Source of the DNA: Nocardioides okcheonensis
Lineage (GTDB): Bacteria; Actinomycetota; Actinomycetes; Propionibacteriales; Nocardioidaceae
DNA: 64,000 nucleotides
Assembly: GCF_020991065.1 (NCBI RefSeq)
Contig: NZ_CP087710.1
Span: 2,170,001-2,234,000, forward strand
Reading direction: 5' to 3'
In this document: piece after piece, positions 1 to 64,000 of the stretch
Numbering within the stretch: the stretch's first letter is position 1
How the letters are laid out: every line of letters begins with the position of its first letter
Translations under genes and position numbers: made by a program
Notes under the pieces: model-generated
Databases searched by the model: none
What the model was told of the DNA's origin: nothing
Seen by the model: only the letters and a program-made list of their open reading frames with translations

Positions 1-1144
1 CGTCTCCGGGGCCTACGCCCCGCTGACCCGCTTCAACGAGCCCGGCAGCCCGGTGACCCTGGCCCTCCCCGAGGGCGTCGACGAGGCCGAGCTGGTCGAC
101 CCCGAGGGGCTGCCGCTGGCGCGCGTCGCCGCCGACGGGTCGCTGGAGCCGCTGACGCACGCGCAGTACGGCCCCTTCCGCCGGCTGCACCTCACGCCCG
201 CGCAGGCCCGCGAGCAGCACGCCGGGGCCACGTTCGTCCCGGTCGCGGACGCGCTGACCGACGCCGACCTCGACGCGCTGCGCGGCCTGGGCCGCGTCGT
301 GCTGGTCGCGCTGATGGGCACCGGCACCTCCTCGCTCTCCCCCGTCGCGCTGGTGCGCGCCACCCTCGCCGCCGCCGACCTGCTCGACGACGCCAGCGTG
401 GTGGCCGTCCCACTGCCGTCGCACGGCGACGCCGACGCCGACCACGCACTCGGCGCGCAGGTCGTCGCGACCTACGCCGGGGACGACCCGGTGCACGCGC
501 TCGCCGCCCCGCCTGCCGAGCAGGACGCGTACCCCGAGCCCATCGCCGCGATCGTCGCCGAGGACCGCCCCGAGCCCGAGGACCAGGGCCTGGTGCTGTT
601 CTTCACCGGCCTGTCCGGCAGCGGCAAGTCGACGCTGGCCCGGGCGCTGATGGACCTGCTGCTCGAGCAGGGCGGCCGGAGCGTCACCAGCCTCGACGGC
701 GACGTCGTGCGCCGTCACCTCTCCGCGGGCCTGACCTTCTCCAAGGCCGACCGCGAGACCAACATCCGCCGGATCGGCTGGGTGGCCGCCGAGATCGCCC
801 GCCACGGCGGCGTCGCGGTCTGCTCCCCGATCGCGCCCTTCGCCGAGACCCGTGAGCAGGTGCGGCAGATGGTCGAGGACGCCGGCGGCGCCTTCTTCCT
901 CGTCCACGTCGCGACCCCGCTCGAGGAGTGTGAGCGCCGCGACCGCAAGGGCCTCTACGCCAAGGCCCGCGCCGGCGAGATCCCGGAGTTCACCGGCATC
1001 TCCTCGCCCTACGAGGAGCCCGACGACCCGGCTGTCCGCGTCGACACGACCGGCCGCACCATCGACGACGCCCTGCACGACGTGCTGGTCGCCCTCGACG
1101 AGTCCGGCCACCTCCACCTCCTGCCCGAGGCGCCGACCGCATGA
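1..1144 (+). CDS. cysC: Adenylyl-sulfate kinase (APS kinase), 5' end outside window
   Basis: This gene phosphorylates adenylyl sulfate (APS) to PAPS in sulfate assimilation. The frame is open from the first bases, so the start lies upstream. The C-terminal half is a complete APS kinase: P-loop GLSGSGKS near nt 609-632, the APS-contacting FSKADRETNIRR stretch, CSPIAPFAETR, and KGLYAKARAGEIPEFTGISSPYE. The N-terminal half starts inside a region resembling the PUA-like N-domain of ATP sulfurylases and lacks a kinase signature, so the protein is an N-terminally extended CysC. The stop overlaps the next ATG (ATGA), which suggests translational coupling. cysD and cysN lie 5 kb downstream. The kinase assignment is firm; the role of the N-domain is not. 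Confidence 0.93.
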   Translation, partial: VSGAYAPLTRFNEPGSPVTLALPEGVDEAELVDPEGLPLARVAADGSLEPLTHAQYGPFRRLHLTPAQAREQHAGATFVPVADALTDADLDALRGLGRVVLVALMGTGTSSLSPVALVRATLAAADLLDDASVVAVPLPSHGDADADHALGAQVVATYAGDDPVHALAAPPAEQDAYPEPIAAIVAEDRPEPEDQGLVLFFTGLSGSGKSTLARALMDLLLEQGGRSVTSLDGDVVRRHLSAGLTFSKADRETNIRRIGWVAAEIARHGGVAVCSPIAPFAETREQVRQMVEDAGGAFFLVHVATPLEECERRDRKGLYAKARAGEIPEFTGISSPYEEPDDPAVRVDTTGRTIDDALHDVLVALDESGHLHLLPEAPTA

Positions 1145-1677
1145 GCGAGCCCCTGCGGGTCCTGTTCGTCTGCACCGCGAACATCTGCCGCTCCCCCACG
1201 ATGGAGCTGCTCGCGCGCGAGCTCGCCGGCGACGCCGACGTCGCGTTCAGCAGCGCCGGCACCCACGCCCGCGACGGCGACCCGTTCAACCCCGACATGG
1301 CCGCCACCCTGCGCCCCGGGATCGGCGACGCCTTCCGCAGCCGCCGCGCCACCCGCGCCGTGCTGGCCGACGCCGACCTCGTCCTCACCGCCGAGGACGT
1401 GCACCGCCGCCACCTCCTCGACGACCACCCCCAGCTGCACCGCAAGGTCTTCACGCTGGGGCAGTTCGCCGCGACCATCGCCGAGCTGCCCGGGCTCGAA
1501 GGCCGCGAGCTCGTCGAGGCCGCCGGCCGGCGCCGCGCCGCCCCGGTCCCCGAGCACGACGTCGCCGACCCCTACCGGCGAGGCTCGGCGGCCGCCGAGG
1601 CGGCGACCGGCACAATCACCGACATGCTCCACGCGATCGTCCCCCGCCTGACCGCGTCACAGCCGCAGGAGGGCTGA
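1141..1677 (+). CDS. Low-molecular-weight protein-tyrosine-phosphatase-like protein
   Basis: A 178-aa LMW-PTP/arsenate-reductase-fold protein. The N-terminal phosphate-binding loop VCTANICRS fits C-x5-R-S, with the nucleophilic Cys at about residue 11. A DPYRRG sequence near the C-terminus (about residue 142) supplies the usual general-acid Asp-Pro. In sulfur-gene contexts such proteins may be phosphatases or low-affinity arsenate reductases, and sequence alone does not decide. The start overlaps the cysC stop (ATGA) and the stop overlaps the next start (TGATG), so it is the middle gene of a coupled three-gene unit. Confidence 0.85.
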   Translation: MSEPLRVLFVCTANICRSPTMELLARELAGDADVAFSSAGTHARDGDPFNPDMAATLRPGIGDAFRSRRATRAVLADADLVLTAEDVHRRHLLDDHPQLHRKVFTLGQFAATIAELPGLEGRELVEAAGRRRAAPVPEHDVADPYRRGSAAAEAATGTITDMLHAIVPRLTASQPQEG

Positions 1678-2684
1678 TGGACTGGATCACCGCCACCTTC
1701 TTCTCGATCCTCGCCGCCGGCTTCCTCGTCGGCATCGTGGTCGGGCTCACCGGCATGGGCGGCGGCGCCCTGATGACGCCCGCCCTGCTCTTCCTGGGCG
1801 TCGGGTCGCCCGCGGTGGTCGTCACCGCCGACCTCACGGCCGCTGCGATCTACAAGACCGGCGGCGCGATCGTGCACAAGCGCGAGGGCTCGCCCAACAT
1901 GCAGCTCGCCAAGTGGCTGATGATCGGGTCGATCCCGATGGCGCTGCTCGGGCCCCACCTGGTGTCGTGGTTCACCGACGACATCGACGAGCTCAACCAC
2001 GTGCTGATCATCTGCATCGGCTTCGCGCTGCTGCTCGCCGCAGCGACCTACGCCCTGCGGCTCTACGTCAACCTGCTCCGCGTCCGGTCCGGCCGCCACG
2101 CCACCGACGACAACCCCGCCGTCCGCGTGGTCCCGACGCTGCTCGTGGGCATGCTCGGCGGCCTGCTCGTCGGCGTCACCAGCGTCGGCTCCGGCTCGGT
2201 CATCATGATCGCGCTGCTCATGCTCTACCCCGGCCTGTCCGCGGTGAAGCTCGTCGGCACCGACCTCGTCCAGGCCGTGCCGCTGGTGCTCGCCGCGGCC
2301 ATCTCCAACATCGCGCTCCACGGCATCGACTGGGGCATCCTCACCCCGCTCGTCATCGGCTCCGTCCCCGGCACCATCCTCGGCTCGCTGCTCGCGCCCC
2401 GGGTGCCGCAGTCGTTCATCCGCCGCGGCATCGTCGTCGTGCTCACCATGAGCGGCGTCGCGCTGCTCGACAAGTCCGGCTGGGCGCCGCTCGGCGTCGA
2501 CGAGACGCACCCGATGCTCATCGCCGGCATCGGTCTCGCCGTGCTCGTGGTGCTGCCGATCGTCTGGGGCTTCCTGCGCAAGCAGCAGGGACTGCCGATG
2601 TTCGGCTCCCCGACGATCGCCCAGCTCGAGGACCCGGCCTACCGACCCGGCGTGGTCGGGATGAAGAAGGTCGACGGGGCCTGA
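1677..2684 (+). CDS. TauE/SafE-family sulfite/anion exporter, membrane protein
   Basis: A 335-aa polytopic membrane protein. The N-terminus (MDWITATFFSILAAGFLVG, then VGLTGMGGGALMTPALL) shows the Gly-rich repeat typical of TauE/SafE permeases; a second copy (GVTSVGSGSVIMIALL) lies in the C-terminal half, as expected of this internally duplicated family. Family members export sulfite or other organosulfur anions. Being coupled to cysC suggests a role in disposing of reduced sulfur oxyanions, which is inference from context. The ATG at 1677 overlaps the previous stop and begins exactly at the first membrane segment. Confidence 0.88.
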   Translation: MDWITATFFSILAAGFLVGIVVGLTGMGGGALMTPALLFLGVGSPAVVVTADLTAAAIYKTGGAIVHKREGSPNMQLAKWLMIGSIPMALLGPHLVSWFTDDIDELNHVLIICIGFALLLAAATYALRLYVNLLRVRSGRHATDDNPAVRVVPTLLVGMLGGLLVGVTSVGSGSVIMIALLMLYPGLSAVKLVGTDLVQAVPLVLAAAISNIALHGIDWGILTPLVIGSVPGTILGSLLAPRVPQSFIRRGIVVVLTMSGVALLDKSGWAPLGVDETHPMLIAGIGLAVLVVLPIVWGFLRKQQGLPMFGSPTIAQLEDPAYRPGVVGMKKVDGA

Positions 2685-2705
2685 CCGCCGCCCGGGACGG
2701 TGCCT

Positions 2706-2739
2706 TCCCGTGTGTTCGAAAGTTTTCGATCACGCGGGA
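2706..2739. terminator. Hairpin between convergent genes
   Basis: A 16-bp inverted repeat (arms 2706-2721 and 2724-2739) with two non-Watson-Crick positions and a 2-nt centre. The inner part, TCGAAA-GT-TTTCGA, is AT-rich for this genome. It lies between the converging tauE-like and tetR-like genes and overlaps the tetR stop. Best read as a bidirectional terminator without a clear U-tract; an operator is possible. Confidence 0.5.
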
Positions 2740-3284
2740 GGGACCAGAGCGTCGAGGGCGCGGCGCAGCAGGGCGACCGCGTGTTCGTGGGTGACCGCCG
2801 GCTCCACGGCGCGCACCACCACCAGTCCCAGGACCAGCGCGCGCAGGACCTCCTCCTCCCCTCCGTCTCCCCGGGGGAGCCGCGGCCGCTCGCTCGCCCA
2901 TGTCGCGTGCACCGCCTCGGCAGCGGCTGGCGAGTAGGCCGCGAGGGCAAGGCACGTGAGCCACACTCGCGCGTCCGTCATCTCGGCGTCGGTTCGCGGG
3001 ATCCAGCGCCCCCAGCCGTCCTCCGCCCATCCGGGCGGACAGGTCGCTCCCCGGGCGCGGACCACTCGGGAGACCAGGGCGTCCTGGGTGCTCCGACGGT
3101 CACGGAAGCGCCGCGACACCGTCGCCTCGGACACTCCTGCCGCTCGCGCGATGTCACGGCGCGACGGCAGACGGGGGCCTGAGCGGTCGATCGCCCAGAA
3201 CAGCGCTGCCGCCAGGTCCGCGATCGGCGAGAACTGCGAGTGGAGGTGCAGCGGTATCCGCGGGCGGGTTTCGTCGTCGTGCAT
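2730..3284 (-). CDS. TetR-like transcriptional regulator
   Basis: A 184-aa protein with an N-terminal TetR-type helix-turn-helix: SRRDIARAAGVSEATVSRRF at about residues 40-60, preceded by a helix containing LAAALFWAID. The remaining helical domain shows no recognisable ligand pocket. The ATG at 3284 was chosen over an upstream in-frame ATG because a GGAG lies 8 nt before it. It follows the BKACE gene on the same strand with a 75-nt gap, so the two may be co-transcribed and the regulator may control that gene; this is inference. Confidence 0.72.
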   Translation of the reverse strand: MHDDETRPRIPLHLHSQFSPIADLAAALFWAIDRSGPRLPSRRDIARAAGVSEATVSRRFRDRRSTQDALVSRVVRARGATCPPGWAEDGWGRWIPRTDAEMTDARVWLTCLALAAYSPAAAEAVHATWASERPRLPRGDGGEEEVLRALVLGLVVVRAVEPAVTHEHAVALLRRALDALVPPA

Positions 3285-3359
3285 GCGGGCAACTCCACCA
3301 CCTGGCAGGCGCTGCCGGCAGCGCTCCTCCACAGGCCCGAGCAGGCCAGGAGAGGGCCC

Positions 3360-4199
3360 TCAGGACAGCCCGAGCAGCTCCCGGCACTGCGCGGGGGTCA
3401 TCGGCGTGCGCTGCGCGATCCGGCCGAGGTCGACGGCACGGGAGACGAGCTGGGCGTTCGACTCGACCGGTACGCCGCGGCTGATCGTCAGCACGTCCTC
3501 CATGCCGACGCGCAGGTGACCGCCCATGGACAGCGAGGCCATCGCGACGGCGAGGGTGGAGCGGCCGATGCCGGTGGCGGACCAGGAGGTGACCGCGGGC
3601 GGGAGGGCGTTGACGCCCGCGACCAGCGCCGGGGCGGTGCCGGGCATGCCGCCGGGGACGCCCATCACGAAGTCGACGTGCACCTTGCCGCCGGCGGGGG
3701 TGCCGTACTCCTTGATCAGCCGGCCGAGGGCGTGGACCTGGCCGAGGTCGAAGAGCTCGAACTCGGGGGCGACGCCGCGCGAGAGCGCGAGCTGGTAGAG
3801 GTCCTTCACGAACGGCCACGGGTTGAGGAAGACGTCGTCGCCGAAGTTGGTGGTGCCCATGGTGAGCGAGCACGAGTCGGGCTCGGCGTCGAGGACCTTG
3901 AGCCGCTCGTCGAGCGGGTCGTGGACCGAGCCGCCCGTGGAGAGCTGGACGACGAGCGACGAGCTCTCCCGCACCGCGGCGACCCACTCGCGCAACAGCG
4001 CCTGGTCGAGCGTCGGTGCGTGCTCGCCGTCACGGACGTGGAGGTGGATCATCGCCGCCCCGGCGGCCTCGCACTCGGCGGCGGTGCGGGCGATCTCCTC
4101 GGGGGTGGTGGGGAGCTGTGGGCAGTCGGACTTCGCGGTCTCGGCCCCGGTGGGGGCGACCGTGATCAGCAGGGCGTCTGCCGGGATCTGGGAGGCCAT
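3360..4199 (-). CDS. BKACE-family (DUF849) beta-keto acid cleavage enzyme
   Basis: A 279-aa TIM-barrel protein of the beta-keto acid cleavage enzyme family, whose founder is 3-keto-5-aminohexanoate cleavage enzyme. These Zn enzymes condense a beta-keto acid with acetyl-CoA to give acetoacetate and a new CoA thioester. Visible marks are the Zn-ligand HLHVRD near residue 53, STGG, the [11 protein letters not shown] strand, and the C-terminal [11 protein letters not shown] with the conserved Glu. Length is typical. The substrate cannot be read from sequence. The start lies 17 bp from the divergent dtd start, so the two promoters must overlap or dtd may be leaderless. Confidence 0.88.
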
Positions 4200-4216
4200 G
4201 GCGGCATCCTTGCACC

Positions 4217-4641
<425 letters not shown>

Positions 4642-4645
<4 letters not shown>

Positions 4646-5781
4646 CCCTTCGGCCCCGTCTCCCACACCCGCGCCCAGTCGACGTCCATGTGCTCGGGCA
4701 GCTCGCCGTTGAAGCGCGGCAGCTCGTAGTCGGACGAGAGCAGGCTCAGGATGAGGAACTCCGGCCTGCCGGACGTCTCGCCCTTCAGCCGCTGGGTGAC
4801 CTTCCCGTCGATGCGGAAGACGTACTCCTTCGGCGTCCACTCGACCGAGAACACGTGGTACTGCTCGGCCCAGTCGTCGCCGAGGTCCTCGACGTCGGGG
4901 AGCCAGCCGCCGACGGTCTGCTTGCGGCCGGCCTTGTCGAGGAAGTAGGTGAAGCTGGTGAGACCGCCCTCGGGGTGGTCGTCGCCGAAGTACTCCATGA
5001 CGTCGATCTCGGCGCCGCCCTTCTTCGGCCCACCGGGCAGCTGGCCGCCGGCGGCCTGCAGCCAGAAGGCGGAGTGCTGGCCGCGGGCGGCCTGGGTCTT
5101 GATCCGGGCGGCGGCGTAGCCGTAGGTGAAGGCGTAGGTCGCCTCGGTGCCGACGTGGCCGTTGAGCCGGATGTCAAACTTCTTGCGCTTGCCCGACGGC
5201 TGGCACAGGCCGCGGTCGGGGTCGTCGAGCACGCTGAGCCGCAGCACGCCGTCGTCGACCTCCGCGGCCGACTCGTCGGCGCGCGAGCAGGTGCGGACGC
5301 CGATGAAGCCCTGGTCGCGGGTGTCCCAGAAGCCGCCGGGCTCGTCGACGGTGTCGGTCTCGAAGTCGTCGGTGAAGGTGACCTCGGGCGCGTCCTTCGT
5401 CGACGCCTTCGCGCCGATCGCGTCGTCGCCGTCGCCGACCACGACGTGGAGGGTGCCCGCGACCGGGGTGGTGAGCGAGACCCGGCCGTCGTCGTCGGTC
5501 TCGGCGTCGGAGACGTCCTCCCAGCCGTCCTCGCCCTCGGACCACAGCGCGACCTCGGTGCCGGCGTCGACGCCGTCGACCTGCGCGTCGACGACCCAGT
5601 CGGCGTCGTCGGCGGACGCGGTGTCCTCGCCGTTGGCGGCGAGCTGCGGGTGCACGGTCACCGTGACGGCGTCGCTGGTGTCGTACGCGGGCAGGCTGGC
5701 GGTCTCGTCGGACCCGCTGCACCCGGCCAGGGTGAGCAGGCAGGCGAGGCCGGCGATCAGCATGGGGGGATGGGGTCGCAT
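4642..5781 (-). CDS. Glycoside hydrolase family 16 lipoprotein
   Basis: A 379-aa secreted lipoprotein. The N-terminus is a lipoprotein signal peptide with lipobox LAGC (Cys at about 21). An acidic Ig-like region (about 35-130) precedes a GH16 beta-jellyroll domain (about 135-375). The catalytic signature EIDVMEY gives E258, D260 and E263 as nucleophile, helper and acid/base. GH16 enzymes cut beta-1,3/1,4-glucans or galactans; the exact polymer is unknown. ATG 5781 is used; an in-frame ATG at 5763 is a possible alternative. It is divergent from cysD and shares its intergenic region. Confidence 0.88.
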
Positions 5782-5893
5782 CCGCCCAGTGTGACCAACT
5801 TCGGGGAGCCCGGGCCAAATCGTCCGCGACGCGACGTGCGCCACGTACGGTGCGGGGGACCACGCGCGCGGTGACCAGCGCGGGTGTGCGAAG

Positions 5894-5922
5894 TTCACCG
5901 TGACTCCCCGCGTCGCTACGAT
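5894..5922 (+). promoter_or_regulatory. Candidate cysD promoter
   Basis: TTCACC (5894-5899), a 17-nt spacer and TACGAT (5917-5922) resemble a housekeeping sigma promoter with 4/6 matches in each box. Transcription would start near 5929, about 30 nt before the cysD ATG. Confidence 0.35.
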
Positions 5923-5958
5923 GTGGGCTGCTGTCCCAAGAGAGGTCCCTGCTGCGAC

Positions 5959-6873
5959 ATGACCAACACCCACGCCGACTACCAGCTGAGTCAGCTCGAC
6001 CAGCTCGAGGCGGAGTCGATCCACATCTTCCGTGAGGTCGCCGCCGAGTTCGAGAAGCCGGTCCTGATGTTCTCCGGTGGCAAGGACTCCATCGTCATGC
6101 TCCGCCTCGCGGAGAAGGCCTTCTACCCCGCGAAGATCCCGTTCCCGATCATGCAGGTCGACACGGGCCTGGACTTCCCCGAGGTCATGGAGACCCGCGA
6201 CAACTGGGTCAACCGCCTGGGCGTGCGGCTCGTGGTCGCCTCGATCGACGACGCGATCGCCAACGGCGTCCTCGTCGACGACGGCAAGACCAGCCGCAAC
6301 CGCATGCAGACCGCGACCCTGCTCAACGCGATCGAGGAGAACGGCTTCACCGCCGCCTTCGGTGGCGGGCGCCGCGACGAGGAGAAAGCGCGCGCCAAGG
6401 AGCGGGTCTACTCCCACCGCGACGAGTTCGGCCAGTGGGACCCGAAGATGCAGCGCCCCGAGCTCTGGAGCCTCTACAACGGCCGCCTGCACGCCGGCGA
6501 GCACATGCGCATCTTCCCGATCTCCAACTGGACCGAGCTGGACATCTGGGACTACATCGGCCGCGAGGGCATCGAGATCCCCTCGATCTACTTCAGCCAC
6601 CAGCGCCGCGTCTTCGAGCGCGACGGCATGCTGATGACCGAGACGCCGCTCAACCCGATGCGCGACGGCGAGAGCGCCGAGGAGCGCACGGTGCGCTTCC
6701 GCACCTGCGGCGACATCACCCTGACGGGCTGCGTGGAGTCCACCGCCAGCACCATCGACGAGATCATCGCCGAGGTCGCGGCCGCCCGGGTCACCGAGCG
6801 CGGCGCGACCCGCGGTGACGACCGATTCTCCGAGGCGGCCATGGAAGACCGCAAGAAGGAAGGCTACTTCTGA
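5959..6873 (+). CDS. cysD: Sulfate adenylyltransferase subunit 2
   Basis: A 304-aa catalytic subunit of the heterodimeric ATP sulfurylase that makes APS from ATP and sulfate. The PP-loop FSGGKDS is at about residues 38-44, and the family sequences MQVDTGLDFPEV, AFGGGRRDEEKARAKER and FRTCGDITLTGCVES are all present. ATG 5959 matches the normal family N-terminus (YQLSQLDQLEAESIHIFREV). The same frame stays open upstream to a GTG at 5884 and carries two pairs of Cys codons just before the ATG (see findings). It is coupled to cysN by TGATG. Confidence 0.97.
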   Translation: MTNTHADYQLSQLDQLEAESIHIFREVAAEFEKPVLMFSGGKDSIVMLRLAEKAFYPAKIPFPIMQVDTGLDFPEVMETRDNWVNRLGVRLVVASIDDAIANGVLVDDGKTSRNRMQTATLLNAIEENGFTAAFGGGRRDEEKARAKERVYSHRDEFGQWDPKMQRPELWSLYNGRLHAGEHMRIFPISNWTELDIWDYIGREGIEIPSIYFSHQRRVFERDGMLMTETPLNPMRDGESAEERTVRFRTCGDITLTGCVESTASTIDEIIAEVAAARVTERGATRGDDRFSEAAMEDRKKEGYF

Positions 6874-8144
6874 TGGGCGCCACCGATGGCCAGATGGACC
6901 TGCTCCGCTTCGCGACCGCAGGCTCCGTCGACGACGGCAAGTCGACCCTGATCGGTCGCCTGCTCTTCGACTCCAAGTCGATCTTCGCCGACCAGCTCGA
7001 GGCCGTGGAGAAGACCTCCACCGACAAGGGCCACGGCTACGTCGACCTCTCGCTGCTGACCGACGGCCTGCGCTCCGAGCGCGAGCAGGGCATCACGATC
7101 GACGTCGCCTACCGCTACTTCGCCACGCCCACCCGCAAGTTCATCATCGCGGACACCCCGGGCCACGTGCAGTACACCCGCAACATGGTCACCGGCGCCT
7201 CGACCGCCGACCTCGGCCTGGTGCTGGTCGACGCCCGCCACGGGCTGACCGAGCAGTCGCGCCGCCACGCGGTGCTGCTGTCGCTGCTGCGCGTGCCGCA
7301 CCTGGTGCTCTGCATCAACAAGATGGACCTGGTCGACTGGTCGGAGGAGACCTACGAGCGGATCCACGCGGAGTTCACCCAGTTCGCGACGAAGCTCAAC
7401 ATCCCCGACCTCGAGGTCATCCCGATCTCCGCGCTCAACGGCGACAACGTCGTCGACCGCTCGGAGAACACGCCGTGGTACCACGGGCCGACGCTCATGC
7501 ACCACCTCGAGCACGTGCACGTGGCCTCCGACCGCGACCTCGTCGACACCCGCTTCCCCGTGCAGTACGTCGTGCGGCCGAAGTCGGACGAGCACCACGA
7601 CTACCGCGGCTACGCCGGCCAGGTCGCCGGCGGCGTGCTGAAGAAGGGCGACGAGGTCATCGTCCTCCCCTCCGGCATGACGTCGAAGATCGAGGGCATC
7701 GACCTGTTCGACCAGCAGGTCGACGAGGCGTTCCCGCCGATGTCGGTGACCGTCCGGCTCGAGGACGACGTCGACGTCTCGCGCGGCGACATGATCGCCC
7801 GCGTGAAGAACGCGCCGAAGCCCAGCCAGGACATCGACGCGATGGTCTGCTGGATGACCAACGAGCCGCTGCGCCCGCGCCAGAAGCTCGCCATCAAGCA
7901 CACCACCCGCACGGGTCGCGCGATGGTCAAGGACATCCAGTACCGCCTCGACGTGAACTCGCTGCACCGCGACCAGGAGGCCGGCGAGCTCGGGCTCAAC
8001 GAGATCGGCCGCGTCCAGCTGCGCACCACCGTGCCGCTGCTGTGCGACCCGTACTCGAAGAACCGCACCACGGGCTCGTTCATCCTGATCGACGAGGCCA
8101 CCGGCGTCACCGTCGGCGCCGGCATGATCAACAGCGGCAGCTGA
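6873..8144 (+). CDS. cysN: Sulfate adenylyltransferase subunit 1 (GTPase)
   Basis: A 423-aa EF-Tu-like GTPase that drives APS synthesis by CysD. Motifs are G1 GSVDDGKST (residues about 15-23), the switch-II sequence DTPGH, and NKMD; beta-barrel domains follow. No APS kinase domain is fused at the C-terminus, consistent with a separate cysC nearby. It overlaps cysD by one base and is followed by a strong hairpin. Confidence 0.97.
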   Translation: MGATDGQMDLLRFATAGSVDDGKSTLIGRLLFDSKSIFADQLEAVEKTSTDKGHGYVDLSLLTDGLRSEREQGITIDVAYRYFATPTRKFIIADTPGHVQYTRNMVTGASTADLGLVLVDARHGLTEQSRRHAVLLSLLRVPHLVLCINKMDLVDWSEETYERIHAEFTQFATKLNIPDLEVIPISALNGDNVVDRSENTPWYHGPTLMHHLEHVHVASDRDLVDTRFPVQYVVRPKSDEHHDYRGYAGQVAGGVLKKGDEVIVLPSGMTSKIEGIDLFDQQVDEAFPPMSVTVRLEDDVDVSRGDMIARVKNAPKPSQDIDAMVCWMTNEPLRPRQKLAIKHTTRTGRAMVKDIQYRLDVNSLHRDQEAGELGLNEIGRVQLRTTVPLLCDPYSKNRTTGSFILIDEATGVTVGAGMINSGS

Positions 8145-8160
8145 CACCAGCCCGCTTCGC

Positions 8161-8196
8161 GCAGGGGCCCCGACCGTCCGCGGTCGGGGCCCCTGC
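8161..8196 (+). terminator. cysDN terminator hairpin
   Basis: A perfect 16-bp stem (8161-8176 with 8181-8196) around the loop TCCG, 16 nt after the cysN stop. It is GC-rich without a U-tract, as is usual in actinobacteria. Confidence 0.8.
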
Positions 8197-8218
8197 TGCT
8201 TCCTGCGCTCAACGTTTG

Positions 8219-8839
8219 TCATGAACGCGGGAGCCGGCCGGCCAGCAGCATCCCGGCAGGCGAAGGCCGGAAGCCGAACGCTCTCACCGTCATGATGGTG
8301 ATGACGCACGCACCGACCAGACACACGACGGCGACGGACGACGACAGGACCAGTTCCGACGTCGCGCGGAAACTCGCGCCGCATGCCCACACAGATCCTG
8401 ACGTCCACGCCACAAGTGCAACGATCACCATGGCCCCGCGCATGAGCCGCTCCGCAAGCCCGGACACGCTGTGCCCCCGGGCAACAGTCAGCCGCCCTTC
8501 CGTGCGCATCACGCCGCGCATGGCTGGTTCGATCGCCCCTGCTTCTTCAAGGGCATCCGTAAGGCTGTCAATCGCACGGTGATAGTGGCGCAGGACCGAG
8601 CCCATTCGGACGACGCTCACACAGGCGAAGTAGCTCATCGACTGCACAGCCACCAGGAACAGGGAGGTACCGACGGCTGCTACCTCCGGTGAGTCCTCGC
8701 TGCTGCGCAGAATGGGCAGGGCGAACGCCGACGACCCGATCAGTACCGTGAAGTAGAACCCGAGGTACTGCGTTCTCATCGACTCGGTGTGCCGGTAGTG
8801 CGACCACGCCTGGTTGTACTGGTCCAGCAAGAAGCTCAC
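8219..8839 (-). CDS. Hypothetical four-helix membrane protein
   Basis: A 206-aa protein with an amphipathic N-terminus rich in aromatics (YNQAWSHYRHTESMRTQYL) followed by paired hydrophobic segments at about residues 27-70 and 130-190, separated by a soluble helical region. The N-terminal W-x2-YRHTE-x2-R pattern recalls small membrane proteins of the RipA/SLATT type seen in defence and accessory loci; this is a weak resemblance. GC content sampled by eye is about 62-65%, below its kinase-gene neighbours. No partner gene is adjacent. Function unknown. Confidence 0.6.
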   Translation of the reverse strand: MSFLLDQYNQAWSHYRHTESMRTQYLGFYFTVLIGSSAFALPILRSSEDSPEVAAVGTSLFLVAVQSMSYFACVSVVRMGSVLRHYHRAIDSLTDALEEAGAIEPAMRGVMRTEGRLTVARGHSVSGLAERLMRGAMVIVALVAWTSGSVWACGASFRATSELVLSSSVAVVCLVGACVITIMTVRAFGFRPSPAGMLLAGRLPRS

Positions 8840-8986
8840 GCGGTGAGATTAGATGTATCTGCTCGACTGCGCGGACGATCCTGGTTTGGGGCCAGTATCT
8901 GGCGCTCGGCAGAGGCGCTACTGTTGCCGGGTTCGGCTGCGGCTACGCCCTCGCCACCGACTCCTGACCGGCGGTCCTGGCCCGGC

Positions 8987-10450
8987 TCAGCGCGGCAGGA
9001 CCACCCGCACCGTCGTGCCCTGCCCGGGCGCGCTGGTCGCGGTGACCTCGCCGCCGTGGGCCTCGACGATGGTGCGGACGATGCTGAGCCCCAGCCCGGC
9101 GCCCGGCACCTGGCGCGCACGGGCGTTGGAGCCGCGGAAGAACCGGGCGAACATCTGCCGCAGCTCCGCCTCCTCGAGGCCGTCGCCGTCGTCGGAGACC
9201 GTGAGCTCGACGCCGTGCTCGCCGACCACGAGCGCGACCCGCACGAGCCCGTCGCGCTGGGCGTACGTCACGGCGTTGGCGAGCAGGTTGTCGAGCGCCT
9301 GACGCAGGCGCAGCCCGTCGACCACCGCGACCAGCGGCTCGGTCAGGTCGGCCTCGATCCTCACCCCGCGCGCGTCGGCGGCGACGCCCGCCGCGTCGAC
9401 CGCCTCCGAGACGACGGACGCCAGGTCGACCCGGTAGGGGTCGACGAGCGGCGACCCGGACGTCGCGCGCACGGCGAACAGCAGGTCTGCCACGAGGTGC
9501 GAGAGGCGCATCATGTTGCGGCGGGCGGCGCCGATGTGCTCGTGGACGTCGACGGGCAGGCCCGAGGTGTAGTCGAGCAGCTCGAGGTAGGCCAGCGCCG
9601 CGGTGAGGGGCGTACGCAGCTCGTGGGACACGGACGCGACGAAGTCGTCCTTGACGCGCGTGGCCCGCTGCAGGTCGGTGATGTCGTGGTAGGCCAGCAC
9701 CGCGCCGGCGAAGTCGCCGGCGCGGTCGCGGACCGGCCGGGCGCTGATCGACACGGCGCGGCGCGAGAGCGGGTCCTCGCCGACCCACACCAGCAGGCCG
9801 TCGAACTCCTCCCCCGCCAGTGCGCGCACCGACGGCAGCTCCTCGCGGGTCAGCCGCCGGCCCTGCTCGGCGTCGAAGAGGAACCCGCTCTGGCCGGCGA
9901 CGCCGCCATGCCCCTCGGGGTAGGCGAGGGCGAGGAAGCGGTCGTGGAACCCGTTGTGCGCCTGGTAGACGCCGTCGGCGCCGAGCAGCACCAGCCCGAT
10001 CGACACGCTGTCGAGGATCGCGCCGGTCCATGCCTGCTCCGACTCGACCTCGGCCTCGGCTGCGTCGAGACGCTCGACGAACGCCTGTCGCTCGGTGAGG
10101 TCGACGATCTGGGCGATGAGGTGGAGCGGGTTGCCGTGGTCGTCGCGGACGAGGGTGGCGGAGAGGTCGCCGACGAGGACCGACCCGTCGGCGCGGAGGT
10201 AGCGCTTGGTCACCCGGAAGGAGCTGACCTCGCCCGACATCGCCCGGGCGAGCAGCCGGGCGTCGGACGCCCTGTCGTCGGCGTGGGTGATCGCCTGGAA
10301 GGTGAGCGCGAGGAGCTCCTCGCTCGTGTAGCCCAGCATGTCGCAGAGCGCGATGTTGGCCGTGAGGAACTCCCCCTCCGGCGACACCAGCGCCATCCCG
10401 ACCGGCGAGTGCTCCATCGTGAGGCGCCACAAGCCGTCGGTGTCGGGCAC
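8987..10450 (-). CDS. PAS-PAS sensor histidine kinase (copy 1)
   Basis: A 487-aa cytoplasmic hybrid-less kinase. Two PAS domains (about residues 5-125 and 140-260) precede the HisKA box SHELRTPL (about 275) and a HATPase with DDGDGLEEAE and GAGLGLSIV. No membrane segment is seen. GTG 10450 was chosen because AGGAGG lies about 9 nt upstream and it aligns with the paralogue's start; GTG 10471 is an alternative. It is a close tandem paralogue of the next kinase, sharing LWRLTM-x-HSPVGMAL and the P-GAGLGLSI region. No response regulator is adjacent. Confidence 0.9.
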   Translation of the reverse strand: MPDTDGLWRLTMEHSPVGMALVSPEGEFLTANIALCDMLGYTSEELLALTFQAITHADDRASDARLLARAMSGEVSSFRVTKRYLRADGSVLVGDLSATLVRDDHGNPLHLIAQIVDLTERQAFVERLDAAEAEVESEQAWTGAILDSVSIGLVLLGADGVYQAHNGFHDRFLALAYPEGHGGVAGQSGFLFDAEQGRRLTREELPSVRALAGEEFDGLLVWVGEDPLSRRAVSISARPVRDRAGDFAGAVLAYHDITDLQRATRVKDDFVASVSHELRTPLTAALAYLELLDYTSGLPVDVHEHIGAARRNMMRLSHLVADLLFAVRATSGSPLVDPYRVDLASVVSEAVDAAGVAADARGVRIEADLTEPLVAVVDGLRLRQALDNLLANAVTYAQRDGLVRVALVVGEHGVELTVSDDGDGLEEAELRQMFARFFRGSNARARQVPGAGLGLSIVRTIVEAHGGEVTATSAPGQGTTVRVVLPR

Positions 10451-10626
10451 GGGCGTACGCCTCCTCGCCACGCCGCCTCCCCGTGCCTCTGCAGGGCTGC
10501 GGCCGTCCCTCCGACGACCCGGCCCCGGTTGTCACCGTAGGGAACGGGACCGACTTCTGGCGAGGGCTGAGCAAAAGTACGGGGAAAATGTACGAACCAG
10601 CTGCCGGGCGCGCGCGGCCGCCGGAG

Positions 10627-12096
10627 TCAGCGCGGGAGGGTCAGCCGCACGGTCGTCCCGCAGCCGGGGGCGCTGGTCGCGCTCGCCGTCCCGCCGTGCG
10701 CCTCGAGGACCGTGCGGGCGATGCTGAGCCCGAGACCGGCGCCCGGCAGGTGGCGGCGACGGGCGTTGGCGCCGCGGTGGAAGCGGTCGAAGACGTGCGG
10801 CAGGTCGGCGGCGTCGATGCCCTCGCCCGTGTCCGCGACGGTGACCACGACCTCGGCGTCGGTCTCCTCCAGGCGCACCTCGACCCGGCCGCCGGGGCTG
10901 TAGGTGACCGCGTTGGACAGCACGTTGTCGAGGGCCTGGCGGACGGTCAGCCCGTCGGCGACGACGTCGAGGTGGCCGGGCAGGTCGGTGAGCACCTCGA
11001 CCTCCGTGGCCGCCGCTTCCGGGGCGATCCCGGCGACCGCGTCACCGACCAGGTGCGCGAGGTCGACCGGGTGGGGGTCGACCAGCGGCGACCCGGACAT
11101 CGCCCGGCTCGCGTAGAGCACGTCGGCGACGAGGTGCGACAGGCGCAGCACGTTGCGGAAGGCCGCGTCGACGTGGTGGCGGCACTCCGGGGGCAGGTCG
11201 CCCGACTGCTCGAGCAGCTCGAGGTGCCCGAGCGCGGAGGTCAGCGGGGTGCGCAGCTCGTGGGAGACCGACTGGACGAACTCGTCCTTGGCACGGATCG
11301 CCCGCATCATCGGGGTGACGTCGTGGAACACCATCGCCGACCCCGCCCGGTTGCCCTCGCTGTCGGGCACGTTGCGCGCCGAGATCACCAGCGCACGGCG
11401 GGTCTCGGGGTCGGGGCCGGCCCAGCACAGCACGTTGTCGAGCTCCTCGCCGCGGGCGGCGCGGGTGGAGGGGATGTCGTCCACCGGGATCAGGGCGGCC
11501 TGGTCGGCGTCGTAGATGTGACCGGGGCTGCCCACCCGGCCGGTGTGCCCGTCGGGGAAGGCGAGGTCGAAGAACCCCCGCTGGGTGGCGTTGACCGCCT
11601 GGAACCGACCCTCGAGGTCGATCAGCGCGAGCCCCACGACGTCGGTGTCGAGGATCGCGCGGGTGCGCAGCTGCTCGTCGATGACCTGCCGCTCGGCCTG
11701 CCCGAGCCGCACCTCGACGTCGTGCTTCTCGGTGAGGTCCACGACCTGGGTGATGAAGTGCTGCGGGGCGCCGCACGCGTCGCGCTGGAGCACGATCGAC
11801 AGGTCGACCAGCAGCTCGCTGCCGTCCGGGCGCAGGTAGCGCTTGCGGGTGCGCTGGGCGCCGTCGTCGCCGAGCAGCTCCTGGTGCAGCTGCACGCCGT
11901 CGAGCAGGTCGTCGGGGTGCGTGATGTGGTGGAAGCTGAGCCGGGTCAGCTCCTCCTCGGTGTAGCCCAGCATCGCGCACAGCGACGGGTTGACCCGCAG
12001 GTAGCGACCCTCGGGCGACAGCAGCGCCATGCCCACCGGCGAGTGCTGCATCGTCAGGCGCCAGAGCTCGCGGTCCTCCGGCGTCAGCTCCGCCAC
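10627..12096 (-). CDS. PAS-PAS sensor histidine kinase (copy 2)
   Basis: A 489-aa paralogue of the preceding kinase with the same order: PAS (about 10-125), PAS (about 140-260), HisKA with SHELRTPL, and HATPase with DTGEGIDAADLPHVFDRF and GAGLGLSIA. GTG 12096 follows a GGGGG Shine-Dalgarno by about 6 nt and aligns with the copy-1 start; a longer upstream frame is not supported. The 176-nt gap to copy 1 contains a near-repeat of CGTAC-x-TTTT in the direction of copy 1. Both are orphan kinases here. Confidence 0.9.
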   Translation of the reverse strand: MAELTPEDRELWRLTMQHSPVGMALLSPEGRYLRVNPSLCAMLGYTEEELTRLSFHHITHPDDLLDGVQLHQELLGDDGAQRTRKRYLRPDGSELLVDLSIVLQRDACGAPQHFITQVVDLTEKHDVEVRLGQAERQVIDEQLRTRAILDTDVVGLALIDLEGRFQAVNATQRGFFDLAFPDGHTGRVGSPGHIYDADQAALIPVDDIPSTRAARGEELDNVLCWAGPDPETRRALVISARNVPDSEGNRAGSAMVFHDVTPMMRAIRAKDEFVQSVSHELRTPLTSALGHLELLEQSGDLPPECRHHVDAAFRNVLRLSHLVADVLYASRAMSGSPLVDPHPVDLAHLVGDAVAGIAPEAAATEVEVLTDLPGHLDVVADGLTVRQALDNVLSNAVTYSPGGRVEVRLEETDAEVVVTVADTGEGIDAADLPHVFDRFHRGANARRRHLPGAGLGLSIARTVLEAHGGTASATSAPGCGTTVRLTLPR

Positions 12097-12194
12097 CTGT
12101 GTCCCCCCGATCCGCGCCCGGTCGGGCGTGCTGCGACACCGTAGCCCGCGACGGCGCGGCGTGGTGGCGCTCCGGGCGAACTGCCTCCACGGCA

Positions 12195-12229
12195 CAGGTG
12201 GCCGGCCCCGAGCCGGGACCGGCCACCTG
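12195..12229 (-). terminator. Terminator of the sseC operon
   Basis: An 11-bp perfect stem (12195-12205 with 12219-12229, CAGGTGGCCGG/CCGGCCACCTG) with a 13-nt loop, 17 nt beyond the sseC stop. Confidence 0.65.
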
Positions 12230-12245
12230 CAGCGGCTGTGACGGG

Positions 12246-12551
12246 TCAGGCGCCGACGAGCACCTGCACCTCGGCCACCGAGCCCACGGCCGCGACGACG
12301 CGGGTGTCGACCGGCTCGGACTTGGGGGCGAGCGTGCGCAGGGTCCACTCGCCGTCGCCGGCGAAGAAGCGGAAGTGCCCGGTCGCCGAGGTCGGGACCT
12401 CGGCGGTGAACTCGCCGCTACGGTCGAGCAGGCGGACGTAGGCGTTGGCCACCGGCTCGGCGCCGCCGCGCAGCACCTGGCCCTGGATCACGGCCTCCTT
12501 GGCCACGTTGACCCCGTCGAGCGAGAGACCGCCCTCAGTCGCGCCGCACAT
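12246..12551 (-). CDS. sseC: DUF1416 protein SseC
   Basis: A 101-aa protein of the DUF1416/SseC family. It begins MCGATEGG and contains a carboxypeptidase-regulatory-like beta fold (VIQGQVLRGGAEPVANAYVR). In mycobacteria this gene always follows the rhodanese CysA/SseA, and the same order holds here with a one-base overlap (TGATG). A role in thiosulfate or sulfur transfer is inferred from this conserved linkage; no catalytic residue is known. Confidence 0.88.
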   Translation of the reverse strand: MCGATEGGLSLDGVNVAKEAVIQGQVLRGGAEPVANAYVRLLDRSGEFTAEVPTSATGHFRFFAGDGEWTLRTLAPKSEPVDTRVVAAVGSVAEVQVLVGA

Positions 12552-13399
12552 CAGGCCTCGCCCTTCTCGTCGCCGAGCGCGACCGGGACGCCCACGAGGG
12601 AGCCGTACTCGGTCCACGAGCCGTCGTAGTTCTTCACGTTGTCCTGGCCGAGGAGCTCCTTGAGCACGAACCAGGTGTGCGAGGAGCGCTCGCCGATGCG
12701 GCAGTAGGCGATGGTGTCCTTGTCCCAGTCGACGCCGGCCTCGGTGTAGATCGCCTTGAGCTCGTCGTCGGACTTGAAGGTGCCGTCGTCGTTGGCCGCC
12801 TTGCTCCACGGCACGCTCGCGGCGGTCGGGATGTGGCCGGCGCGCTGGGCCTGCTCCTGCGGGAGGTGGGCCGGGGCGAGGAGGCGACCGGCGTACTCGT
12901 CGGGGCTGCGCACGTCGACGAGGTTCTGGGTGCCGATCGCGGCGACGACCTCGTCGCGGAAGGCGCGGATCGAGGAGTCCTGCTCGGTCGCGGTGTACGA
13001 CGTCGTGGCGCGCTCGGTCTTCTCGTCGGTGAGCTCGCGGGAGTCGAGCTCCCACTTCTTGCGGCCTCCGTCGAGGAGCTTCACGTCCTGGTGGCCGTAG
13101 AGCTTGAAGTACCAGTACGCGTAGGCGGCGAACCAGTTGTTGTTGCCGCCGTAGAGCACGACCGTGTCGTCGTTGGACACGCCCCGCTCGGACAGCAGCG
13201 CCTCGAACTGCTCCTTGTTGACGAAGTCGCGGCGGACCTGGTCCTGGAGGTCGGTGGTCCAGTCGAGCTTGATCGCTCCCCGGATGTGGCCCTTGTCGTA
13301 GGCGGTGGTGTCCTCGTCGACCTCGACGAGGACGATGCCGTCGGTGTCGAGGTTGTCCTCGACCCACTGGGCGGTGACGAGCGAGTTCTCGCGGCTCAT
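12551..13399 (-). CDS. sseA: Thiosulfate sulfurtransferase (rhodanese), SseA/CysA type
   Basis: A 282-aa two-domain rhodanese. The N-terminal inactive domain (about 15-125) contains the YGGNNNWFAAYAYWYF strand. The catalytic C-terminal domain (about 150-275) has the active-site loop CRIGERS with Cys near residue 233. Family members move sulfane sulfur from thiosulfate to cyanide or thiol acceptors. It is coupled to sseC and lies downstream of the DUF4395 gene and a Cys-containing leader, consistent with control by sulfur status. Confidence 0.95.
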   Translation of the reverse strand: MSRENSLVTAQWVEDNLDTDGIVLVEVDEDTTAYDKGHIRGAIKLDWTTDLQDQVRRDFVNKEQFEALLSERGVSNDDTVVLYGGNNNWFAAYAYWYFKLYGHQDVKLLDGGRKKWELDSRELTDEKTERATTSYTATEQDSSIRAFRDEVVAAIGTQNLVDVRSPDEYAGRLLAPAHLPQEQAQRAGHIPTAASVPWSKAANDDGTFKSDDELKAIYTEAGVDWDKDTIAYCRIGERSSHTWFVLKELLGQDNVKNYDGSWTEYGSLVGVPVALGDEKGEA

Positions 13400-13451
13400 G
13401 GGTGGTGTGCTCCTTGTGGATTGGTTGGTCGAGGAAGGCGCTCTGCGCCTG

Positions 13452-13925
13452 TCACGAGACCCGGTGGGTGAAGCGGCGGATCAGCAGGTACATCTCGCAG
13501 CCGAGGCAGAAGGCGAAGACCGCGTTGAGCAGGGCTGCGGCCAGGGCGAACCCGACCGCGACCTGGCCGACGACCGTCGCGCCGGCGAGCAGGGCGACCA
13601 GCCCGACCAGCGAGAAGGCCAGCCCGACGCCCTGCGCGAAGCGGGGCGGCTCGGGCGCCTCCCACTCCGTCGGCGGCCCCAGGCGCGGGCGGACGACCGT
13701 GCGGAACAGCCAGGCGTGCGGGGTGTGCTGCACGCCGCGGGCGGCGCCGAGGGCGAAGAGCCCGGCCTGCACGGCCAGGAGCGCGGTCGACCACGGGGCC
13801 GGGAGCAGCAGGACGGCGGCCAGGACGACCGCGGTCAGCGCGGCCGCCAGCTGCGGGCCGCGCGGGTCGATCGCGTCGCGCGGCGGCGTGGTGACGCCGG
13901 CGCTCGGGGCAGTGGTGCTGGACAT
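13452..13925 (-). CDS. DUF4395 membrane protein
   Basis: A 157-aa protein with about four hydrophobic segments in two pairs (about 25-60 and 95-145) and the family motif FCLGCEMY near the C-terminus, which carries two Cys. DUF4395 genes accompany thioredoxin and rhodanese genes in actinobacteria, so a membrane step in sulfur or thiol redox is likely but unproven. ATG 13925 was chosen because AGGAG lies 4 nt upstream. Confidence 0.85.
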   Translation of the reverse strand: MSSTTAPSAGVTTPPRDAIDPRGPQLAAALTAVVLAAVLLLPAPWSTALLAVQAGLFALGAARGVQHTPHAWLFRTVVRPRLGPPTEWEAPEPPRFAQGVGLAFSLVGLVALLAGATVVGQVAVGFALAAALLNAVFAFCLGCEMYLLIRRFTHRVS

Positions 13926-14026
13926 GTCTCTCCTGCGGACGGGTGGTCGGGCCATGACGGCACGGGCTCACCCGGCAGGTTAGTCCACAAAGTCAGTAGA
14001 CTTGAAGCACCTGTGGGGGCGGCCCG

Positions 14027-14104
14027 TCAGGACATTCGACACAGCGCCGAGCGCACGCGGCAGTGGTCCACTGCGCGGCGACGGGTGAGCATGGTCGAGG
14101 ACAT
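14027..14104 (-). CDS. Cys-containing leader peptide (putative attenuator)
   Basis: A 25-codon frame from ATG 14104 (or ATG 14092, 21 codons). The core LTRRRAVDHCRVRSALCR matches the pattern LT-x-RR-x-VD-x-CRV-x-SA-x-CR that I recall from short actinobacterial leader peptides annotated before sulfur genes. It sits between thioredoxin and the DUF4395-sseA-sseC genes, about 100 nt before the latter. The likely role is ribosome stalling or coupling at Cys codons so that sulfur genes respond to cysteine. The downstream 100 nt contains an AT-rich repeat AAGTC-N4-GACTT (about 13991-14004). Confidence 0.65.
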   Translation of the reverse strand: MSSTMLTRRRAVDHCRVRSALCRMS

Positions 14105-14181
14105 GCCGACGACTCTAGGCCGCGCGGCGGTGTCGCCCTCGGCGTATCTCACGATGTGGTCCATGCATCCAGATCCTGAGA

Positions 14182-14685
14182 TCAGACCTGCGCGAGGGCG
14201 GTCAGCACCTGGTCGCGGGTGGGCGCGCCGGACGCGCGGGTGACCTCGCGGCCGTCGGCGTCGAGGACCACCGTGGTGGGCGTGCGGAGGATGCCGAAGG
14301 CACGGGTCGCGTCGAGGTGATGCTCGGCGTCGACCTCGACGTGGGCCACGCCGTCGACCAGACCGGTGACCTCGTCGAGGACGCGACGCGTCGCGCGGCA
14401 CGGCGCGCAGAACGCGCTGGAGAACTGGAGCAGGGTGGCCCGCTCGCCCAGCGCCGCACCGACGGTCGCGACCAGCTCGGCGCCGGCGGGCACCTCGGCG
14501 GACACCTCGGCGGACACCTCGGCGGACACCTCGACCCCGGCGACCTCCGCGGGGGCCGCTCCGGTCGCGGACGGCGTACGCACCGCCCGGGTGCCGGTGA
14601 AGCGTCCGTCGGTCGCCGCCCGCCACAGTCCGAACCCGAGGGCGAGCGCGACGGCCGCGACGGCGATCCAGGCTCCGGTGCTCAT
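14182..14685 (-). CDS. Membrane-anchored thioredoxin-like protein
   Basis: A 167-aa protein with one N-terminal membrane segment (about 5-22), a variable linker with the repeated tetrapeptide EVSA (about 48-66), and a thioredoxin fold with active site FCAPC (about residue 93) and the cis-Pro in RTPTTV. It is likely a periplasm-facing disulfide reductase or thiol carrier. It lies one leader peptide upstream of DUF4395-sseA-sseC on the same strand, in the order known for the mycobacterial thioredoxin/cysA2 locus. Confidence 0.87.
   Translation of the reverse strand: MSTGAWIAVAAVALALGFGLWRAATDGRFTGTRAVRTPSATGAAPAEVAGVEVSAEVSAEVSAEVPAGAELVATVGAALGERATLLQFSSAFCAPCRATRRVLDEVTGLVDGVAHVEVDAEHHLDATRAFGILRTPTTVVLDADGREVTRASGAPTRDQVLTALAQV
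14491..14532. repeat. 12-bp tandem repeat inside the thioredoxin gene
   Basis: Three and a half copies of CACCTCGGCGGA, encoding the EVSA repeats of the linker. In-frame copy-number change would alter only linker length. Confidence 0.8.
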
Positions 14686-14727
14686 GCGGGCCTCAACGCC
14701 GCGTGCGCGCGGGGTGTTCCCGGTCCC

Positions 14728-15006
14728 CTAGCGCCGCTCGTGCCGCTCGAGCCGGGCGCGCAGCAGCGCGTTCTCCTCCTCGAGCGCGAGGACCGCGGCG
14801 ATGCCGGCCAGGTTGAGCCCGGCCGCCAGCAGGTCGCGGATCCGGTGCAGCCGGTCGATGTCGTCGGGGCTGTAGAGCCGCGAGCCGCCCGGGGTGCGGG
14901 CCGGGTCGAGCAGGCCACGACGCTCGTAGACGCGCAGGTTCTGCACCTGCAGGGACGTCATCTCGGCCGCCACCGAGATCGCGAACACCCCGACGTCGCG
15001 CGCCAT
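14728..15006 (-). CDS. MerR-family regulator, HspR-like
   Basis: A 92-aa short MerR protein. The winged helix begins VGVFAISVAAEMTSLQVQNL and continues RVYERRGLLDPARTPGG-x-RLYS, which is the HspR-like subgroup. A short coiled coil (ALEEENALLRARLERH) ends the protein; the Cys ligands of metal-sensing MerR proteins are absent. It is divergent from hsp20 across a 126-bp region with overlapping promoter-like sequences, so repression of hsp20 and autoregulation are likely. Confidence 0.82.
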   Translation of the reverse strand: MARDVGVFAISVAAEMTSLQVQNLRVYERRGLLDPARTPGGSRLYSPDDIDRLHRIRDLLAAGLNLAGIAAVLALEEENALLRARLERHERR

Positions 15007-15040
15007 CGCCACCCTCCCCTCGTCACCTGCCTGCTGGGGC

Positions 15041-15091
15041 TTGATCCTGCCTGATCCGTGGACTATAAGAAACCTGTATCCGTTGTTACAG
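15041..15091 (+). promoter_or_regulatory. hsp20 promoter and candidate MerR/HspR operator
   Basis: TTGATC (15041-15046), a 17-nt spacer and TATAAG (15064-15069) form a good sigma70-type promoter toward hsp20. An inverted repeat CTGTA-N8-TACAG (15074-15078 and 15087-15091) covers the expected start site. It does not match the classical HAIR element (CTTGAGT-N7-ACTCAAG). Confidence 0.5.
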
Positions 15092-15132
15092 ATATCGGGA
15101 CACTCCCGACGACCGCAGAGGAGGAAGCCACC

Positions 15133-15558
15133 ATGTTGATCCGCAACGCCGACCCGTTCCGCGAGCTCGACCGCCTCACCCAGCAGCTCATGGGCACCAC
15201 CAACCGGCCCGTCGCGATGCCGATGGACGCCTGGCGCGAGGGTGACCGGTTCGTCCTCGAGTTCGACCTCCCGGGCGTGAGCCCCGAGTCGGTCGACCTC
15301 GACGTCGAGCGCAACGTCCTGACCATCCGGGCCGAGCGCGTCGCCGGCAACGGCGACTGGCAGATGCTCGCCAGCGAGCGCCCGCGCGGAGCCTTCAGCC
15401 GCCAGCTCGTGCTGGGCGACAACCTCGACCTCGAGCACATCGACGCGTCCTACCGCGACGGCGTCCTGCGCCTGGTCGTCCCGGTCGCGGAGAAGGCCAA
15501 GCCGCGCCGGATCGAGGTCCGCACCGACGCGGAGGCGCCGACCGCGATCGGGGCCTGA
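15133..15558 (+). CDS. Hsp20/alpha-crystallin small heat-shock protein
   Basis: A 141-aa holdase chaperone. The alpha-crystallin domain spans about residues 32-125 ([32 protein letters not shown] in segments, then [13 protein letters not shown]). The usual short N-terminal arm is present. ATG 15133 follows a GAGGAGGAA Shine-Dalgarno. It is controlled from a strong promoter shared with the divergent MerR-type gene. Confidence 0.93.
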
Positions 15559-15578
15559 GCACCCGGCCGCAGACGCGG

Positions 15579-15612
15579 AGCGGGGCCCCGGGAGTGATCC
15601 CGGGGCCCCGCT
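15579..15612. terminator. Bidirectional terminator
   Basis: A perfect 15-bp stem (15579-15593 with 15598-15612) around the loop GTGA, between the converging hsp20 and secreted repeat protein genes. Confidence 0.8.
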
Positions 15613-15641
15613 GTCGTGTGGTGCCGTGCTGCTGGAGGGCG

Positions 15642-17846
15642 TCAGCCCTTCTTCTTCACCTTGACGGTCTTCGCGATCTCCGCGTCGCCGTACTTCTTGC
15701 CCTTGAGGTCGATGGAGAAGACCAGCTTGTTCTTGCCCTTGACGAGCTTCTTCACCGTGAGGCGGGCCTGGCCGTTGACGATCTTGGCCTTGCCGACCTT
15801 CTTGTAGACCGGCGCGCCGAACTCGTCGGTGCGCACGATCTTCTGCACGACGACCGTGCCCTTGAACTTCTTGGCCTTCACCTTCTTGTCCGAGACCTTG
15901 ACGGTCGCGGTCGAGCCGTTGACCGAGATCTTGACCTTCGGCTTCTTGGCGATCTTCTGGGTGGTGGTCGTCGCGATGCCCGTGACGCCGCCGTTGCTCG
16001 CGGTCACCTGGAGGGTGATCCGGTCACCCTTGTACTTCTTGGAGACCTTCAGCGTGCGGTTCTGGCCGACGACCTCGCCGTCGACGAGCCACGCGTAGTC
16101 GTAGGTCGTGTCGCTGTCGAGCGTCCAGACGCCCGGGACCGCGCGGATCTTGCCGCCGAGGAAGGGGTTGCCCTTGATCTCGGGCGAGCGCAGGGCACGC
16201 ATGCCCTCCTCGAGGTCGGCGTCGATGCCGGTCGCGGACTTGCCGCTGGTCACCGTGATGGTCTTCGCGGTGGCGTAGTTCGTGTTGTCGTACCACTCCG
16301 GGCCGAAGAACGGGCCCGACGAGCCGCCGCCGTCGACGAAGAGCACCTTGTAGGTGCCCGGCTTCAGCGAAGTGAGGGCGTAGGTGCCGTCGTCGTCGAC
16401 CTCGGCGTAGGCGAAGCTGCCGGCGGAGACGAGGCCGTCCTTGGCGTCGACGACCTGCACCGCGACGCCGTCGGTCGAGACCGTCGACTTCGTGGAGACG
16501 GTGCCGGAGATGCCGCCGGCGAGCGGCAGGACCACGTTGACGCCCGCGGCCGGGACCGGCGCCTTCGCGGCGGCGTCGTAGGACTGCGCACCGCCGTACC
16601 AGCGGGTGAGGCGGTCGTACTGGCCCTCCTCGCGCGGGAGCTCGTCGGAGACGCCGATCTTGAACTCGTTCTCCGAGGAGCCGGTGCTGGCCGGGTCGAG
16701 GTCGGTGAAGGCGTACTGGCCGGCGCGGTTGGTGAGCACGGTGTCGTAGCGCTGCTCCTCGCCGGCCTTCAGCGGGGTGTTCCAGGCGGACACGCTCACG
16801 CCGATGGCCGGCGCACCGGACGAGTCGGTGATGGTGCCGCTGAGGTCGATCGTCGCCGGGTCGATGGCGAACGACGGGTCGTTGGCGAGGGCCGCGTCGA
16901 TCCCGGCGACGGTCGCGCCGCCGTTGAGGACCAGCTCGGTGGCGGTGGCACGGTCGGGCTTGTCGGCGAACCACTCGCCCAGGAACTGGCCGATCGGGTC
17001 GTCGAACTGGACCTTGTAGATGCCCTCCGCGGCGCCGTCGATGCGGAACACGCCGCTGGCGTCGGTGTAGTCGGTGTAGGCGCCGAAGTCGTCGGAGTAC
17101 GCGGTGACCTCGACCCGCTCGAGCGGGGTGCCGTCGGTGTTGGTGAGGCGGCCGGTCAGCACGCCGCCGCGCACGACGCCGATGTCGCCGAGGGCGAGCG
17201 GGGCCGCGCCGAGGGTGATCGCGTCGGCGGTCTCCTCGGTGGTCTTGTCGGTGTACCACTCGTCGGCGTAGCCGGCGGGGCGGACCTGCAGCTTGTAGGA
17301 GCCGGCGATCGGGGCGCCGATCTTGAAGGTGCCGTCGCGCTCGATGCGCGCCGACGAGACGAAGCTGCCGCCGGCGTGCAGGCTCACCGAGCCGCCGCGC
17401 ACGGGGCGACCGGACGCGTTGACGACGCGACCGGTGGCGCTCGGGGCGGCGGCGAGGGCGACGGGCGCGAGGGCGGTCGGGCCGGTCACGGCGACCGGGT
17501 CGGCGGACGCGAGGTCGGCCTTGTCGGTGTAGAACTCCGTGGCCAGGGTGCCGTCGGCGCTCTCGAACTCGAACTTGTAGGTGCCGGGCTCGAGCGGGAG
17601 GTTCATCCGGCCGTCGGCGAGGTACTGGCCGTCGATCGCGAAGTAGCTGCCGTCGCTCTGGCCGAGGTAGGCCGTGACGTAGCCCTCGACCGGGTTGCCG
17701 GCCGAGTCGGTGACGGTCGTGGTGACCCCCACCGGAGCGGCGTGGGCCGGCAGTGCCGTCCCCGCCGTCAGTGCTGCCGTGGCGAGCGCACCCGCCGCCA
17801 CGGTGGAAAGGAGGCGCGTGCGCGCCCCACCAGACCCAGCAAGCAT
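15642..17846 (-). CDS. Large secreted protein with carboxypeptidase-regulatory-like repeats
   Basis: A 734-aa secreted protein. A Sec signal peptide ends near APAHA-AP (about residues 1-36). At least five beta-sandwich repeats follow, each with the CarboxypepD_reg/SdrD-B logic G-x-V-x-D-x2-G-x-P-x2-G-x-V and ending in G-x-Y. Several repeats share the sequence EWY/EWF-x-DK (for example DEWYTDKTTEETADAITL), a signature of this actinobacterial type. An Ig-like unit and a Lys-rich C-terminal region (about 610-734) complete it; there is no sortase motif. It likely acts at the cell wall as a structural or adhesive protein. ATG 17846 follows AGGGGGAA. Confidence 0.78.
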   Translation of the reverse strand: MLAGSGGARTRLLSTVAAGALATAALTAGTALPAHAAPVGVTTTVTDSAGNPVEGYVTAYLGQSDGSYFAIDGQYLADGRMNLPLEPGTYKFEFESADGTLATEFYTDKADLASADPVAVTGPTALAPVALAAAPSATGRVVNASGRPVRGGSVSLHAGGSFVSSARIERDGTFKIGAPIAGSYKLQVRPAGYADEWYTDKTTEETADAITLGAAPLALGDIGVVRGGVLTGRLTNTDGTPLERVEVTAYSDDFGAYTDYTDASGVFRIDGAAEGIYKVQFDDPIGQFLGEWFADKPDRATATELVLNGGATVAGIDAALANDPSFAIDPATIDLSGTITDSSGAPAIGVSVSAWNTPLKAGEEQRYDTVLTNRAGQYAFTDLDPASTGSSENEFKIGVSDELPREEGQYDRLTRWYGGAQSYDAAAKAPVPAAGVNVVLPLAGGISGTVSTKSTVSTDGVAVQVVDAKDGLVSAGSFAYAEVDDDGTYALTSLKPGTYKVLFVDGGGSSGPFFGPEWYDNTNYATAKTITVTSGKSATGIDADLEEGMRALRSPEIKGNPFLGGKIRAVPGVWTLDSDTTYDYAWLVDGEVVGQNRTLKVSKKYKGDRITLQVTASNGGVTGIATTTTQKIAKKPKVKISVNGSTATVKVSDKKVKAKKFKGTVVVQKIVRTDEFGAPVYKKVGKAKIVNGQARLTVKKLVKGKNKLVFSIDLKGKKYGDAEIAKTVKVKKKG

Positions 17847-18047
17847 GCTTGGTTCCCCCTGTATTCGAATGTCTTCCATGAGGCCGCGCGAGCCTGAGAG
17901 CGCGCACGTGCCCGTGCGCGTCGTCAGCGAAGCTCGTCCCCCGTGCGGAGCCATGGGACTCCGAACGGGTGCATCATGGCCCATCGGGCCCGATCCGCAA
18001 ACACCCGGGGGGTGAGAATTTCCTTCCGCCTCTGCAGGCGGCGCCGG

Positions 18048-18344
18048 TCAGCCGCCGGCGAACGGCGGCAGCAGCTCGACCACCGAGCCGCCCGGGACGA
18101 CGACGGTCGCGGGGTCCCTCGACCCCACCGGCTGCTCGCCCAGCAGCACCGAGCAGACCCCCACGGTGCGGGCCATCCGGTCGTCGGGGTGACGCTCGAG
18201 GACCAGCGCGACGAGCCCGGCGAGGGTCGTCCCGGGCGGCACGTCGAAGGTGTCCTCGGCGGTCCCGGCGGCTGCGCGGGCGCCCGCCCAGTAGCGCACC
18301 GTGACCGTCTCACGTCCCTGTTCACGCCCGATGTCGGTGCCCAT
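18048..18344 (-). CDS. MoaD/ThiS-family ubiquitin-like sulfur carrier
   Basis: A 98-aa beta-grasp protein ending in FAGG, the Gly-Gly tail that is adenylated and thiocarboxylated in MoaD/ThiS carriers. An extended N-terminus (about 12 aa) precedes the first strand [14 protein letters not shown]. It is divergent from glnR by 45 bp, a pairing known in actinobacteria. Whether it serves molybdopterin synthesis or another pathway cannot be decided, because no moaE or thiG is nearby. Confidence 0.82.
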
Positions 18345-18389
18345 GCGGGATATCCTGCCTTGTCCCCGGGAGACGAGGAGGCCACCGCC

Positions 18390-19112
18390 ATGAGCACACT
18401 GCTGCTCCTCACGGGTGCCCTGCAGCCGTCCGCCGAGGTGCTGCCGGGCCTGGCGCTGCTCGCGCACAGCGTCAAGATCCTCCCCGCGCAGGGCAGCGCC
18501 CTGCTCGACGCACCCGACGCCGACCTGGTGCTGGTCGACGGACGCCAGGACCTCGCCGCCGCGCGCGACCTGTGCCGACTGATCCGCACGACGGGCGCCG
18601 ACGCCCCGGTCCTGCTCGTCGTCACCGAGGGCGGTCTCGCCGTCGTCGCCCACGACTGGGGCATGGACGACGTGGTGCTCCACACCTGCGGCCCCGCCGA
18701 GCTCGACGCGCGCATCCGCCTCGCCATCGGGCGTACGACCGCCGCCGCGCCCGACGACCCCGCGGCCCACGTCATCCACCGCGGCGAGGTCGTCGTCGAC
18801 GACGCCACCTACACCGCCCGGATCAGCGGGCGTCCGCTCGACCTGACCTACAAGGAGTTCGAGCTCCTGAAGTACCTCGCCCAGCACCCGGGGCGGGTCT
18901 TCAGCCGCGAGCAGCTGCTGCAGGAGGTCTGGGGCTACGACTACTTCGGCGGCACCCGCACCGTCGACGTCCACGTCCGGCGGCTGCGCGCCAAGCTCGG
19001 CCCGGAGCACGAGCACCACATCGGCACGGTCCGCAACGTCGGCTACCGGTTCGTCGTCCCCACCCGCGAGAAGGACTCCGAGGAGTCCGGCGCGCGCACC
19101 AGCGCCGGCTGA
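18390..19112 (+). CDS. glnR: GlnR-type orphan OmpR-family regulator
   Basis: A 240-aa nitrogen regulator. The receiver-like domain (1-115) starts [20 protein letters not shown], the GlnR signature, with DLVLVDGR carrying the conserved Asp (about 50) that is structural rather than phosphorylated in GlnR. The C-terminal winged helix (about 135-232) has [20 protein letters not shown] and [20 protein letters not shown]. No kinase is adjacent, as expected. ATG 18390 follows GAGGAG. In other actinobacteria GlnR controls glutamine synthetase and ammonium or nitrate uptake. Confidence 0.93.
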
Positions 19113-19127
19113 GCCGTCGGGCGCTCA

Positions 19128-19194
19128 GCGGGGAGGATCCCCGTGACATACCGCGAGCGATCGTCCCCACTGATCCGTCCACAGGCGGGGTGAG
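19128..19194. repeat. Left ~60-bp direct repeat flanking the AbiEi-like gene
   Basis: It begins GCGGGGAGGA and includes CGTGACATACCGCGAGCGAT and CCGTCCAC. It matches 20183-20243 with about five substitutions and one indel over 60 bp. Each copy contains near-complementary GGGGAGGATC/GATC-x-TCCCC arms around the loop GTGACATACCGCGAG, so it can fold. Confidence 0.85.
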
Positions 19195-19238
19195 CCCCGC
19201 TTCGGCACCCACCCCGGCGGGCAGACGTATGCCGTGCC

Positions 19239-20201
19239 GTGCGCCTCGATGCCGTCTCCGACCTGCTCGCCACCCAGCGAGGCGTCGTCAGCCGCCGCCA
19301 GCTGCTCACCGCGGGGGTCACCCAGACCGGCATCGACACGCTGCTGCGGCGCCGCGACCTCGTCCTGCTCCACCCCGGCACCTACCTCACCCACACCGGC
19401 CGGCCCACGTGGGAGGAGCGGTCCTGGGCGGCGGTGCTCCACTCCGGTCGCTCGGCGCTCCACCTCGGCTCCGCGCTGCACCGGCCCGGCAAGGATCCCC
19501 CGCCCCCGGGGCCGATCCACGTCGCGATCGACTGGTCGCGCCGCGTCGCTCCGGTGAACGGCGTCCAGGTGCACCGGGTGCGCGGGCTCGACGGCCTCGT
19601 GCAGTGGCACGTGTCCCCGCCGCGCGTCCGGCTCGAGGTCGCGGCGGTGGAGGTCGCGCACCGGGCGCCCGACGACCTGGCGGCGATCTCCGCGCTCGCC
19701 ACGGTGGTGGGTGCCAGGCGTACGGTCGCGACCCGGCTCGGGGTGGAGATCGAGCGGCGCGGGCGGCTGCGGCGTCGGGACCTGCTGACCGACCTGCTCG
19801 CCGACCTCGACCGCGGCACGCACAGCGTGCTGGAGCACGGCTACCTCGCCCGTGTGCTGCGTCCGCACGGCATGCCCGAGCCAACCTCGCAGCAGGTGCC
19901 GGTGGGCGGCCCGCGAGGCCGGGAGTACCGCGACGCCGGCCACGTCGACCTCGCCGGGACCGTGGTCGAGCTCGACGGGAGCCTCCACGACGGGAGCGAG
20001 GCCCGCGACGACGACGCGGACCGGGACCTCGACGACCTCGCGCGGGGCAGCGCCACGCCGCGGCTGCGCTACCGGCAGGTCTTCGCGACCCCGTGCCGGA
20101 CCGCGGCCCGGCTCGCCGAGATCTTCCACGCGCGCGGCTGGGCCGGCACGCCACACCCGTGCGACTCGCCCGCCTGCGACCTGCGGGGAGGACCGTCGTG
20201 A
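19239..20201 (+). CDS. AbiEi-type N-domain / DUF559-like protein
   Basis: A 320-aa protein. The N-terminal winged helix (about 1-60: LLATQRGVVSRRQLLTAGVT, then LHPGTYLT) matches the antitoxin domain of AbiEi family proteins. The C-terminal region (about 195-310) carries HVDLAGTVVELDGSLHD with downstream RD-x2-RDLDDLA, the D-ELD core of a Vsr/DUF559-like nuclease fold, apparently intact. No AbiEii toxin gene is adjacent. Such solitary genes are common in actinobacteria and their role is unknown. GTG 19239 was chosen as the first codon of the conserved N-domain. The gene lies between two direct repeats. Confidence 0.7.
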   Translation: MRLDAVSDLLATQRGVVSRRQLLTAGVTQTGIDTLLRRRDLVLLHPGTYLTHTGRPTWEERSWAAVLHSGRSALHLGSALHRPGKDPPPPGPIHVAIDWSRRVAPVNGVQVHRVRGLDGLVQWHVSPPRVRLEVAAVEVAHRAPDDLAAISALATVVGARRTVATRLGVEIERRGRLRRRDLLTDLLADLDRGTHSVLEHGYLARVLRPHGMPEPTSQQVPVGGPRGREYRDAGHVDLAGTVVELDGSLHDGSEARDDDADRDLDDLARGSATPRLRYRQVFATPCRTAARLAEIFHARGWAGTPHPCDSPACDLRGGPS

Positions 20202-20243
20202 CATACCGCGAGCGATCCTCCCCACTCATCCGTCCACGGCGGG
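20183..20243. repeat. Right ~60-bp direct repeat flanking the AbiEi-like gene
   Basis: It overlaps the last codons of the AbiEi-like gene and repeats the sequence at 19128-19194 in the same orientation, including CGTGACATACCGCGAGCGAT. The GGGGAGGA/TCCTCCCC arms pair slightly better here than in the left copy. Confidence 0.85.
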
Positions 20244-20274
20244 CTCACGCGCCCGTCTCGCTAGTCTCGCCCCC

Positions 20275-21084
20275 ATGGCAGAGCGCGAGCAGGTGGAGGA
20301 GGTCGCGCGGGCCTGCGCGGCGGCAGACGGGACCGACCCGCTGGACGAGGCGGCCCACATGGCGCTGGCCGACGGCACCGCGACCCTCGTCGCCGGCGAC
20401 CACGGCTTCGCGCTGCTCCACGACGGTGACCTGAGCCTCGCCGTCCACCCCGACCACCGCGGGCGCGGCGTCGGCGCCGACCTGCTCGCCCGGGTGGCCC
20501 GCGACGGCGACCTGGCGGCGTGGTCGCACGGGGACCATCCCGCCGCGGCCCGGCTCGCCGAGCGCCACGGGTGGGACCGTGTCCGCGACCTGTGGGTGAT
20601 GCGGCGCGACGCGGCGGCCGAGCTGCCGCCGCTGGTCGTGCCCGATGGCGTGCGCGTGCGCGCGTACGACGACTCCGACGCCGAGGCGGTCGTGGCGGTC
20701 AACGCGGCCGCGTTCGCGCACCACCCCGAGCAGGGGTCGATGGACCTCGCCAACCTCGCGCGCCGGATGGCCGAGCCGTGGTTCGACCCGGCCGGGCTGC
20801 TCGTCGCCGAGGACGCGTCCGGGGTGCTCGGCTTCCACTGGACCAAGCAGCACGACGCGTCGCTCGGGGAGGTCTACGTCGTCGGCGTCTCCCCCGCGGC
20901 CCAGGGCCGCGGGCTGGGCAAGGTGCTCACCCTCGCCGGCCTGCAACACCTCCACGGCCTCGGCGTCGGCGAGGTGCTGCTCTACGTCGAGGCCGACAAC
21001 GCGCCCGCGGTCGCGGTCTACTCAAGGCTCGGCTTCACCCACGCCGCCGCCGACACCCACGTGCAGTACCGCCGCCGCGCCTGA
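20275..21084 (+). CDS. mshD: Mycothiol synthase
   Basis: A 269-aa protein with two GNAT domains that acetylates Cys-GlcN-Ins to finish mycothiol, the main actinobacterial thiol. The N-terminal GNAT has VHPDHRGRGVG. The C-terminal active GNAT has the MshD signatures GSMDLANLARRMAEPWFDP, GFHWTK, EVYVVGVSPAAQGRGLG and LLYVEADNAPAVAVYSRLGF. ATG 20275 begins at the conserved N-terminus. Length is slightly short of the usual ~300 aa. It links this organism to mycothiol-producing actinobacteria. Confidence 0.94.
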   Translation: MAEREQVEEVARACAAADGTDPLDEAAHMALADGTATLVAGDHGFALLHDGDLSLAVHPDHRGRGVGADLLARVARDGDLAAWSHGDHPAAARLAERHGWDRVRDLWVMRRDAAAELPPLVVPDGVRVRAYDDSDAEAVVAVNAAAFAHHPEQGSMDLANLARRMAEPWFDPAGLLVAEDASGVLGFHWTKQHDASLGEVYVVGVSPAAQGRGLGKVLTLAGLQHLHGLGVGEVLLYVEADNAPAVAVYSRLGFTHAAADTHVQYRRRA

Positions 21085-21090
21085 CCTGCT

Positions 21091-21180
21091 CCTCCCGCCA
21101 CCCGGCCGACCTCCCGCCACTCCGGCCGACCTCCCGCCACCCCGGCCGGCCTCCCGCCACCCCGGCCGACCTCCCGCCAC
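21091..21180. repeat. 20-bp tandem repeat, about 4.5 copies
   Basis: The unit is CCTCCCGCCACCCCGGCCGA with single-base variants; the first copy lacks one C. It lies in the intergenic region right after mshD and directly before the 64-bp inverted-repeat element. Confidence 0.85.
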
Positions 21181-21185
21181 CTCTC

Positions 21186-21249
21186 GGTATCTATGGACGT
21201 TCTGGTGGGAGATCTCGGCCTCCGGCCCACCAGAACGTCCATAGATACC
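21186..21249. repeat. Dispersed hairpin element, copy 1
   Basis: A perfect 24-bp inverted repeat (21186-21209 with 21226-21249) around a 16-nt loop. The outer arm reads GGTATCTATGGACGTTCTGG. It belongs with four other elements in this window that share the TATCT-x2-GGACGT core and the 24/15/24 architecture. It lies between the convergent mshD and ygfZ genes. Confidence 0.9.
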
Positions 21250-21320
21250 CCACGTCGGCGAGCTCAGCCGGGCGTCAGCCGGCGGGAGGGGCCGGCGGGA
21301 GGGGCGGGCGGGGCCGGTCG

Positions 21321-22259
21321 TCAGCGGAGCCTGGGGCGTACGTGCAGCCCGACCTCCGGGTCGACGACGACCTCCTGGGCGGCGGGCATCGCGTCGACGG
21401 CGAGCGGGGCGTCGACGGGGACCTTGCGCTTGACGAGCCCGAGGGCGATCGGGCCGAGCTCGTGGTGGCGGGCGCTGGAGCCGACGAAGCCGACCTCGCG
21501 GCCCTCGTGGGTCAACGCCGCCCCCGCGGCGGGGAGCCGGTTCTCCGAGCCGTCGAGGTGGAGCAGCACCAGCCGGCGCGGGGGCCGGCCGAGGGTGTGG
21601 ACGCGCGCGACGGTCTCCTGACCGCGGTAGCAGCCCTTGTCGAGGTGGACGGCCGAGCCGATCCAGCCGACCTCGTTGGGGATCGTGCGGTGGTCGGTGT
21701 CGATCCCGAACCGGGGCTCGCCCCGCTCGATCCGCAGCGCCTCGAAGGCCCAGAGCCCGCACGCGGGCCCGGCCGCCTCGGCGTACGCCTCGAGCCGCTC
21801 GCGTGGCACGAGGTCGTACCGCCCCGCGCCCTCGCCCGGGCGCCACATCACGGCGAGGTCGTCGACCAGCGACACCTCGACCCGCGTCATGAACTTCATC
21901 CGCTCCAGCCACTCGACCAGCGCGGCGCCCGCGCCGGGCTCGGTGTGGGCGGTGAACGACTCACCGTCGTCGACGCCGGCGAAGGCGTGCTCGACGTGGC
22001 CCTGCGGGCTCAGCACCAGCGCCTGCACCCAGGTGCCGGGAGCGAGGCCGTCGAAGTACTGCGTGGTCAGGTTGTGCAGCCACGACAGCCGCTCGGGACC
22101 GGCGACCCGGAGGACGTCGCGGTGCGAGAGGTCGACGAAGCCGTCGCCCTGCGCCAGGGTGCGCTGCTCGGTGTTGAACGAGCCGTAGTGCGCGGCCACG
22201 GGGGCGTCGATGCCGTCGCCGGCGACCGCTCCGGGCAGGGACATCAGGGGGCTGGCCAT
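21321..22259 (-). CDS. ygfZ: YgfZ/GcvT-like folate-binding protein (Fe-S cluster maintenance)
   Basis: A 312-aa protein related to the GcvT aminomethyltransferase fold. The YgfZ signature is K-GCY-x-GQE (HLDKGCYRGQETVARVHTLG, about residue 205-225), whose Cys is needed for function. Known YgfZ proteins use tetrahydrofolate to help assemble or repair Fe-S enzymes. It precedes the fur-like gene on the other side of its start by 10 bp, on the same strand. Confidence 0.9.
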   Translation of the reverse strand: MASPLMSLPGAVAGDGIDAPVAAHYGSFNTEQRTLAQGDGFVDLSHRDVLRVAGPERLSWLHNLTTQYFDGLAPGTWVQALVLSPQGHVEHAFAGVDDGESFTAHTEPGAGAALVEWLERMKFMTRVEVSLVDDLAVMWRPGEGAGRYDLVPRERLEAYAEAAGPACGLWAFEALRIERGEPRFGIDTDHRTIPNEVGWIGSAVHLDKGCYRGQETVARVHTLGRPPRRLVLLHLDGSENRLPAAGAALTHEGREVGFVGSSARHHELGPIALGLVKRKVPVDAPLAVDAMPAAQEVVVDPEVGLHVRPRLR

Positions 22260-22269
22260 GCCTCCGAGT

Positions 22270-22704
22270 CTAGGTCGCGGCCCGCGACTCCTCCGCGCGG
22301 GCGCAGTCGCCGCACACGCCGAAGATCGCGAGGTGGCCGACGTCGACGGTGAACCCGTCGCCCGCGAGCCGCTCGACGACCGGCGCCACGACCTCGGGGT
22401 CGTACGACGTCACCGCGCGGCAGCGGCGGCAGACCGCGTGGACGTGCTCGTGCTCGCGCGTGGAGTGGTAGGTCGGGGCGCGGTCGCTGAGGTGGGTGTG
22501 GCGCACCAGCCCGAGCTCCTCGAGGACCTCGAGCGTGCGGTAGACCGTGGAGGCGTTGACCGAGCTGACCTGGCTGCGGACGTGGGCGAGCACCTCGTCG
22601 GGCGTCGCGTGCGCGAGCTCCTCGACCGCCCGCAGGATCAGCTGGCGCTGCGGGGTGAGCCGCAGTCCCTGCTCCCGCAGCCGCGCGGCGAGGTCGTCGG
22701 TCAT
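22270..22704 (-). CDS. Fur-family metal-responsive regulator
   Basis: A 144-aa Fur/Zur/PerR-type repressor. The winged helix (about 1-80) has LRLTPQRQLILRAV and SSVNASTVYRTLEVLEELGLV. The dimerisation domain has the His cluster EHEHVHAVCRRCR and a second CGDC, forming the structural CxxC...CxxC zinc site. Whether iron, zinc or peroxide is sensed cannot be told. The start overlaps the stop of the nitrobindin-like gene (ATGA), so both are co-translated. Confidence 0.9.
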   Translation of the reverse strand: MTDDLAARLREQGLRLTPQRQLILRAVEELAHATPDEVLAHVRSQVSSVNASTVYRTLEVLEELGLVRHTHLSDRAPTYHSTREHEHVHAVCRRCRAVTSYDPEVVAPVVERLAGDGFTVDVGHLAIFGVCGDCARAEESRAAT

Positions 22705-23195
22705 GCCCGCTGGAGCCGGGCCCAGGTGTGCGGCTGGAGCTCCTGGCCGACGGCCGCCATGTCGTAGGCGTAGAGCAGGTCGCCCTCGACGTTGCCGTAC
22801 ATCCGCGAGCCGGCCGTGACCTCCTTGGCGGTCTCGGTGAAGGAGACGCCGGCGGTGTGCATCTCGAGCTTGCCGCCCTCGGCCGCGCCGTACCAGACCT
22901 CGGAGAAGCCGATGTTGTGCGACAGCAGGAACTCGACCTTGCCGGGCTCGGGGCAGCGCAGGAAGCCGGTCTCCATCGCGGCGTCGCGGACGTGCTGGCC
23001 GTCCTCGTCGACGATCCAGGAGCGCGACATGTAGTGGAAGAACGGGCGGCCGTCGTGGGTGAAGATCAGCTCCTGGCCGAACTGGAACTTCTCGATGGTC
23101 GGGTAGTCGCCGTGGCCGTTGCCGCGCCAGGTGCCGAGCAGCCACGCGACGGGGCCGCAGTTGGGGTGCAGGTTGTCGGGCAGCTCGAAGGGCAT
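22701..23195 (-). CDS. Nitrobindin-like heme-binding beta-barrel (peroxynitrite isomerase family)
   Basis: A 164-aa lipocalin-like barrel of the FABP/nitrobindin group found in mycobacteria (Rv2717c-like). The family motif G-x-W-x-G-x-G is present as LLGTWRGNGHG (about 19-29). The C-terminal QPHTWARLQR supplies the His that is the proximal heme ligand. Members bind ferric heme and isomerise peroxynitrite to nitrate. It is the first gene of a coupled pair with a Fur-type regulator. Confidence 0.88.
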   Translation of the reverse strand: MPFELPDNLHPNCGPVAWLLGTWRGNGHGDYPTIEKFQFGQELIFTHDGRPFFHYMSRSWIVDEDGQHVRDAAMETGFLRCPEPGKVEFLLSHNIGFSEVWYGAAEGGKLEMHTAGVSFTETAKEVTAGSRMYGNVEGDLLYAYDMAAVGQELQPHTWARLQRA

Positions 23196-23218
23196 GGGGT
23201 CACTCTAGTGTTGGCCGC

Positions 23219-23581
23219 ATGGCTCGCTCACTCGTCGTCAAGGTCACCTGCGGCGTCGAGGACGCCGAGCGCTGCAACCAGGCGTTCACGGTCGCGGCAG
23301 CCGCCGCCGCGTCGGGCGCTGAGGTGTCGCTGTGGCTGACCGGCGAGGCCGCGTGGTTCGGCGTCCCGGGGCGCGCGGAGGCGTTCGACCTGCGCCTCGC
23401 CACCCCGCTCGACCAGCTGCTGGCCGTGGTCCTCGACTCCGGCTCGGTCACCGTCTGCTCGCAGTGCGCCGCGCGCCGCGACGTCGGCGAGGACGACCTG
23501 CGCGCGGGCGTACGCATCGCGGGGGCCGCGGTCTTCGCCGAGCAGGTCCTCGGCGACGGCGTGCAGGCGCTCGTCTACTGA
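23219..23581 (+). CDS. DsrE-like small protein
   Basis: A 120-aa Rossmann-like protein: LVVKVTCGVEDAERCNQAF, then a second helix-strand with EVSLWLTGEAAWF, then VTVCSQCAARRDV and a C-terminal ADRV-like end. This arrangement fits the DsrE/DsrF-like family. Two Cys (CSQC) sit where sulfur-carrying Cys occur in relatives. A role in sulfur relay is possible but not shown. It is divergent from the nitrobindin-like gene with a 23-bp gap. Confidence 0.75.
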   Translation: MARSLVVKVTCGVEDAERCNQAFTVAAAAAASGAEVSLWLTGEAAWFGVPGRAEAFDLRLATPLDQLLAVVLDSGSVTVCSQCAARRDVGEDDLRAGVRIAGAAVFAEQVLGDGVQALVY

Positions 23582-23638
23582 CCCGTCCTTCGAGACGAAG
23601 GACACCTCCCGTTCACCGGGCGGTGACAGACTTCGTCC

Positions 23639-25816
23639 ATGAACGACCCGGCCACCCTGACCAGCGCCGTCTCACCGTCGGTGGACGAGGGCCCGGTCAC
23701 GGAGCCCTTCGGCCACCCGACCGACACCTTCGACGTCGAGCCGCCCTACGCGCCGGACGCCGCGGAGATCGCCGCGGTCGAGAAGTTCGAGGACCGGTTC
23801 ATCGACCGCGAGATCTCGTGGGTGCGGTTCAACCAGCGGGTACTCGAGCTCGCCGAGGACGAGGGGCTGCCGCTGCTCGAGCGGGCCCGCTTCCTGGCGA
23901 TCTTCGCCAGCAACCTCGACGAGTTCTTCATGGTCCGCGTGGCCGGCCTCAAGCGCCGCATCGCCGCCGGCGTCGCCCAGCGCGCCGCGAGCGGGATGAT
24001 GCCGCGCGAGCAGCTCGAGGTGCTGTGGACCGCCTGCCGCGAGCTGATGGAGCGCCACGCCCGCGCGCTCGCCGGCCTGCTGCCCGAGCTCGGCGCCCAG
24101 GGCATCGAGATCGTCCGCTGGGTCGACCTCGACCGCGAGGAGCAGAAGGTCTGCAAGAAGCTGTTCAAGGACCGGATCTTCCCCGTCCTCACGCCGCTGG
24201 CCGTCGACCCGGCCCACCCCTTCCCCTACATCTCCGGCCTCTCGCTCAACCTCGCCGTCGTCGTGCGCCACCCCAAGACCGGCACGGAGCACTTCGCGCG
24301 GGTCAAGGTGCCGCCGACCTTCGGCCGCTTCGTGGGCCTGGGCAACCAGCGCTTCGTCCCGATCGAGGACGTCATCGGCGAGCACCTCAAGAAGCTGTTC
24401 CCCGGCATGGAGGTGCTCGGCGCGCACACGTTCCGCGTCACCCGCAACGAGGACCTCGAGGTCGAGGAGGACGACGCCGAGAACCTCCTCAAGGCGCTCG
24501 AGAAGGAGCTGCTGCGCCGCCGGTTCGGTCCGCCCGTGCGACTCGAGGTCGAGGAGTCGATCGACCCGAAGGTCCTCGACCTGCTGGTCTCCGAGCTCGG
24601 GGTGGGCCGCGACGAGGTGGTGTCCCTGCCCGGTCCGCTCGACCTGACCGGCCTGCACTCGATCGCCGACCTCCCGCGCGACGACCTCAAGTACGCCGCG
24701 TTCCTCCCCACCACCCACAGCAGCCTGGCCGAGGTCGAGTCGGCGTCGCCGGTCGACGTGTTCGACTCGGTCGCGCGCCACGACGTGCTGCTGCACCACC
24801 CCTACGACTCGTTCGCCACCTCCGTGCAGCGCTTCCTCGAGCAGGCGGCCGCCGACCCGCACGTGCTGGCGATCAAGCAGACGCTCTACCGCACCTCCGG
24901 CGACAGCCCGATCATCGAGGCGCTCATCGACGCCGCGGAGGCCGGCAAGCAGGTGCTGGTGATCGTCGAGATCAAGGCCCGCTTCGACGAGCAGGCCAAC
25001 ATCCGCTGGGCGCGCAAGCTCGAGCACGCGGGCTGCCACGTCGTCTACGGCCTGGTCGGCCTCAAGACCCACTGCAAGCTCTCGATGGTGGTGCGCGACG
25101 AGCCCGACGGCATCAAGCGCTACGTCCACCTCGGCACCGGCAACTACAACCCCAAGACGGCCCGGCTCTACGAGGACCTCGGCCTGCTGACCTCCGACCC
25201 GGAGATCGGCGAGGACGTGGCGCTGCTGTTCAACAACCTCTCGGGCATCAGCCGCAACACCACCTACGACCACCTGCTCGTCGCGCCCGACAGCGTGCGC
25301 GACGGGTTGATCGCGCAGATCCACCAGGAGATCGCCCACCACCAGGCCGGCCGGCTCGCCCGGATCCGGCTGAAGGCCAACTCGGTGGTCGACGAGGCCG
25401 TCATCGACGCGCTCTACCTGGCCTCGCAGGCCGGGGTGCCGGTCGAGCTGGTCGTCCGCGGCATCTGCGCGCTGCGCCCCGGGGTCCCGGGGCTGTCGGA
25501 GACGATCCGGGTGCGGTCGGTGCTCGGCCGGTTCCTCGAGCACAGCCGCGTGTTCTGGTTCGAGAACGACGGCGACCCGGCGGTGTGGATCGGCTCGGCC
25601 GACCTGATGCACCGCAACCTCGACCGGCGCGTCGAGGTGCTGGTGCGGCTGCGCGACACCCACGTCGTGGAGTCCGTCGCGAGCCTGCTCGACCTCGCGC
25701 TCGACGAGGAGACCACCGCCTGGGAGCTCGGCCCCGACGGCGAGTGGCACCAGCACCACGGCGTACGCCACCTGCACGACGAGCTCATCGCCCAGCAGCG
25801 TCACCGACGCCGCTGA
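23639..25816 (+). CDS. ppk1: Polyphosphate kinase 1
   Basis: A 725-aa RNA-degradosome-type polyphosphate kinase that reversibly makes polyP from ATP. Domains in order: N-domain from [22 protein letters not shown] (in segments), head domain, C1 with the autophosphorylated His in [13 protein letters not shown], then HLGTGNYNP and the C2 domain with [13 protein letters not shown]. Length is typical. It stands with pit, pst and mutT1 genes in a phosphate-themed region. A single GTTCACC lies 21 nt upstream of the ATG but does not form a PHO box. Confidence 0.97.
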
Positions 25817-25926
25817 CCTGCGGCGACGGTCACACCCGGTCCGGTCCGGGGCCTCGCGGTTGCGCCTCTCGGCGGATCACCCCCTAGCATGATGCCGGTT
25901 CATCCGCCCCCCGTTCGGAGTTCACC

Positions 25927-26544
25927 GTGCGTTTGAAGTTCCGCCCTGTCGACAGCTCGTTCTACGACCTCTTCAGCGAGGCGGCCGGTCACCTCGTCGT
26001 CGGCGCCCAGCTGCTCAGCGAGATGCTCGCCGAGGGTGCCCCGCGGGCCGAGATCGCCCAGCGCATGCGCGAGGCCGAGCACGCCGCTGACGAGACGACC
26101 CACTCGATCGTGCGCCGCGTCAACAGCACGTTCGTCACGCCCTTCGACCGCGAGGACATCTACTCCCTCGCCTCGGCGCTCGACGACGTCATGGACATGA
26201 TGGACGAGGCGGTGGACCTGATCCTGCTCTACGAGGTCACGTCGCTGCCCAGCGAGTCCACCCAGCAGGTCGAGGTGCTGCAGCGCTGCGCCGAGCTCAC
26301 CTCCGCGGCGATGCCGTCGCTGGAGTCGATGGGCTCGCTCGACGAGTACTGGATCGAGATCAACCGCCTCGAGAACACCGGCGACAAGTCGTACCGGCGC
26401 ATCCTGGCGAACCTGTTCGGCGGCGAGTACGAGGCGCTCGAGGTCCTCAAGCTCAAGGACATCGTGGAGTCCCTCGAGGGGGCGATCGACGCGTTCGAGA
26501 AGGTCGCCAACATCGTGGAGCAGATCGCGGTCAAGGAGTCCTGA
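25927..26544 (+). CDS. DUF47/PhoU-like Pit accessory protein
   Basis: A 205-aa all-helical protein of the DUF47 (TIGR00153-like) family. It shows two PhoU-like helical repeats with AGHLVVGAQLLSEMLA and EAEHAADETTHSIVRRVNSTFVTPFDREDI. Such proteins sit beside Pit transporters and are thought to tune phosphate flux. GTG 25927 follows GGAG by 7 nt. The gene is 49 nt upstream of the transporter gene and clearly co-transcribed. Confidence 0.92.
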   Translation: MRLKFRPVDSSFYDLFSEAAGHLVVGAQLLSEMLAEGAPRAEIAQRMREAEHAADETTHSIVRRVNSTFVTPFDREDIYSLASALDDVMDMMDEAVDLILLYEVTSLPSESTQQVEVLQRCAELTSAAMPSLESMGSLDEYWIEINRLENTGDKSYRRILANLFGGEYEALEVLKLKDIVESLEGAIDAFEKVANIVEQIAVKES

Positions 26545-26593
26545 CCGCGATGAGTGCCACCACCTCGTACGCGCGCGCCCGGAGGGACGCCTG

Positions 26594-27589
26594 ATGGAGA
26601 TCGGCATCATCGTCGCGGTGGTCGTCGTCGCCCTGGTGTTCGACTACACCAACGGCTTCCACGACGCCGCCAACGCGATCGCGACGTCCGTCTCGACGGG
26701 CGCCCTCAAGCCGCGCGTGGCCCTCGCCATGGCGGCGGTCATGAACTTCGTCGGAGCCTTCCTCGGCCAGAAGGTCGCGCAGACGGTCTCCGACACCATC
26801 GACCCGGGGCCGGGCAGCCACGGGTTGGTGATCGTGATGTGCGGCCTGCTCGGCGCCATCACCTGGAACATGATCACCTGGTACTACGGCCTCCCGTCGT
26901 CGTCCTCGCACGCGCTCATCGGCGGTCTCGTCGGCGCGGCCGTCGCGGCCGGCGCGAGCGCGAACTGGGCCGTCGTGCTGGAGAAGGTCGTCATCCCGAT
27001 GTTCCTCTCCCCCGTCGTCGCCTTCACGCTCGGCTTCGCGCTGATGATCGCGATCATGTGGATCTTCCGCCGCGCCAACCCGAGCAAGGCGCACCGCGGC
27101 TTCAAGGTCGCGCAGACGATCTCGGCCGCGGCGATGGCGCTCGGCCACGGCCTGCAGGACGCCCAGAAGACGATGGGCGTGATCTTCCTGGCGCTGCTCA
27201 CCGGTGGCTACGTCGCCGAGTCGGACGGCCTGCCGCTGTGGGTCATCATCGCCGCGGCGACGGCGATCTCGCTCGGCACCTGGTCCGGCGGCTGGCGCAT
27301 CATGCGCACCCTCGGGCGCCGCATCATCCACCTCGACCCGGCCCGCGGCTTCGCGGCCGAGTCGGTCGCGGCGTCGGTGCTCTACTCGACGGCCTACGTC
27401 TTCGAGGCGCCGATCTCGACCACCCACACCATCACGTCCGCGGTCATGGGCGTCGGCGCCACCAAGCGGCTCTCCGCCGTCCGCTGGGGCGTGGCCAAGT
27501 CGATCCTCACCGCCTGGGTGCTCACCTTCCCGGCCGCCGGCCTCGCCGCCGCCATCTGCTACTGGGTCGCCCACCTCTTCCTCCCCTGA
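26594..27589 (+). CDS. pit: Inorganic phosphate transporter, PiT family
   Basis: A 331-aa membrane transporter of the PiT family that takes up metal-phosphate with H+. The inverted-repeat signature GFHDAANAIATSVSTGALKP is at residues about 20-40, and the second half has AHG-type sequences in ALGHGLQDAQKT and a D-rich loop. About ten hydrophobic segments are visible. It follows DUF47 in the same operon. The stop is followed after 34 nt by a dispersed hairpin element. Confidence 0.95.
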   Translation: MEIGIIVAVVVVALVFDYTNGFHDAANAIATSVSTGALKPRVALAMAAVMNFVGAFLGQKVAQTVSDTIDPGPGSHGLVIVMCGLLGAITWNMITWYYGLPSSSSHALIGGLVGAAVAAGASANWAVVLEKVVIPMFLSPVVAFTLGFALMIAIMWIFRRANPSKAHRGFKVAQTISAAAMALGHGLQDAQKTMGVIFLALLTGGYVAESDGLPLWVIIAAATAISLGTWSGGWRIMRTLGRRIIHLDPARGFAAESVAASVLYSTAYVFEAPISTTHTITSAVMGVGATKRLSAVRWGVAKSILTAWVLTFPAAGLAAAICYWVAHLFLP

Positions 27590-27623
27590 GGCCAAGCCCC
27601 GCCCCCTCCCTCCCCCCACGCAG

Positions 27624-27686
27624 GTCATCTGAGGACGTCCTGCAGCCCTCGGGGCCTGTTTCGGCTGCAGGACGTCCTCAGATGAC
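27624..27686. repeat. Dispersed hairpin element, copy 2
   Basis: A perfect 24-bp inverted repeat (27624-27647 with 27663-27686) with a 15-nt loop. The arm starts GTCATCTGAGGACGTCCTGC. It lies between the convergent pit and hypothetical genes. Confidence 0.9.
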
Positions 27687-27746
27687 GCCGGCCGGAGCAC
27701 GCGCGGCACGCCGCCGGTCGCGTACGCCGACGCCAGCGCCGCGACG

Positions 27747-28835
27747 TCAGGCCGCGGGCCGGTAGGTGAGGTAGCGCGAGCGCTGGGAGACCGTGAGCGC
27801 GCGGCGCTCGGCCACGGTCGCCGTCGACAGCCACCACGGTGGCGGCTCGCCCAACCACCGGCGGTGCTCCGACGGCCGGCGGCCGGCCCGCGCGTAGGCG
27901 TCCCGGAGCCGCAGCGCGAACGGGTCGCGGTCCGCGAGGTCGCCGGCCATCATGACGACGCCCTCGAGCCCCAGCGCCCGGTACGCCGCGTCCTTGACGA
28001 CGTCGGCGTGCCGAGCCTTCCCGTGCAGGTGCAGGCCACCGTCGTAGAGACCGAACACGCCGGCCGCCGGATCGAGCAGGTCCGGCGTCCCGATGAACCG
28101 CCCGCCGAGGTCGAAGACCGGGCAGTTGGCCAGTGGGCGCGGAAAGCCGGCCTCGAGCGTCCACGCCAATCGCATGACCGGCTCCATCGGGGACCAGGAG
28201 TTCTCCTCGAGCAGCGGCAGGACTCGCCGTACCCGCTCGACCCCCCACCGCTGCCAGAGCGACGAATCGACGAAGTCAGCGAGCTCGTCGACGGACACGA
28301 GGTCGTCGTAGGCCGCCATCTCGAAGGCGACGACCGCTGCCTCGTCGGTCCGCGCCGTGCGCATCTCGTAGCCGACGCTCCACAGCGGCTCCGTGACCCG
28401 CAGGCCCTCGTGGCGCACGACGGTGTCCGGGGTGAGGACCTCCTGCGAGACGACGAGCGACGGGTGCGGACGGCGGCGATGGCCACTGCCGACCGCGACC
28501 GGCACCGGAAGCGGGTTGCCGCGTCCGTCGACACCTTCGAACCACGAGCCGCCGAGCCACCGCAGGCCCGCCCACCCCGTGACGCCGCCTCGGCCGGGCA
28601 GCAGGGCGGCTGCCTCGACGACACGTTGATCCGGGTCGGTGGGGTCGACGTCCGCCGGCACCCAGAGGTTGTGGCCCGCGCGGCGCCAGTCCGGGGACTG
28701 GGCGGCCGAGCGGGTGGGACCGTCCCGGCCGCTGTCGTCGCGGTGCGACGGCCACCGCACCCCCGGACGTACGCCCTCGCGCGGGCCGATCCCCTGCGCG
28801 GGCCAGGCGCCGGCCGTCCACTCCCGCAGGTCCAT
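27747..28835 (-). CDS. Hypothetical protein with degenerate nuclease-like C-terminus
   Basis: A 362-aa soluble protein. The middle contains LRVTEPLWSVGYEMRTARTDEAAVVAFEMA, resembling the core of actinobacterial AbiEi/DUF559-type proteins. The C-terminal part shows a PDLLD aspartate, then FGLYDGGLHLHGKARHADVVKD where relatives have an E-x-DG active-site strand; here the Glu position reads Leu. If the alignment is right the nuclease site is dead. No toxin gene is adjacent. ATG 28835 was chosen at the end of a GC-rich leader. Function unknown. Confidence 0.55.
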   Translation of the reverse strand: MDLREWTAGAWPAQGIGPREGVRPGVRWPSHRDDSGRDGPTRSAAQSPDWRRAGHNLWVPADVDPTDPDQRVVEAAALLPGRGGVTGWAGLRWLGGSWFEGVDGRGNPLPVPVAVGSGHRRRPHPSLVVSQEVLTPDTVVRHEGLRVTEPLWSVGYEMRTARTDEAAVVAFEMAAYDDLVSVDELADFVDSSLWQRWGVERVRRVLPLLEENSWSPMEPVMRLAWTLEAGFPRPLANCPVFDLGGRFIGTPDLLDPAAGVFGLYDGGLHLHGKARHADVVKDAAYRALGLEGVVMMAGDLADRDPFALRLRDAYARAGRRPSEHRRWLGEPPPWWLSTATVAERRALTVSQRSRYLTYRPAA

Positions 28836-28947
28836 CCCGCCATCGTCACCGACATCGGGCGGTCCGCGCTGGCGTCCTCCACAGGCCCCCGTCCCGTCCT
28901 TCCGCCGCGGCCCCCGATCGTGTCGCGGGCAGCCTGCGCCCGGGCCA

Positions 28948-29010
28948 GTCATCTGAGGACGTGGTGCAGTCCGCGGAGCCCGTTCCAGCTGCAGGACGTC
29001 CTCAGATACC
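28948..29010. repeat. Dispersed hairpin element, copy 3
   Basis: The 24/15/24 layout is kept (arms 28948-28971 and 28987-29010). The left arm has GAGGACGTGGTGCAG and the right arm CTGCAGGACGTCCTCAGATA, so pairing is imperfect at the GG/GG positions. It lies within the 469-nt intergenic stretch 28836-29304, which otherwise holds a G-rich repeat and copy 4. Confidence 0.85.
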
Positions 29011-29045
29011 CCAAGCGCGGGGGCGGGGGCGGGGGCCGGGCGGGG

Positions 29046-29090
29046 CGGGCGGGGCAAGACCGGGCGGGGCAAGACGGGGCGGGGCAAGAT
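29046..29090. repeat. 15-bp G-rich tandem repeat
   Basis: Three copies of a unit close to CGGGCGGGGCAAGAC lie between hairpin copies 3 and 4. Confidence 0.75.
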
Positions 29091-29213
29091 GGGCGGCGGC
29101 CGGAGAAGGGAGACCCCAGGAACCCCCGATCCCGGAGCCGCCCATCACCGGCCACCGACCTGATGGTCCCCCGCCAGCCCACCACGAAACCTCGCACCCG
29201 GCCCCGCCACCGC

Positions 29214-29276
29214 GTCATCTGAGGACGTGGTGCAGCCCCAGGTGCCCGTTCCAGCTGCAGGACGTCCTCAGATAAC
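29214..29276. repeat. Dispersed hairpin element, copy 4
   Basis: Arms are 29214-29237 and 29253-29276 with a 15-nt loop ending GCCCGTTCC, as in copy 3. It lies 28 nt beyond the pstB stop, where it could act as the pst operon terminator. Confidence 0.85.
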
Positions 29277-29304
29277 CGGCAAGGCCGAAGCGGGGGCGGG
29301 GGGG

Positions 29305-30084
<780 letters not shown>

Positions 30085-30116
30085 GGGGTGAGTCTCTCTC
30101 GTTCTGTCGTTCGGGC

Positions 30117-31205
30117 TCAGTGGCCGGTCTTGGGGGCGAAGATCCTGCCGATGACGCGCGCCACGAGGTTGAGCAGCATCACGATCAGGATCAGCACCAG
30201 CGCAGCACCCCAGGCGACCTCGACGCCCGGCGGGGTGCCGCCCGGGGTCTCGGCGATGCCGGGGTTGGCGTTCTGGGTGTAGATCAGCACCGGGAGGGTG
30301 GTCATACGACCGTCGAACAGGTTGAGGTTGGTGCGGGTGGTGAGGCCCGCGATCAGCAGCAGCGGCGCGGTCTCGCCGACGACGCGGGCGATCGCGAGCG
30401 TGACGCCGGTGACGATGCCGCCGAGCGCGGTGGGGAGCACGACCTTGACGATCGTGCGCCACTTCGGCACGCCGAGGGCGTACGACGCCTCGCGCAGGTC
30501 GGCCGGCACGAGCCGCAGCATCTCCTCGGTCGCGCGGACCACGACCGGGATCATCAGCAGCGACAGCGCCACCGAGCCGCCGATGCCGGACCGGTAGCTC
30601 GGACCGAAGAGCAGGATGAACAGCGCGAACGCGAACAGGCCCGCCACGATCGAGGGGATGCCGGTCATCACGTCGACGAGGAAGGTGATCCAGCTGGCCA
30701 GCCGGGTGCCCTTGCCGTACTCGATGAGGTAGATCGCGGCCATGATGCCCACCGGCACCGAGATGATCGCCGCACCCAGCGTGATGAGCAGGGTGCCCAT
30801 CAGCGCGTGGTAGATCCCGACCTCCTGGTCGAGGTCGGTGCGGTACATCGAGAAGGTCAGGAAGGTCGAGGAGATCCGCGGCAGGCCGCGGTCGACGACG
30901 GTCCACAGCAGCGAGACCAGCGGGACGATCGCGATGGCGCAGGCCGACCAGACCAGCCCGCTGACCAGCCGGTCCGTGGCGCCGCGGCGGCCCTCGACCA
31001 GCCGCGCCCACAGCGGCAGCAGCACGACGTGGAGCGCACCGGACAGCACGACCCAGGCGACCAGGCCCCAGCCGAGGAGGAGCGCGACGAGGCCGGCGGC
31101 CGCGGCCGCGACGACCACGCTCAGCAGCGGCGCGATGCGCGGCAGCCGGGCGGCGGTGAAGGACACCGACGCGGGCGCGGGACGTACGGGAGTGGTGACA
31201 CTCAT
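30117..31205 (-). CDS. pstA: Phosphate ABC transporter permease PstA
   Basis: A 362-aa inner-membrane permease. The N-terminus carries an extra pair of hydrophobic segments (about 25-75) before the standard six-helix PstA core. The coupling-loop EAA-like motif is [26 protein letters not shown]. Its ATG overlaps the pstC stop (ATGA), so the two permeases are made together. Length exceeds the usual ~290 aa because of the N-terminal addition, which is common in actinobacteria. Confidence 0.96.
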
Positions 31206-32140
31206 GCGTTGAGCTTCCTCTCCGAGCGGGTCACGACCCAGCGGGCCGCGAAGTTCACCAGGAAGGTGACCAGGAACAGCACCAGGCCGGTCGCGATCAG
31301 CACCTGGATCTTGCCGGGGGTGCCCTCCTTGTAGTTGGAGGCGATGTTGGACGCGATCGAGGCCGGGTTGGAGCTCGAGATCAGGTTGAACGAGATGCCG
31401 CCGCCGGCCGACAGGACCATCGCGACGGCCATCGTCTCACCGAGCGCGCGACCCAGGCCGAGCATGACCGCGGAGATCATGCCGGAGCGGGCGTAGGGGA
31501 AGACGGCCATCCGGATCATCTCCCAGCGGGTGGCGCCGAGCGCGAGCGCGGCCTCCTCGTGCAGCCGCGGGGTCTGGGAGAACACCTCGCGCGAGATCGC
31601 GGTGATGATCGGCAGGATCATGATGGCCAGCACCAGGCCCGCGGTGAGGATGGTGCGGCCGGTCCCGGACGCCGGGCCGGCGAAGAACGGCAGCCAGCCC
31701 ATGTTGTCGTCGAGCCAGGCGTAGCCCGGCTGCAGCTGGCGCGCGAGGACCGTGATGCCCCACAGTCCGAAGACGACCGAGGGCACGGCGGCCAGCAGGT
31801 CGATGACGTACGCGATCGGTGTCGCGATCGCACGCGGCGCGTAGTGGCTGATCACGAGGGCGATGCCCCACGCCAGCGGGACGGCCACGATGAGCGCGAT
31901 CACGGCGGCCAGCACCGTGCCGAACAGCAACGGCGCGACGTAGCCGGCGAAGTTCGTCGCGCTGCCGTAGAACTCGGCCGGCTTGGCGACGCCGGGCAGG
32001 CCCTCGATCGACAGGAAGACGAAGACGGCGGCGAGCGCCACCAGGATGGCGACGCCGGCGGCCAGGGCGAGTCGGGAGAAGATCCTGTCGCCGAGCCGGG
32101 GCTTGGCCCGGCCCGTGCTCTCAGCAACGATCGTTGCCAC
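31202..32140 (-). CDS. pstC: Phosphate ABC transporter permease PstC
   Basis: A 312-aa permease with six membrane segments. The coupling loop is [25 protein letters not shown], followed by [15 protein letters not shown], which is diagnostic for PstC. GTG 32140 begins VATIVAEST. It follows pstS after a 105-nt gap that contains two stable hairpins, and overlaps pstA. Confidence 0.97.
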
Positions 32141-32172
32141 GGGGGTACCTCATTCAGTCGGTTCATGCGCCT

Positions 32173-32236
32173 GTGCGGCGGGCCGGTCTCCCGGCCCGCC
32201 GCACGCGGCTCACGTGGTCGGGGCGAGGCCCCGACC
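32173..32236 (-). other. Tandem hairpins between pstS and pstC
   Basis: Two perfect stems lie in the pstS-pstC gap: 14 bp (32173-32186 with 32191-32204, loop TCTC) and 8 bp (32216-32223 with 32229-32236). They probably act as a partial terminator or 3' RNA stabiliser that gives more PstS than permease. Confidence 0.6.
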
Positions 32237-32245
32237 GGGGATGGA

Positions 32246-33370
32246 TCAGCCCGCCGAGATGCCCTCGACGATGCCCTGGGCGCGCTCGGCCACCGAGCTG
32301 GAGAGCGGCGCCGAGCCGGCCTCCTCGGCGGCGGCCTGCTGGCCCTCGTCCGAGACGATGTAGGACAGGTAGCCCTTCACCAGGTCGGCCTCGGCCTGGT
32401 CCTCGTAGGTCTGGCAGGCGATGAGGTAGCTGAGCAGGACGACCGGGTACGCGCCCGCCTCGGTGGTCTCGCGGTCGATGTCGACGGCCATGTCGACGTC
32501 GGCGCGGCCCTCGGCGGCCGGGGAGGACTCGACGACCAGCGCGGCGCCCTCGGCGGACGGGGCGACGTACTCCTCGCCGACCTTGACCGAGACGACCGAC
32601 AGGTCGCCGACCTGCGACTCGTCGGCGTAGCCGATGGTGCCGGTGCCGCCGGAGATCGCGGAGATGACGCCCGAGGTGCCCTCGGCGGCCTCGCCGCCCT
32701 TGACCGGGAAGGCGTCCTCGGCCTCGTAGGGCCAGGAGTCGCTGGCCTTGCCGAGGTAGTCGGTGAAGTTCTTCGTGGTGCCCGAGTCGTCGGAGCGGTG
32801 GACGGGGGTGATGTCCTCGTCGGGCAGGTCGGCGTCGGGGTTCTGGTCGGCGATCGCCGGGTCGTTCCACTTCGTGATCTTGCCGTCGAAGATCTGGGCG
32901 ATCGTGTCGGCGTCGAGGTTGAGCGCGTCGACGCCCTCGAGGTTGAACGCCACCGCGATCGGGGAGACGTAGGCCGGGACCTCGATCGGGTCCTCGCCGT
33001 TGCAGCGCTCCTTGGCGGCGCTGAGCTCGCCCTCGTCGTCGTTGAGGTAGGAGTCGGAGCCGGCGAAGCTGACGCCGCCGCTGATGAAGTTGGTCCGGCC
33101 GTCACCCGAGCCGACCGGGTCGTAGTTGACGGTCACGTTGCCGTCGTTCATGCCCTGGAAGCCGGTGGCCCAGGCGCCCTGCGCCTTCTCCTGCGACGAC
33201 GCGCCGGCGCCGTTCAGGTCACCGGAGAGGCCCGTGGTCTCGCTGGAGCCGGTGTCGGAGCCCGACGCGGTGTCGGTCTCGTTGCCGGCGCCGCAGGCGG
33301 AGAGGGAGATCGACAGGGCGAGCACGGCCACGCTCGGGGCCACGATGGTGCGGAAGGAAGTGCGGTTCAC
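32246..33370 (-). CDS. pstS: Phosphate-binding lipoprotein PstS
   Basis: A 374-aa periplasmic phosphate-binding protein. The lipobox is LSAC (Cys at about 26). The mature protein has the PstS features GAGASSQEKAQGAWATGFQ, YDPVGSGDGRTNFISGGVSFAGSD and HRSDDSGTTKNFTDYL, with Ser/Thr/Asp/Arg phosphate contacts. GTG 33370 follows AGGAG. It heads pstSCAB and is preceded by a PHO box, so it should be induced by phosphate starvation. Confidence 0.97.
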   Translation of the reverse strand: MNRTSFRTIVAPSVAVLALSISLSACGAGNETDTASGSDTGSSETTGLSGDLNGAGASSQEKAQGAWATGFQGMNDGNVTVNYDPVGSGDGRTNFISGGVSFAGSDSYLNDDEGELSAAKERCNGEDPIEVPAYVSPIAVAFNLEGVDALNLDADTIAQIFDGKITKWNDPAIADQNPDADLPDEDITPVHRSDDSGTTKNFTDYLGKASDSWPYEAEDAFPVKGGEAAEGTSGVISAISGGTGTIGYADESQVGDLSVVSVKVGEEYVAPSAEGAALVVESSPAAEGRADVDMAVDIDRETTEAGAYPVVLLSYLIACQTYEDQAEADLVKGYLSYIVSDEGQQAAAEEAGSAPLSSSVAERAQGIVEGISAG

Positions 33371-33460
33371 TTCGGGTGCTCCTGGAAGTCTGATGTGAAG
33401 CCTGATGAGTGCTGACGGTCCAGAAGGTAGGGAGCGCAGGAGAACGACCGCGGCGCCGTC

Positions 33461-33480
33461 GGTGAACGGCCGGTGAACTC
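33461..33480 (-). promoter_or_regulatory. PHO box upstream of pstS
   Basis: Two GTTCACC units, 11 bp apart, read toward pstS (GGTGAAC at 33461-33467 and 33472-33478 on the + strand). Direct GTTCACC repeats at 11-bp spacing are the known PhoP/RegX3-type operator of actinobacteria. A TACCTT -10-like box lies at 33424-33429. Confidence 0.65.
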
Positions 33481-33572
33481 GACCGGGCCGGATGGCGTCG
33501 GCCGCCCGAGCGTGAGACGGCGGTCACATGAACTCGGCCCGGGGCTCTTGACGCGCGGCCGTCCCGGGTGTC

Positions 33573-34430
33573 TCAGGGGTGGTGCAGCTCGGCCGACACG
33601 ACCCGGCCCTTGCGGTGGTGGACGACGAGCATCGAGCCCGGGTCGAGGGAGACGTCCTCCACGTCGAGCGCGTCGAGGACGGTGGGCAGGACCGGCCGGT
33701 GGGTGCACAGCACGGTGCCCTCCTTGGCGGCGAGGAGCGCCTCGACGAGGTCGACCACGCCGTCGACGGTGGCGTCCTCCTCGCTGAGCTCGTCGTGGTG
33801 CTTGACCGGCCAGCCGGTCACGTCGGCCCAGGGGGCGACGGTCTGGACGCAGCGGGTGCTGGACGAGGTGTGCGCGGAGGTCGCGTCGAAGGCGGCGAGC
33901 AGCGGCACGAGCCGTTGCGCCTGCTCCTCGCCGAGCCGCACCAGCGGTCGCAGCCGGTCGTCCTTGCCCCAACCCTTGCGGGCGCGGGCCTTGCCGTGGC
34001 GCAGCACCACGAGCGCGCGCGTACGCCGCCGCAGCGGCCGCGCCTCGGCGAGCGTGACCCGGTCGTGCGGATAGCTCAGCCGGACGGCGGCGGCCTCCCA
34101 CGGCACCCACTCGACCGCGTCGATCTCGTCGTTGGGCCGGTAGCGGCCGACGTCGTCGCTGCCGATGACCCGGGCGGTCCAGTAGTCGACCCGCTTCCAC
34201 CGCCCGCCGGCGATCCGGTAGCGCTGCGAGGTCAGCGCCGGGCCGAGCCGCACGTCGAGCCCGGTCTCCTCCGCGACCTCGCGGACCGCGGCGCTGACGA
34301 CGTGCTCCCCGGGGTCGAGCTTGCCCTTGGGGAACGACCAGTCGTCGTACTTCGGGCGGTGGACGAGCAGGACCTCGCCACCCTTGCGCGTGACCACGGC
34401 GCCTGCGGCGCGCACGTCGCGGTGCTCCAT
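33573..34430 (-). CDS. mutT1: Nudix hydrolase fused to histidine phosphatase (MutT1-like)
   Basis: A 285-aa two-domain protein of the mycobacterial MutT1 type, which cleans oxidised nucleotides and diadenosine polyphosphates. The N-terminal Nudix box fits G-x5-E-x7-RE-x2-EE-x-G (GKLDPGEHVVSAAVREVAEE, about residues 35-55). The C-terminal domain has the phosphohistidine motif LRHGKA (about 142) and a later THRP-type His. Association with ppk1/pst genes matches the mycobacterial arrangement in part. It is divergent from the next gene by 44 bp. Confidence 0.92.
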   Translation of the reverse strand: MEHRDVRAAGAVVTRKGGEVLLVHRPKYDDWSFPKGKLDPGEHVVSAAVREVAEETGLDVRLGPALTSQRYRIAGGRWKRVDYWTARVIGSDDVGRYRPNDEIDAVEWVPWEAAAVRLSYPHDRVTLAEARPLRRRTRALVVLRHGKARARKGWGKDDRLRPLVRLGEEQAQRLVPLLAAFDATSAHTSSSTRCVQTVAPWADVTGWPVKHHDELSEEDATVDGVVDLVEALLAAKEGTVLCTHRPVLPTVLDALDVEDVSLDPGSMLVVHHRKGRVVSAELHHP

Positions 34431-34474
34431 GGACGTAGTCTCACACCCGTCGTCGATCCCCGAGGAGCCCGTCC

Positions 34475-35521
34475 GTGTCGCGTCGCGCAGTGCTGGCCGT
34501 GGCGGGTGTCCTCGTCGTGGTCGTCGCGGGCCTCACCGCGTGGCGGCTGGTCGAGCGCCGGACGGCGCTCCAGCAGGCCCTCGAGCTGGCCCCGGACGGC
34601 ACCAGCCGCGCGTCGTGGACCGACTGGGCGGCCGTGCGCCGCGAGGTCGGCGCCGACGTCGGCCCGGGCTCGAGCGCCGAGCAGGTCGACGCGTTCCTGG
34701 CCGAGGCCTTCCCCCGCGACCTGTCCTCGATGTCGGCGCTCGGCACCTCGGCGGGCGTCATGCAGGAGGAGCTGGGCTTCTCCCCCGCGACCGTGTCGTG
34801 GGAGCTGCTGGCCCAGTCCGGTGACGGCGCCGTCGAGGTGCTCGGGGTCGGCGAGGACGTCGACCTCGACGACGTCGCCGACCGGCTCGGCTCCCTCGGC
34901 TGGACCGAGCCCGACGAGGACGACGGCGTGTGGGTCGGCGGCCCGGACGTGCTCTCCGGCGTCGGCTCGCTGACCCCGGAGCTCCAGCACGTCGCGCTGC
35001 TGGCCGACGAGGGGCTGGTGCTGACGTCCGACCAGGCGGCCTACCTCGAGGAGGCGCTCGACGTGGTCCGCGGCGACCGCGACGGCGCCTCCGACCTCGC
35101 CGACGTCGCGGGTGCGCTCGACGACCCGCTCGCGGCCGCGACCTACGACGGCGCGTACGCCTGCGAGAAGCTGGCGATGGCGCAGGCCGACGACGACGCG
35201 CAGGCCGAGGCCGACCAGCTCGTCGAGGCCGCCGGGGGCGTGCACCCGCTCACCGGCTTCGCGATGGGGCTGCAGCCGGACGGAGCCGTACGCGCGGTGC
35301 TGCAGGTGGAGGACGCCGACGACGCGCCGGACGAGGCGGAGGCACGCGCGCTGCTCGCCAGCGGACCCGCGCCGGGTCAGGGCGGCGACTTCGGCGACCG
35401 CTTCAGCGTCGAGCAGGCCGGTGCGCAGGGGCGCGACGTCGTGCTCGACCTGCGACCCGTGGCGGGGCAGTACGTGCTGTCGGACCTGACCAGCGGGCCG
35501 GTGCTGTTCGCCACCTGCTGA
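34475..35521 (+). CDS. Membrane-anchored acidic extracytoplasmic protein, unknown function
   Basis: A 348-aa protein with one N-terminal membrane segment (about 4-24: VLAVAGVLVVVVAGLTAW) and a long acidic outside domain. The outside region contains paired DVDLDDVADRLGSLGW and LTSDQAAYLEEALDVVRG sequences, typical of actinobacterial proteins of unknown function near mutT1. No catalytic motif is visible. GTG 34475 begins MSRRAVLAV. Confidence 0.65.
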   Translation: MSRRAVLAVAGVLVVVVAGLTAWRLVERRTALQQALELAPDGTSRASWTDWAAVRREVGADVGPGSSAEQVDAFLAEAFPRDLSSMSALGTSAGVMQEELGFSPATVSWELLAQSGDGAVEVLGVGEDVDLDDVADRLGSLGWTEPDEDDGVWVGGPDVLSGVGSLTPELQHVALLADEGLVLTSDQAAYLEEALDVVRGDRDGASDLADVAGALDDPLAAATYDGAYACEKLAMAQADDDAQAEADQLVEAAGGVHPLTGFAMGLQPDGAVRAVLQVEDADDAPDEAEARALLASGPAPGQGGDFGDRFSVEQAGAQGRDVVLDLRPVAGQYVLSDLTSGPVLFATC

Positions 35522-35538
35522 GGGGCGACGGCGGGCGG

Positions 35539-35703
35539 TCAGTCCTCGGACGGCCGCCGCGGCGTGACGCCGAGCAGGCGGTCGATCTCCTCCTGGGAGA
35601 GGTGGTCCTCGGACTCGCTCGCGGCGATGATCAGCGTGGTGGTCAGCTCCACCTCGCCGAGGAGGTCACCGTCCTCGAGGGTCACGTCGAACTGATCGTG
35701 CAC
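35539..35703 (-). CDS. Small acidic protein with FliM-like LSQEEIDRLL motif
   Basis: A 54-aa acidic protein starting at GTG 35703, which follows a strong GAGGAGG Shine-Dalgarno; longer upstream starts lack one. The sequence DLLGEVELTTTLIIAASES precedes LSQEEIDRLLGV, which resembles the CheY-binding N-terminal peptide of FliM (LSQ-x-EID-x-LL). No flagellar gene is in the window, so a protein-interaction role is only a guess. Codon use is normal. Confidence 0.6.
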   Translation of the reverse strand: MHDQFDVTLEDGDLLGEVELTTTLIIAASESEDHLSQEEIDRLLGVTPRRPSED

Positions 35704-35822
35704 GTCACCCTCCTCTTCTCTCGGCCCCGTGATCGACTGTAGGCGTTCGGGACAAGTCTCCCTGACCGGCGCGGCCGGAGGAAATGACCCGAACGAGTCA
35801 CTAGTTTGGCTCGAAATGAAGC

Positions 35823-35855
35823 CCGGCCCCACCCCCCTGAAGGGAATGGGGCCGG
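35823..35855 (-). terminator. Terminator of the cold-shock gene
   Basis: A 9-bp stem CCGGCCCCA/TGGGGCCGG (35823-35831 with 35847-35855), 40 nt beyond the csp stop and followed on the minus strand by a T-rich GCTTCATTTC. Confidence 0.6.
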
Positions 35856-35895
35856 ACTCTTGAGCAGATCTGGAAGGTGCTTCCAGCTCAGCCGA

Positions 35896-36099
35896 TCAGA
35901 GCGGGCGGACGTTCTCCGCCTGCGGGCCCTTCGGGCCCTGGGTGACGTCGAACTCGACCTTCTGGTTCTCGTCCAGCGACTTGTAGCCGTTGGTCTGGAT
36001 GGCCGAGTAGTGCACGAAGACGTCGTCGCCGCCGTCCTCCTGCGCGATGAAGCCGAAACCCTTCTCGGCGTTGAACCACTTAACGGTGCCCTGAGCCAT
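35896..36099 (-). CDS. cspA: Cold-shock protein
   Basis: A 67-aa OB-fold RNA chaperone: [18 protein letters not shown] with RNP1 (KGFGFI) and RNP2 (DVFVHY) motifs, ending PQAENVRPL. It binds single-stranded RNA. ATG 36099 follows AAGGAG. The upstream region 36100-36393 is about 165-290 nt of leader-like sequence, long and relatively AT-rich, as is usual for csp mRNAs. Confidence 0.97.
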
Positions 36100-36271
36100 G
36101 ATGCTCGTTACTCCTTTGTCGGGGCGTGAGCCGCCACTTCGGCGACCCGCACCAGATGCGGTGACACGCCGCTTGCGACTCACGAGCTGGCAGGGCCCGA
36201 AGTTCAAACGCCGTTGGATCACAAACTCCGCGGGCGTCGACCTGCTGGAACTTGCACCTGTTGCACGCCAG

Positions 36272-36299
36272 ACACTATCAACAAAATCGCCGGCGTCAC
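36272..36299 (-). promoter_or_regulatory. Candidate csp promoter
   Basis: On the minus strand, GTGACG (36299-36294), a 16-nt spacer and TAGTGT (36277-36272). It predicts a start near 36265 and a 5' leader of about 165 nt. Confidence 0.3.
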
Positions 36300-36393
36300 C
36301 CCTCCCCATCCACAGCGTGGTGAACACTCGGCGAACCGACCACCCGGAGGGGTTGGCCGGGGCTCCCGGCGACCGGGCTGACAGCATGAGCGG

Positions 36394-37899
36394 GTGACCG
36401 GACCAGCCCTGCCGCGCGTGGCCGTCTGCGGCATCAGCCTCGAGGCCTCCACCTTCTCCCCGGCGCTGACCACGGCCGCGATGCTCGCGCCGCGGCGCGG
36501 CCGCGAGGTCCTCGACGCCTGGGACTTCTGGCGCGACGGCGGCGCGCTCGCCGACCGGGCCGAGTGGGTCGGCGTCCTCCAGGCCCGCAGCATCGCCGGC
36601 GGGGCGATCCCGGCGGACGACTACGCCCTGCTCAAGGCCGAGATCCTCGCGGGGCTCGTCGCCGCGGTCGCGCAGGCCCCGCTCGACGGTCTCGTCCTCG
36701 ACGTCCACGGCGCGGCGAGCGTGGTCGGCCTCGACGACATGGAGGGCGACCTCGCGCTCGCCGTGCGCGCGGTGGTCGGGCCGGACTGCCTGGTCAGCAG
36801 CGGGATGGACCTGCACGGCAACGTCTCGCGCACCCTCGCCGCGACGGTCGACCTGCTGACGACCTACCGCACCGCCCCGCACGTGGACTGGCAGGAGACC
36901 AAGGAGCGCGCGGCGCGCAACCTCGTCGACCGGCTCGCGCTCCCGCCGGGCGAGCGCCGGCCCGCGAAGGCGTGGGTGCCGGTGCCGATCCTGCTGCCGG
37001 GCGAGATGACCAGCACCCGCCAGGAGCCGGCCGCGAGCCTCTACGCCCGGGTGCCGGAGATCGAGGCGCTCGACGGCGTCCTCGACGCCGGCATCTGGAT
37101 CGGCTACCCGTGGGCCGACGAGCCGCGCAACGGCGCCGTCGTGATGGTCGTCGGCGACGACGCCGACCTCGCCCTCCGGGAGGCGTCGTCGCTCGCCACC
37201 GAGCTGTGGGAGCGGCGCGAGGAGTTCGGCTTCGTCGCGCCGACCGGGACCCTCGACGAGGTGCTGGCCGCGGCGCTCGCGTCACCGGTCGCGCCCTACG
37301 TCGTGTCCGACTCGGGCGACAACCCGACCGCCGGCGGCGCCGGCGACGTGACCTGGACGCTGGCCCGGCTGCTCGCCAGCGAGGACCTCGCCGCGAGCGG
37401 CAAGCGCGCGATCTACGCGTCGATCCCGGACGCGGTCGGCGCGCTGGCGGCCGCCGAGGCCGGGGTCGGCGCGCACGTGCGGCTCACCGTCGGCGCCCGC
37501 ATCGACGCGCGGACCGCGCCCCCGGTCGAGCTCAGCGGCGAGGTCGTCGCCGTGGTGCCGACCGACGACAACCTCGAGGTCGTGGTCCGCACCCCGTCGA
37601 TCGACGTCGTGGTCACCCGGCGGCGCCGGCCCTACCACCTCGAGTCCGACTTCACCCGGCTCGGGCTCGACCCGCGCCGCGCCGACGTCGTGGTCGTCAA
37701 GATCGGCTACCTCGAGCCCGAGCTGTTCGACCTGGCCGCCGACTGGATGCTCGCGCTCACGCCCGGCGGGGTCGACCAGGACCTCGTCCGGCTCGGCCAC
37801 CGCCGGGTCGAGCGGCCGGTGTTCCCGCTCGACGACGTGTCGGGCGTCGACCCGCTCGCCCGGGCGGTCCTGTTCCCGGGCGACACCGCGCGCGCGTGA
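36394..37899 (+). CDS. M81-family metallopeptidase (MlrC-like)
   Basis: A 501-aa protein of the M81/DUF1485 family, to which the microcystin-degrading MlrC belongs. Visible marks are the N-terminal [20 protein letters not shown], the metal-site [22 protein letters not shown], and [17 protein letters not shown] with its Asp-x3-Asn. These are zinc amidohydrolases acting on small peptides or amides; the natural substrate is unknown. GTG 36394 is the first codon and gives a normal-length protein. It is convergent with cutC. Confidence 0.88.
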
Positions 37900-37900
37900 C

Positions 37901-38647
37901 TCAGCGGCCGAGCGCCGCCATCACCTCGGCCAGCACGCCGGGGTCGGTGACGCTGCGGCCACCGTCGTCGTAGCCCGCCGACCTGCCCGCCGACGCGACC
38001 GCTCCCGGCGCGCGCAGGTGCACCTCGCGCGCCCCCGTGGCGGCCACGACCCGCGCCACGTTGCCGGGGCGTACGCCGCCGCCGACCGCGACCCGGACGT
38101 CGTCGCCGGCGGCCCGGACCAGGTCGGCGAGCGCAGGGAGGTGGTCGACGGCCGTGCCGGGACCCCCCGACGTCAGCACCCGGGTCACGCCGAGGTCGCG
38201 CAGCAGCGCGAGCGCGGCCCGCTGGTCGGGCACCGAGTCGAACGCCTTGTGGAAGGTGACCGGGGCGGGGCCGCAGGCGGCGACCAGGCGGCGTACGACC
38301 TCGGCGTCGACCTCGCCGTCGGGCGTGAGCGTGCCGACCACGAAGCCCAGCCGGGTCCCGTGCGGCACCGCGTCGCGCAGGACCTCGACGTCGGTGACCA
38401 TGACGTCGACCTCGGCCGTGGAGTGCACGAAGTCGCCGCCGCGCGGACGGACCAGCACGCGCACCTCGAGGCCCGGCGCCTGCTCCGCGCAGTGCCGCAC
38501 GAACCCGGGGGTCGGGGTGGTGCCGCCCTCGACGAGCCCGGCGCAGACCTCCAGCGCGTCGGCCCCGGCGGCCGCCGCGAGCGCCGCGCCGCCGACGTCC
38601 TCCAGGCAGATCTCGACGAGGGTCGCGGGCGCCGGCACGCTCACCAC
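37901..38647 (-). CDS. cutC: CutC family protein
   Basis: A 248-aa TIM-barrel protein of the CutC family: LVEICLEDVGGAALAAAAGADALEVCAGLVEGG in segments, then VLVRPRGGDFVHS, VTFHKAFD and RVLTSGG. CutC was first named for copper homeostasis, but the catalytic role is unsettled. Starts GTG 38647 and GTG 38644 are equivalent; no clear Shine-Dalgarno is seen. It is divergent from the ATP-grasp operon across a 92-bp gap. Confidence 0.88.
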   Translation of the reverse strand: MVSVPAPATLVEICLEDVGGAALAAAAGADALEVCAGLVEGGTTPTPGFVRHCAEQAPGLEVRVLVRPRGGDFVHSTAEVDVMVTDVEVLRDAVPHGTRLGFVVGTLTPDGEVDAEVVRRLVAACGPAPVTFHKAFDSVPDQRAALALLRDLGVTRVLTSGGPGTAVDHLPALADLVRAAGDDVRVAVGGGVRPGNVARVVAATGAREVHLRAPGAVASAGRSAGYDDGGRSVTDPGVLAEVMAALGR

Positions 38648-38739
38648 CGTAGGTCCCGGAGGGGTACTAGCACCATCGGCCACCTGTACCGGCCCGCGCG
38701 GCCGGGCGCATCGTTGAAGCCTCAACAGGAGGTCGTGCG

Positions 38740-39651
38740 ATGTTCACTTCGCGTTGGTCGACAGGACCCCGGGTCGGGGTCCTCGTGGAGGACCGCTACC
38801 TGGCGCAGGCCCAGCCCGCCGGGCTGGTCGCCCGGTTGCAGCAACGGGGAGTGGAGGTCGTGGTCCACGTGGCCGACCGGCTCCCCACCGACCTGGGCCA
38901 CCCGACGATGGTCGGCGAGGTCGACTTCGTGGTGGCGCGCGGACGCAGCCCGCGCCTGCTCTCGCTGCTGCGGACGCTCGAGACCAACGGCGTCGCGGTG
39001 CTCCACGACGCGGCCGCGATCGCCGCGGTCGTCGACAAGGCGGCGATGTCCGCGGCGCTGTGGCGCGCGGGCATCCCGACGCCGCGGACCTGGCTGGCCA
39101 CCGTGGCCGAGCTGCAGACGCTGGCCGACGTGCCGTTCCCGCTGCTGCTGAAGCCGCTCTACGGCGACAACGCGCGAGGCATCGAGGTCGTCACCGACGT
39201 CGCCGACCTCGCGGGGCTGGCGTGGCCCGAGCCGGTCGCGCTGGCGCAGCCGTTCCACCGCGGCGACGGGCACGACATCAAGCTCTACGTCGCCGGCGGC
39301 GGGGTGTGGGCGGTGCGCCGGCCGTCCCCGATCGACGTCGACGGCTCCGTGCGGGCGGACCCCGACCCGGGCCACGAGGTCCCGGTGACCGACGAGATGG
39401 TCCGGATCGCGAGCGCGTGCGCCGAGGTCTTCGGGCTGTCGCTGTTCGGCGTCGACTGCGTCGAGGTCGACGGCGAGCTGATGGTCGTCGAGGTCAACGA
39501 GTACCCGAACTACCGCGGCCTGGCGTGCGACGCCGACGACTTCCTGTGCGAGGTGGTGCTCGACGCGGTGGCCGCCACTGCCCCGCAGGTGCCCGCACCA
39601 CGGACCGAGCCGTCCGTCGGCGCCCGGTCCGCGCTGGCGGTCGCGCGATGA
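38740..39651 (+). CDS. ATP-grasp protein 1 (RimK-like)
   Basis: A 303-aa ATP-grasp enzyme. The fold is marked by VVDKAAMSAALWRAGIPTPRTW (about 98-118), LLLKPLYGDNARGIEVV (the ATP-binding Lys and Gly loop), GHDIKLYVAGG and the metal-binding end DCVEVDGELMVVEVNEYPNYRGL. Members ligate carboxylates to amines or phosphorylate polyols. ATG 38740 follows AGGAGG. It heads five genes whose starts overlap the previous stops by 4 bp, so all act together. The substrate is unknown. Confidence 0.85.
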   Translation: MFTSRWSTGPRVGVLVEDRYLAQAQPAGLVARLQQRGVEVVVHVADRLPTDLGHPTMVGEVDFVVARGRSPRLLSLLRTLETNGVAVLHDAAAIAAVVDKAAMSAALWRAGIPTPRTWLATVAELQTLADVPFPLLLKPLYGDNARGIEVVTDVADLAGLAWPEPVALAQPFHRGDGHDIKLYVAGGGVWAVRRPSPIDVDGSVRADPDPGHEVPVTDEMVRIASACAEVFGLSLFGVDCVEVDGELMVVEVNEYPNYRGLACDADDFLCEVVLDAVAATAPQVPAPRTEPSVGARSALAVAR

Positions 39652-40816
39652 GCACGGCGCCGGCGGTCGTCATCGGCCCCGGGAGCGTCGGGTGCGGCGT
39701 GGTCGCCGCGACGCTGGAGGCCGGCGGCCACCCGTACGCCCTGGTCGCCCGGACCGAGGAGGCCGCCCGTCGGCTGTCCCGGTCGCCCGCCCGCGTCCGT
39801 CACGTCGGGCAGGACCGGTCGAGCGTGCTGCACCCGTCGCTGGTGCTCGCCCTCGACGACGTGCGCCTGCGCCGGCTGGTCGGCGCCGCGCCGATGCTGT
39901 TCGTCACCGTCGGGAGCGGCCAGGCGCGCACCGTCGCGCCCGACCTCGCCCGTGCCCTCGCGGGACGGCGTACGCCCGCCTCGGTGCTGGTCTGCGACAA
40001 CCGGCCGGGCGCCGCGGAGGTGCTCCGGGCCCTGGTCGCCGAGCACACGGTGGGTCCGGTCGCGCCCCACCGGTTCGCGGGGGTCCTGGTCGACCGGATC
40101 GCCAACCGTCCCGGCCCGGAGCCGGACCACGTGGTCGTGGAGGCCCGCGGCGCCCTCCGGGTCGACCGGGCGGCGCTCGGCGGACAGGTGCCGGTCCTGC
40201 GCGGCCTCGACGGGGTCGACGACTTCACCGCCCACCTGACCCGCAAGAAGTTCGTCTTCAGCGCCGGGCACGCCAGCGCGGCCTACGTCGGCGGCCTCGC
40301 CGGGCACGCCACGCTCCCGGCGGCGCTCGCGGACCCCGTCGTCCGGACGGTGGTCCGCGAGGTGCTGCGGGAGGGCCGCGAGGGCGTCGCGGCCCTGTTC
40401 GGCGACGAGCTCGGCGGCACCGACGACGACCTCGACCGGACCCTCGAGCGGTTCCGGTGCCCCGCGCTCGCGGACCCCGCGGCAGCGGGTCGGTCGCGAC
40501 CCGCGTCGCAAGCTCGCGCGCGGCGACCGGGTCTGCGGCCCGGCGCTCGCGGCCCTCGCCGGCGGCACGGTCCCGGCGGGCCTCGCGCGTGACGGCGGCG
40601 GCCGCCCTCACCTGGGGCACCACGCTCGACCCGACGCTGCAGCGACCGCTGCGCCGCCTGGGGGTCCGGGGCGTCCTCGCCCAGCTGACCGGGCTCGCGC
40701 CGCGGCACCCGTTCCTGGCCCTCACCGAACGCGCCCACGCGGTGCTGGCGACGGGCGGGTCGCCGCTCGACGCCCTCGACGCGGCCCACGCCGTCGCCGT
40801 GGAGGTGCGCCGATGA
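39648..40816 (+). pseudogene. MtlD-like polyol-phosphate dehydrogenase, interrupted by two +1 frameshifts
   Basis: An NAD-dependent mannitol-1-phosphate-dehydrogenase-type protein that would be about 388 aa if the frame were restored. The N-terminal Rossmann loop is GPGSVGCGVVAATLEAGG. The catalytic region RKKFVFSAGHASAAYVGGLAGH matches MtlD (K-x5-GH). Frame 1 is coding to about 40478; frame 2 then carries RVGRDPRRKLARGDRV, a strong MtlD match; frame 3 from 40589 carries AAAALTW through to the stop at 40816. The shifts sit at a run of four C (40475-40478) and near 40588. As read, frame 1 stops at 40592. It may be a real pseudogene, assembly errors or recoding. Confidence 0.75.
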
Positions 40817-41658
40817 CCGCCCCGCTCGTCTGCGTGCTCGCCACCCACCACCCGGCCGGCTCGCCCCGCGCGCGACTCGTCCGCGACCTCGTCGACCGGC
40901 TCGCGCACCACCGCGTCACCGCCGTGGTGGAGGACCCGGACCAGCACGCCCACGACCTCAGCGCGCCGACCCCTCTGGCCGACCTGTACGTGCTGAAGTC
41001 CGGGACGCCGACCGCGCTGTCCCTCGCCGGCGCGCTCGACGCCGTGGGTGCGCGGATCGTCAACCCCTACCCGGTGGCCGCCGCCTGCCGCGACAAGATC
41101 GTCCAGACGCGGGCGCTCGCGGCAGCCGGCGTCCCGGTGCCGCAGAGCTGGCTGGTCACCGACCCGATCCAGGTCGCGCCGCACCTCGTCGACGGGCCGC
41201 TGATCGTCAAGGACCCGCGCGGCTCCCGCGGGCGCGGCCTCCACGTCCTGCACGAGCGCGCCGGCCTCGCCGACCTCGACCAGGAGCCGTGGCTGGTCAT
41301 GCGCTACCACCCGCCCGAGGGGCCGGACCTCAAGCTCTACCGGATCGGTGAGGAGATCTTCTGCGTCGAGCGGCCGTTCCCGGCCCGCACGCTCCGCGAG
41401 AAGCGCGGCCGGCTGCTGCCGGTCACCGCCGAGCTGGAGGCCATCGTGCGGCGCTGCGGCGACGCGTTCGGGATCGACGTCTACGGCGTCGACGTCGTGC
41501 GCCACCAGGGCCGGCTGTGGGTGGTCGACATGTCCGCGTTCCCCGGCTTCAAGGGTGTCCCCGAGGCCGGGCGCCGGATCGCCGACGTCGTCGTCGACCG
41601 GCTGCGCGACGACGCGCCGCAGGCGTCGCACGCCCGGGTGACGGCGGTGACGCCGTGA
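40813..41658 (+). CDS. ATP-grasp protein 2
   Basis: A 281-aa ATP-grasp protein. It shares with ATP-grasp 3 the segments NPYP-x5-DK, RALAAAGVPVPQSWLVT, PLIVKDPRGSRGRGLHV, PDLKLYRIG and the ending VDVVRHQGRLWVVDMSAFPGFKGV. The FPGFKGV end resembles that of inositol-phosphate 5/6-kinases, so phosphorylation of a polyol is as plausible as peptide ligation. ATG 40813 overlaps the previous stop (ATGA) and its own stop overlaps the next GTG. Confidence 0.83.
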   Translation: MTAPLVCVLATHHPAGSPRARLVRDLVDRLAHHRVTAVVEDPDQHAHDLSAPTPLADLYVLKSGTPTALSLAGALDAVGARIVNPYPVAAACRDKIVQTRALAAAGVPVPQSWLVTDPIQVAPHLVDGPLIVKDPRGSRGRGLHVLHERAGLADLDQEPWLVMRYHPPEGPDLKLYRIGEEIFCVERPFPARTLREKRGRLLPVTAELEAIVRRCGDAFGIDVYGVDVVRHQGRLWVVDMSAFPGFKGVPEAGRRIADVVVDRLRDDAPQASHARVTAVTP

Positions 41659-42539
41659 CCGACATCCGCTTCCTGCTGGTGCGCCGGGTGCCCGACCGGC
41701 CCAGCCCGCTGCTGCGCGAGGTGGTGTCCCGGCTGCGCCGCAGGGGGCACACGGTGTCGGGCGCCATCGTCGAGGACGTGCTGCTGCCGGCCGACCCCCG
41801 CGCGGTCGACGACGACGTGATGTTCCTGCTGAAGTCGCACACCGAGACCGCCCTGAGCCACGCGGCCGCGCTGCACGCGCGCGGGGCGCGGGTCTTCAAC
41901 CCCTATCCCGCCTGCGCGGCCGCGCAGGACAAGGTGCTGGCCAACCAGCGGCTCGCCGCGGCCGGGGTGCGGGTGCCCGAGACCTGGGTGACCGGGTCGC
42001 CCGGGACCTGCCGCCACCTGCTCGACGACGGCCCGCTGGTCGTGAAGCCGGTCCGGGGCCACCGCGGCGCGGGGGTGCACGTGGTCCGCACCCCGCGCCA
42101 GCTCGACCGGCTGCCGGACCCGGGCGGGCCCGTCGTGGTCCAGCGCCACGTCGACGGCCCGGGGCACGACCTCAAGGTCTACGTCGTGGGGTCGCGGGTG
42201 TGGGCGGTCCGCAAGCCGTTCGACGCGACCAGCTTCACCCGCCCCGGCGAGCCGGTGCCGGTGACGGCGGAGGTCGAGGACCTGGCCCGGCGGGTCGGCC
42301 GGGTCAGCGGGCTCGACCTGTTCGGGATCGACGTGATCGAGGGCCCGGACGGTCCCACGGTCGTCGACCTCAACTACTTCCCGGGCTACAAGGGCTGCGA
42401 GGAGGTCGCCGGCCCGATGGCCGACCACGTCCACCGCATCGCGGTCGGCGACCTCGCGCCGCCGCCCCTGCCGCCGCTGTCGCCGGCTCCCCACGCCCCG
42501 GCGCGCGGGCCCGCGCTCGTCCCGGCAGGGTCGCGGTGA
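41655..42539 (+). CDS. ATP-grasp protein 3
   Basis: A 294-aa paralogue of ATP-grasp 2: LLKSHTETALSHAAALHA, FNPYPACAAAQDKVLANQRLAAAGVRVPETW (in segments), LVVKPVRGHRGAGVHVV, GHDLKVYVVG and DVIEGPDGPTVVDLNYFPGYKGCEE. The metal-binding D/N residues are intact. A Pro-rich tail (about 260-294) follows. GTG 41655 overlaps the previous stop; its stop overlaps the MFS start. Confidence 0.83.
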   Translation: MTDIRFLLVRRVPDRPSPLLREVVSRLRRRGHTVSGAIVEDVLLPADPRAVDDDVMFLLKSHTETALSHAAALHARGARVFNPYPACAAAQDKVLANQRLAAAGVRVPETWVTGSPGTCRHLLDDGPLVVKPVRGHRGAGVHVVRTPRQLDRLPDPGGPVVVQRHVDGPGHDLKVYVVGSRVWAVRKPFDATSFTRPGEPVPVTAEVEDLARRVGRVSGLDLFGIDVIEGPDGPTVVDLNYFPGYKGCEEVAGPMADHVHRIAVGDLAPPPLPPLSPAPHAPARGPALVPAGSR

Positions 42540-43819
42540 GGCACCGGGCGAGGACCGTGCGCGCGACACCGGCGACGGCGCTGGTGGTCGAGGGCTTCTT
42601 CTCCCGCCTCGCCTTCGGGCTGCTCACCTTCGCGCTGCCGCTCTACGCCCACCGGATGGGCATGTCGCTCACGCAGATCGGCCTGCTGACGTCCGCCTCG
42701 GTCGTCGTGTCGATGCTGCTCAAGCCGGTGCTCGGGCCGTGGGCCGACCGGTGGGGCCTGCGCCGTTCCCTGCTCGGCACCCTGGCGCTGCGCGCCGTCG
42801 TGTGCCTCGCCTACGTCGCGACCGCCGCCCCGTGGCAGCTGTTCGGGGTCCGCGGCGTGCACGGGGTCTCGGACGCCGTGCGCGACCCGGCGGTCCACGC
42901 CCTGATCGCGGAGAACGGCGGCAAGAAGGCGATCGCCACCACCTTCGCGTGGTACCAGACGGCGAAGACGACCGCGGGTGCCGTCGGCAAGAGCGTCGCG
43001 GGACTGCTGCTGGCCACGGCTGGCGGCTTCACGCTCACCTTCGCGACGGCGTTCGCGCTGTCCCTGCTGCCGCTGCTCGCGGTGTGGGTGCTGGTCCCGC
43101 GCGGCAGCGCGCACCCCCGGTCGGCCGACCCGCCCGCGCCTCCCCCGCCTCCCCCGGGCCCGACCGTCGCGTCGGTCCCGCCCGCCCGCGGCCTCGCGGC
43201 GTACGCCGGGCTCGGCTTCCTCGTCGCCGGCACGTCCGCGATGCTCACCGCGCTCTTCCCGGTCCTGGCGGTGGAGTACGCCGGGCTCACGACCGCGCAG
43301 GCGGGCCTGCTCTACCTGCTCACCCCCGCCTTCGCGTTCACCGGCCCGCTGTGGGGATGGGTCGCCGACCACGTCTCCCGGCGCCTGGTCCTCGCGGTGC
43401 GCAGCGTCTCCAACATCTGCTCCGCGGCGCTCTACCTGCTGTTCCCGGGGCTGGTCGGCATGTGGGTCGGCAAGAGCCTCGACGACATCGGCAAGGCGGC
43501 GTTCCGCCCGGCCTGGGGATCGCTGATGGCCGAGGTCTCCGACCGCGACCCGCGCACCCGCGCCCGCACCATGGCCTACCTGACGTCCGGCGAGGACGCC
43601 GGCGACGTCGTCGCCCCGGTCGTGGCCGGGCTGATCTGGACGGCCTGGGGCGTCCCCGCGCTGCTGGTCGCGCGGATGGTCGCCGCCGTCGTCACCGAGG
43701 TCTACGCCGCCCGGCTCGAGCGGGCGGCCCGACCCACAACTAGGCTGCACCCGGACCCCACCGCCGACGGCGGCAGGGCCCGGGCCTCTAGCTCAATTGG
43801 CAGAGCAGCAGACTTTTAA
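42536..43819 (+). CDS. MFS exporter whose frame runs into tRNA-Lys
   Basis: A 427-aa major facilitator with about 12 membrane segments: LVVEGFFSRLAFGLLTFALPLYAHRMG at the N-terminus, the A-like motif GPWADRWGLRRSLLG, and a second half from LAAYAGLGFLVAGTSAMLTALF after a Pro-rich loop. It likely exports the product or intermediate of the ATP-grasp operon. The reading frame has no stop before the tRNA: its last residues, ASSSIGRAADF, are encoded by tRNA-Lys DNA and the TAA is in the anticodon loop. GTG 42536 overlaps the ATP-grasp 3 stop. Confidence 0.85.
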   Translation: MRHRARTVRATPATALVVEGFFSRLAFGLLTFALPLYAHRMGMSLTQIGLLTSASVVVSMLLKPVLGPWADRWGLRRSLLGTLALRAVVCLAYVATAAPWQLFGVRGVHGVSDAVRDPAVHALIAENGGKKAIATTFAWYQTAKTTAGAVGKSVAGLLLATAGGFTLTFATAFALSLLPLLAVWVLVPRGSAHPRSADPPAPPPPPPGPTVASVPPARGLAAYAGLGFLVAGTSAMLTALFPVLAVEYAGLTTAQAGLLYLLTPAFAFTGPLWGWVADHVSRRLVLAVRSVSNICSAALYLLFPGLVGMWVGKSLDDIGKAAFRPAWGSLMAEVSDRDPRTRARTMAYLTSGEDAGDVVAPVVAGLIWTAWGVPALLVARMVAAVVTEVYAARLERAARPTTRLHPDPTADGGRARASSSIGRAADF

Positions 43820-43854
43820 TCTGTTCGTTCAGGGTTCGAGTCCCTGGAGGCCTA
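43782..43854 (+). tRNA. tRNA-Lys(TTT)
   Basis: A full cloverleaf: acceptor GGGCCTC/GAGGCCT (G1-U72 wobble), D-arm GCTC-AATTGGCA-GAGC, anticodon loop CTTTTAA, T-arm CAGGG-TTCGAGT-CCCTG, discriminator A. CCA is not encoded. The upstream MFS reading frame overlaps its 5' half. Confidence 0.96.
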
Positions 43855-43879
43855 CCCGCTCCCGACCGCAGCAGTCCGC

Positions 43880-44902
43880 TCAGCCCTCCGCGACGTCGAT
43901 CAGCACCTTGCCCACGGCCCCGTCCTCGACGGCGGCGTGCGCCCGGGCGGTCTCCTCCAGCGGGTGGTGGTGCAGCGGCAGGCCGTGCTCCTCGCCGACC
44001 CCGAACGCGCCGTCGGCGACCGCGGCGGTGATGTCCTCGGCCGCGGCGCGCAGCGCCGCCGACCCGACGGTGTAGAGCAGCACCCACTGGAGGCGCGCAT
44101 TGGTGGAGAACGTCTCACGCACGCCCAGCGTGACCTCGTCGCCGCCGTTGTTGGCGTAGATCGCGATCGTGCCTCGCGGGCGGATCAGCCGGAGGTCGGT
44201 GCGCAGGTTCTGCGCGGGCGCCACCTCGACGACGAGGTCGACACCGTCGGGGGCGATCGCGCGGACCTGCTCGACGAGGTCGCCCTCGCGGTAGTTGACG
44301 ACGTGGTGCGCGCCCGCCGCGGTCGCCAGCGCACCCTTCCCGGCGCTGCTGACGGTGGCGACGACGGTCGCGCCCGCCCACCGGGCCAGCTGGATGGCCG
44401 CGTTGCCCACGGCTCCCGCCCCGCCGGCCACCAGCACCGTCGTGCCGTCGAGCGCTCCGGGCGCGAGCCGGGTCGGGCCGTCCTCGGAGGTGGTGAGCGC
44501 CCGGTGGGCGGTGACGGCCGGGACGCCGAGCGAGGCGCCGAGGTCGTACGACGCCCCGTCCGGCAGGACTGTCAGCCGGTCGACCGGCAGCACGACCTGC
44601 TCCTGCGCCGTGCCGCCGGGGCGCTGGTGCTGGGCCAGCATCGTCCACACCCGGTCGCCGACGGCGAGCGAGGTGACGTCCGGGCCCAGTGCCTCGACGA
44701 CGCCCGCACCGTCCTGGCCGGGGACGATCTCGGGGAAGGCGAGGGTGCCCATCCCGCCGGCGCGGAACTTCCAGTCCGTCGGGTTCACCCCCGCCCGCAC
44801 GACCCGGACCCGGACCTCGCCCGGCCCCGGCTCGGCGGCCTCGCGCTCGACCAGCTCCAGCACGTCGGCGTCGCCGCTCTCGGTGTAGACCACAGCTCGC
44901 AT
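43880..44902 (-). CDS. NADPH:quinone oxidoreductase / zinc-less alcohol-dehydrogenase family
   Basis: A 340-aa medium-chain reductase-like enzyme. GAGVNPTDWKFRAGG and PGQDGAGVVEALGPDV form the N-domain; the Rossmann motif is LVAGGAGAVGNAAIQLARWAGA (about 150-172). Zinc ligands of alcohol dehydrogenases are absent, so it is a quinone-oxidoreductase type. ATG 44902 follows GAAGAGG. It stands alone, divergent from the PAP2 gene. Confidence 0.9.
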   Translation of the reverse strand: MRAVVYTESGDADVLELVEREAAEPGPGEVRVRVVRAGVNPTDWKFRAGGMGTLAFPEIVPGQDGAGVVEALGPDVTSLAVGDRVWTMLAQHQRPGGTAQEQVVLPVDRLTVLPDGASYDLGASLGVPAVTAHRALTTSEDGPTRLAPGALDGTTVLVAGGAGAVGNAAIQLARWAGATVVATVSSAGKGALATAAGAHHVVNYREGDLVEQVRAIAPDGVDLVVEVAPAQNLRTDLRLIRPRGTIAIYANNGGDEVTLGVRETFSTNARLQWVLLYTVGSAALRAAAEDITAAVADGAFGVGEEHGLPLHHHPLEETARAHAAVEDGAVGKVLIDVAEG

Positions 44903-44997
44903 GTCGTCCTCTTCCGTCGTCTCGATGTCGTCCCGGGCTCGTTCCGGGGGTCCGTCGGTCGTCGATGACAACCCCTGCCCCCGCCTCCCCTGTTCCC

Positions 44998-45060
44998 GTC
45001 AGCCGAGGACGGGGTGCCACCGGGACCGGAGGTTCCGGCGCACCACGTCCTCGGCTAGGT
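44998..45060. repeat. Dispersed hairpin element, copy 5 (divergent variant)
   Basis: The 24/15/24 layout is kept (44998-45021 and 45037-45060). The left arm reads GTCAGCCGAGGACGGGGTGC and the right arm contains CACCACGTCCTCGGCT; about 16 of 17 core positions pair. It lies between two divergent genes, where it cannot be a simple operon terminator. Confidence 0.75.
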
Positions 45061-45125
45061 GAATTTTGGGTGAACCGGGAGAATGTCAGGGCCCACGTCA
45101 CGCCCGCACCACCCCGGAGAACCCC

Positions 45126-46310
45126 GTGCCCTCCCCGACGCCGACCCCTGCGCCGACGCCGGCCAACGCCCACCCGGCCGCGCCCGCCCCGACGACGACA
45201 GGCCCGAGCGAGCCCGCGACCGCCGGGCCCGCGACCGTGCCCAGCGCGACGACCACGACGGTCCCGCGGCTGCTCCGTCGCCCCTGGACGTTCCTCGTCG
45301 CCAACGCGGTGCTGATGGGCGTGACCACCTTCCTCGCCAGCCACGCGCTCGACCGCCCGGTCGCCGACCCCGAGGGCAGCTTCCTCGGCCCCTCGTGGGT
45401 CCGCCTGCCGGTGCTGTGCCTCGCGGCGATCGTCGCCGACCTGCTGCCGCGCGCCCTGTGGGTGGGGCGCCTCCACCCGGCCCGCTGCGTCGAGGCGGCG
45501 CGCGAGCGGCTGCGCACGCACTGGACCGGCGCCCGGCTGCTGCTGGTGACCGTCGGCATCTCCTGCTTCTACGTCGTCTACGTCGCCTACCGGAACCTCA
45601 AGTCGCTGCTGCCGCTCATCCGCGAGGACAAGTTCGACAGCGAGCTGTGGCGGATGGACCGGCTGCTGTTCCTCGGCCACGACCCGGCCACCGTCCTGCA
45701 GGACCTGCTGGGCCGCGACCTCTCGGCCCACGTCCTCTCCACCGTCTACCTCACCTACATCCCGCTCGTCGCGATCCTGGTGACGGTGTGGCTGGTCTGG
45801 TCGCGCAACATCGGCTACGGCTGGTGGTTCGTCACCGCCCAGGGCGTCGCGTGGACCCTCGGCACCGTGTCGTACTACCTGCTGCCGACCCTCGGCCCCG
45901 GGATCATGTACCCCTGGCTGGCCAGCGACCTGGTGCCGAACGGCACCTCCGACCTCATGGACTCCCTCGTCGCGTCCCGCCACGGGTTCCTCTGGGGCGA
46001 CGGCGACTACCAGGGCGTCGCCGGCTTCGCGAGCCTGCACACCGCGATCGCCCTGCTCTGGGCGCTGATGGCCCGGCACACCGTCCGCAGCCGGCTCGTC
46101 CAGCGGATCTTCTGGGTCAACTTCGCCCTGACCGTCGTCGCCACCCTCTACTTCGGGTGGCACTACATCGCCGACGACGTCGCCGGTGCGGTGATCGCGG
46201 TGGTCGCCTTCCGCGTCGGCGCCTGGGCGACCGGGCACCGACTCCGGCGACGCCGCGACCCCGACGGCGAGCCCGGCCGCGAGCACCGCGAGGTGCCCGC
46301 CGCTCCCTGA
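45126..46310 (+). CDS. PAP2-superfamily membrane protein
   Basis: A 394-aa protein. A Pro/Thr/Ala-rich N-terminal tail (about 1-60) precedes six hydrophobic segments. The C-terminal half holds the phosphatase-like core GFASLHTAIALLWALMARH and GWHYIADDVAGAV, whose two His and Asp match the PAP2_3/inositol-phosphoryl-transferase pattern. It likely acts on a lipid phosphate in the membrane. GTG 45126 follows GGAG; a longer in-frame start is possible but unsupported. Confidence 0.8.
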   Translation: MPSPTPTPAPTPANAHPAAPAPTTTGPSEPATAGPATVPSATTTTVPRLLRRPWTFLVANAVLMGVTTFLASHALDRPVADPEGSFLGPSWVRLPVLCLAAIVADLLPRALWVGRLHPARCVEAARERLRTHWTGARLLLVTVGISCFYVVYVAYRNLKSLLPLIREDKFDSELWRMDRLLFLGHDPATVLQDLLGRDLSAHVLSTVYLTYIPLVAILVTVWLVWSRNIGYGWWFVTAQGVAWTLGTVSYYLLPTLGPGIMYPWLASDLVPNGTSDLMDSLVASRHGFLWGDGDYQGVAGFASLHTAIALLWALMARHTVRSRLVQRIFWVNFALTVVATLYFGWHYIADDVAGAVIAVVAFRVGAWATGHRLRRRRDPDGEPGREHREVPAAP

Positions 46311-46418
46311 GCCACGCCTCGAGCGCCGCCGGCCGGCCCTCAAGGTTTCCCCAACCGCGACCGCGGAGGGTGTCGACGATCAGGACACCCCTCGCACGTA
46401 CTCGCGGACGGAGCTCAG

Positions 46419-48644
46419 ATGAACACCACCACCGGCACAGGACGGCGCGGAAGGACACTTCTCGTCGCCGTCGTCGCCCTCACCCTGACGGTCGTGGGGG
46501 CCGGCTTCGTCGCCTCCGCGATCTCCCCGCCGCCGGCGCACCAGCAGGGCACCGTCGGCCTCAAGCAGGTCGGACCGATCGACGAGGCCAACGGCTTCCC
46601 GCTCTGGTACAAGGACACCAACAACGTCAAGCTCGAGCTCTGCCTCGACCCCAACGACTCGAACTGCATCATGGGCGACGTCCCCGACCCGACGAAGCCG
46701 GTGTCGTTCCCCGACAACTTCCCGGACGAGGCCTTCTGGTCGGCGGCCGAGACGTCCATCGACTACGGCTCCGGCACCGCCCAGCTCGTCACGGCGGTCG
46801 AGGCGGCGTTCGCCGGCGGACCCGCCAAGGCCGGCGACCAGGTCAGCTTCGGCCGGATCCGGCTGCGGGCCTCGGGCCTCGTCGACAACGCCGAGTACAC
46901 CCTCACCCACCCGTTCGGCGTCGACCGCCTGACGGCCGAGCCGGGCGCCTTCAAGGGCATCAACATGACCGAGGACATCGGGGCACTCACGCCGGACGGC
47001 GTCTTCGACCAGACCCTCGGCAGCCGCCCCGGCCCGTTCCTCAAGTGGGACCCGGCGGTCGCACCGGCCGCGCCGGCCGGCTACCTGGGTGACGTCACGC
47101 AGGAGCACGCCGTCGTCGGCAGCCCCTACAACACCAACTTCTTCCGGGTGGAGGGACCGCGCGGCTCGTTCACCGGGTCGACCCAGCTCTGCCAGGACCC
47201 TGGCCTCGGCAACGACCCCGTCGCCCTCGACGACTGCATCCAGACCAACACCTTCTTCGTGCAGGGCAAGCTCGCGACCCGCATGGGCGTGCAGGCCACC
47301 CAGGCGTCGTACTCCACCTCCGGTGCGGGCCAGATGCTCGACATCTTCGCCACCAGCGAGACCGGGCAGCAGATCGTGGTGAAGGGCAGCGGCGTGCCGC
47401 AGACCCGGATGCGTGAGGACGCCTCCCGGCCGGGCAGGTACTACGCACGTGTCCTCACCGACGGTCCGCCCCCGTCCGACCTGGTGGTCACGAACGTGTC
47501 GGACTCCCCGGCGACGGTCGACCACATCGCCCCGTCGCTCTTCGGCGACAAGGTCCACGTCGCCAGCGCGGTCTACGACAACGACACCCGGACCCTGACG
47601 ATCGTCGCCGAGTCGGGTGCCGACGGCGCGACGCTGAGCCTCCGCGGCGACCTGCCCCGGGTCACCCCGACGGTGGCGCAGGGGCGGACGACCTGGACGA
47701 TCCCGAACCTGGCGGTCCCGCCGCCCGAGGTCACCGTCACGTCCGCCGAGGGCGGGTCCGACTCGGACGACGTGGTCGTCACCGGCGGCGAGGACACCGC
47801 GCTCGACGTCACCGCGGTGATCACCTCCGACGCCACGCAGGTCCAGACCAACCAGACGCTGACCCTCGACGGCCTCGCCTCCGCGGGAACGGTGTCGAGC
47901 TACGCCTGGAGCGTCACGCCGGCCACCGGCGCCCGCTTGACCCCGGTCGGGGCCAACGGCTCCTCGGTGACCTTCGTGGCCACGGCGGCAGGGACCTACG
48001 AGGTCGCACTGACCGTCTCCGGCAGGTCCAGCACCAGCACCGCAAGGACGACGATCACCGTGGCGTCGCCCAACGTCGCGCCCGTGGCCGACGCCGGGAC
48101 CGACCTGGCCGGGGCGATCCCGACCTCGACGGTCGCGCTGGACGGCACGGCGTCGCAGTACGCCTCGGCGTACGCGTGGACGCAGGCCGGGACCGACCCG
48201 GTCCAGGTGACGCTGAAGAACCCGGGGACCGCCAACCCGACGTTCGTGGTGCCCGCCTCGACCCAGCCGCTGACGCTCACCTTCACCCTCACCATCACCG
48301 ACGTCAACGGCACCACCGCCACCGACGCGGTGCGGGTCGTCACCGACCCGGGCACGGTGAGCGTGGCGAGCGCGTCCTACAAGCGCGGCAACCAGGAGTG
48401 GCGGGTCAGGGGAAGCGCCAAGCACTGCTCGGCGAGCAACCTGATGAGCATCTACTGGAACAAGCCCGCCGCCGCGCCGGTGCTCCTCGGGACGGCGACG
48501 CCCGCCCTGGCCCTCGGGGTCTGCGACTTCGACTTCCGGCTGAAGAACACGCCCACCGCGCTGCGGCCCACCGCAGCCGGCACGGTCACCGTGCGCTCGG
48601 CCTACGGAGCGGAGTCCGGCCCGTCCGGGTTCGCCCTGCAGTGA
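46419..48644 (+). CDS. Large secreted protein with PKD-like domains
   Basis: A 741-aa exported protein. A signal peptide or anchor (about 10-35: LLVAVVALTLTVVGAGFVASA) is followed by a domain with GFPLWYKDTNNVKLELCLDPNDSNC in segments, which is paired with disulfide-forming Cys. Two PKD/Ig-like repeats follow (about 470-545 with SYAWSVTPATGA, and 555-640 with DAGTDLAGAI-type sequence), then a C-terminal domain with two Cys (SASYKRGNQEWRVRGSA). No cell-wall anchor motif was seen. It heads the copper/cell-surface block. Confidence 0.75.
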   Translation: MNTTTGTGRRGRTLLVAVVALTLTVVGAGFVASAISPPPAHQQGTVGLKQVGPIDEANGFPLWYKDTNNVKLELCLDPNDSNCIMGDVPDPTKPVSFPDNFPDEAFWSAAETSIDYGSGTAQLVTAVEAAFAGGPAKAGDQVSFGRIRLRASGLVDNAEYTLTHPFGVDRLTAEPGAFKGINMTEDIGALTPDGVFDQTLGSRPGPFLKWDPAVAPAAPAGYLGDVTQEHAVVGSPYNTNFFRVEGPRGSFTGSTQLCQDPGLGNDPVALDDCIQTNTFFVQGKLATRMGVQATQASYSTSGAGQMLDIFATSETGQQIVVKGSGVPQTRMREDASRPGRYYARVLTDGPPPSDLVVTNVSDSPATVDHIAPSLFGDKVHVASAVYDNDTRTLTIVAESGADGATLSLRGDLPRVTPTVAQGRTTWTIPNLAVPPPEVTVTSAEGGSDSDDVVVTGGEDTALDVTAVITSDATQVQTNQTLTLDGLASAGTVSSYAWSVTPATGARLTPVGANGSSVTFVATAAGTYEVALTVSGRSSTSTARTTITVASPNVAPVADAGTDLAGAIPTSTVALDGTASQYASAYAWTQAGTDPVQVTLKNPGTANPTFVVPASTQPLTLTFTLTITDVNGTTATDAVRVVTDPGTVSVASASYKRGNQEWRVRGSAKHCSASNLMSIYWNKPAAAPVLLGTATPALALGVCDFDFRLKNTPTALRPTAAGTVTVRSAYGAESGPSGFALQ

Positions 48645-48677
48645 CGACCGCTCCCGCGGAGGGCGGGAGCAGCTGAC

Positions 48678-48717
48678 GCCGGTGCCCGGTGGTCCCGTGT
48701 GACCACCGGGCACCGGC
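48678..48717 (+). terminator. Terminator after the PKD protein gene
   Basis: A perfect 16-bp stem (48678-48693 with 48702-48717) with an 8-nt loop, 34 nt beyond the stop. Confidence 0.8.
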
Positions 48718-48805
48718 CCGTCCGGAGCCGGACTGACCGCACAAGGAATGCCCAAGGTCGCAGGCGAACGCTGGACCGGTCAGCTCGTACGGAGGAGGAC
48801 GCACC

Positions 48806-50506
48806 ATGGCATCAGCGACCCGACGCAACGTGCTGGCGACGATGGGCCTGGGGACCGTCGCCGTCGCCGGCGTGACGCTCCCGCTCGGCCAGTCGGCCAG
48901 CACGAAGGACTGGATCAGCACCGCGCCCAAGCCGGTGCGCTTCACCCGCCGGATGCCGGTGCCGCAGCCGCTCGTGCCGACGGTGCTCACCGACGAGTAC
49001 GGCGACTACCACCTCTACGAGGTCACCGAGACGGCCGTGCAGGCGCAGGTGCTCGACCCCGGCGCCCCGACCACGACGGTGCTGGCGTACGGCCCGCACG
49101 GCGGCGCGCCGTCGGTGCCGGGCCCGCTGATCAAGGTCGACCAGCACACGCGGGTGTGCCTCAAGGTCCGCAACCAGCTGCCGCCGGTCCACCCGGTCTG
49201 GGGCTACCCCGCGGCCACCTCGACCCACCTGCACGGATCGGCGTCGCTGCCGCAGTACGACGGCTACGCCGACGACCTCACCCAGCCCGGGCACTGGAAG
49301 GCGTACTGGTACCCGAACCACCAGGGCCCCCGCACGCTCTGGTACCACGACCACGCCGTCCACCACACGGCGCAGAACGTCTACAGCGGCCTCGTCGCGC
49401 AGTACCACCTGCAGAACGCGTGGGAGAAGGCCAACCTCCCCCAGGGGCCGTACGACGTCCCGCTGACGGTGAGCGACGCGATGTTCGACTCCAACGGCGC
49501 TCTGGCCTACATGGACCGCGACCACGCCGGCCTCTACGGCGACGTGATCACCGTCAACGGCGTCCCGTGGCCCTTCCACGAGGTCGAGCAGCGGTGGTAC
49601 CGCTTCCGGGTTCTGGTCGCGACGCTGTCGCGCTCCTTCACCTTCTCGATGGTCAACACCCGCACCGGCGCGGTGCTCCCGACGTACGTCGTCGCGACCG
49701 ACGGCGGGCTGATGGTGCCGCAGAAGGTCACGACGTGGCGCCACGGGGGCGCCGAGCGCTACGAGGTGATGGTCGACTTCTCCGGCTGCCGGATCGGCGA
49801 CACCGTCGAGCTGCGCAACGCCAGCAACAAGAACAACGTCGACTGGGTCCACACCAACAAGGTGCTGCAGCTGCGGGTCACCTCGGCGGCGCGCAGCACG
49901 GTCGCCAACCGTGTGGTCACGCCGCCGGCGTCGGAGGTCAACGAGGTGATGACGGCGCCCCGCACGCTCTCGCGACGCACCCGGAACATCGACCTCGAGC
50001 ACGACGACGTCACCAACGAGTACCTCATCAACGGCATGTCCTGGCACGACATCCAGGCCGGCAACTGGAACCTCTTCACCGCCGACGGCCCGCCGCCGCG
50101 CCCCGGCGACTACGAGGTGTGGAAGATCGAGAACAAGTCGGGCGGCTGGTTCCACCCGCTGCACATCCACCTCGTCGACTTCCGCGTGCTGTCCCGCAAG
50201 GGCGGCCTCGGCAAGGTCGCCGCGTGGGAGATGGGGCCGAAGGACGTGGTCTACGTCGGCGAGGGCGAGACCGTCGAGGTGCTGGTGCACTACGCGATGG
50301 CGCCCGCCACCTACCCCGACGGCCGCTCCACCGGCCAGGCCGGTGCGACCGCGAACCAGGGCGGGCGCTACATGATCCACTGCCACAACCTCGCCCACGA
50401 GGACAACGACATGATGGGCCAGTTCCTCGTGGCGCCGGCCGTCGGCGACGCCGACCTGAGCCTCACGGGCGTCAACCACCCGTTCGCCGCCGCACCGGCG
50501 GTCTGA
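48806..50506 (+). CDS. Multicopper oxidase (laccase / spore-coat CotA type), Tat-exported
   Basis: A 566-aa blue-copper oxidase. The N-terminus has a twin-Arg motif (TRRNVLATMG) and a hydrophobic stretch, so Tat export is likely. Copper sites are all intact: THLHGS (about 140), LWYHDHAVHHT (about 178), HPLHIHLVDF (about 450) and MIHCHNLAHEDNDMM (about 523), giving the type 1 Cys at about 526. Relatives oxidise phenols, bilirubin or Cu(I). It is followed after 7 nt by a signal peptidase gene. Confidence 0.93.
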   Translation: MASATRRNVLATMGLGTVAVAGVTLPLGQSASTKDWISTAPKPVRFTRRMPVPQPLVPTVLTDEYGDYHLYEVTETAVQAQVLDPGAPTTTVLAYGPHGGAPSVPGPLIKVDQHTRVCLKVRNQLPPVHPVWGYPAATSTHLHGSASLPQYDGYADDLTQPGHWKAYWYPNHQGPRTLWYHDHAVHHTAQNVYSGLVAQYHLQNAWEKANLPQGPYDVPLTVSDAMFDSNGALAYMDRDHAGLYGDVITVNGVPWPFHEVEQRWYRFRVLVATLSRSFTFSMVNTRTGAVLPTYVVATDGGLMVPQKVTTWRHGGAERYEVMVDFSGCRIGDTVELRNASNKNNVDWVHTNKVLQLRVTSAARSTVANRVVTPPASEVNEVMTAPRTLSRRTRNIDLEHDDVTNEYLINGMSWHDIQAGNWNLFTADGPPPRPGDYEVWKIENKSGGWFHPLHIHLVDFRVLSRKGGLGKVAAWEMGPKDVVYVGEGETVEVLVHYAMAPATYPDGRSTGQAGATANQGGRYMIHCHNLAHEDNDMMGQFLVAPAVGDADLSLTGVNHPFAAAPAV

Positions 50507-50513
50507 GCGACCC

Positions 50514-51014
50514 GTGCGCGGGCCGTCCGCACGCACCTCCGCCCTCGCGGCCGCCACGCTCTGCGTGGTGGTCGGGGTGGGGGTCGTCCGCGCCACGGTC
50601 GTCGAGCCGGTGCGGATCGACTCCTCCAGCATGTCGCCCACGCTGCGCGCGGGCGACGTGGTCCTGGTCTCGCGCCACGCCCCCGACCCCGGGTCGCTCA
50701 GGCGGGGCGACCTCGTCGTCTTCGCGATGCCGGGCGACGGCACCCGGGCGATCAAGAGGGTCGTGGGCCTGCCCGGCGAGAGCGTGGTCGTCCTCGACGG
50801 GGTGCTGCACGTCGACGGCCTCGCGGTGCCGGAGGCGTACGTCGACCCCCGCTGGGTGGACGGCTCCTACACCCGCACCTTCGAGGTCCCCGACGACGCG
50901 GTGCTCGTGATGGGCGACAACCGCGCCAACTCGATCGACTCCCGCGACTACGGCCCGGTGCCGGCCGACGACCTGCTCGGCGAGGTGCTGGTGCGGATCT
51001 GGCCGGTGTCCTGA
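50514..51014 (+). CDS. lepB: Signal peptidase I
   Basis: A 166-aa S26 peptidase with one N-terminal membrane segment (about 10-28). The catalytic Ser is in SSSMSPTL (about 40) and the catalytic Lys in AIKRVVGLPG (about 80); MGDNRANSIDSRDYGPV is the family's box E. It is short compared with housekeeping LepB and lies in an operon with the oxidase and downstream of a PKD protein, suggesting a dedicated peptidase. GTG 50514. Its 3' end overlaps the convergent CopD-CtaG gene by 67 bp. Confidence 0.92.
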   Translation: MRGPSARTSALAAATLCVVVGVGVVRATVVEPVRIDSSSMSPTLRAGDVVLVSRHAPDPGSLRRGDLVVFAMPGDGTRAIKRVVGLPGESVVVLDGVLHVDGLAVPEAYVDPRWVDGSYTRTFEVPDDAVLVMGDNRANSIDSRDYGPVPADDLLGEVLVRIWPVS

Positions 51015-52834
51015 GCGACGGCGCCGGGCCGGACCGCGACGACGGCCAGGAGCATCCCGGCGGCAGCGACCAGGGCGAGCAGCCCGGCGAGCCGCTGGTC
51101 GGCGGCCGGATCGACCCATCCCCAGCGGAGCTCGAGGAACCACCGGCCCGCCACCAGCCGGTCGCCGAGCAGCAGCTGGGCACCGAGCACGCCGAGGCAG
51201 GCCGCGGGCAGGAGCGACGCGAGCCGCGCCGCGCCCCCCGCGACCTGCCGTGGGGCCTGCTCCCCGCCGCCTCCGTGGGGGGCAAGGGCCGACAGGTGGT
51301 ACGTGCCGGCCGCAGTGGCGGCGAGGAGCAGGGTCAGGTGCACCCAGTGCGAGCGCTGCGAGGCCTCGAGCAGCGGGGTGCGGTAGACGAGGACGAGCAG
51401 GCCGCCGACCGCGACGGCACCCACGACGGGGTCGACCGGCCGGCGCCACAGGCGCGCCGCCGCGGCGCGGACGACCACCGCGGGGACGACGAGCAGCATC
51501 AGCAGCAGCTGCAGGACCTGGACGCTGAGCATGGCGGGTGCGTAGGTCGCCAGGCCGGAGCAGAGCACGACCACCGCGAGCACGGCGGCCGCCGTGGCCG
51601 CGTGCAGGCGCTGCTCGGGCCACGACCCGCCCGCCGCGACGACGCGGTGCACCGCGAGCCGGTAGGCGACGAGCAGGCCGCCGACGACCAGCAGCGCCAG
51701 CGCGTTGGGCCGGACCGCTCCCAGCAGCAGCCAGGCCGACACCGGCTGCACGACGGCCGGCAGGCCGGGATGGCTGCTGCCGTGCTCGGGTGCGACCGCG
51801 ACGACCGGCAGCGGGGTGCGCGAGAGGGCGCCGGCGAGGCCGCCCGCGACGGCCATCAGCGCCACCTCCGCCACCGCCAGGCGGGTGAAGACGGCGCGGC
51901 CGCCGTAGGCCAGGTCGCGTCGGAGGCGGCGGCGGTGCAGGGCACCGCACCAGCCCAGCAGCGCGAGCAGCACGACCTTGGCCAGCACCAGCGCGGCGTA
52001 GCCGCTGGACCACGCCGACCAGGTCGCCAGGTGCACGCTCGCCGAGGCGGCCCCCGACACCGCGAGCGCGAGGTAGGCGCCTCCCGCGAGCGGGCTGAAC
52101 CGCTCGAGCGCGGCGGCGCGGAGGGCGGGCGCGCGGCGCAGGTGGACCAGCACGCCGACCAGGCCGCCCACCCAGATCGCCGCCGCGGCCACGTGGACGA
52201 CGATGCCGGTGGCGACGACGTCCTGGTCGGCGACCGCTCCGGCGTGGCCCGCCAGCTGGGCGGAGCAGGCCGAGGAGCGCGGCGGCCAGCGCAGCGGCGG
52301 CACCCCGGCGGCTGCGGGCCGCGCGGCGAGGACGAGGACGACCGCCGCGGCGGCTGCCGCCAGCAGGTGGCCGCGGGCCGTCCCGGGCACCGAGCCGACG
52401 AGCCCGCGCCACGGCTCGTCGCCGGACAGCAGCCGGGAGACCAGCCGGGAGACCGGGACGGCGCGGGTGTCGGCGACGACCAGCACCGCGGTCGCGACCG
52501 ACACCACGAGCCAGGCCGCGGCTCCGCCGGCCGCGGCCCGGGTCGCCCGCCGCCGTGCGTCCCGCACCTCGTGGTCACCGTCGCCGTCGGGGGCGAGCAG
52601 CACCGCGGCCACCAGCAGCGACCCGGTCGTCAGCACCGCGACCAGCAGGGCGGCCGCGTCCGCGAGGCGCAGCGCCCAGCCGGTCCACGCGCCCGCGTCC
52701 GGGATGCCCGGCGGCGCCGGGACCGGTCCCGCACCGCTGGCGACCGAGCCGAGCACGAGCGCGCCGACGAGGAGCGCCGCCAGCCCGCCCACGAGCGGGG
52801 CGCGGCGCTGGTGCCGGGGCTCGCGCGCATCCAC
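50948..52834 (-). CDS. CopD-CtaG fusion membrane protein
   Basis: A 628-aa polytopic protein. The N-terminal half (about 45-330) has CopD-like segments with GHAGAVADQDVVATGIVVHVAAAAIWVGGL and a second HLATWSAWSSGYAALVLAKVVLL. The C-terminal half (about 360-600) matches the cytochrome c oxidase assembly factor CtaG type (LLLGAVRPNALALLVVGGLLVAYRLAVHR, then SVQVLQLLLMLLVVPAVV). Both are linked to copper import or delivery to oxidases. GTG 52834 was chosen after a GCCCC leader; it lies opposite the divergent SARP-type gene. Confidence 0.82.
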   Translation of the reverse strand: MDAREPRHQRRAPLVGGLAALLVGALVLGSVASGAGPVPAPPGIPDAGAWTGWALRLADAAALLVAVLTTGSLLVAAVLLAPDGDGDHEVRDARRRATRAAAGGAAAWLVVSVATAVLVVADTRAVPVSRLVSRLLSGDEPWRGLVGSVPGTARGHLLAAAAAAVVLVLAARPAAAGVPPLRWPPRSSACSAQLAGHAGAVADQDVVATGIVVHVAAAAIWVGGLVGVLVHLRRAPALRAAALERFSPLAGGAYLALAVSGAASASVHLATWSAWSSGYAALVLAKVVLLALLGWCGALHRRRLRRDLAYGGRAVFTRLAVAEVALMAVAGGLAGALSRTPLPVVAVAPEHGSSHPGLPAVVQPVSAWLLLGAVRPNALALLVVGGLLVAYRLAVHRVVAAGGSWPEQRLHAATAAAVLAVVVLCSGLATYAPAMLSVQVLQLLLMLLVVPAVVVRAAAARLWRRPVDPVVGAVAVGGLLVLVYRTPLLEASQRSHWVHLTLLLAATAAGTYHLSALAPHGGGGEQAPRQVAGGAARLASLLPAACLGVLGAQLLLGDRLVAGRWFLELRWGWVDPAADQRLAGLLALVAAAGMLLAVVAVRPGAVAQDTGQIRTSTSPSRSSAGTGP

Positions 52835-53013
52835 GGGGCGAGCCTCCGGTGCCGGGCTTGGGGAAATCTGGGGCCGGGGCGGTCTAGCGCACCCCCTCAC
52901 CCGTGGGGGTGTGCCGCCCCCTCAACGGCGGCTGCCGGGCGGAGGCCACCACGACGACGATGGCATCGCCGGGAGCCACCTCGTTCCCGCAGAGACGTCC
53001 GTGGGGGACACTC

Positions 53014-53904
53014 ATGATCCAGCTCGACCTCTTCGGCGAGACCTCGCTCCGCACCGCCGGGGGAGCGCCTCTCGGCGCCGACCTCGGTGGCGTGAAGCCG
53101 CGGCAGATCCTCGCCATCCTCGCCCTGAGCACCGGCCCGGTCTCCAAGGACCGGCTCGCCGGACTGCTGTGGGAGGACCACCCGCCGCGCTCCTACCTCA
53201 GCACGCTCGAGAGCTACGTCTGCGTGCTGCGCCGGGCGCTGGCGCACGTCACCGGCGACCGGGCGGCGATCCGCACGGTGATGCACGGCTACGTCCTCGA
53301 CCCCGAGGTCGTCGACGTCGACGTCCGACGCTTCCGGACCCTCACCGCGGCCGCAGCCGACGCCTCGACCGAGGACGCCCTCGTCCTCCTGGGCCGGGCG
53401 ACCGCCCTCGTGCGGGGCGAGCTCCTCGCCAGCGAGGCCTACGCCGGGTGGGCCGCCGAGGCCCGCGACGCCTTCCGGGTCGAGCTCGCGAGCGTGGCGA
53501 CCCGGGCCGCCGAGCACGCCCTCGCGCTCGGTCGTCCCGCCGACGCGGTCGGCCACGCCAGGCTCGCCGTCGCGCAGGACGACCTCGGCGAGACCGCCTG
53601 CCGGGTGCTGATGCGGGCGCTGCAGGCCGAGGGACGGCGCGGCGAGGCGCTGCGCTGCTACCTGGGGCTGCGCGAGTCGCTCGAGCGCGAGCTCGGCTCC
53701 AGCCCGTCCGCGGAGAGCCGCGACCTCTACGTCGCGATGCTGCGCGCGGACGACGGCCCCGCCGACGCGCCGGACCTCACCGCCGAGGTCGCGACGCTGG
53801 TCGACCTGCTGCGGCAGGCGGTCGGCGGGATGCCGATCCGCGCGCGCGACCGGGCGACGCGGGCGCTGGACGAGTTCGCCGCCGAGCTCGCCCCCACCGG
53901 GTGA
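53014..53904 (+). CDS. SARP/AfsR-type transcriptional regulator (BTAD domain)
   Basis: A 296-aa DNA-binding regulator. The N-terminal OmpR-like winged helix (about 1-95: LDLFGETSLRTAGG, VKPRQILAILAL, LAGLLWEDHPPRSYLSTLESYV) is followed by a bacterial transcriptional-activation domain (about 100-240: DVDVRRFRTLT, LVRGELLASEAYAGWA). No ATPase domain follows, so it is a small SARP. It stands between CopD-CtaG and a two-component system and may be the local activator. ATG 53014 follows GGGGGA. Confidence 0.87.
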   Translation: MIQLDLFGETSLRTAGGAPLGADLGGVKPRQILAILALSTGPVSKDRLAGLLWEDHPPRSYLSTLESYVCVLRRALAHVTGDRAAIRTVMHGYVLDPEVVDVDVRRFRTLTAAAADASTEDALVLLGRATALVRGELLASEAYAGWAAEARDAFRVELASVATRAAEHALALGRPADAVGHARLAVAQDDLGETACRVLMRALQAEGRRGEALRCYLGLRESLERELGSSPSAESRDLYVAMLRADDGPADAPDLTAEVATLVDLLRQAVGGMPIRARDRATRALDEFAAELAPTG

Positions 53905-54028
53905 CGTCCTCAGTTTTGGGCATCGCGAGGAAAAGGCGCAGACGCGGGCCTCGTCCTGGCCCTACCGTGGGATCTCGGGTGGCTCTCGGCCCGGATTGTC
54001 GCCGCCCCGCGCACGGGGGAGCCGGCCG

Positions 54029-54688
54029 ATGTTCGAGGTGGAGGGGACAGGACGCCGCACCCGGGTGCTGGTCGTCGACGACCACCGCACCTTCACCGAC
54101 CTGGTCTGCATGGCGATCGCGGCGGAGGAGGGCCTCGAGTGCCTCGGCGCCGCCCACGACGCCGAGGGCGCCCGGGCGATGACCGACCAGCTCCGGCCCG
54201 ACATCGTCATCATGGACGTCCGCCTCGGCAACGACGACGGCCTGAGCCTCACCCGCGAGCTCGTCCAGCGGCACCCGCTGCTGCGGGTCGTGGTGCTGAC
54301 CGCGGAGCCGGGACCCTCGGTGCTGCGCAGCGCCGCCGCTGCCGGGGCCAGCGCCCTGCTGCCGAAGGACGGCGCCTTCGAGGACCTCCGCGAGGTGCTG
54401 GTGGGCCCGCCCGGCGACGGCCTGGTGGTCGCGCCCGCCCTGCTGCGCACGCTGGTCCTCGACACCTCCGGCGGCGCTGCCCCCGTCGAGCGCCCCGCCC
54501 TGACCCCGCAGGAGGAGCGCGTGATCCGGCTCCTCGCCGCGGGACGCGACGTCCGGGCCATCTCCCACGACCTGAACATCTCCGTCCACACCTGCCGGGG
54601 ATACGTGAAGAGCCTGCTGCACAAGCTGCACGCCCACTCCCAGCTCGAGGCGGTGGCGGTCGCACGCGCCGCGGGGATCGTCCCGTGA
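54029..54688 (+). CDS. NarL/FixJ-family response regulator
   Basis: A 219-aa two-domain regulator. The receiver (about 8-125) has VLVVDDHRTFTDLV, the phosphoacceptor in VIMDVRLGNDDG and the Lys in LLPKDGAF. The LuxR-type HTH (about 150-215) has LTPQEERVIRLLAAGRDVRAIS and SVHTCRGYVKSLLHKL. ATG 54029 follows GGGGGA. Its stop overlaps the kinase start (GTGA), so it forms a coupled two-component system. Confidence 0.93.
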   Translation: MFEVEGTGRRTRVLVVDDHRTFTDLVCMAIAAEEGLECLGAAHDAEGARAMTDQLRPDIVIMDVRLGNDDGLSLTRELVQRHPLLRVVVLTAEPGPSVLRSAAAAGASALLPKDGAFEDLREVLVGPPGDGLVVAPALLRTLVLDTSGGAAPVERPALTPQEERVIRLLAAGRDVRAISHDLNISVHTCRGYVKSLLHKLHAHSQLEAVAVARAAGIVP

Positions 54689-56106
54689 GGGGCCGGACCA
54701 CGCGCCCCACCGCAGCATCCGTCGCGCTGGGCTCCGCACCGCCCTCCGGGGTGCTGCGCCGGGCGCTGGTCCGCTTCACCGTGTCGGCGGTCCTCGCGGT
54801 GGTCGTGCTCTCGCTGACGACGCTCCTCGTGGCCGACCAGATCGCCCGGCACCGGGCGCTCGAGGACGGCCGGCGGCAGGCGGCCAACCTCGCCAACCGG
54901 CTGGCCGCACCGATGGTCGACGAGGCGGTGCGCGCCGGTGAGCCGGGGGCGGCAGACCTGCTCGACACGGTGATGGACAACCGGATGCGCGACGGCAGCC
55001 TGCAGCGCGTGAAGATCTGGGACCAGGACGGACGGATCATCTGGGACGACACCGGCGACCTGGTCGGCCGGACGTTCGAGATGGAGCCGCAGCTCGCGGC
55101 GCTCTTCGGCACCCACGAGGCGTGGGCCGAGGTGTCCGACCTCGACCGCGCCGAGAACGTCACCGAGCAGTCGGTCGACGAGATGCTGGAGGTCTACGCC
55201 GGCGCCACGGACGCCGACGGCCGACCGGTGGTCGTCGAGTCGTACCTCACCACGGCCGACATGCACGAGCACGCACAGGAGATCGCCCGGTCGTTCGTGC
55301 CGCTCGTGCTCGGCACGCTGCTCGTCTTCCTCCTCGTCGTGCTCCCGCTCGCGTACTCCCTCGCCCGACGCGTCGAGCGGGCGCAGGCCGAGCGCACCGT
55401 GCTGGTCCAGCACGCGCTCGAGGCGGCCGACCTCGAGCGCCGCCGGATCGCGCACGACCTCCACGACGGCGTCATCCAGGACCTGTCGGGCGTCGGCTAC
55501 CTGATCCCGACGGTGCGCAAGGAGCTCCGGTCCGACGGCGACCTCGACCGCGCCCGGACGATGCTCGACCGCGCCGGCACGGTCCTGCGCGGCGACGTGG
55601 CCTCGCTGCGCACGATGATGACCGACCTCTATCCCCCGGACCTCGAGGGCGAGGGCTTCGGCGACGCGCTGCGCGAGCTCGCGGCGATCGACGGCGCGAC
55701 GGCCGGGCTGGCCGTCGAGGTCGCGGTGCCGCCCGGCCTGCTGCTCCCGCCCCAGACGGCCCGACTCGCCTACCGGGTGACCCGCGAAGGCGTCCGCAAC
55801 GTCGTCAAGCACGCCCGCGCCACCCACCTGTGGGTCGACGTGTCGGTCGTCGCGTCGACGCTCGAGGTGCGGGTCCGCGACGACGGCACCGGTGCGACCA
55901 CCCACGGCACCACCCACAGCACCACCCACGGCACCGCCCACCGCACCGCCAACGGCACCGCCACCATCCCCTCCAGGGACGGGCACCTGGGGCTGCGGCT
56001 GCTGGCGGACGCGGTGGCTGACGCCGGAGGACGGCTCGACCTGGAGATCGGCGGGGCGTACGGCACCGTCCTGACCGCCCGGCTCCCCCTCCCGGGCGCC
56101 GGCTGA
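54685..56106 (+). CDS. NarX/LiaS-type sensor histidine kinase with His-rich insert
   Basis: A 473-aa kinase with two membrane segments (about 27-52 and 200-225) flanking an extracytoplasmic sensor domain. The HisKA_3 box is ERRRIAHDLHDGVIQDLSG (phospho-His about 262). The HATPase domain has REGVRNVVKHA, RVRDDGTGA and DGHLGLRLL. Between the last two a repetitive T-H-G stretch (about residues 405-430) with four His is inserted at the ATP-lid position. The copper context makes metal sensing there possible. GTG 54685 overlaps the regulator stop. Confidence 0.88.
   Translation: MRGRTTRPTAASVALGSAPPSGVLRRALVRFTVSAVLAVVVLSLTTLLVADQIARHRALEDGRRQAANLANRLAAPMVDEAVRAGEPGAADLLDTVMDNRMRDGSLQRVKIWDQDGRIIWDDTGDLVGRTFEMEPQLAALFGTHEAWAEVSDLDRAENVTEQSVDEMLEVYAGATDADGRPVVVESYLTTADMHEHAQEIARSFVPLVLGTLLVFLLVVLPLAYSLARRVERAQAERTVLVQHALEAADLERRRIAHDLHDGVIQDLSGVGYLIPTVRKELRSDGDLDRARTMLDRAGTVLRGDVASLRTMMTDLYPPDLEGEGFGDALRELAAIDGATAGLAVEVAVPPGLLLPPQTARLAYRVTREGVRNVVKHARATHLWVDVSVVASTLEVRVRDDGTGATTHGTTHSTTHGTAHRTANGTATIPSRDGHLGLRLLADAVADAGGRLDLEIGGAYGTVLTARLPLPGAG
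55897..55968 (+). repeat. 12-bp-periodic repeat encoding a His/Thr-rich insert
   Basis: About six degenerate copies of ACCACCCACGGC in frame with the kinase, encoding TTHG, TTHS, TTHG, TAHR, TANG and similar. Confidence 0.85.
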
Positions 56107-56149
56107 GCGGCCCGAGCATTCCCCAAGGTGGCCGCGACACCCTCCTCGC

Positions 56150-56587
56150 ATGCCGGCCACCCTCGACCAGGACGACGTGATGCTGCGGGTGCTGCTGGTC
56201 GACGACCACCAGATCCTGCGCCAGGTGCTCGAGCTCGCCCTCGACGCCGAGCCCGACCTCCGGGTGGTCGGGGCCTCGGCCGACGCCGAGTCGGCGCTGC
56301 CCGCGGTCGCGGCCCTGCTCCCCGACCTCGTGCTGATGGACCTCGACCTGCCCGGGATGGACGGCATCGAGGCGACCCGCCAGATGTCCCGGCGGCACCC
56401 GCTGGTGCGGGTGGTGGTGCTCACCGCCTCGTGCTCGCGCGGCCTGGTGGTGGCCGCGCTGGACGCCGGGGCGTGGGGCTACCTCCTCAAGGAGGACCCG
56501 CTCGACCAGCTGCTCGCGAGCATCCGCGCGGTCCGCGAGGGGCGGCGCCCCCTCGCGGCCGCCGCCCGGACGCTCCTCGAGGGATGA
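56150..56587 (+). CDS. Receiver-only response regulator
   Basis: A 145-aa protein with a complete receiver: VLLVDDHQILRQVLELAL, phospho-Asp in LVLMDLDLPGMDG (about 66) and Lys in LLKEDPLDQL. No output domain follows, so it is a single-domain regulator or a NarL-type protein that has lost its HTH; the last residues PLAAAARTLLEG look like the start of the usual linker. It follows the kinase gene by 43 nt and has the local TTCCCCAAGG motif upstream. Confidence 0.85.
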   Translation: MPATLDQDDVMLRVLLVDDHQILRQVLELALDAEPDLRVVGASADAESALPAVAALLPDLVLMDLDLPGMDGIEATRQMSRRHPLVRVVVLTASCSRGLVVAALDAGAWGYLLKEDPLDQLLASIRAVREGRRPLAAAARTLLEG

Positions 56588-56600
56588 GGAAGGACCGGCC

Positions 56601-57221
56601 ATGACGCTCCGCACCGCCACCCTCACCGCCCCGCGGTCGGTCGTCCTCCCGGTCGTCCTCCTGGTCGTCCTCCTGGGCCTCGTGCTGGTGGCCGGGCCCG
56701 CCCACGCCCACACCGACCTGCTCGGCAGCTCGCCCGCCGCGGGCGAGGAGGTCTCCGCGGACACCGAGGAGCTGATGCTGTCCTTCGCCGACGAGGTGGT
56801 CCCCGGGACCGCCGCGGTCTCGGTCGTCGGCCCCGGCGGACGGCAGGCGACGCAGGGCCCGCCGACGGTCGACGGCGCGCTGGTGCGGGTCGGCGTCCGG
56901 CTCGCGGCGACCGGCGAGCACGTCGTGTCCTACCGGGTGGTGGCCGCCGACGGGCACGTCGTCACCGGCGACCTGCGGTTCGGGGTGACGTCGTCGGGCG
57001 GGAGCGCCCCCACCGTCGTGCCGGCCGTGCCGCGGACGGACCCGGACCCGGCCGGTCCCGGGCCGCTCCCGTGGCTGGCGGGCACCGGCGCGCTGCTCGC
57101 GCTCCTCGCCGGGCTGCACACCGCCCGGCGCCGGAGGTCGGGTCAGTGGTCCGCGGGCACTCCGCGCACGCCGGAGTCGGTCAGCTCGGCCTCCCGGGCC
57201 GCCGCCGCCTCGAGCTCCTGA
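56601..57221 (+). CDS. CopC-family copper-binding protein, membrane anchored
   Basis: A 206-aa protein with a signal peptide (cleaved near AHAHT, residues about 33-38) that exposes the N-terminal copper-binding His-x-Asp pattern of CopC. The beta-barrel (about 38-130) has the HVVSYRVVAADGHVVTGDLRF end that is diagnostic. A C-terminal membrane segment (about 153-175) follows. It delivers or scavenges Cu(II) and pairs functionally with the CopD-CtaG fusion nearby. Its 3' end overlaps the convergent ndh gene by 79 bp. Confidence 0.9.
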   Translation: MTLRTATLTAPRSVVLPVVLLVVLLGLVLVAGPAHAHTDLLGSSPAAGEEVSADTEELMLSFADEVVPGTAAVSVVGPGGRQATQGPPTVDGALVRVGVRLAATGEHVVSYRVVAADGHVVTGDLRFGVTSSGGSAPTVVPAVPRTDPDPAGPGPLPWLAGTGALLALLAGLHTARRRRSGQWSAGTPRTPESVSSASRAAAASSS

Positions 57222-58612
57222 CGACGGGTCTCCTCCATCATCGCCCGCGTGGCGTCGTACATCCCGGGGTCGGAGACCAGGTCGGCCGCACCGCGCCGCA
57301 GCCGCGCGAGCGCGGCCCGGGCGAAGATCTGCTGCTCGGTCGTGGTGCGCTCGGAGCGGTTGTTGCTCACGAAGGTGATCGCCCAGCGCATCAGCGCGGA
57401 GACCTGGTTCTTGAAGCCGGTGAGGTAGACGAGGTGCACGCCGAGCCACATCAGCCAGGCCGCGATGCCCGTGATCCGCAGCTTGCCGACCATGGCGACG
57501 GCCCGGAAGCGGCTGATGATCGCCATCGAGCCCTTGTCGAAGTACTTGAACGGCGCCTGCGGCGGCTTGTTCTCGACCCGGTTGCGGATCTCCTTGGCGG
57601 CGTACTTCGCACCCTGGATCGCGACCTGCGCGACGCCGGGGAGGTTGTCGAGGGCGATCATGTCGCCGACGACGAAGACCTCGGGGTGGCCGGGGAGCGT
57701 GAGGTCGGGGTTGACCGCGATCCGGCCGGCCCGGTCCAGCGGGGCGCCGGTCTGCTCCGACAGGGTCTTGCCGAGCGGGTTGGCCTGCACGCCGGCGGCC
57801 CAGATCTTGGCGACGGAGTTGATCCGCTCGACCCGGCCGTCCTTGAACTTGACCTCGAGGCCGCGCTCGTCGACCTCGGTGACCATGCCGCCGAGCATCA
57901 CCTCGACGCCGAGCTTCTCCAGCTCGCGCCGGGCCCTCTCGCCGAGCTTGGCGCCGAACGGCGGCAGCACCTGCGGGGCGGCGTCGACGAGCACGACGCG
58001 GGCCTGGCGGGTGTTGATCGCCCGGAAGTCCTTGCGGAGCGTGTGGTGCGCGAGCTCGGCGATCTGGCCGGCCATCTCGACGCCGGTCGGGCCGGCGCCC
58101 ACGACCACGAAGGTCAGCAGGTGGTCGACGTCGTCGCCGCGGCTGGCGCCGAGCTCGGCCATCTCGAAGGCGCCGAAGATCCGGCCGCGGAGCTCGAGCG
58201 CGTCGTCGATGCTCTTCATGCCGGGGGCGAACTCGGCGAAGTGGTCGTTGCCGAAGTAGGACTGGCTGGCGCCCGCGGCGACGAGCAGCGAGTCGTACGA
58301 CGTCACCGTGTCGCGGCCCAGCACGCGCGAGGTGACGGTCCGGGCCTCGAGGTCGATGTCGACGACCTCGCCGAGGAGCACCTTGGCGTTGTCCTGGCTG
58401 CTGAGCACCTCGCGGGTCGGCGGGGCGATCTCGCCCTCGGACAGGATGCCGGTCGCCACCTGGTAGAGCAGGGGCTGGAAGAGGTGGTGGGTGGTCTTGG
58501 CGACGACGGTGACGTCGACGTCGGCACGGCGCAACGCCTTGGTGCCGAAGAGTCCACCGAATCCCGAGCCGATCACCACGACCTTGTGGCGCGTTGCCTG
58601 TGTCTGGGTCAC
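57143..58612 (-). CDS. ndh: Type II NADH dehydrogenase
   Basis: A 489-aa FAD-dependent NADH:quinone oxidoreductase. The N-terminal FAD fold is KVVVIGSGFGGLF (about 10-22), the NADH-binding fold VVVGAGPTGVEMAGQIAEL (about 165-183), and EVFVVGDMIAL is the C-terminal FAD motif. The C-terminal GKLRITGIAAWLMWLGVHLVYLTGFKNQ anchors it to the membrane. GTG 58612 was chosen because AGGAG precedes it; a longer in-frame start lacks support. It is a single-gene unit. Confidence 0.95.
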   Translation of the reverse strand: MTQTQATRHKVVVIGSGFGGLFGTKALRRADVDVTVVAKTTHHLFQPLLYQVATGILSEGEIAPPTREVLSSQDNAKVLLGEVVDIDLEARTVTSRVLGRDTVTSYDSLLVAAGASQSYFGNDHFAEFAPGMKSIDDALELRGRIFGAFEMAELGASRGDDVDHLLTFVVVGAGPTGVEMAGQIAELAHHTLRKDFRAINTRQARVVLVDAAPQVLPPFGAKLGERARRELEKLGVEVMLGGMVTEVDERGLEVKFKDGRVERINSVAKIWAAGVQANPLGKTLSEQTGAPLDRAGRIAVNPDLTLPGHPEVFVVGDMIALDNLPGVAQVAIQGAKYAAKEIRNRVENKPPQAPFKYFDKGSMAIISRFRAVAMVGKLRITGIAAWLMWLGVHLVYLTGFKNQVSALMRWAITFVSNNRSERTTTEQQIFARAALARLRRGAADLVSDPGMYDATRAMMEETRRQELEAAAAREAELTDSGVRGVPADH

Positions 58613-58748
58613 GAGTGCTCCTAGGGTCGTAGGTGCGGTCAGGACGACGACCATTGTCCTCCCGGGGACCCCCCGGTGGCGAAATGGTGGACGCGTCTGC
58701 TTGCTCACACCCTGTCCCCATCCGCGAAGGAAACTATGGTGTGTTCGA

Positions 58749-58775
58749 GGTTTGAACCACCCGTAGGACGGGTAG
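58749..58775 (+). promoter_or_regulatory. Candidate SigF/SigB-type stress promoter
   Basis: GGTTT (58749-58753), a 16-nt spacer and GGGTAG (58770-58775) match the stress-sigma consensus GGTTT-N15-17-GGGTA of actinobacteria. The following gene, at 58819, encodes an RsbW-like ATPase. Confidence 0.5.
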
Positions 58776-58818
58776 CCAATGCCCACTGGACTACCCACAC
58801 CCCCTGAAAGAAGTCCCA

Positions 58819-59748
58819 GTGCCGCTGACCTCCGAGCTGACCCTGGCGTCGTCGCCGCGCGCCGCGGCCGACGCCCGGCGCTGGGTGGCGGACATCTGCC
58901 GACGCCTGGACCGCGAGGACCTGGTCGAGTGCGCCGAGCTGGGCGTCTCCGAGCTGGTGGCCAACGCGCTCATCCACGCCCGCTCGCCCTACAAGGTGCG
59001 GGTGCGCGGCACCGCCAGCCACCCGCGCATCGAGGTGGCCGACGGCTCGACGAGCCCTCCCGTGCCGCCCGCGCCGGTCACCGGGGACGACCTCGACCTG
59101 CTGCTGACCTTCGGCCGCGGGCTGGGGATCGTGGCGCAGTGCGCCGCCGCGTGGGGCGCGACCATCGAGGACGACGGCAAGATCGTCTGGTTCGAGCCGG
59201 CCGCGGAGATGCACGAGAGCGCCGACGCCGCGTGGGTCGTCGACCACCAGGACCGGACCGCCCCGGAGCCGCGCAGCGAGGCGGCCCTCGAGGTGCGGCT
59301 GCTGTCGGTCGACATCCCGCTCTACCAGTCCCTCGCCCGCCAGTACGCCGAGCTGCGCCGCGAGCTGCGGCTGCTCTCGCTGTCCCACCAGAGCGACTAC
59401 CCGCTCGCCGGGGACCTCACGTCGATGTTCGCCAGCTTCGAGCGGCAGTTCCCCGACACCTTCTACTCCCAGGTCAACGGCGCGGCCGCCCAGGGCGCGC
59501 CGCGCGTCGACCTCACCTTCCCCATGGTCCGCGAGGCGTCCCCGATCTTCGTCACGATGACCGAGATGTTCGACGTCGCCGACGCCTTCTGTCGCGCCGA
59601 GCGGCTGCTGTCGCTCGCCCGCACCGCGGACCAGCGGGCCTTCCACAACTGGCTGCTCGGCGAGCTGATCGGCCAGCTCGCCGGCGGCGACGCGCACCCC
59701 TGGGGCGGTGCCGCCACCGCAGACCACTCCGCGAGCCAGGTCGGGTGA
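58819..59748 (+). CDS. RsbW-like ATP-binding protein (anti-sigma kinase fold) with extra C-domain
   Basis: A 309-aa protein. The N-terminal half (about 1-130) is a GHKL ATPase of the RsbW/SpoIIAB type: LGVSELVANALIHARSPYKVRV and the G-box LLTFGRGLGIVAQCA. The C-terminal half (about 150-300) is helical and of no recognised family. RsbW-type kinases bind alternative sigma factors or phosphorylate anti-anti-sigma factors. The SigF-like promoter upstream fits a feedback role. GTG 58819; the stop overlaps crcB1. Confidence 0.8.
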   Translation: MPLTSELTLASSPRAAADARRWVADICRRLDREDLVECAELGVSELVANALIHARSPYKVRVRGTASHPRIEVADGSTSPPVPPAPVTGDDLDLLLTFGRGLGIVAQCAAAWGATIEDDGKIVWFEPAAEMHESADAAWVVDHQDRTAPEPRSEAALEVRLLSVDIPLYQSLARQYAELRRELRLLSLSHQSDYPLAGDLTSMFASFERQFPDTFYSQVNGAAAQGAPRVDLTFPMVREASPIFVTMTEMFDVADAFCRAERLLSLARTADQRAFHNWLLGELIGQLAGGDAHPWGGAATADHSASQVG

Positions 59749-60146
59749 GCGGCCAGCGCCCGCGCCCCGACCTCCTGCTGCTCGTCGCGGCCGGCGGTGC
59801 CCTCGGCGCACTCCTGCGCCACGCCGTCGACGTCGCAGCGGCCCACGGGACGTTCCCGTGGCCGACCCTGGCCATCAACGTCGTCGGGGCGTTCGCCCTC
59901 GGGGCGCTGCCGCTGCTCGCAGCCGTACGCCGTTCGCCCCGGCTCGCCGCGATGCTCGGCCCGGGCGTCCTCGGCGGGTTCACCACCGTGTCCGCGTGGG
60001 CCGGCCAGACACGCGAGCTCGCCGCCTCCGGCCACGGCGCGACGGCCGGCCTCTACCTCGCGCTGACGCTCGGCGCCGGCCTCGCGGCGGCGCACCTCGG
60101 GCGCCGGGTCTCGCGCCGGGCCGAGCCCGAGGAGGCCCTCGGATGA
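59745..60146 (+). CDS. crcB: CrcB/Fluc fluoride channel subunit 1
   Basis: A 133-aa four-helix membrane protein of the fluoride exporter family: GGALGALLRHAVD, the Asn-bearing INVVGAFALG and GGFTTVSAWAGQT, the Phe/Thr pore motif. Two adjacent crcB genes usually make a heterodimeric channel. GTG 59745 overlaps the RsbW-like gene. Confidence 0.93.
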   Translation: MSGQRPRPDLLLLVAAGGALGALLRHAVDVAAAHGTFPWPTLAINVVGAFALGALPLLAAVRRSPRLAAMLGPGVLGGFTTVSAWAGQTRELAASGHGATAGLYLALTLGAGLAAAHLGRRVSRRAEPEEALG

Positions 60147-60493
60147 GCGAGGCGACGACGGCCCTGCTGGTGGCCCTGGGCGCGGCGGTCGGCGCGCCCC
60201 TGCGCTACGCGTGCGCCCACGTGCTCGACCGGGCGTGGCCGCGCGGCACGCTGTTGGTCAACACCGTCGGCTCCGGGCTGTTCGGGCTGTTCGCCGCGCT
60301 GTCCCTCGGTGACGCGGCCTGGGCCCTCCTCGGCACCGGGTTCTGCGGCGGGTTCACGACGTTCTCCTCCTTCGCGGTACAGGCCGTCGACCGGCCCGTG
60401 CGGGAGGCCGCCGGCTACGTCGTCGCGACGACCGTGCTCGCCCTCGCCGCGTGCTCCGCCGGATGGATCGTCGGCAGCGCCCTGACCGGCTGA
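60143..60493 (+). CDS. crcB: CrcB/Fluc fluoride channel subunit 2
   Basis: A 116-aa second subunit: GAAVGAPLRYACAH, LVNTVGSGLFGLF and GFCGGFTTFSSFAV. It overlaps crcB1 by 4 bp (ATGA). No fluoride-riboswitch consensus was recognised upstream of the three-gene unit. Convergent with the metallopeptidase gene by 4 nt. Confidence 0.94.
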   Translation: MSEATTALLVALGAAVGAPLRYACAHVLDRAWPRGTLLVNTVGSGLFGLFAALSLGDAAWALLGTGFCGGFTTFSSFAVQAVDRPVREAAGYVVATTVLALAACSAGWIVGSALTG

Positions 60494-60497
60494 GACC

Positions 60498-60851
60498 TCA
60501 TCCCCAGCCGAGGGCGTGCAGGCGGGCGTCGTCGAGGCCGAAGTGGTGCGCGACCTCGTGCACCACCGTGATCCGCACCTCCTCCTCGAGCTCCTCGACG
60601 GAGTCGGCGACGTCGAGCAGCGGGGCACGGAAGAGCAGGATCCGGTCGGGCAGGAACCCCGCGTGGTTGGCGGGCCGCTCGGTGAGGGCGAGCCCGTCGT
60701 AGAGGCCGAGGAGGTCCGGGTCGTCGGCCGGCGCATCGGGCTCGACCAGCACCACGACGTTCTCCACCAGCCGCGCCAGCTCGTCGGGCAGCTCGTCGAG
60801 CGCACGCTCGACCATCGCGTCGAAGGAGGCGGCATCGAGGTCGACCGGCAT
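60498..60851 (-). CDS. Small zincin-like metallopeptidase
   Basis: A 117-aa protein of the DUF1025/zincin-like group: HEVAHHFGLDDARLHALGW gives the HExxHxxGxxD zinc site near the C-terminus. The rest is acidic and short. Substrate unknown; such proteins are widespread in actinobacteria. It starts at ATG 60851. Confidence 0.9.
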   Translation of the reverse strand: MPVDLDAASFDAMVERALDELPDELARLVENVVVLVEPDAPADDPDLLGLYDGLALTERPANHAGFLPDRILLFRAPLLDVADSVEELEEEVRITVVHEVAHHFGLDDARLHALGWG

Positions 60852-60909
60852 GCCTCCAGCCTAGGGAGCGCCCCCGAACCAGGGCCGCGCACCGACCCCG
60901 GAACGCAGG

Positions 60910-60937
60910 AGAGGGAGAGCCTGGCGGCTCTCCCTCT
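60910..60937 (-). terminator. tRNA operon terminator
   Basis: A perfect 12-bp stem (60910-60921 with 60926-60937) around a 4-nt loop, 11 nt beyond tRNA-Asp on the minus strand. Confidence 0.75.
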
Positions 60938-60948
60938 TCATGACTCTG

Positions 60949-61022
60949 CGACCCCGACGGGACTCGAACCCGCGGCCTCCGCCGTGACAGGGCGGCGCGC
61001 TAACCAACTGCGCTACGGGGCC
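60949..61022 (-). tRNA. tRNA-Asp(GTC)
   Basis: A cloverleaf of 74 nt on the minus strand: acceptor GGCCCCG/CGGGGTC, D-arm GCGC-x9-GCGC, anticodon loop CTGTCAC, T-arm GCGGG-TTCGAGT-CCCGT, discriminator G. It follows tRNA-Glu by 85 nt. Confidence 0.96.
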
Positions 61023-61107
61023 AGGTTGTGCTTCCTGCGAAGCGGTGGAACTGTAACCCATGCTCGCGGCCGACCACCAAATCGGGGTCGACACCCGGTC
61101 CGGGTGG

Positions 61108-61180
61108 CACCCCCAACCGGATTCGAACCGGCGCTACCGCCGTGAAAGGGCGGGGTCCTGGGCCGCTAGACGATGGGGGC
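61108..61180 (-). tRNA. tRNA-Glu(TTC)
   Basis: A 73-nt cloverleaf on the minus strand: acceptor GCCCCCA/TGGGGGT, anticodon loop CTTTCAC, T-arm CCGG-TTCGAAT-CCGG, discriminator G. A following CCA (61105-61107) may be encoded or coincidental. It is the first gene of a Glu-Asp pair. Confidence 0.96.
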
Positions 61181-61213
61181 CAGCCCGCCCGGGAGACCCG
61201 GTCGGACGCGCCC

Positions 61214-61219
61214 AGCATA
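61214..61219 (-). promoter_or_regulatory. Candidate tRNA promoter -10 box
   Basis: TATGCT on the minus strand, about 34 nt before tRNA-Glu. The -35 region is unclear. Confidence 0.3.
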
Positions 61220-61337
61220 GGGGTTGCGGGGTGGGACGTCCCAACCAAACCCCCGCTCGTGCCCCCGCCCGGCGGGGCGGGGGAAGGGAGAAGATTTCGA
61301 CCAGTTGTCCGGATTGACCCCCCAGACACCCCCTGAC

Positions 61338-61748
61338 ATGACTAGCCTTCACCACGTGAGCAGCGCGTCTCGGCAGTTGCACTTCCTCGTCGTCGACGAC
61401 AACGAGGACATTCGTGACGTGTTCTCCCGCCTGGTGGAGCGCGCCGGCCACGCCGCCGCGACCGCCGAGGACGGACAGGCTGCCGTCGAGCGTCTCCAGG
61501 AGGAGAGCTTCGACGTCATGCTCCTCGACCTCACCATGCCGCGCATGAACGGCGTGGAGGTCGTCCGCTGGCTCCGGGAGCACCCTGCGGTCGCCCCGAC
61601 CATGAAGGTCGTGGTGATCAGCGCCTGGGCCGGCGAGCACCGAGCCACCCTGCAAGAGCTCGGTGTGGACAACGTGATGCAGAAGCCACTGCGCATCCAG
61701 CAGCTGACCGACCTCATCACCGAGACGCTACGCACGGTGGATTCCTGA
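61338..61748 (+). CDS. Receiver-only response regulator
   Basis: A 136-aa single receiver domain: FLVVDDNEDIRDVFSRLVERAG, phospho-Asp in VMLLDLTMPRMNG and Lys in MQKPLRIQQL. No DNA-binding domain. A GTG at 61356 preceded by TAGCCT seven bases upstream could be a leaderless start (130 aa). It lies before the peptide-P450-kinase genes and may pair with the histidine kinase at the window edge. Confidence 0.9.
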   Translation: MTSLHHVSSASRQLHFLVVDDNEDIRDVFSRLVERAGHAAATAEDGQAAVERLQEESFDVMLLDLTMPRMNGVEVVRWLREHPAVAPTMKVVVISAWAGEHRATLQELGVDNVMQKPLRIQQLTDLITETLRTVDS

Positions 61749-61847
61749 CCCATCCCTGAACGCTCGTCCGGGCCAGAGACTTCAGCGTGGCGGCAATCGC
61801 ACGCCGGCACCCGCAGGTGTGCACCAACCCAACCCCTGGAGAACACC

Positions 61848-61940
61848 ATGATGAAGCGCATCCGCACCCACCTCGACACCAAGCGCGCCGCCACCCAGAT
61901 GCAGGCGGTCTACGTGTGGCGTCCCGCGCCCCCGCGCTGA
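61848..61940 (+). CDS. 30-aa peptide, putative P450-modified RiPP precursor
   Basis: A 30-codon gene starting ATG 61848 (a second ATG follows directly) with GGAG 6 nt upstream. 29 of 30 codons end in G or C, a clear coding signature. The N-terminal part is basic (KRIRTHLDTKRAAT); the C-terminal part QAVYVWRPAPPR carries Tyr22 and Trp24 two residues apart. It sits 37 nt before a P450 gene. Small aromatic C-termini next to a P450 are the hallmark of biaryl-crosslinked RiPPs (biarylitides, atropopeptides). The function is inferred and the product is unknown. Confidence 0.6.
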   Translation: MMKRIRTHLDTKRAATQMQAVYVWRPAPPR

Positions 61941-61952
61941 TCGACGACGTGA

Positions 61953-61971
61953 GGCCCCACCCCGTGGGGCC
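61953..61971 (+). other. Hairpin between peptide gene and P450 gene
   Basis: An 8-bp perfect stem GGCCCCAC/GTGGGGCC with a 3-nt loop. It could reduce read-through so that the peptide is made in excess of the P450. Confidence 0.6.
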
Positions 61972-61977
61972 CGCACC

Positions 61978-63087
61978 GTGACGCACGTGGGCAGCGCCGA
62001 GTCGGCCGGTGGCCGGCTCGGCGCTGTCCTCGCCCTGCCTCGTTCCGGGCTCGCGGCGCTCGGTCCGCACGGACCGTGGGTGGCCACCACGCCCGCACTC
62101 GCCAAGCGGGTGCTGACCGAGCCGGACGCCTTCGACTTCCCCGGGGACGTGAGCCGCAGCGGGGACCTCTCCGCGAGCCGCGGCGACACCCGTTCGGGCC
62201 ACCTCGGCTTCGCACCGCTGGACGCGGACGCGGTCGCGCGCGGCGCGGCGCTCTTCACCACCGAGTGGGACGCCGCCTGCGCCGACCACGAGCGCACCGC
62301 GCCCGGCTCCGCCTACGACGCGATGGTCATGCTGCGCCTGCCGGTCGCGCTCGCGACCTGCGCTGCCGTGCTGCCGGAGGCCTCCGACGCGCAGCGGCGG
62401 GTCGTGGCCGACCGGGTCCTGGCGTGGATCGACGCCCTCGGCCCGGTGATCGCGGCCCGACGCCCGCCCTCGCGCTGGAGCCGCGTACGGCGCGCCGAGG
62501 AGCGCGCCCGCCACGCGCTCGACGACACGCTGCTGGGTGTCCCCGGCCTCGTGGGGACCCCCCAGCAGGTCGCCACCATGCTGGCCGCCGGCATCCAGGT
62601 CCCGATCGCGGCCGGCGCGTGGCTGCTGGCCTGGCTCGCCGACCACCCGACCGGCCTGGTCGACCCCGTCCACGCCGCGTGGGAGACCGTGCGCCTGACG
62701 CCCCCCACCTGGGTGACCGCGCGGCAGGCGGTCCGCGACTGCGAGCTCGACGGGCAGCGCGTCCCCGCAGGCGGTCTCGTGATGGTCAGCCCGTTGCTGC
62801 TCGGCCGACGACCCGACCTGGTGCCCGGGGCGGCCGACGACCTGTCCCGCTTCGTCCCCGAGCGCTGGGACGACCCGTCGCGGCGACCCGGCGCCTGGCT
62901 CCCGTTCGGCGCCGGTCCGCACGCGTGCCCGGGCCGCAACCTGGGGCTCGCGATGCTCGTCCGGCTGGCGGGCTGGGGCGTCCGGCACGAGATCACCCTG
63001 CGCGAGCCCGTGAGAATCGACCAGAGCCGGGGCATCGCCCCGGTACCGTTCCGTATCGACGTCGCGCGGAGGGAGGTGTCGCCGTGA
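61978..63087 (+). CDS. Cytochrome P450 (atypical I-helix)
   Basis: A 369-aa P450. The heme loop is FGAGPHACPGR (Cys about 317) and the K-helix ETVR is at 236-239. The I-helix region AAGIQVPIAAGAW (about 203-215) lacks the usual acid-alcohol pair AGxxTT, as in some P450s that form crosslinks rather than hydroxylate. The N-terminus is short and there is no membrane anchor. GTG 61978 gives a normal soluble bacterial P450. It is coupled to the following kinase by GTGA. Confidence 0.9.
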   Translation: MTHVGSAESAGGRLGAVLALPRSGLAALGPHGPWVATTPALAKRVLTEPDAFDFPGDVSRSGDLSASRGDTRSGHLGFAPLDADAVARGAALFTTEWDAACADHERTAPGSAYDAMVMLRLPVALATCAAVLPEASDAQRRVVADRVLAWIDALGPVIAARRPPSRWSRVRRAEERARHALDDTLLGVPGLVGTPQQVATMLAAGIQVPIAAGAWLLAWLADHPTGLVDPVHAAWETVRLTPPTWVTARQAVRDCELDGQRVPAGGLVMVSPLLLGRRPDLVPGAADDLSRFVPERWDDPSRRPGAWLPFGAGPHACPGRNLGLAMLVRLAGWGVRHEITLREPVRIDQSRGIAPVPFRIDVARREVSP

Positions 63088-64000
63088 TCGAGCACCCTGC
63101 GCTCCAGGTCGTCTCCGGCGCGCCCGTCTCCGGCGACGGCGCCGCTCTTGCGCGTCGGATCCTCGACGGGGACGGCAGCGTCGCGGAGTCCCTCGAGATG
63201 GTGGCCCGGCACCTCCTCACCGACCCCCGCGTCGAGGTCGTGGTCGGCGCTCTCACCGTCTTCGCCCCCGACGACCGATCGGGCTGGGTGCAGCTCGGGG
63301 GGCGCGCCTGGATCCGGGAGTGGGCGCGTCCGGGCTCGGGGTTCTCCGCGCTGCCGCCCCCGGACGCGGGGCCCGAGGCCGCCCTCAGCATGCCGTGGCT
63401 GTCGGGCCTCGCCCGCAAGGACACCGTCGTGATCGTGGACCGCGAGCTGCTCCCGCCCGAGGCGGACGTCGACCGTTCCGAGCTGAGCCGGTTCGGGGTG
63501 CGCAGCCTGGTCGCCTCGACCCTGCTCTCGCGCGGCGAGATGTTCGGCAGCCTGTCGGCGATCAGCCTCGAGACGGGACCCTGGCCCGAGGAGATCGTCG
63601 AGGACGTACGCCTGCTCAGCGCCGCGATCTCCTCGCGGATCACCCTCGAGCACTCCCGCCGCGCGCTGGCCGAGGCGATCGACACCGGCACCGAGGCACA
63701 GCTCGCCTACCAGCAGTTCTTCGGCGCGGTCGGCCACGAGCTCCGCACGCCGCTCGCCGCCATCGTCGGCTACACCGAGGTGCTGATGGACGACGCGGCC
63801 GAGCAGCCCCAGGACCCGGTGTCCGCGGCGCTCCTGCGCGACGGGCCCGTGATCCTGCGCGCCTGCGACCAGCTGGTCGCGGTCGTCGACAGCCTGCTCG
63901 GCGCCGGCCGCACCATCGCGGCCGACGAGCAGCGCCAGGACGTGTGCGTCGCGGACGCGGTGGCCGACGTCCTGCACTGGCACCGGACCCCGGCTCGCAA
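63084..64000 (+). CDS. GAF-type sensor histidine kinase, 3' end outside window
   Basis: At least 305 residues are visible. The N-terminal part (about 20-195) contains a GAF-like sensor (LEMVARHLLTDPRVEVVVGALTVFAP, later SLVASTLLSRGEMFGSLSAI). The HisKA box is AVGHELRTPLAAIVGYTEVL (about 218-237); the catalytic domain is cut by the window end. GTG 63084 overlaps the P450 stop. With the upstream receiver protein it probably forms a signalling pair controlling or serving the peptide/P450 unit. Confidence 0.85.
   Translation, partial: MIEHPALQVVSGAPVSGDGAALARRILDGDGSVAESLEMVARHLLTDPRVEVVVGALTVFAPDDRSGWVQLGGRAWIREWARPGSGFSALPPPDAGPEAALSMPWLSGLARKDTVVIVDRELLPPEADVDRSELSRFGVRSLVASTLLSRGEMFGSLSAISLETGPWPEEIVEDVRLLSAAISSRITLEHSRRALAEAIDTGTEAQLAYQQFFGAVGHELRTPLAAIVGYTEVLMDDAAEQPQDPVSAALLRDGPVILRACDQLVAVVDSLLGAGRTIAADEQRQDVCVADAVADVLHWHRTPAR

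Follow-up and report, generated by a model that had tools for sequence, protein, structure and literature searches.

Toward the end of the window (the whole 64,000-nt stretch of Nocardioides okcheonensis DNA that was analyzed), four genes are arranged in the order receiver, small peptide, cytochrome P450, and cytosolic GAF histidine kinase (Table 1), an order common to all 58 loci that we compared. The unit starts at 61356 and extends beyond the window, to approximately 64412. The initial annotation had drawn the locus from 61848 to 63087, which cuts the unit short. It had also described a minimal locus and considered the flanking receiver and kinase genes unusual, a view that has to be given up, since the two genes accompany the peptide and P450 genes without exception and belong to the unit in all 58 loci.

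Table 1. Features of the cassette and its borders, in window coordinates
Feature	Position	Strand	Remarks
Zincin-like metallopeptidase	60498-60851	-	PF06262; borders the cassette
tRNA-Asp/tRNA-Glu	60949-61022 and 61108-61180	-	border the cassette in the window
Stand-alone receiver (response regulator)	61356-61748	+	130 aa; PF00072, E 1.6e-25
Shine-Dalgarno GGAG of the peptide gene	61838-61841	+	window sequence
Putative precursor peptide gene	61848-61940	+	30 aa; basic leader, then Tyr22-Val23-Trp24-Arg25-Pro26
Intergenic hairpin	61953-61972	+	folds in the window
Cytochrome P450	61978-63087	+	369 aa, short form; P450 fold; PF00067, E 1.5e-18 (Pfam)
Conserved RNA hairpin	61992-62026	+	16 bp, 3-nt loop; within the opening codons of the P450
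GAF-HisKA-HATPase histidine kinase	63084-64000, past the window to ~64412	+	442 aa; PF00512, PF02518

The peptide gene begins with ATG at 61848, ends with a stop codon at 61938-61940, and comprises 30 codons; its product in the window is MMKRIRTHLDTKRAATQMQAVYVWRPAPPR. The first description of this gene was accurate: it is preceded by GGAG, ends 37 nt before the P450 start codon (GTG at 61978), and has G or C at 29 of 30 third codon positions. Since the surrounding 3 kb has a GC content of 74%, the last property alone carries little weight. The translated ORF also contains the previously reported Tyr22 and Trp24 in the C-terminal VYVW. Directly after the kinase gene, beyond the window end, lies a tRNA-Phe gene. 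In the region 60800-64000, Rfam at gathering scores returned two tRNAs only and no known RNA family.

The putative precursor peptide in related genomes

Relatives of the P450 were found in 58 of 215 same-genus genomes, including the source genome, with one copy in each and identities down to 43% in the table of matches, and a small ORF is located just 5′ of the P450 at all 58 loci. The initial annotation had let its case depend on the conservation of such a frame beside related P450s and had suggested looking for conserved Tyr and Trp in the homologous C termini; both were observed at every locus. A permissive scan directly 5′ of the P450, for ORFs that start with ATG and carry [YFWH].[WYFH] among their final 18 residues, detected an ORF at 56 of the 58 loci, each with Tyr-x-Trp. 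The remaining two were read by eye: the ORF of L095 has the same form, and that of L105 starts with GTG.

Tyr and Trp are present with i,i+2 spacing in all 58 precursors, and the next residue is Arg in 56 and Val in 2. The peptides were picked with the pattern Y.W[RV], which makes the Arg count and the full Tyr/Trp invariance partly circular, though Tyr-x-Trp less so, because the looser scan had already given this motif in 56 loci and the other two were read directly. Nine different residues occur between Tyr and Trp, and Pro follows the Arg/Val position in 52 of the 58, the usual motif being Tyr-x-Trp-Arg-Pro. The leader has a net charge of +2 to +7 and a recurrent Arg/Lys pattern (58 precursors). 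Furthermore, leader residues were conserved in an alignment of 56 of the 58 sequences, from which the duplicate L061 and L095 were left out. A simple scan detected a GGAG- or AGGA-type motif 5′ of the peptide gene in 53 of 58 loci.

Of the 215 genomes, a profile of the peptide matched exactly the 58 that carry the P450, at E ≤ 2.1e-7, values that refer to the sequences from which the profile was built. Two weak matches, near 0.005, were located at a second place in one carrier and in one noncarrier. In 22 loci with 31-residue precursors, the nonsynonymous/synonymous ratio was 0.68 in frame versus 0.95 and 1.66 in the other frames. In the same loci, Tyr, Trp, and codon positions 1 and 2 of Arg25 were fixed and the third positions of Arg25 and Pro26 varied. 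Coding-frame constraint on the peptide has the right direction and a modest size, the latter a point against the mechanism proposed below. As judged from the sequence comparison, the tiny gene beside the P450 is real and more than a chance frame.

One genome, G020, yielded six matches to the peptide profile, half of them at the end of one contig and half at the beginning of another. Each unit measures 89 bp, stop and start codons overlap (TGATG), and all complete units read FYSWR. The two contig ends share an exact overlap of 88 nt, and therefore one unit was possibly counted twice; a further first unit is interrupted by N. G020 carries at least five distinct tandem precursor genes, and its receiver gene is located on the first contig, before the array.

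These tandem copies also bear on a different reading of the small ORF, in which it would be the leader peptide of an attenuator, its Trp codon and the hairpin would control P450 expression, and the peptide would not be a substrate. A short ORF with a Trp codon is indeed located ahead of a strong hairpin at the P450 start. Nevertheless, we consider an attenuator very improbable, chiefly because of the G020 array, as at least five tandem copies would be unexpected, and because of the conserved leader residues. Additionally, the motif contributes a single Trp codon, a series of control codons is absent, and third codon positions vary where the amino acids are fixed (Arg25-Pro26). RiPPs in general derive from a ribosomal precursor with a leader and a modified core; observed here were the conserved leader, the invariant Tyr and Trp, and the tandem copies in one species, and assignment of the peptide as a putative RiPP-like, P450-modified precursor is well supported, the modification itself being a prediction.

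The P450 and the hairpin at its start

In an alignment of the 58 P450 relatives, which reach down to 42% identity, ExxR (E236, R239), F310, G313, the heme Cys317, and G319 are invariant. With ExxR and the Cys heme signature, the protein belongs to the cytochromes P450. Its I helix reads AAGIQVP, and the acid-alcohol pair, already reported missing from the window sequence, has given way to Gln207-Val208, of which Gln207 is shared by all 58 relatives and Val208 by nearly all. In the absence of this pair, the oxygen chemistry of the P450 may be unusual or weak, a point that we count against the mechanism proposed below.

Beyond the genus Nocardioides, similarity to the P450 is mostly confined to the heme region, and for this reason we do not group it with any known RiPP P450. 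The best NCBIfam match was ApyO, with 62.5 bits versus a cutoff of 525 and in the heme region only. The matches listed in a structure search were general P450s, with P450Blt (8U2M) not among them, and the matches listed in the sequence and structure searches included no P450Blt-like protein; the two enzymes may nevertheless be kin. Among the listed structure or family matches, none was named an atropopeptide P450.

A ribosome-site motif was found 5′ of the P450 start, as chosen, in 7 of 58 loci. In several more distant loci (L091, L093-L096, and L098-L106), the P450 frame is open across the end of the peptide gene, and an in-frame CTG overlaps the TGA stop codon of the peptide. No ATG, GTG, or TTG start was present in frame within 130 nt upstream in L083, L084, L100, and L101, and the P450 start codon is therefore uncertain there.

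The unusual I helix would also suit a scheme in which the peptide stays unmodified and serves as a small protein partner, e.g., a regulator binding to the P450 or the kinase, and the P450 is a heme sensor that feeds the kinase. In line with this scheme, an invariant Gln207 replaces the acid-alcohol pair, and the GAF kinase is cytosolic. Furthermore, the end of the P450 gene and the beginning of the kinase gene share 4 nt in 38 of 57 measured loci, the window among them, when the codon nearest the P450 stop is taken as the kinase start. We regard a heme sensor with an unmodified partner as improbable, however, since a fixed aromatic i,i+2 pair with a free middle residue looks like a chemical target rather than a binding face, and the heme-binding and ExxR residues are invariant.

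A hairpin had been noted between the peptide gene and the P450 gene. Such a structure does fold in the window (61953-61972, probably the one meant), but among four loci compared, a similar one was found in the nearest relative only; the conserved hairpin lies inside the P450 codons. In 58 gapless sequences (57 of them distinct), 91.4% of the 912 cells of this second hairpin were paired, and slid registers paired at ≤51%. Both sides were changed in 70 cells, compared to 19.7 ± 3.2 in shuffles. For example, in L106 the codon CTC is changed to CAC and the opposite arm is altered to match. RNAalifold, which is more cautious, drew seven pairs, four of them changed on both sides. In the window, the 35 nt fold with an energy of -34.6 kcal/mol; over the 58 loci, the median is -31.7 and the range -14.5 to -37.5. 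Pairing in the register used was poor in L093, L095, L096, and L098, which counts against the proposed mechanism. As a caveat, coding constraint acts on the 3′ arm, but the 5′ arm changes along with it.

A DNA operator was considered and rejected. G-U cells were present in 17 sequences at one pair and in 30 at another; so many G-U cells are compatible with a helix in RNA, whereas they disrupt a palindrome in DNA, and we therefore prefer the RNA reading. The strong hairpin, together with the usual absence of a P450 ribosome site, would hold the P450 and the kinase below the level of the precursor, the likely outcome being much precursor and little P450 and kinase.

Distribution, genomic site, and signaling genes

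In wider draws of genomes, matches were restricted to a single genus each time: P450 relatives were found in 32 of 198 genomes at the family level (1 of 26 genera), 30 of 245 genomes at the order level gave a match (1 of 37 genera), and a profile of the 58 P450s matched 7 of 296 genomes at the class level (1 of 114 genera). A scan of named genomes, in which 80 of 134 loci were kept, gave 39 near full-length relatives at ≥45% identity, of which 38 were titled Nocardioides and one was an Actinomycetota MAG; the other 41 kept loci match mainly the heme region. Nocardioides zhouii and N. alpinus are examples of cultured carriers. In addition, 457 proteins were retrieved at E ≤ 1e-10, and among the 120 listed, those with an organism name were from Nocardioides; one of the 120 is labeled Nocardia in one source and Nocardioides in another. 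On this evidence from sequence searches, the four-gene cassette is a possession of the genus Nocardioides.

Within the genus, matches to the peptide profile, the P450, and the kinase coincide in 58 genomes. With a threshold of E ≤ 1e-60, relatives of the kinase were found in 59 of 215 genomes, i.e., in these 58 and in G200, a 69% complete assembly in which the contig ends 6 nt from the start of the match, at residue 40. As the contig ends inside the kinase gene, the P450 gene would fall off it. The kinase gene follows the P450 gene in all 58 loci. Receiver relatives are present in 57 of 58, and the 58th (G020) has its receiver on a neighboring contig. Pairwise distances of the receiver, the P450, and the kinase correlate at 0.89-0.91, as expected if the genes are inherited together. 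Such co-inheritance of kinase and peptide should not be taken as proof that the two bind to each other.

The site of the cassette could be followed by a tRNA scan of 50 of the 58 loci. Of these 50, 33 have tRNA-Glu and tRNA-Phe on either side of the cassette; of the remaining scanned loci, 9 have a tRNA-Arg within the 19 kb retrieved and 8 have no tRNA there. In the source genome, the distance from tRNA-Glu to tRNA-Phe is 3,283 nt, room for four genes and little else. In 11 of 16 cassette-free genomes of the genus, the same tRNAs are 100-242 nt apart, and in G012, a carrier with its cassette elsewhere, they are separated by 1,212 nt. The comparison of occupied and empty sites indicates that the unit gained or lost there consists of receiver, peptide, P450, and kinase.

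The kinase and the receiver have the hallmarks of a two-component pair. The kinase combines HisKA and HATPase domains, and its H-box HELRTP, with the His, is retained in 58 of 58 loci; the receiver has the phospho-acceptor Asp, and D15, D58, and K110 are retained in 57 of 57. The highest hydropathy over 19 residues in the kinase is 1.48 (residues 256-274, close to where the HisKA domain ends), and accordingly no membrane span is seen. A Pfam search of the receiver gave no output domain and no DNA-binding domain above the cutoff; a receiver that apparently lacks an output domain counts against the proposed mechanism.

Some kinase matches deviate from the single intact gene. Three carriers have a second kinase relative: L078 (G089) has two tandem copies of the cassette kinase, approximately 1127-3898 nt after the P450 start, and in G125 (C1:2218769-2219956) and G118 (C1:1864493-1865821), more distant relatives are located elsewhere in the genome, at places where a second P450 or peptide match is absent. 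In L088 (G191, a 61% complete assembly), the match is split into two pieces, and in G036 (L096), G118 (L094), and G169 (L093), it reads through one TGA. These cases could reflect a match past the stop codon, an assembly error, or a decayed copy.

Two-component pairs often control peptide clusters. The locus could accordingly be an ordinary P450-RiPP locus for a secreted small molecule, in which the pair just acts as the production switch that many bacteriocin clusters have. That precursor plus one P450 make up the characterized atropopeptide loci, according to PMC11450843, would agree with a secreted product. However, the interval between the flanking tRNAs is too short to hold a gene for export, proteolysis, or immunity as well; a DNA-binding domain is absent from the receiver, and no membrane segment is visible in the kinase; and the four genes never separate in 58 genomes. 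We consider a secreted product with a production switch unlikely.

Known peptide systems and proposed mechanism

Biarylitides have a five-residue precursor encoded by an 18-bp gene (PMC13417212), and for P450Blt, a Tyr-X-Trp cross-link and the I-helix pair Glu238-Ser239 were reported (PMC10929621). Like the biarylitide systems (P450Blt, BytO, and myxarylin), the cassette has a tiny gene near a P450 and an aromatic pair at i,i+2. A Tyr-x-Trp motif with an adjacent P450 is present in 58 of 58 loci, and the target would be shared with P450Blt (PMC10929621), the cross-link being predicted here. In contrast to the biarylitides, the precursors are 24-31 residues long at all 58 loci, with starts that were set by rule and are uncertain, most of all in L095, and consist of a leader, the motif, and a short tail; a kinase and a receiver are constant; and the Glu-Ser pair reported for P450Blt is missing from the Nocardioides P450.

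With the atropopeptides of the tryptorubin type, the cassette shares a leader-bearing small precursor, one P450, and an aromatic C terminus. Their leader contains a KSLK motif or a near variant (PMC11450843); the pattern [KREP][SP][LR]K matched 0 of our 58 precursors. A Trp at core position two is a further mark of the class, in a numbering that depends on the cleavage site. PMC11450843 names proteases, transferases, oxidoreductases, and P450s as frequent partners and does not name kinases, whereas a kinase is the constant partner here. One defining feature of each class was tested and found absent, and on this basis we assign the cassette to neither. Thus, of the first interpretation, the RiPP-like precursor stands, but the claim that its layout is just that of biarylitides and atropopeptides does not.

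The aminopyruvatide P450 ApyO, which links Trp to Tyr in a WLY variant, acts on an aromatic-x-aromatic motif near the precursor end, with a nearby Arg/Lys required (PMC13192836). The Nocardioides precursor similarly has aromatic-x-aromatic near its end, but its near-invariant Arg follows the aromatic pair, which it precedes in the ApyO system, and unlike there, no MNIO was found among the cassette proteins scanned.

Judged by title and the start of the abstract, no paper among the matches listed describes this cassette; as subscription papers on P450-RiPP mining were covered to a small extent, an earlier description may exist. A search for Nocardioides together with RiPP, P450, and precursor peptide found no literature, and "Nocardioides" (or its stem) is absent from the main texts of PMC11450843, PMC13417212, PMC13192836, and PMC12352619.

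By analogy, the cassette may work like a P450 that cross-links a small ribosomal peptide, and the constant kinase and receiver set it apart. The constancy of these two genes and the lack of genes for export, proteolysis, and immunity suggest that the product has a signaling role. We lean toward a mechanism in which the P450 modifies or cross-links Tyr-x-Trp, the hairpin limits P450 and kinase, and the product signals through the kinase and receiver. The P450 would recognize the basic leader and oxidatively modify Tyr-x-Trp(-Arg-Pro) at the C terminus; a cross-link between the Tyr and Trp side chains, with a loss of 2 Da, is the most probable product. The modified peptide would act with the co-encoded pair, most probably as a signal, either inside the cell or released locally, that is read by the GAF kinase and passed to the receiver, from which some output would follow. 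A redox partner, a protease, and an exporter were not found within the cassette, which we count against this mechanism.

More tentatively, and with less confidence than in the mechanism as a whole, the cassette could be self-contained and intracellular: the P450 would make a Tyr-Trp cross-linked ligand, the dedicated GAF kinase would be its receptor, and the stand-alone receiver would be phosphorylated. Cross-linking would then perhaps occur only when oxygen or reductant allows. If true, this would be a P450-made RiPP with its own receptor. With kinase and receiver genes beside precursor and P450 in each of 58 genomes, a signaling role is directly testable. The P450 lineage, whose sequences differ from those of the P450s named in the searches, would add to the possible cross-linkers of ribosomal peptides.

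We also considered a defense island and rejected it. PADLOC gave 0 matches for the P450 and the kinase and three for the receiver (PD-T4-6 with E 1e-9, PDC-M60B, and SduA), which probably reflect shared receiver-like domains.
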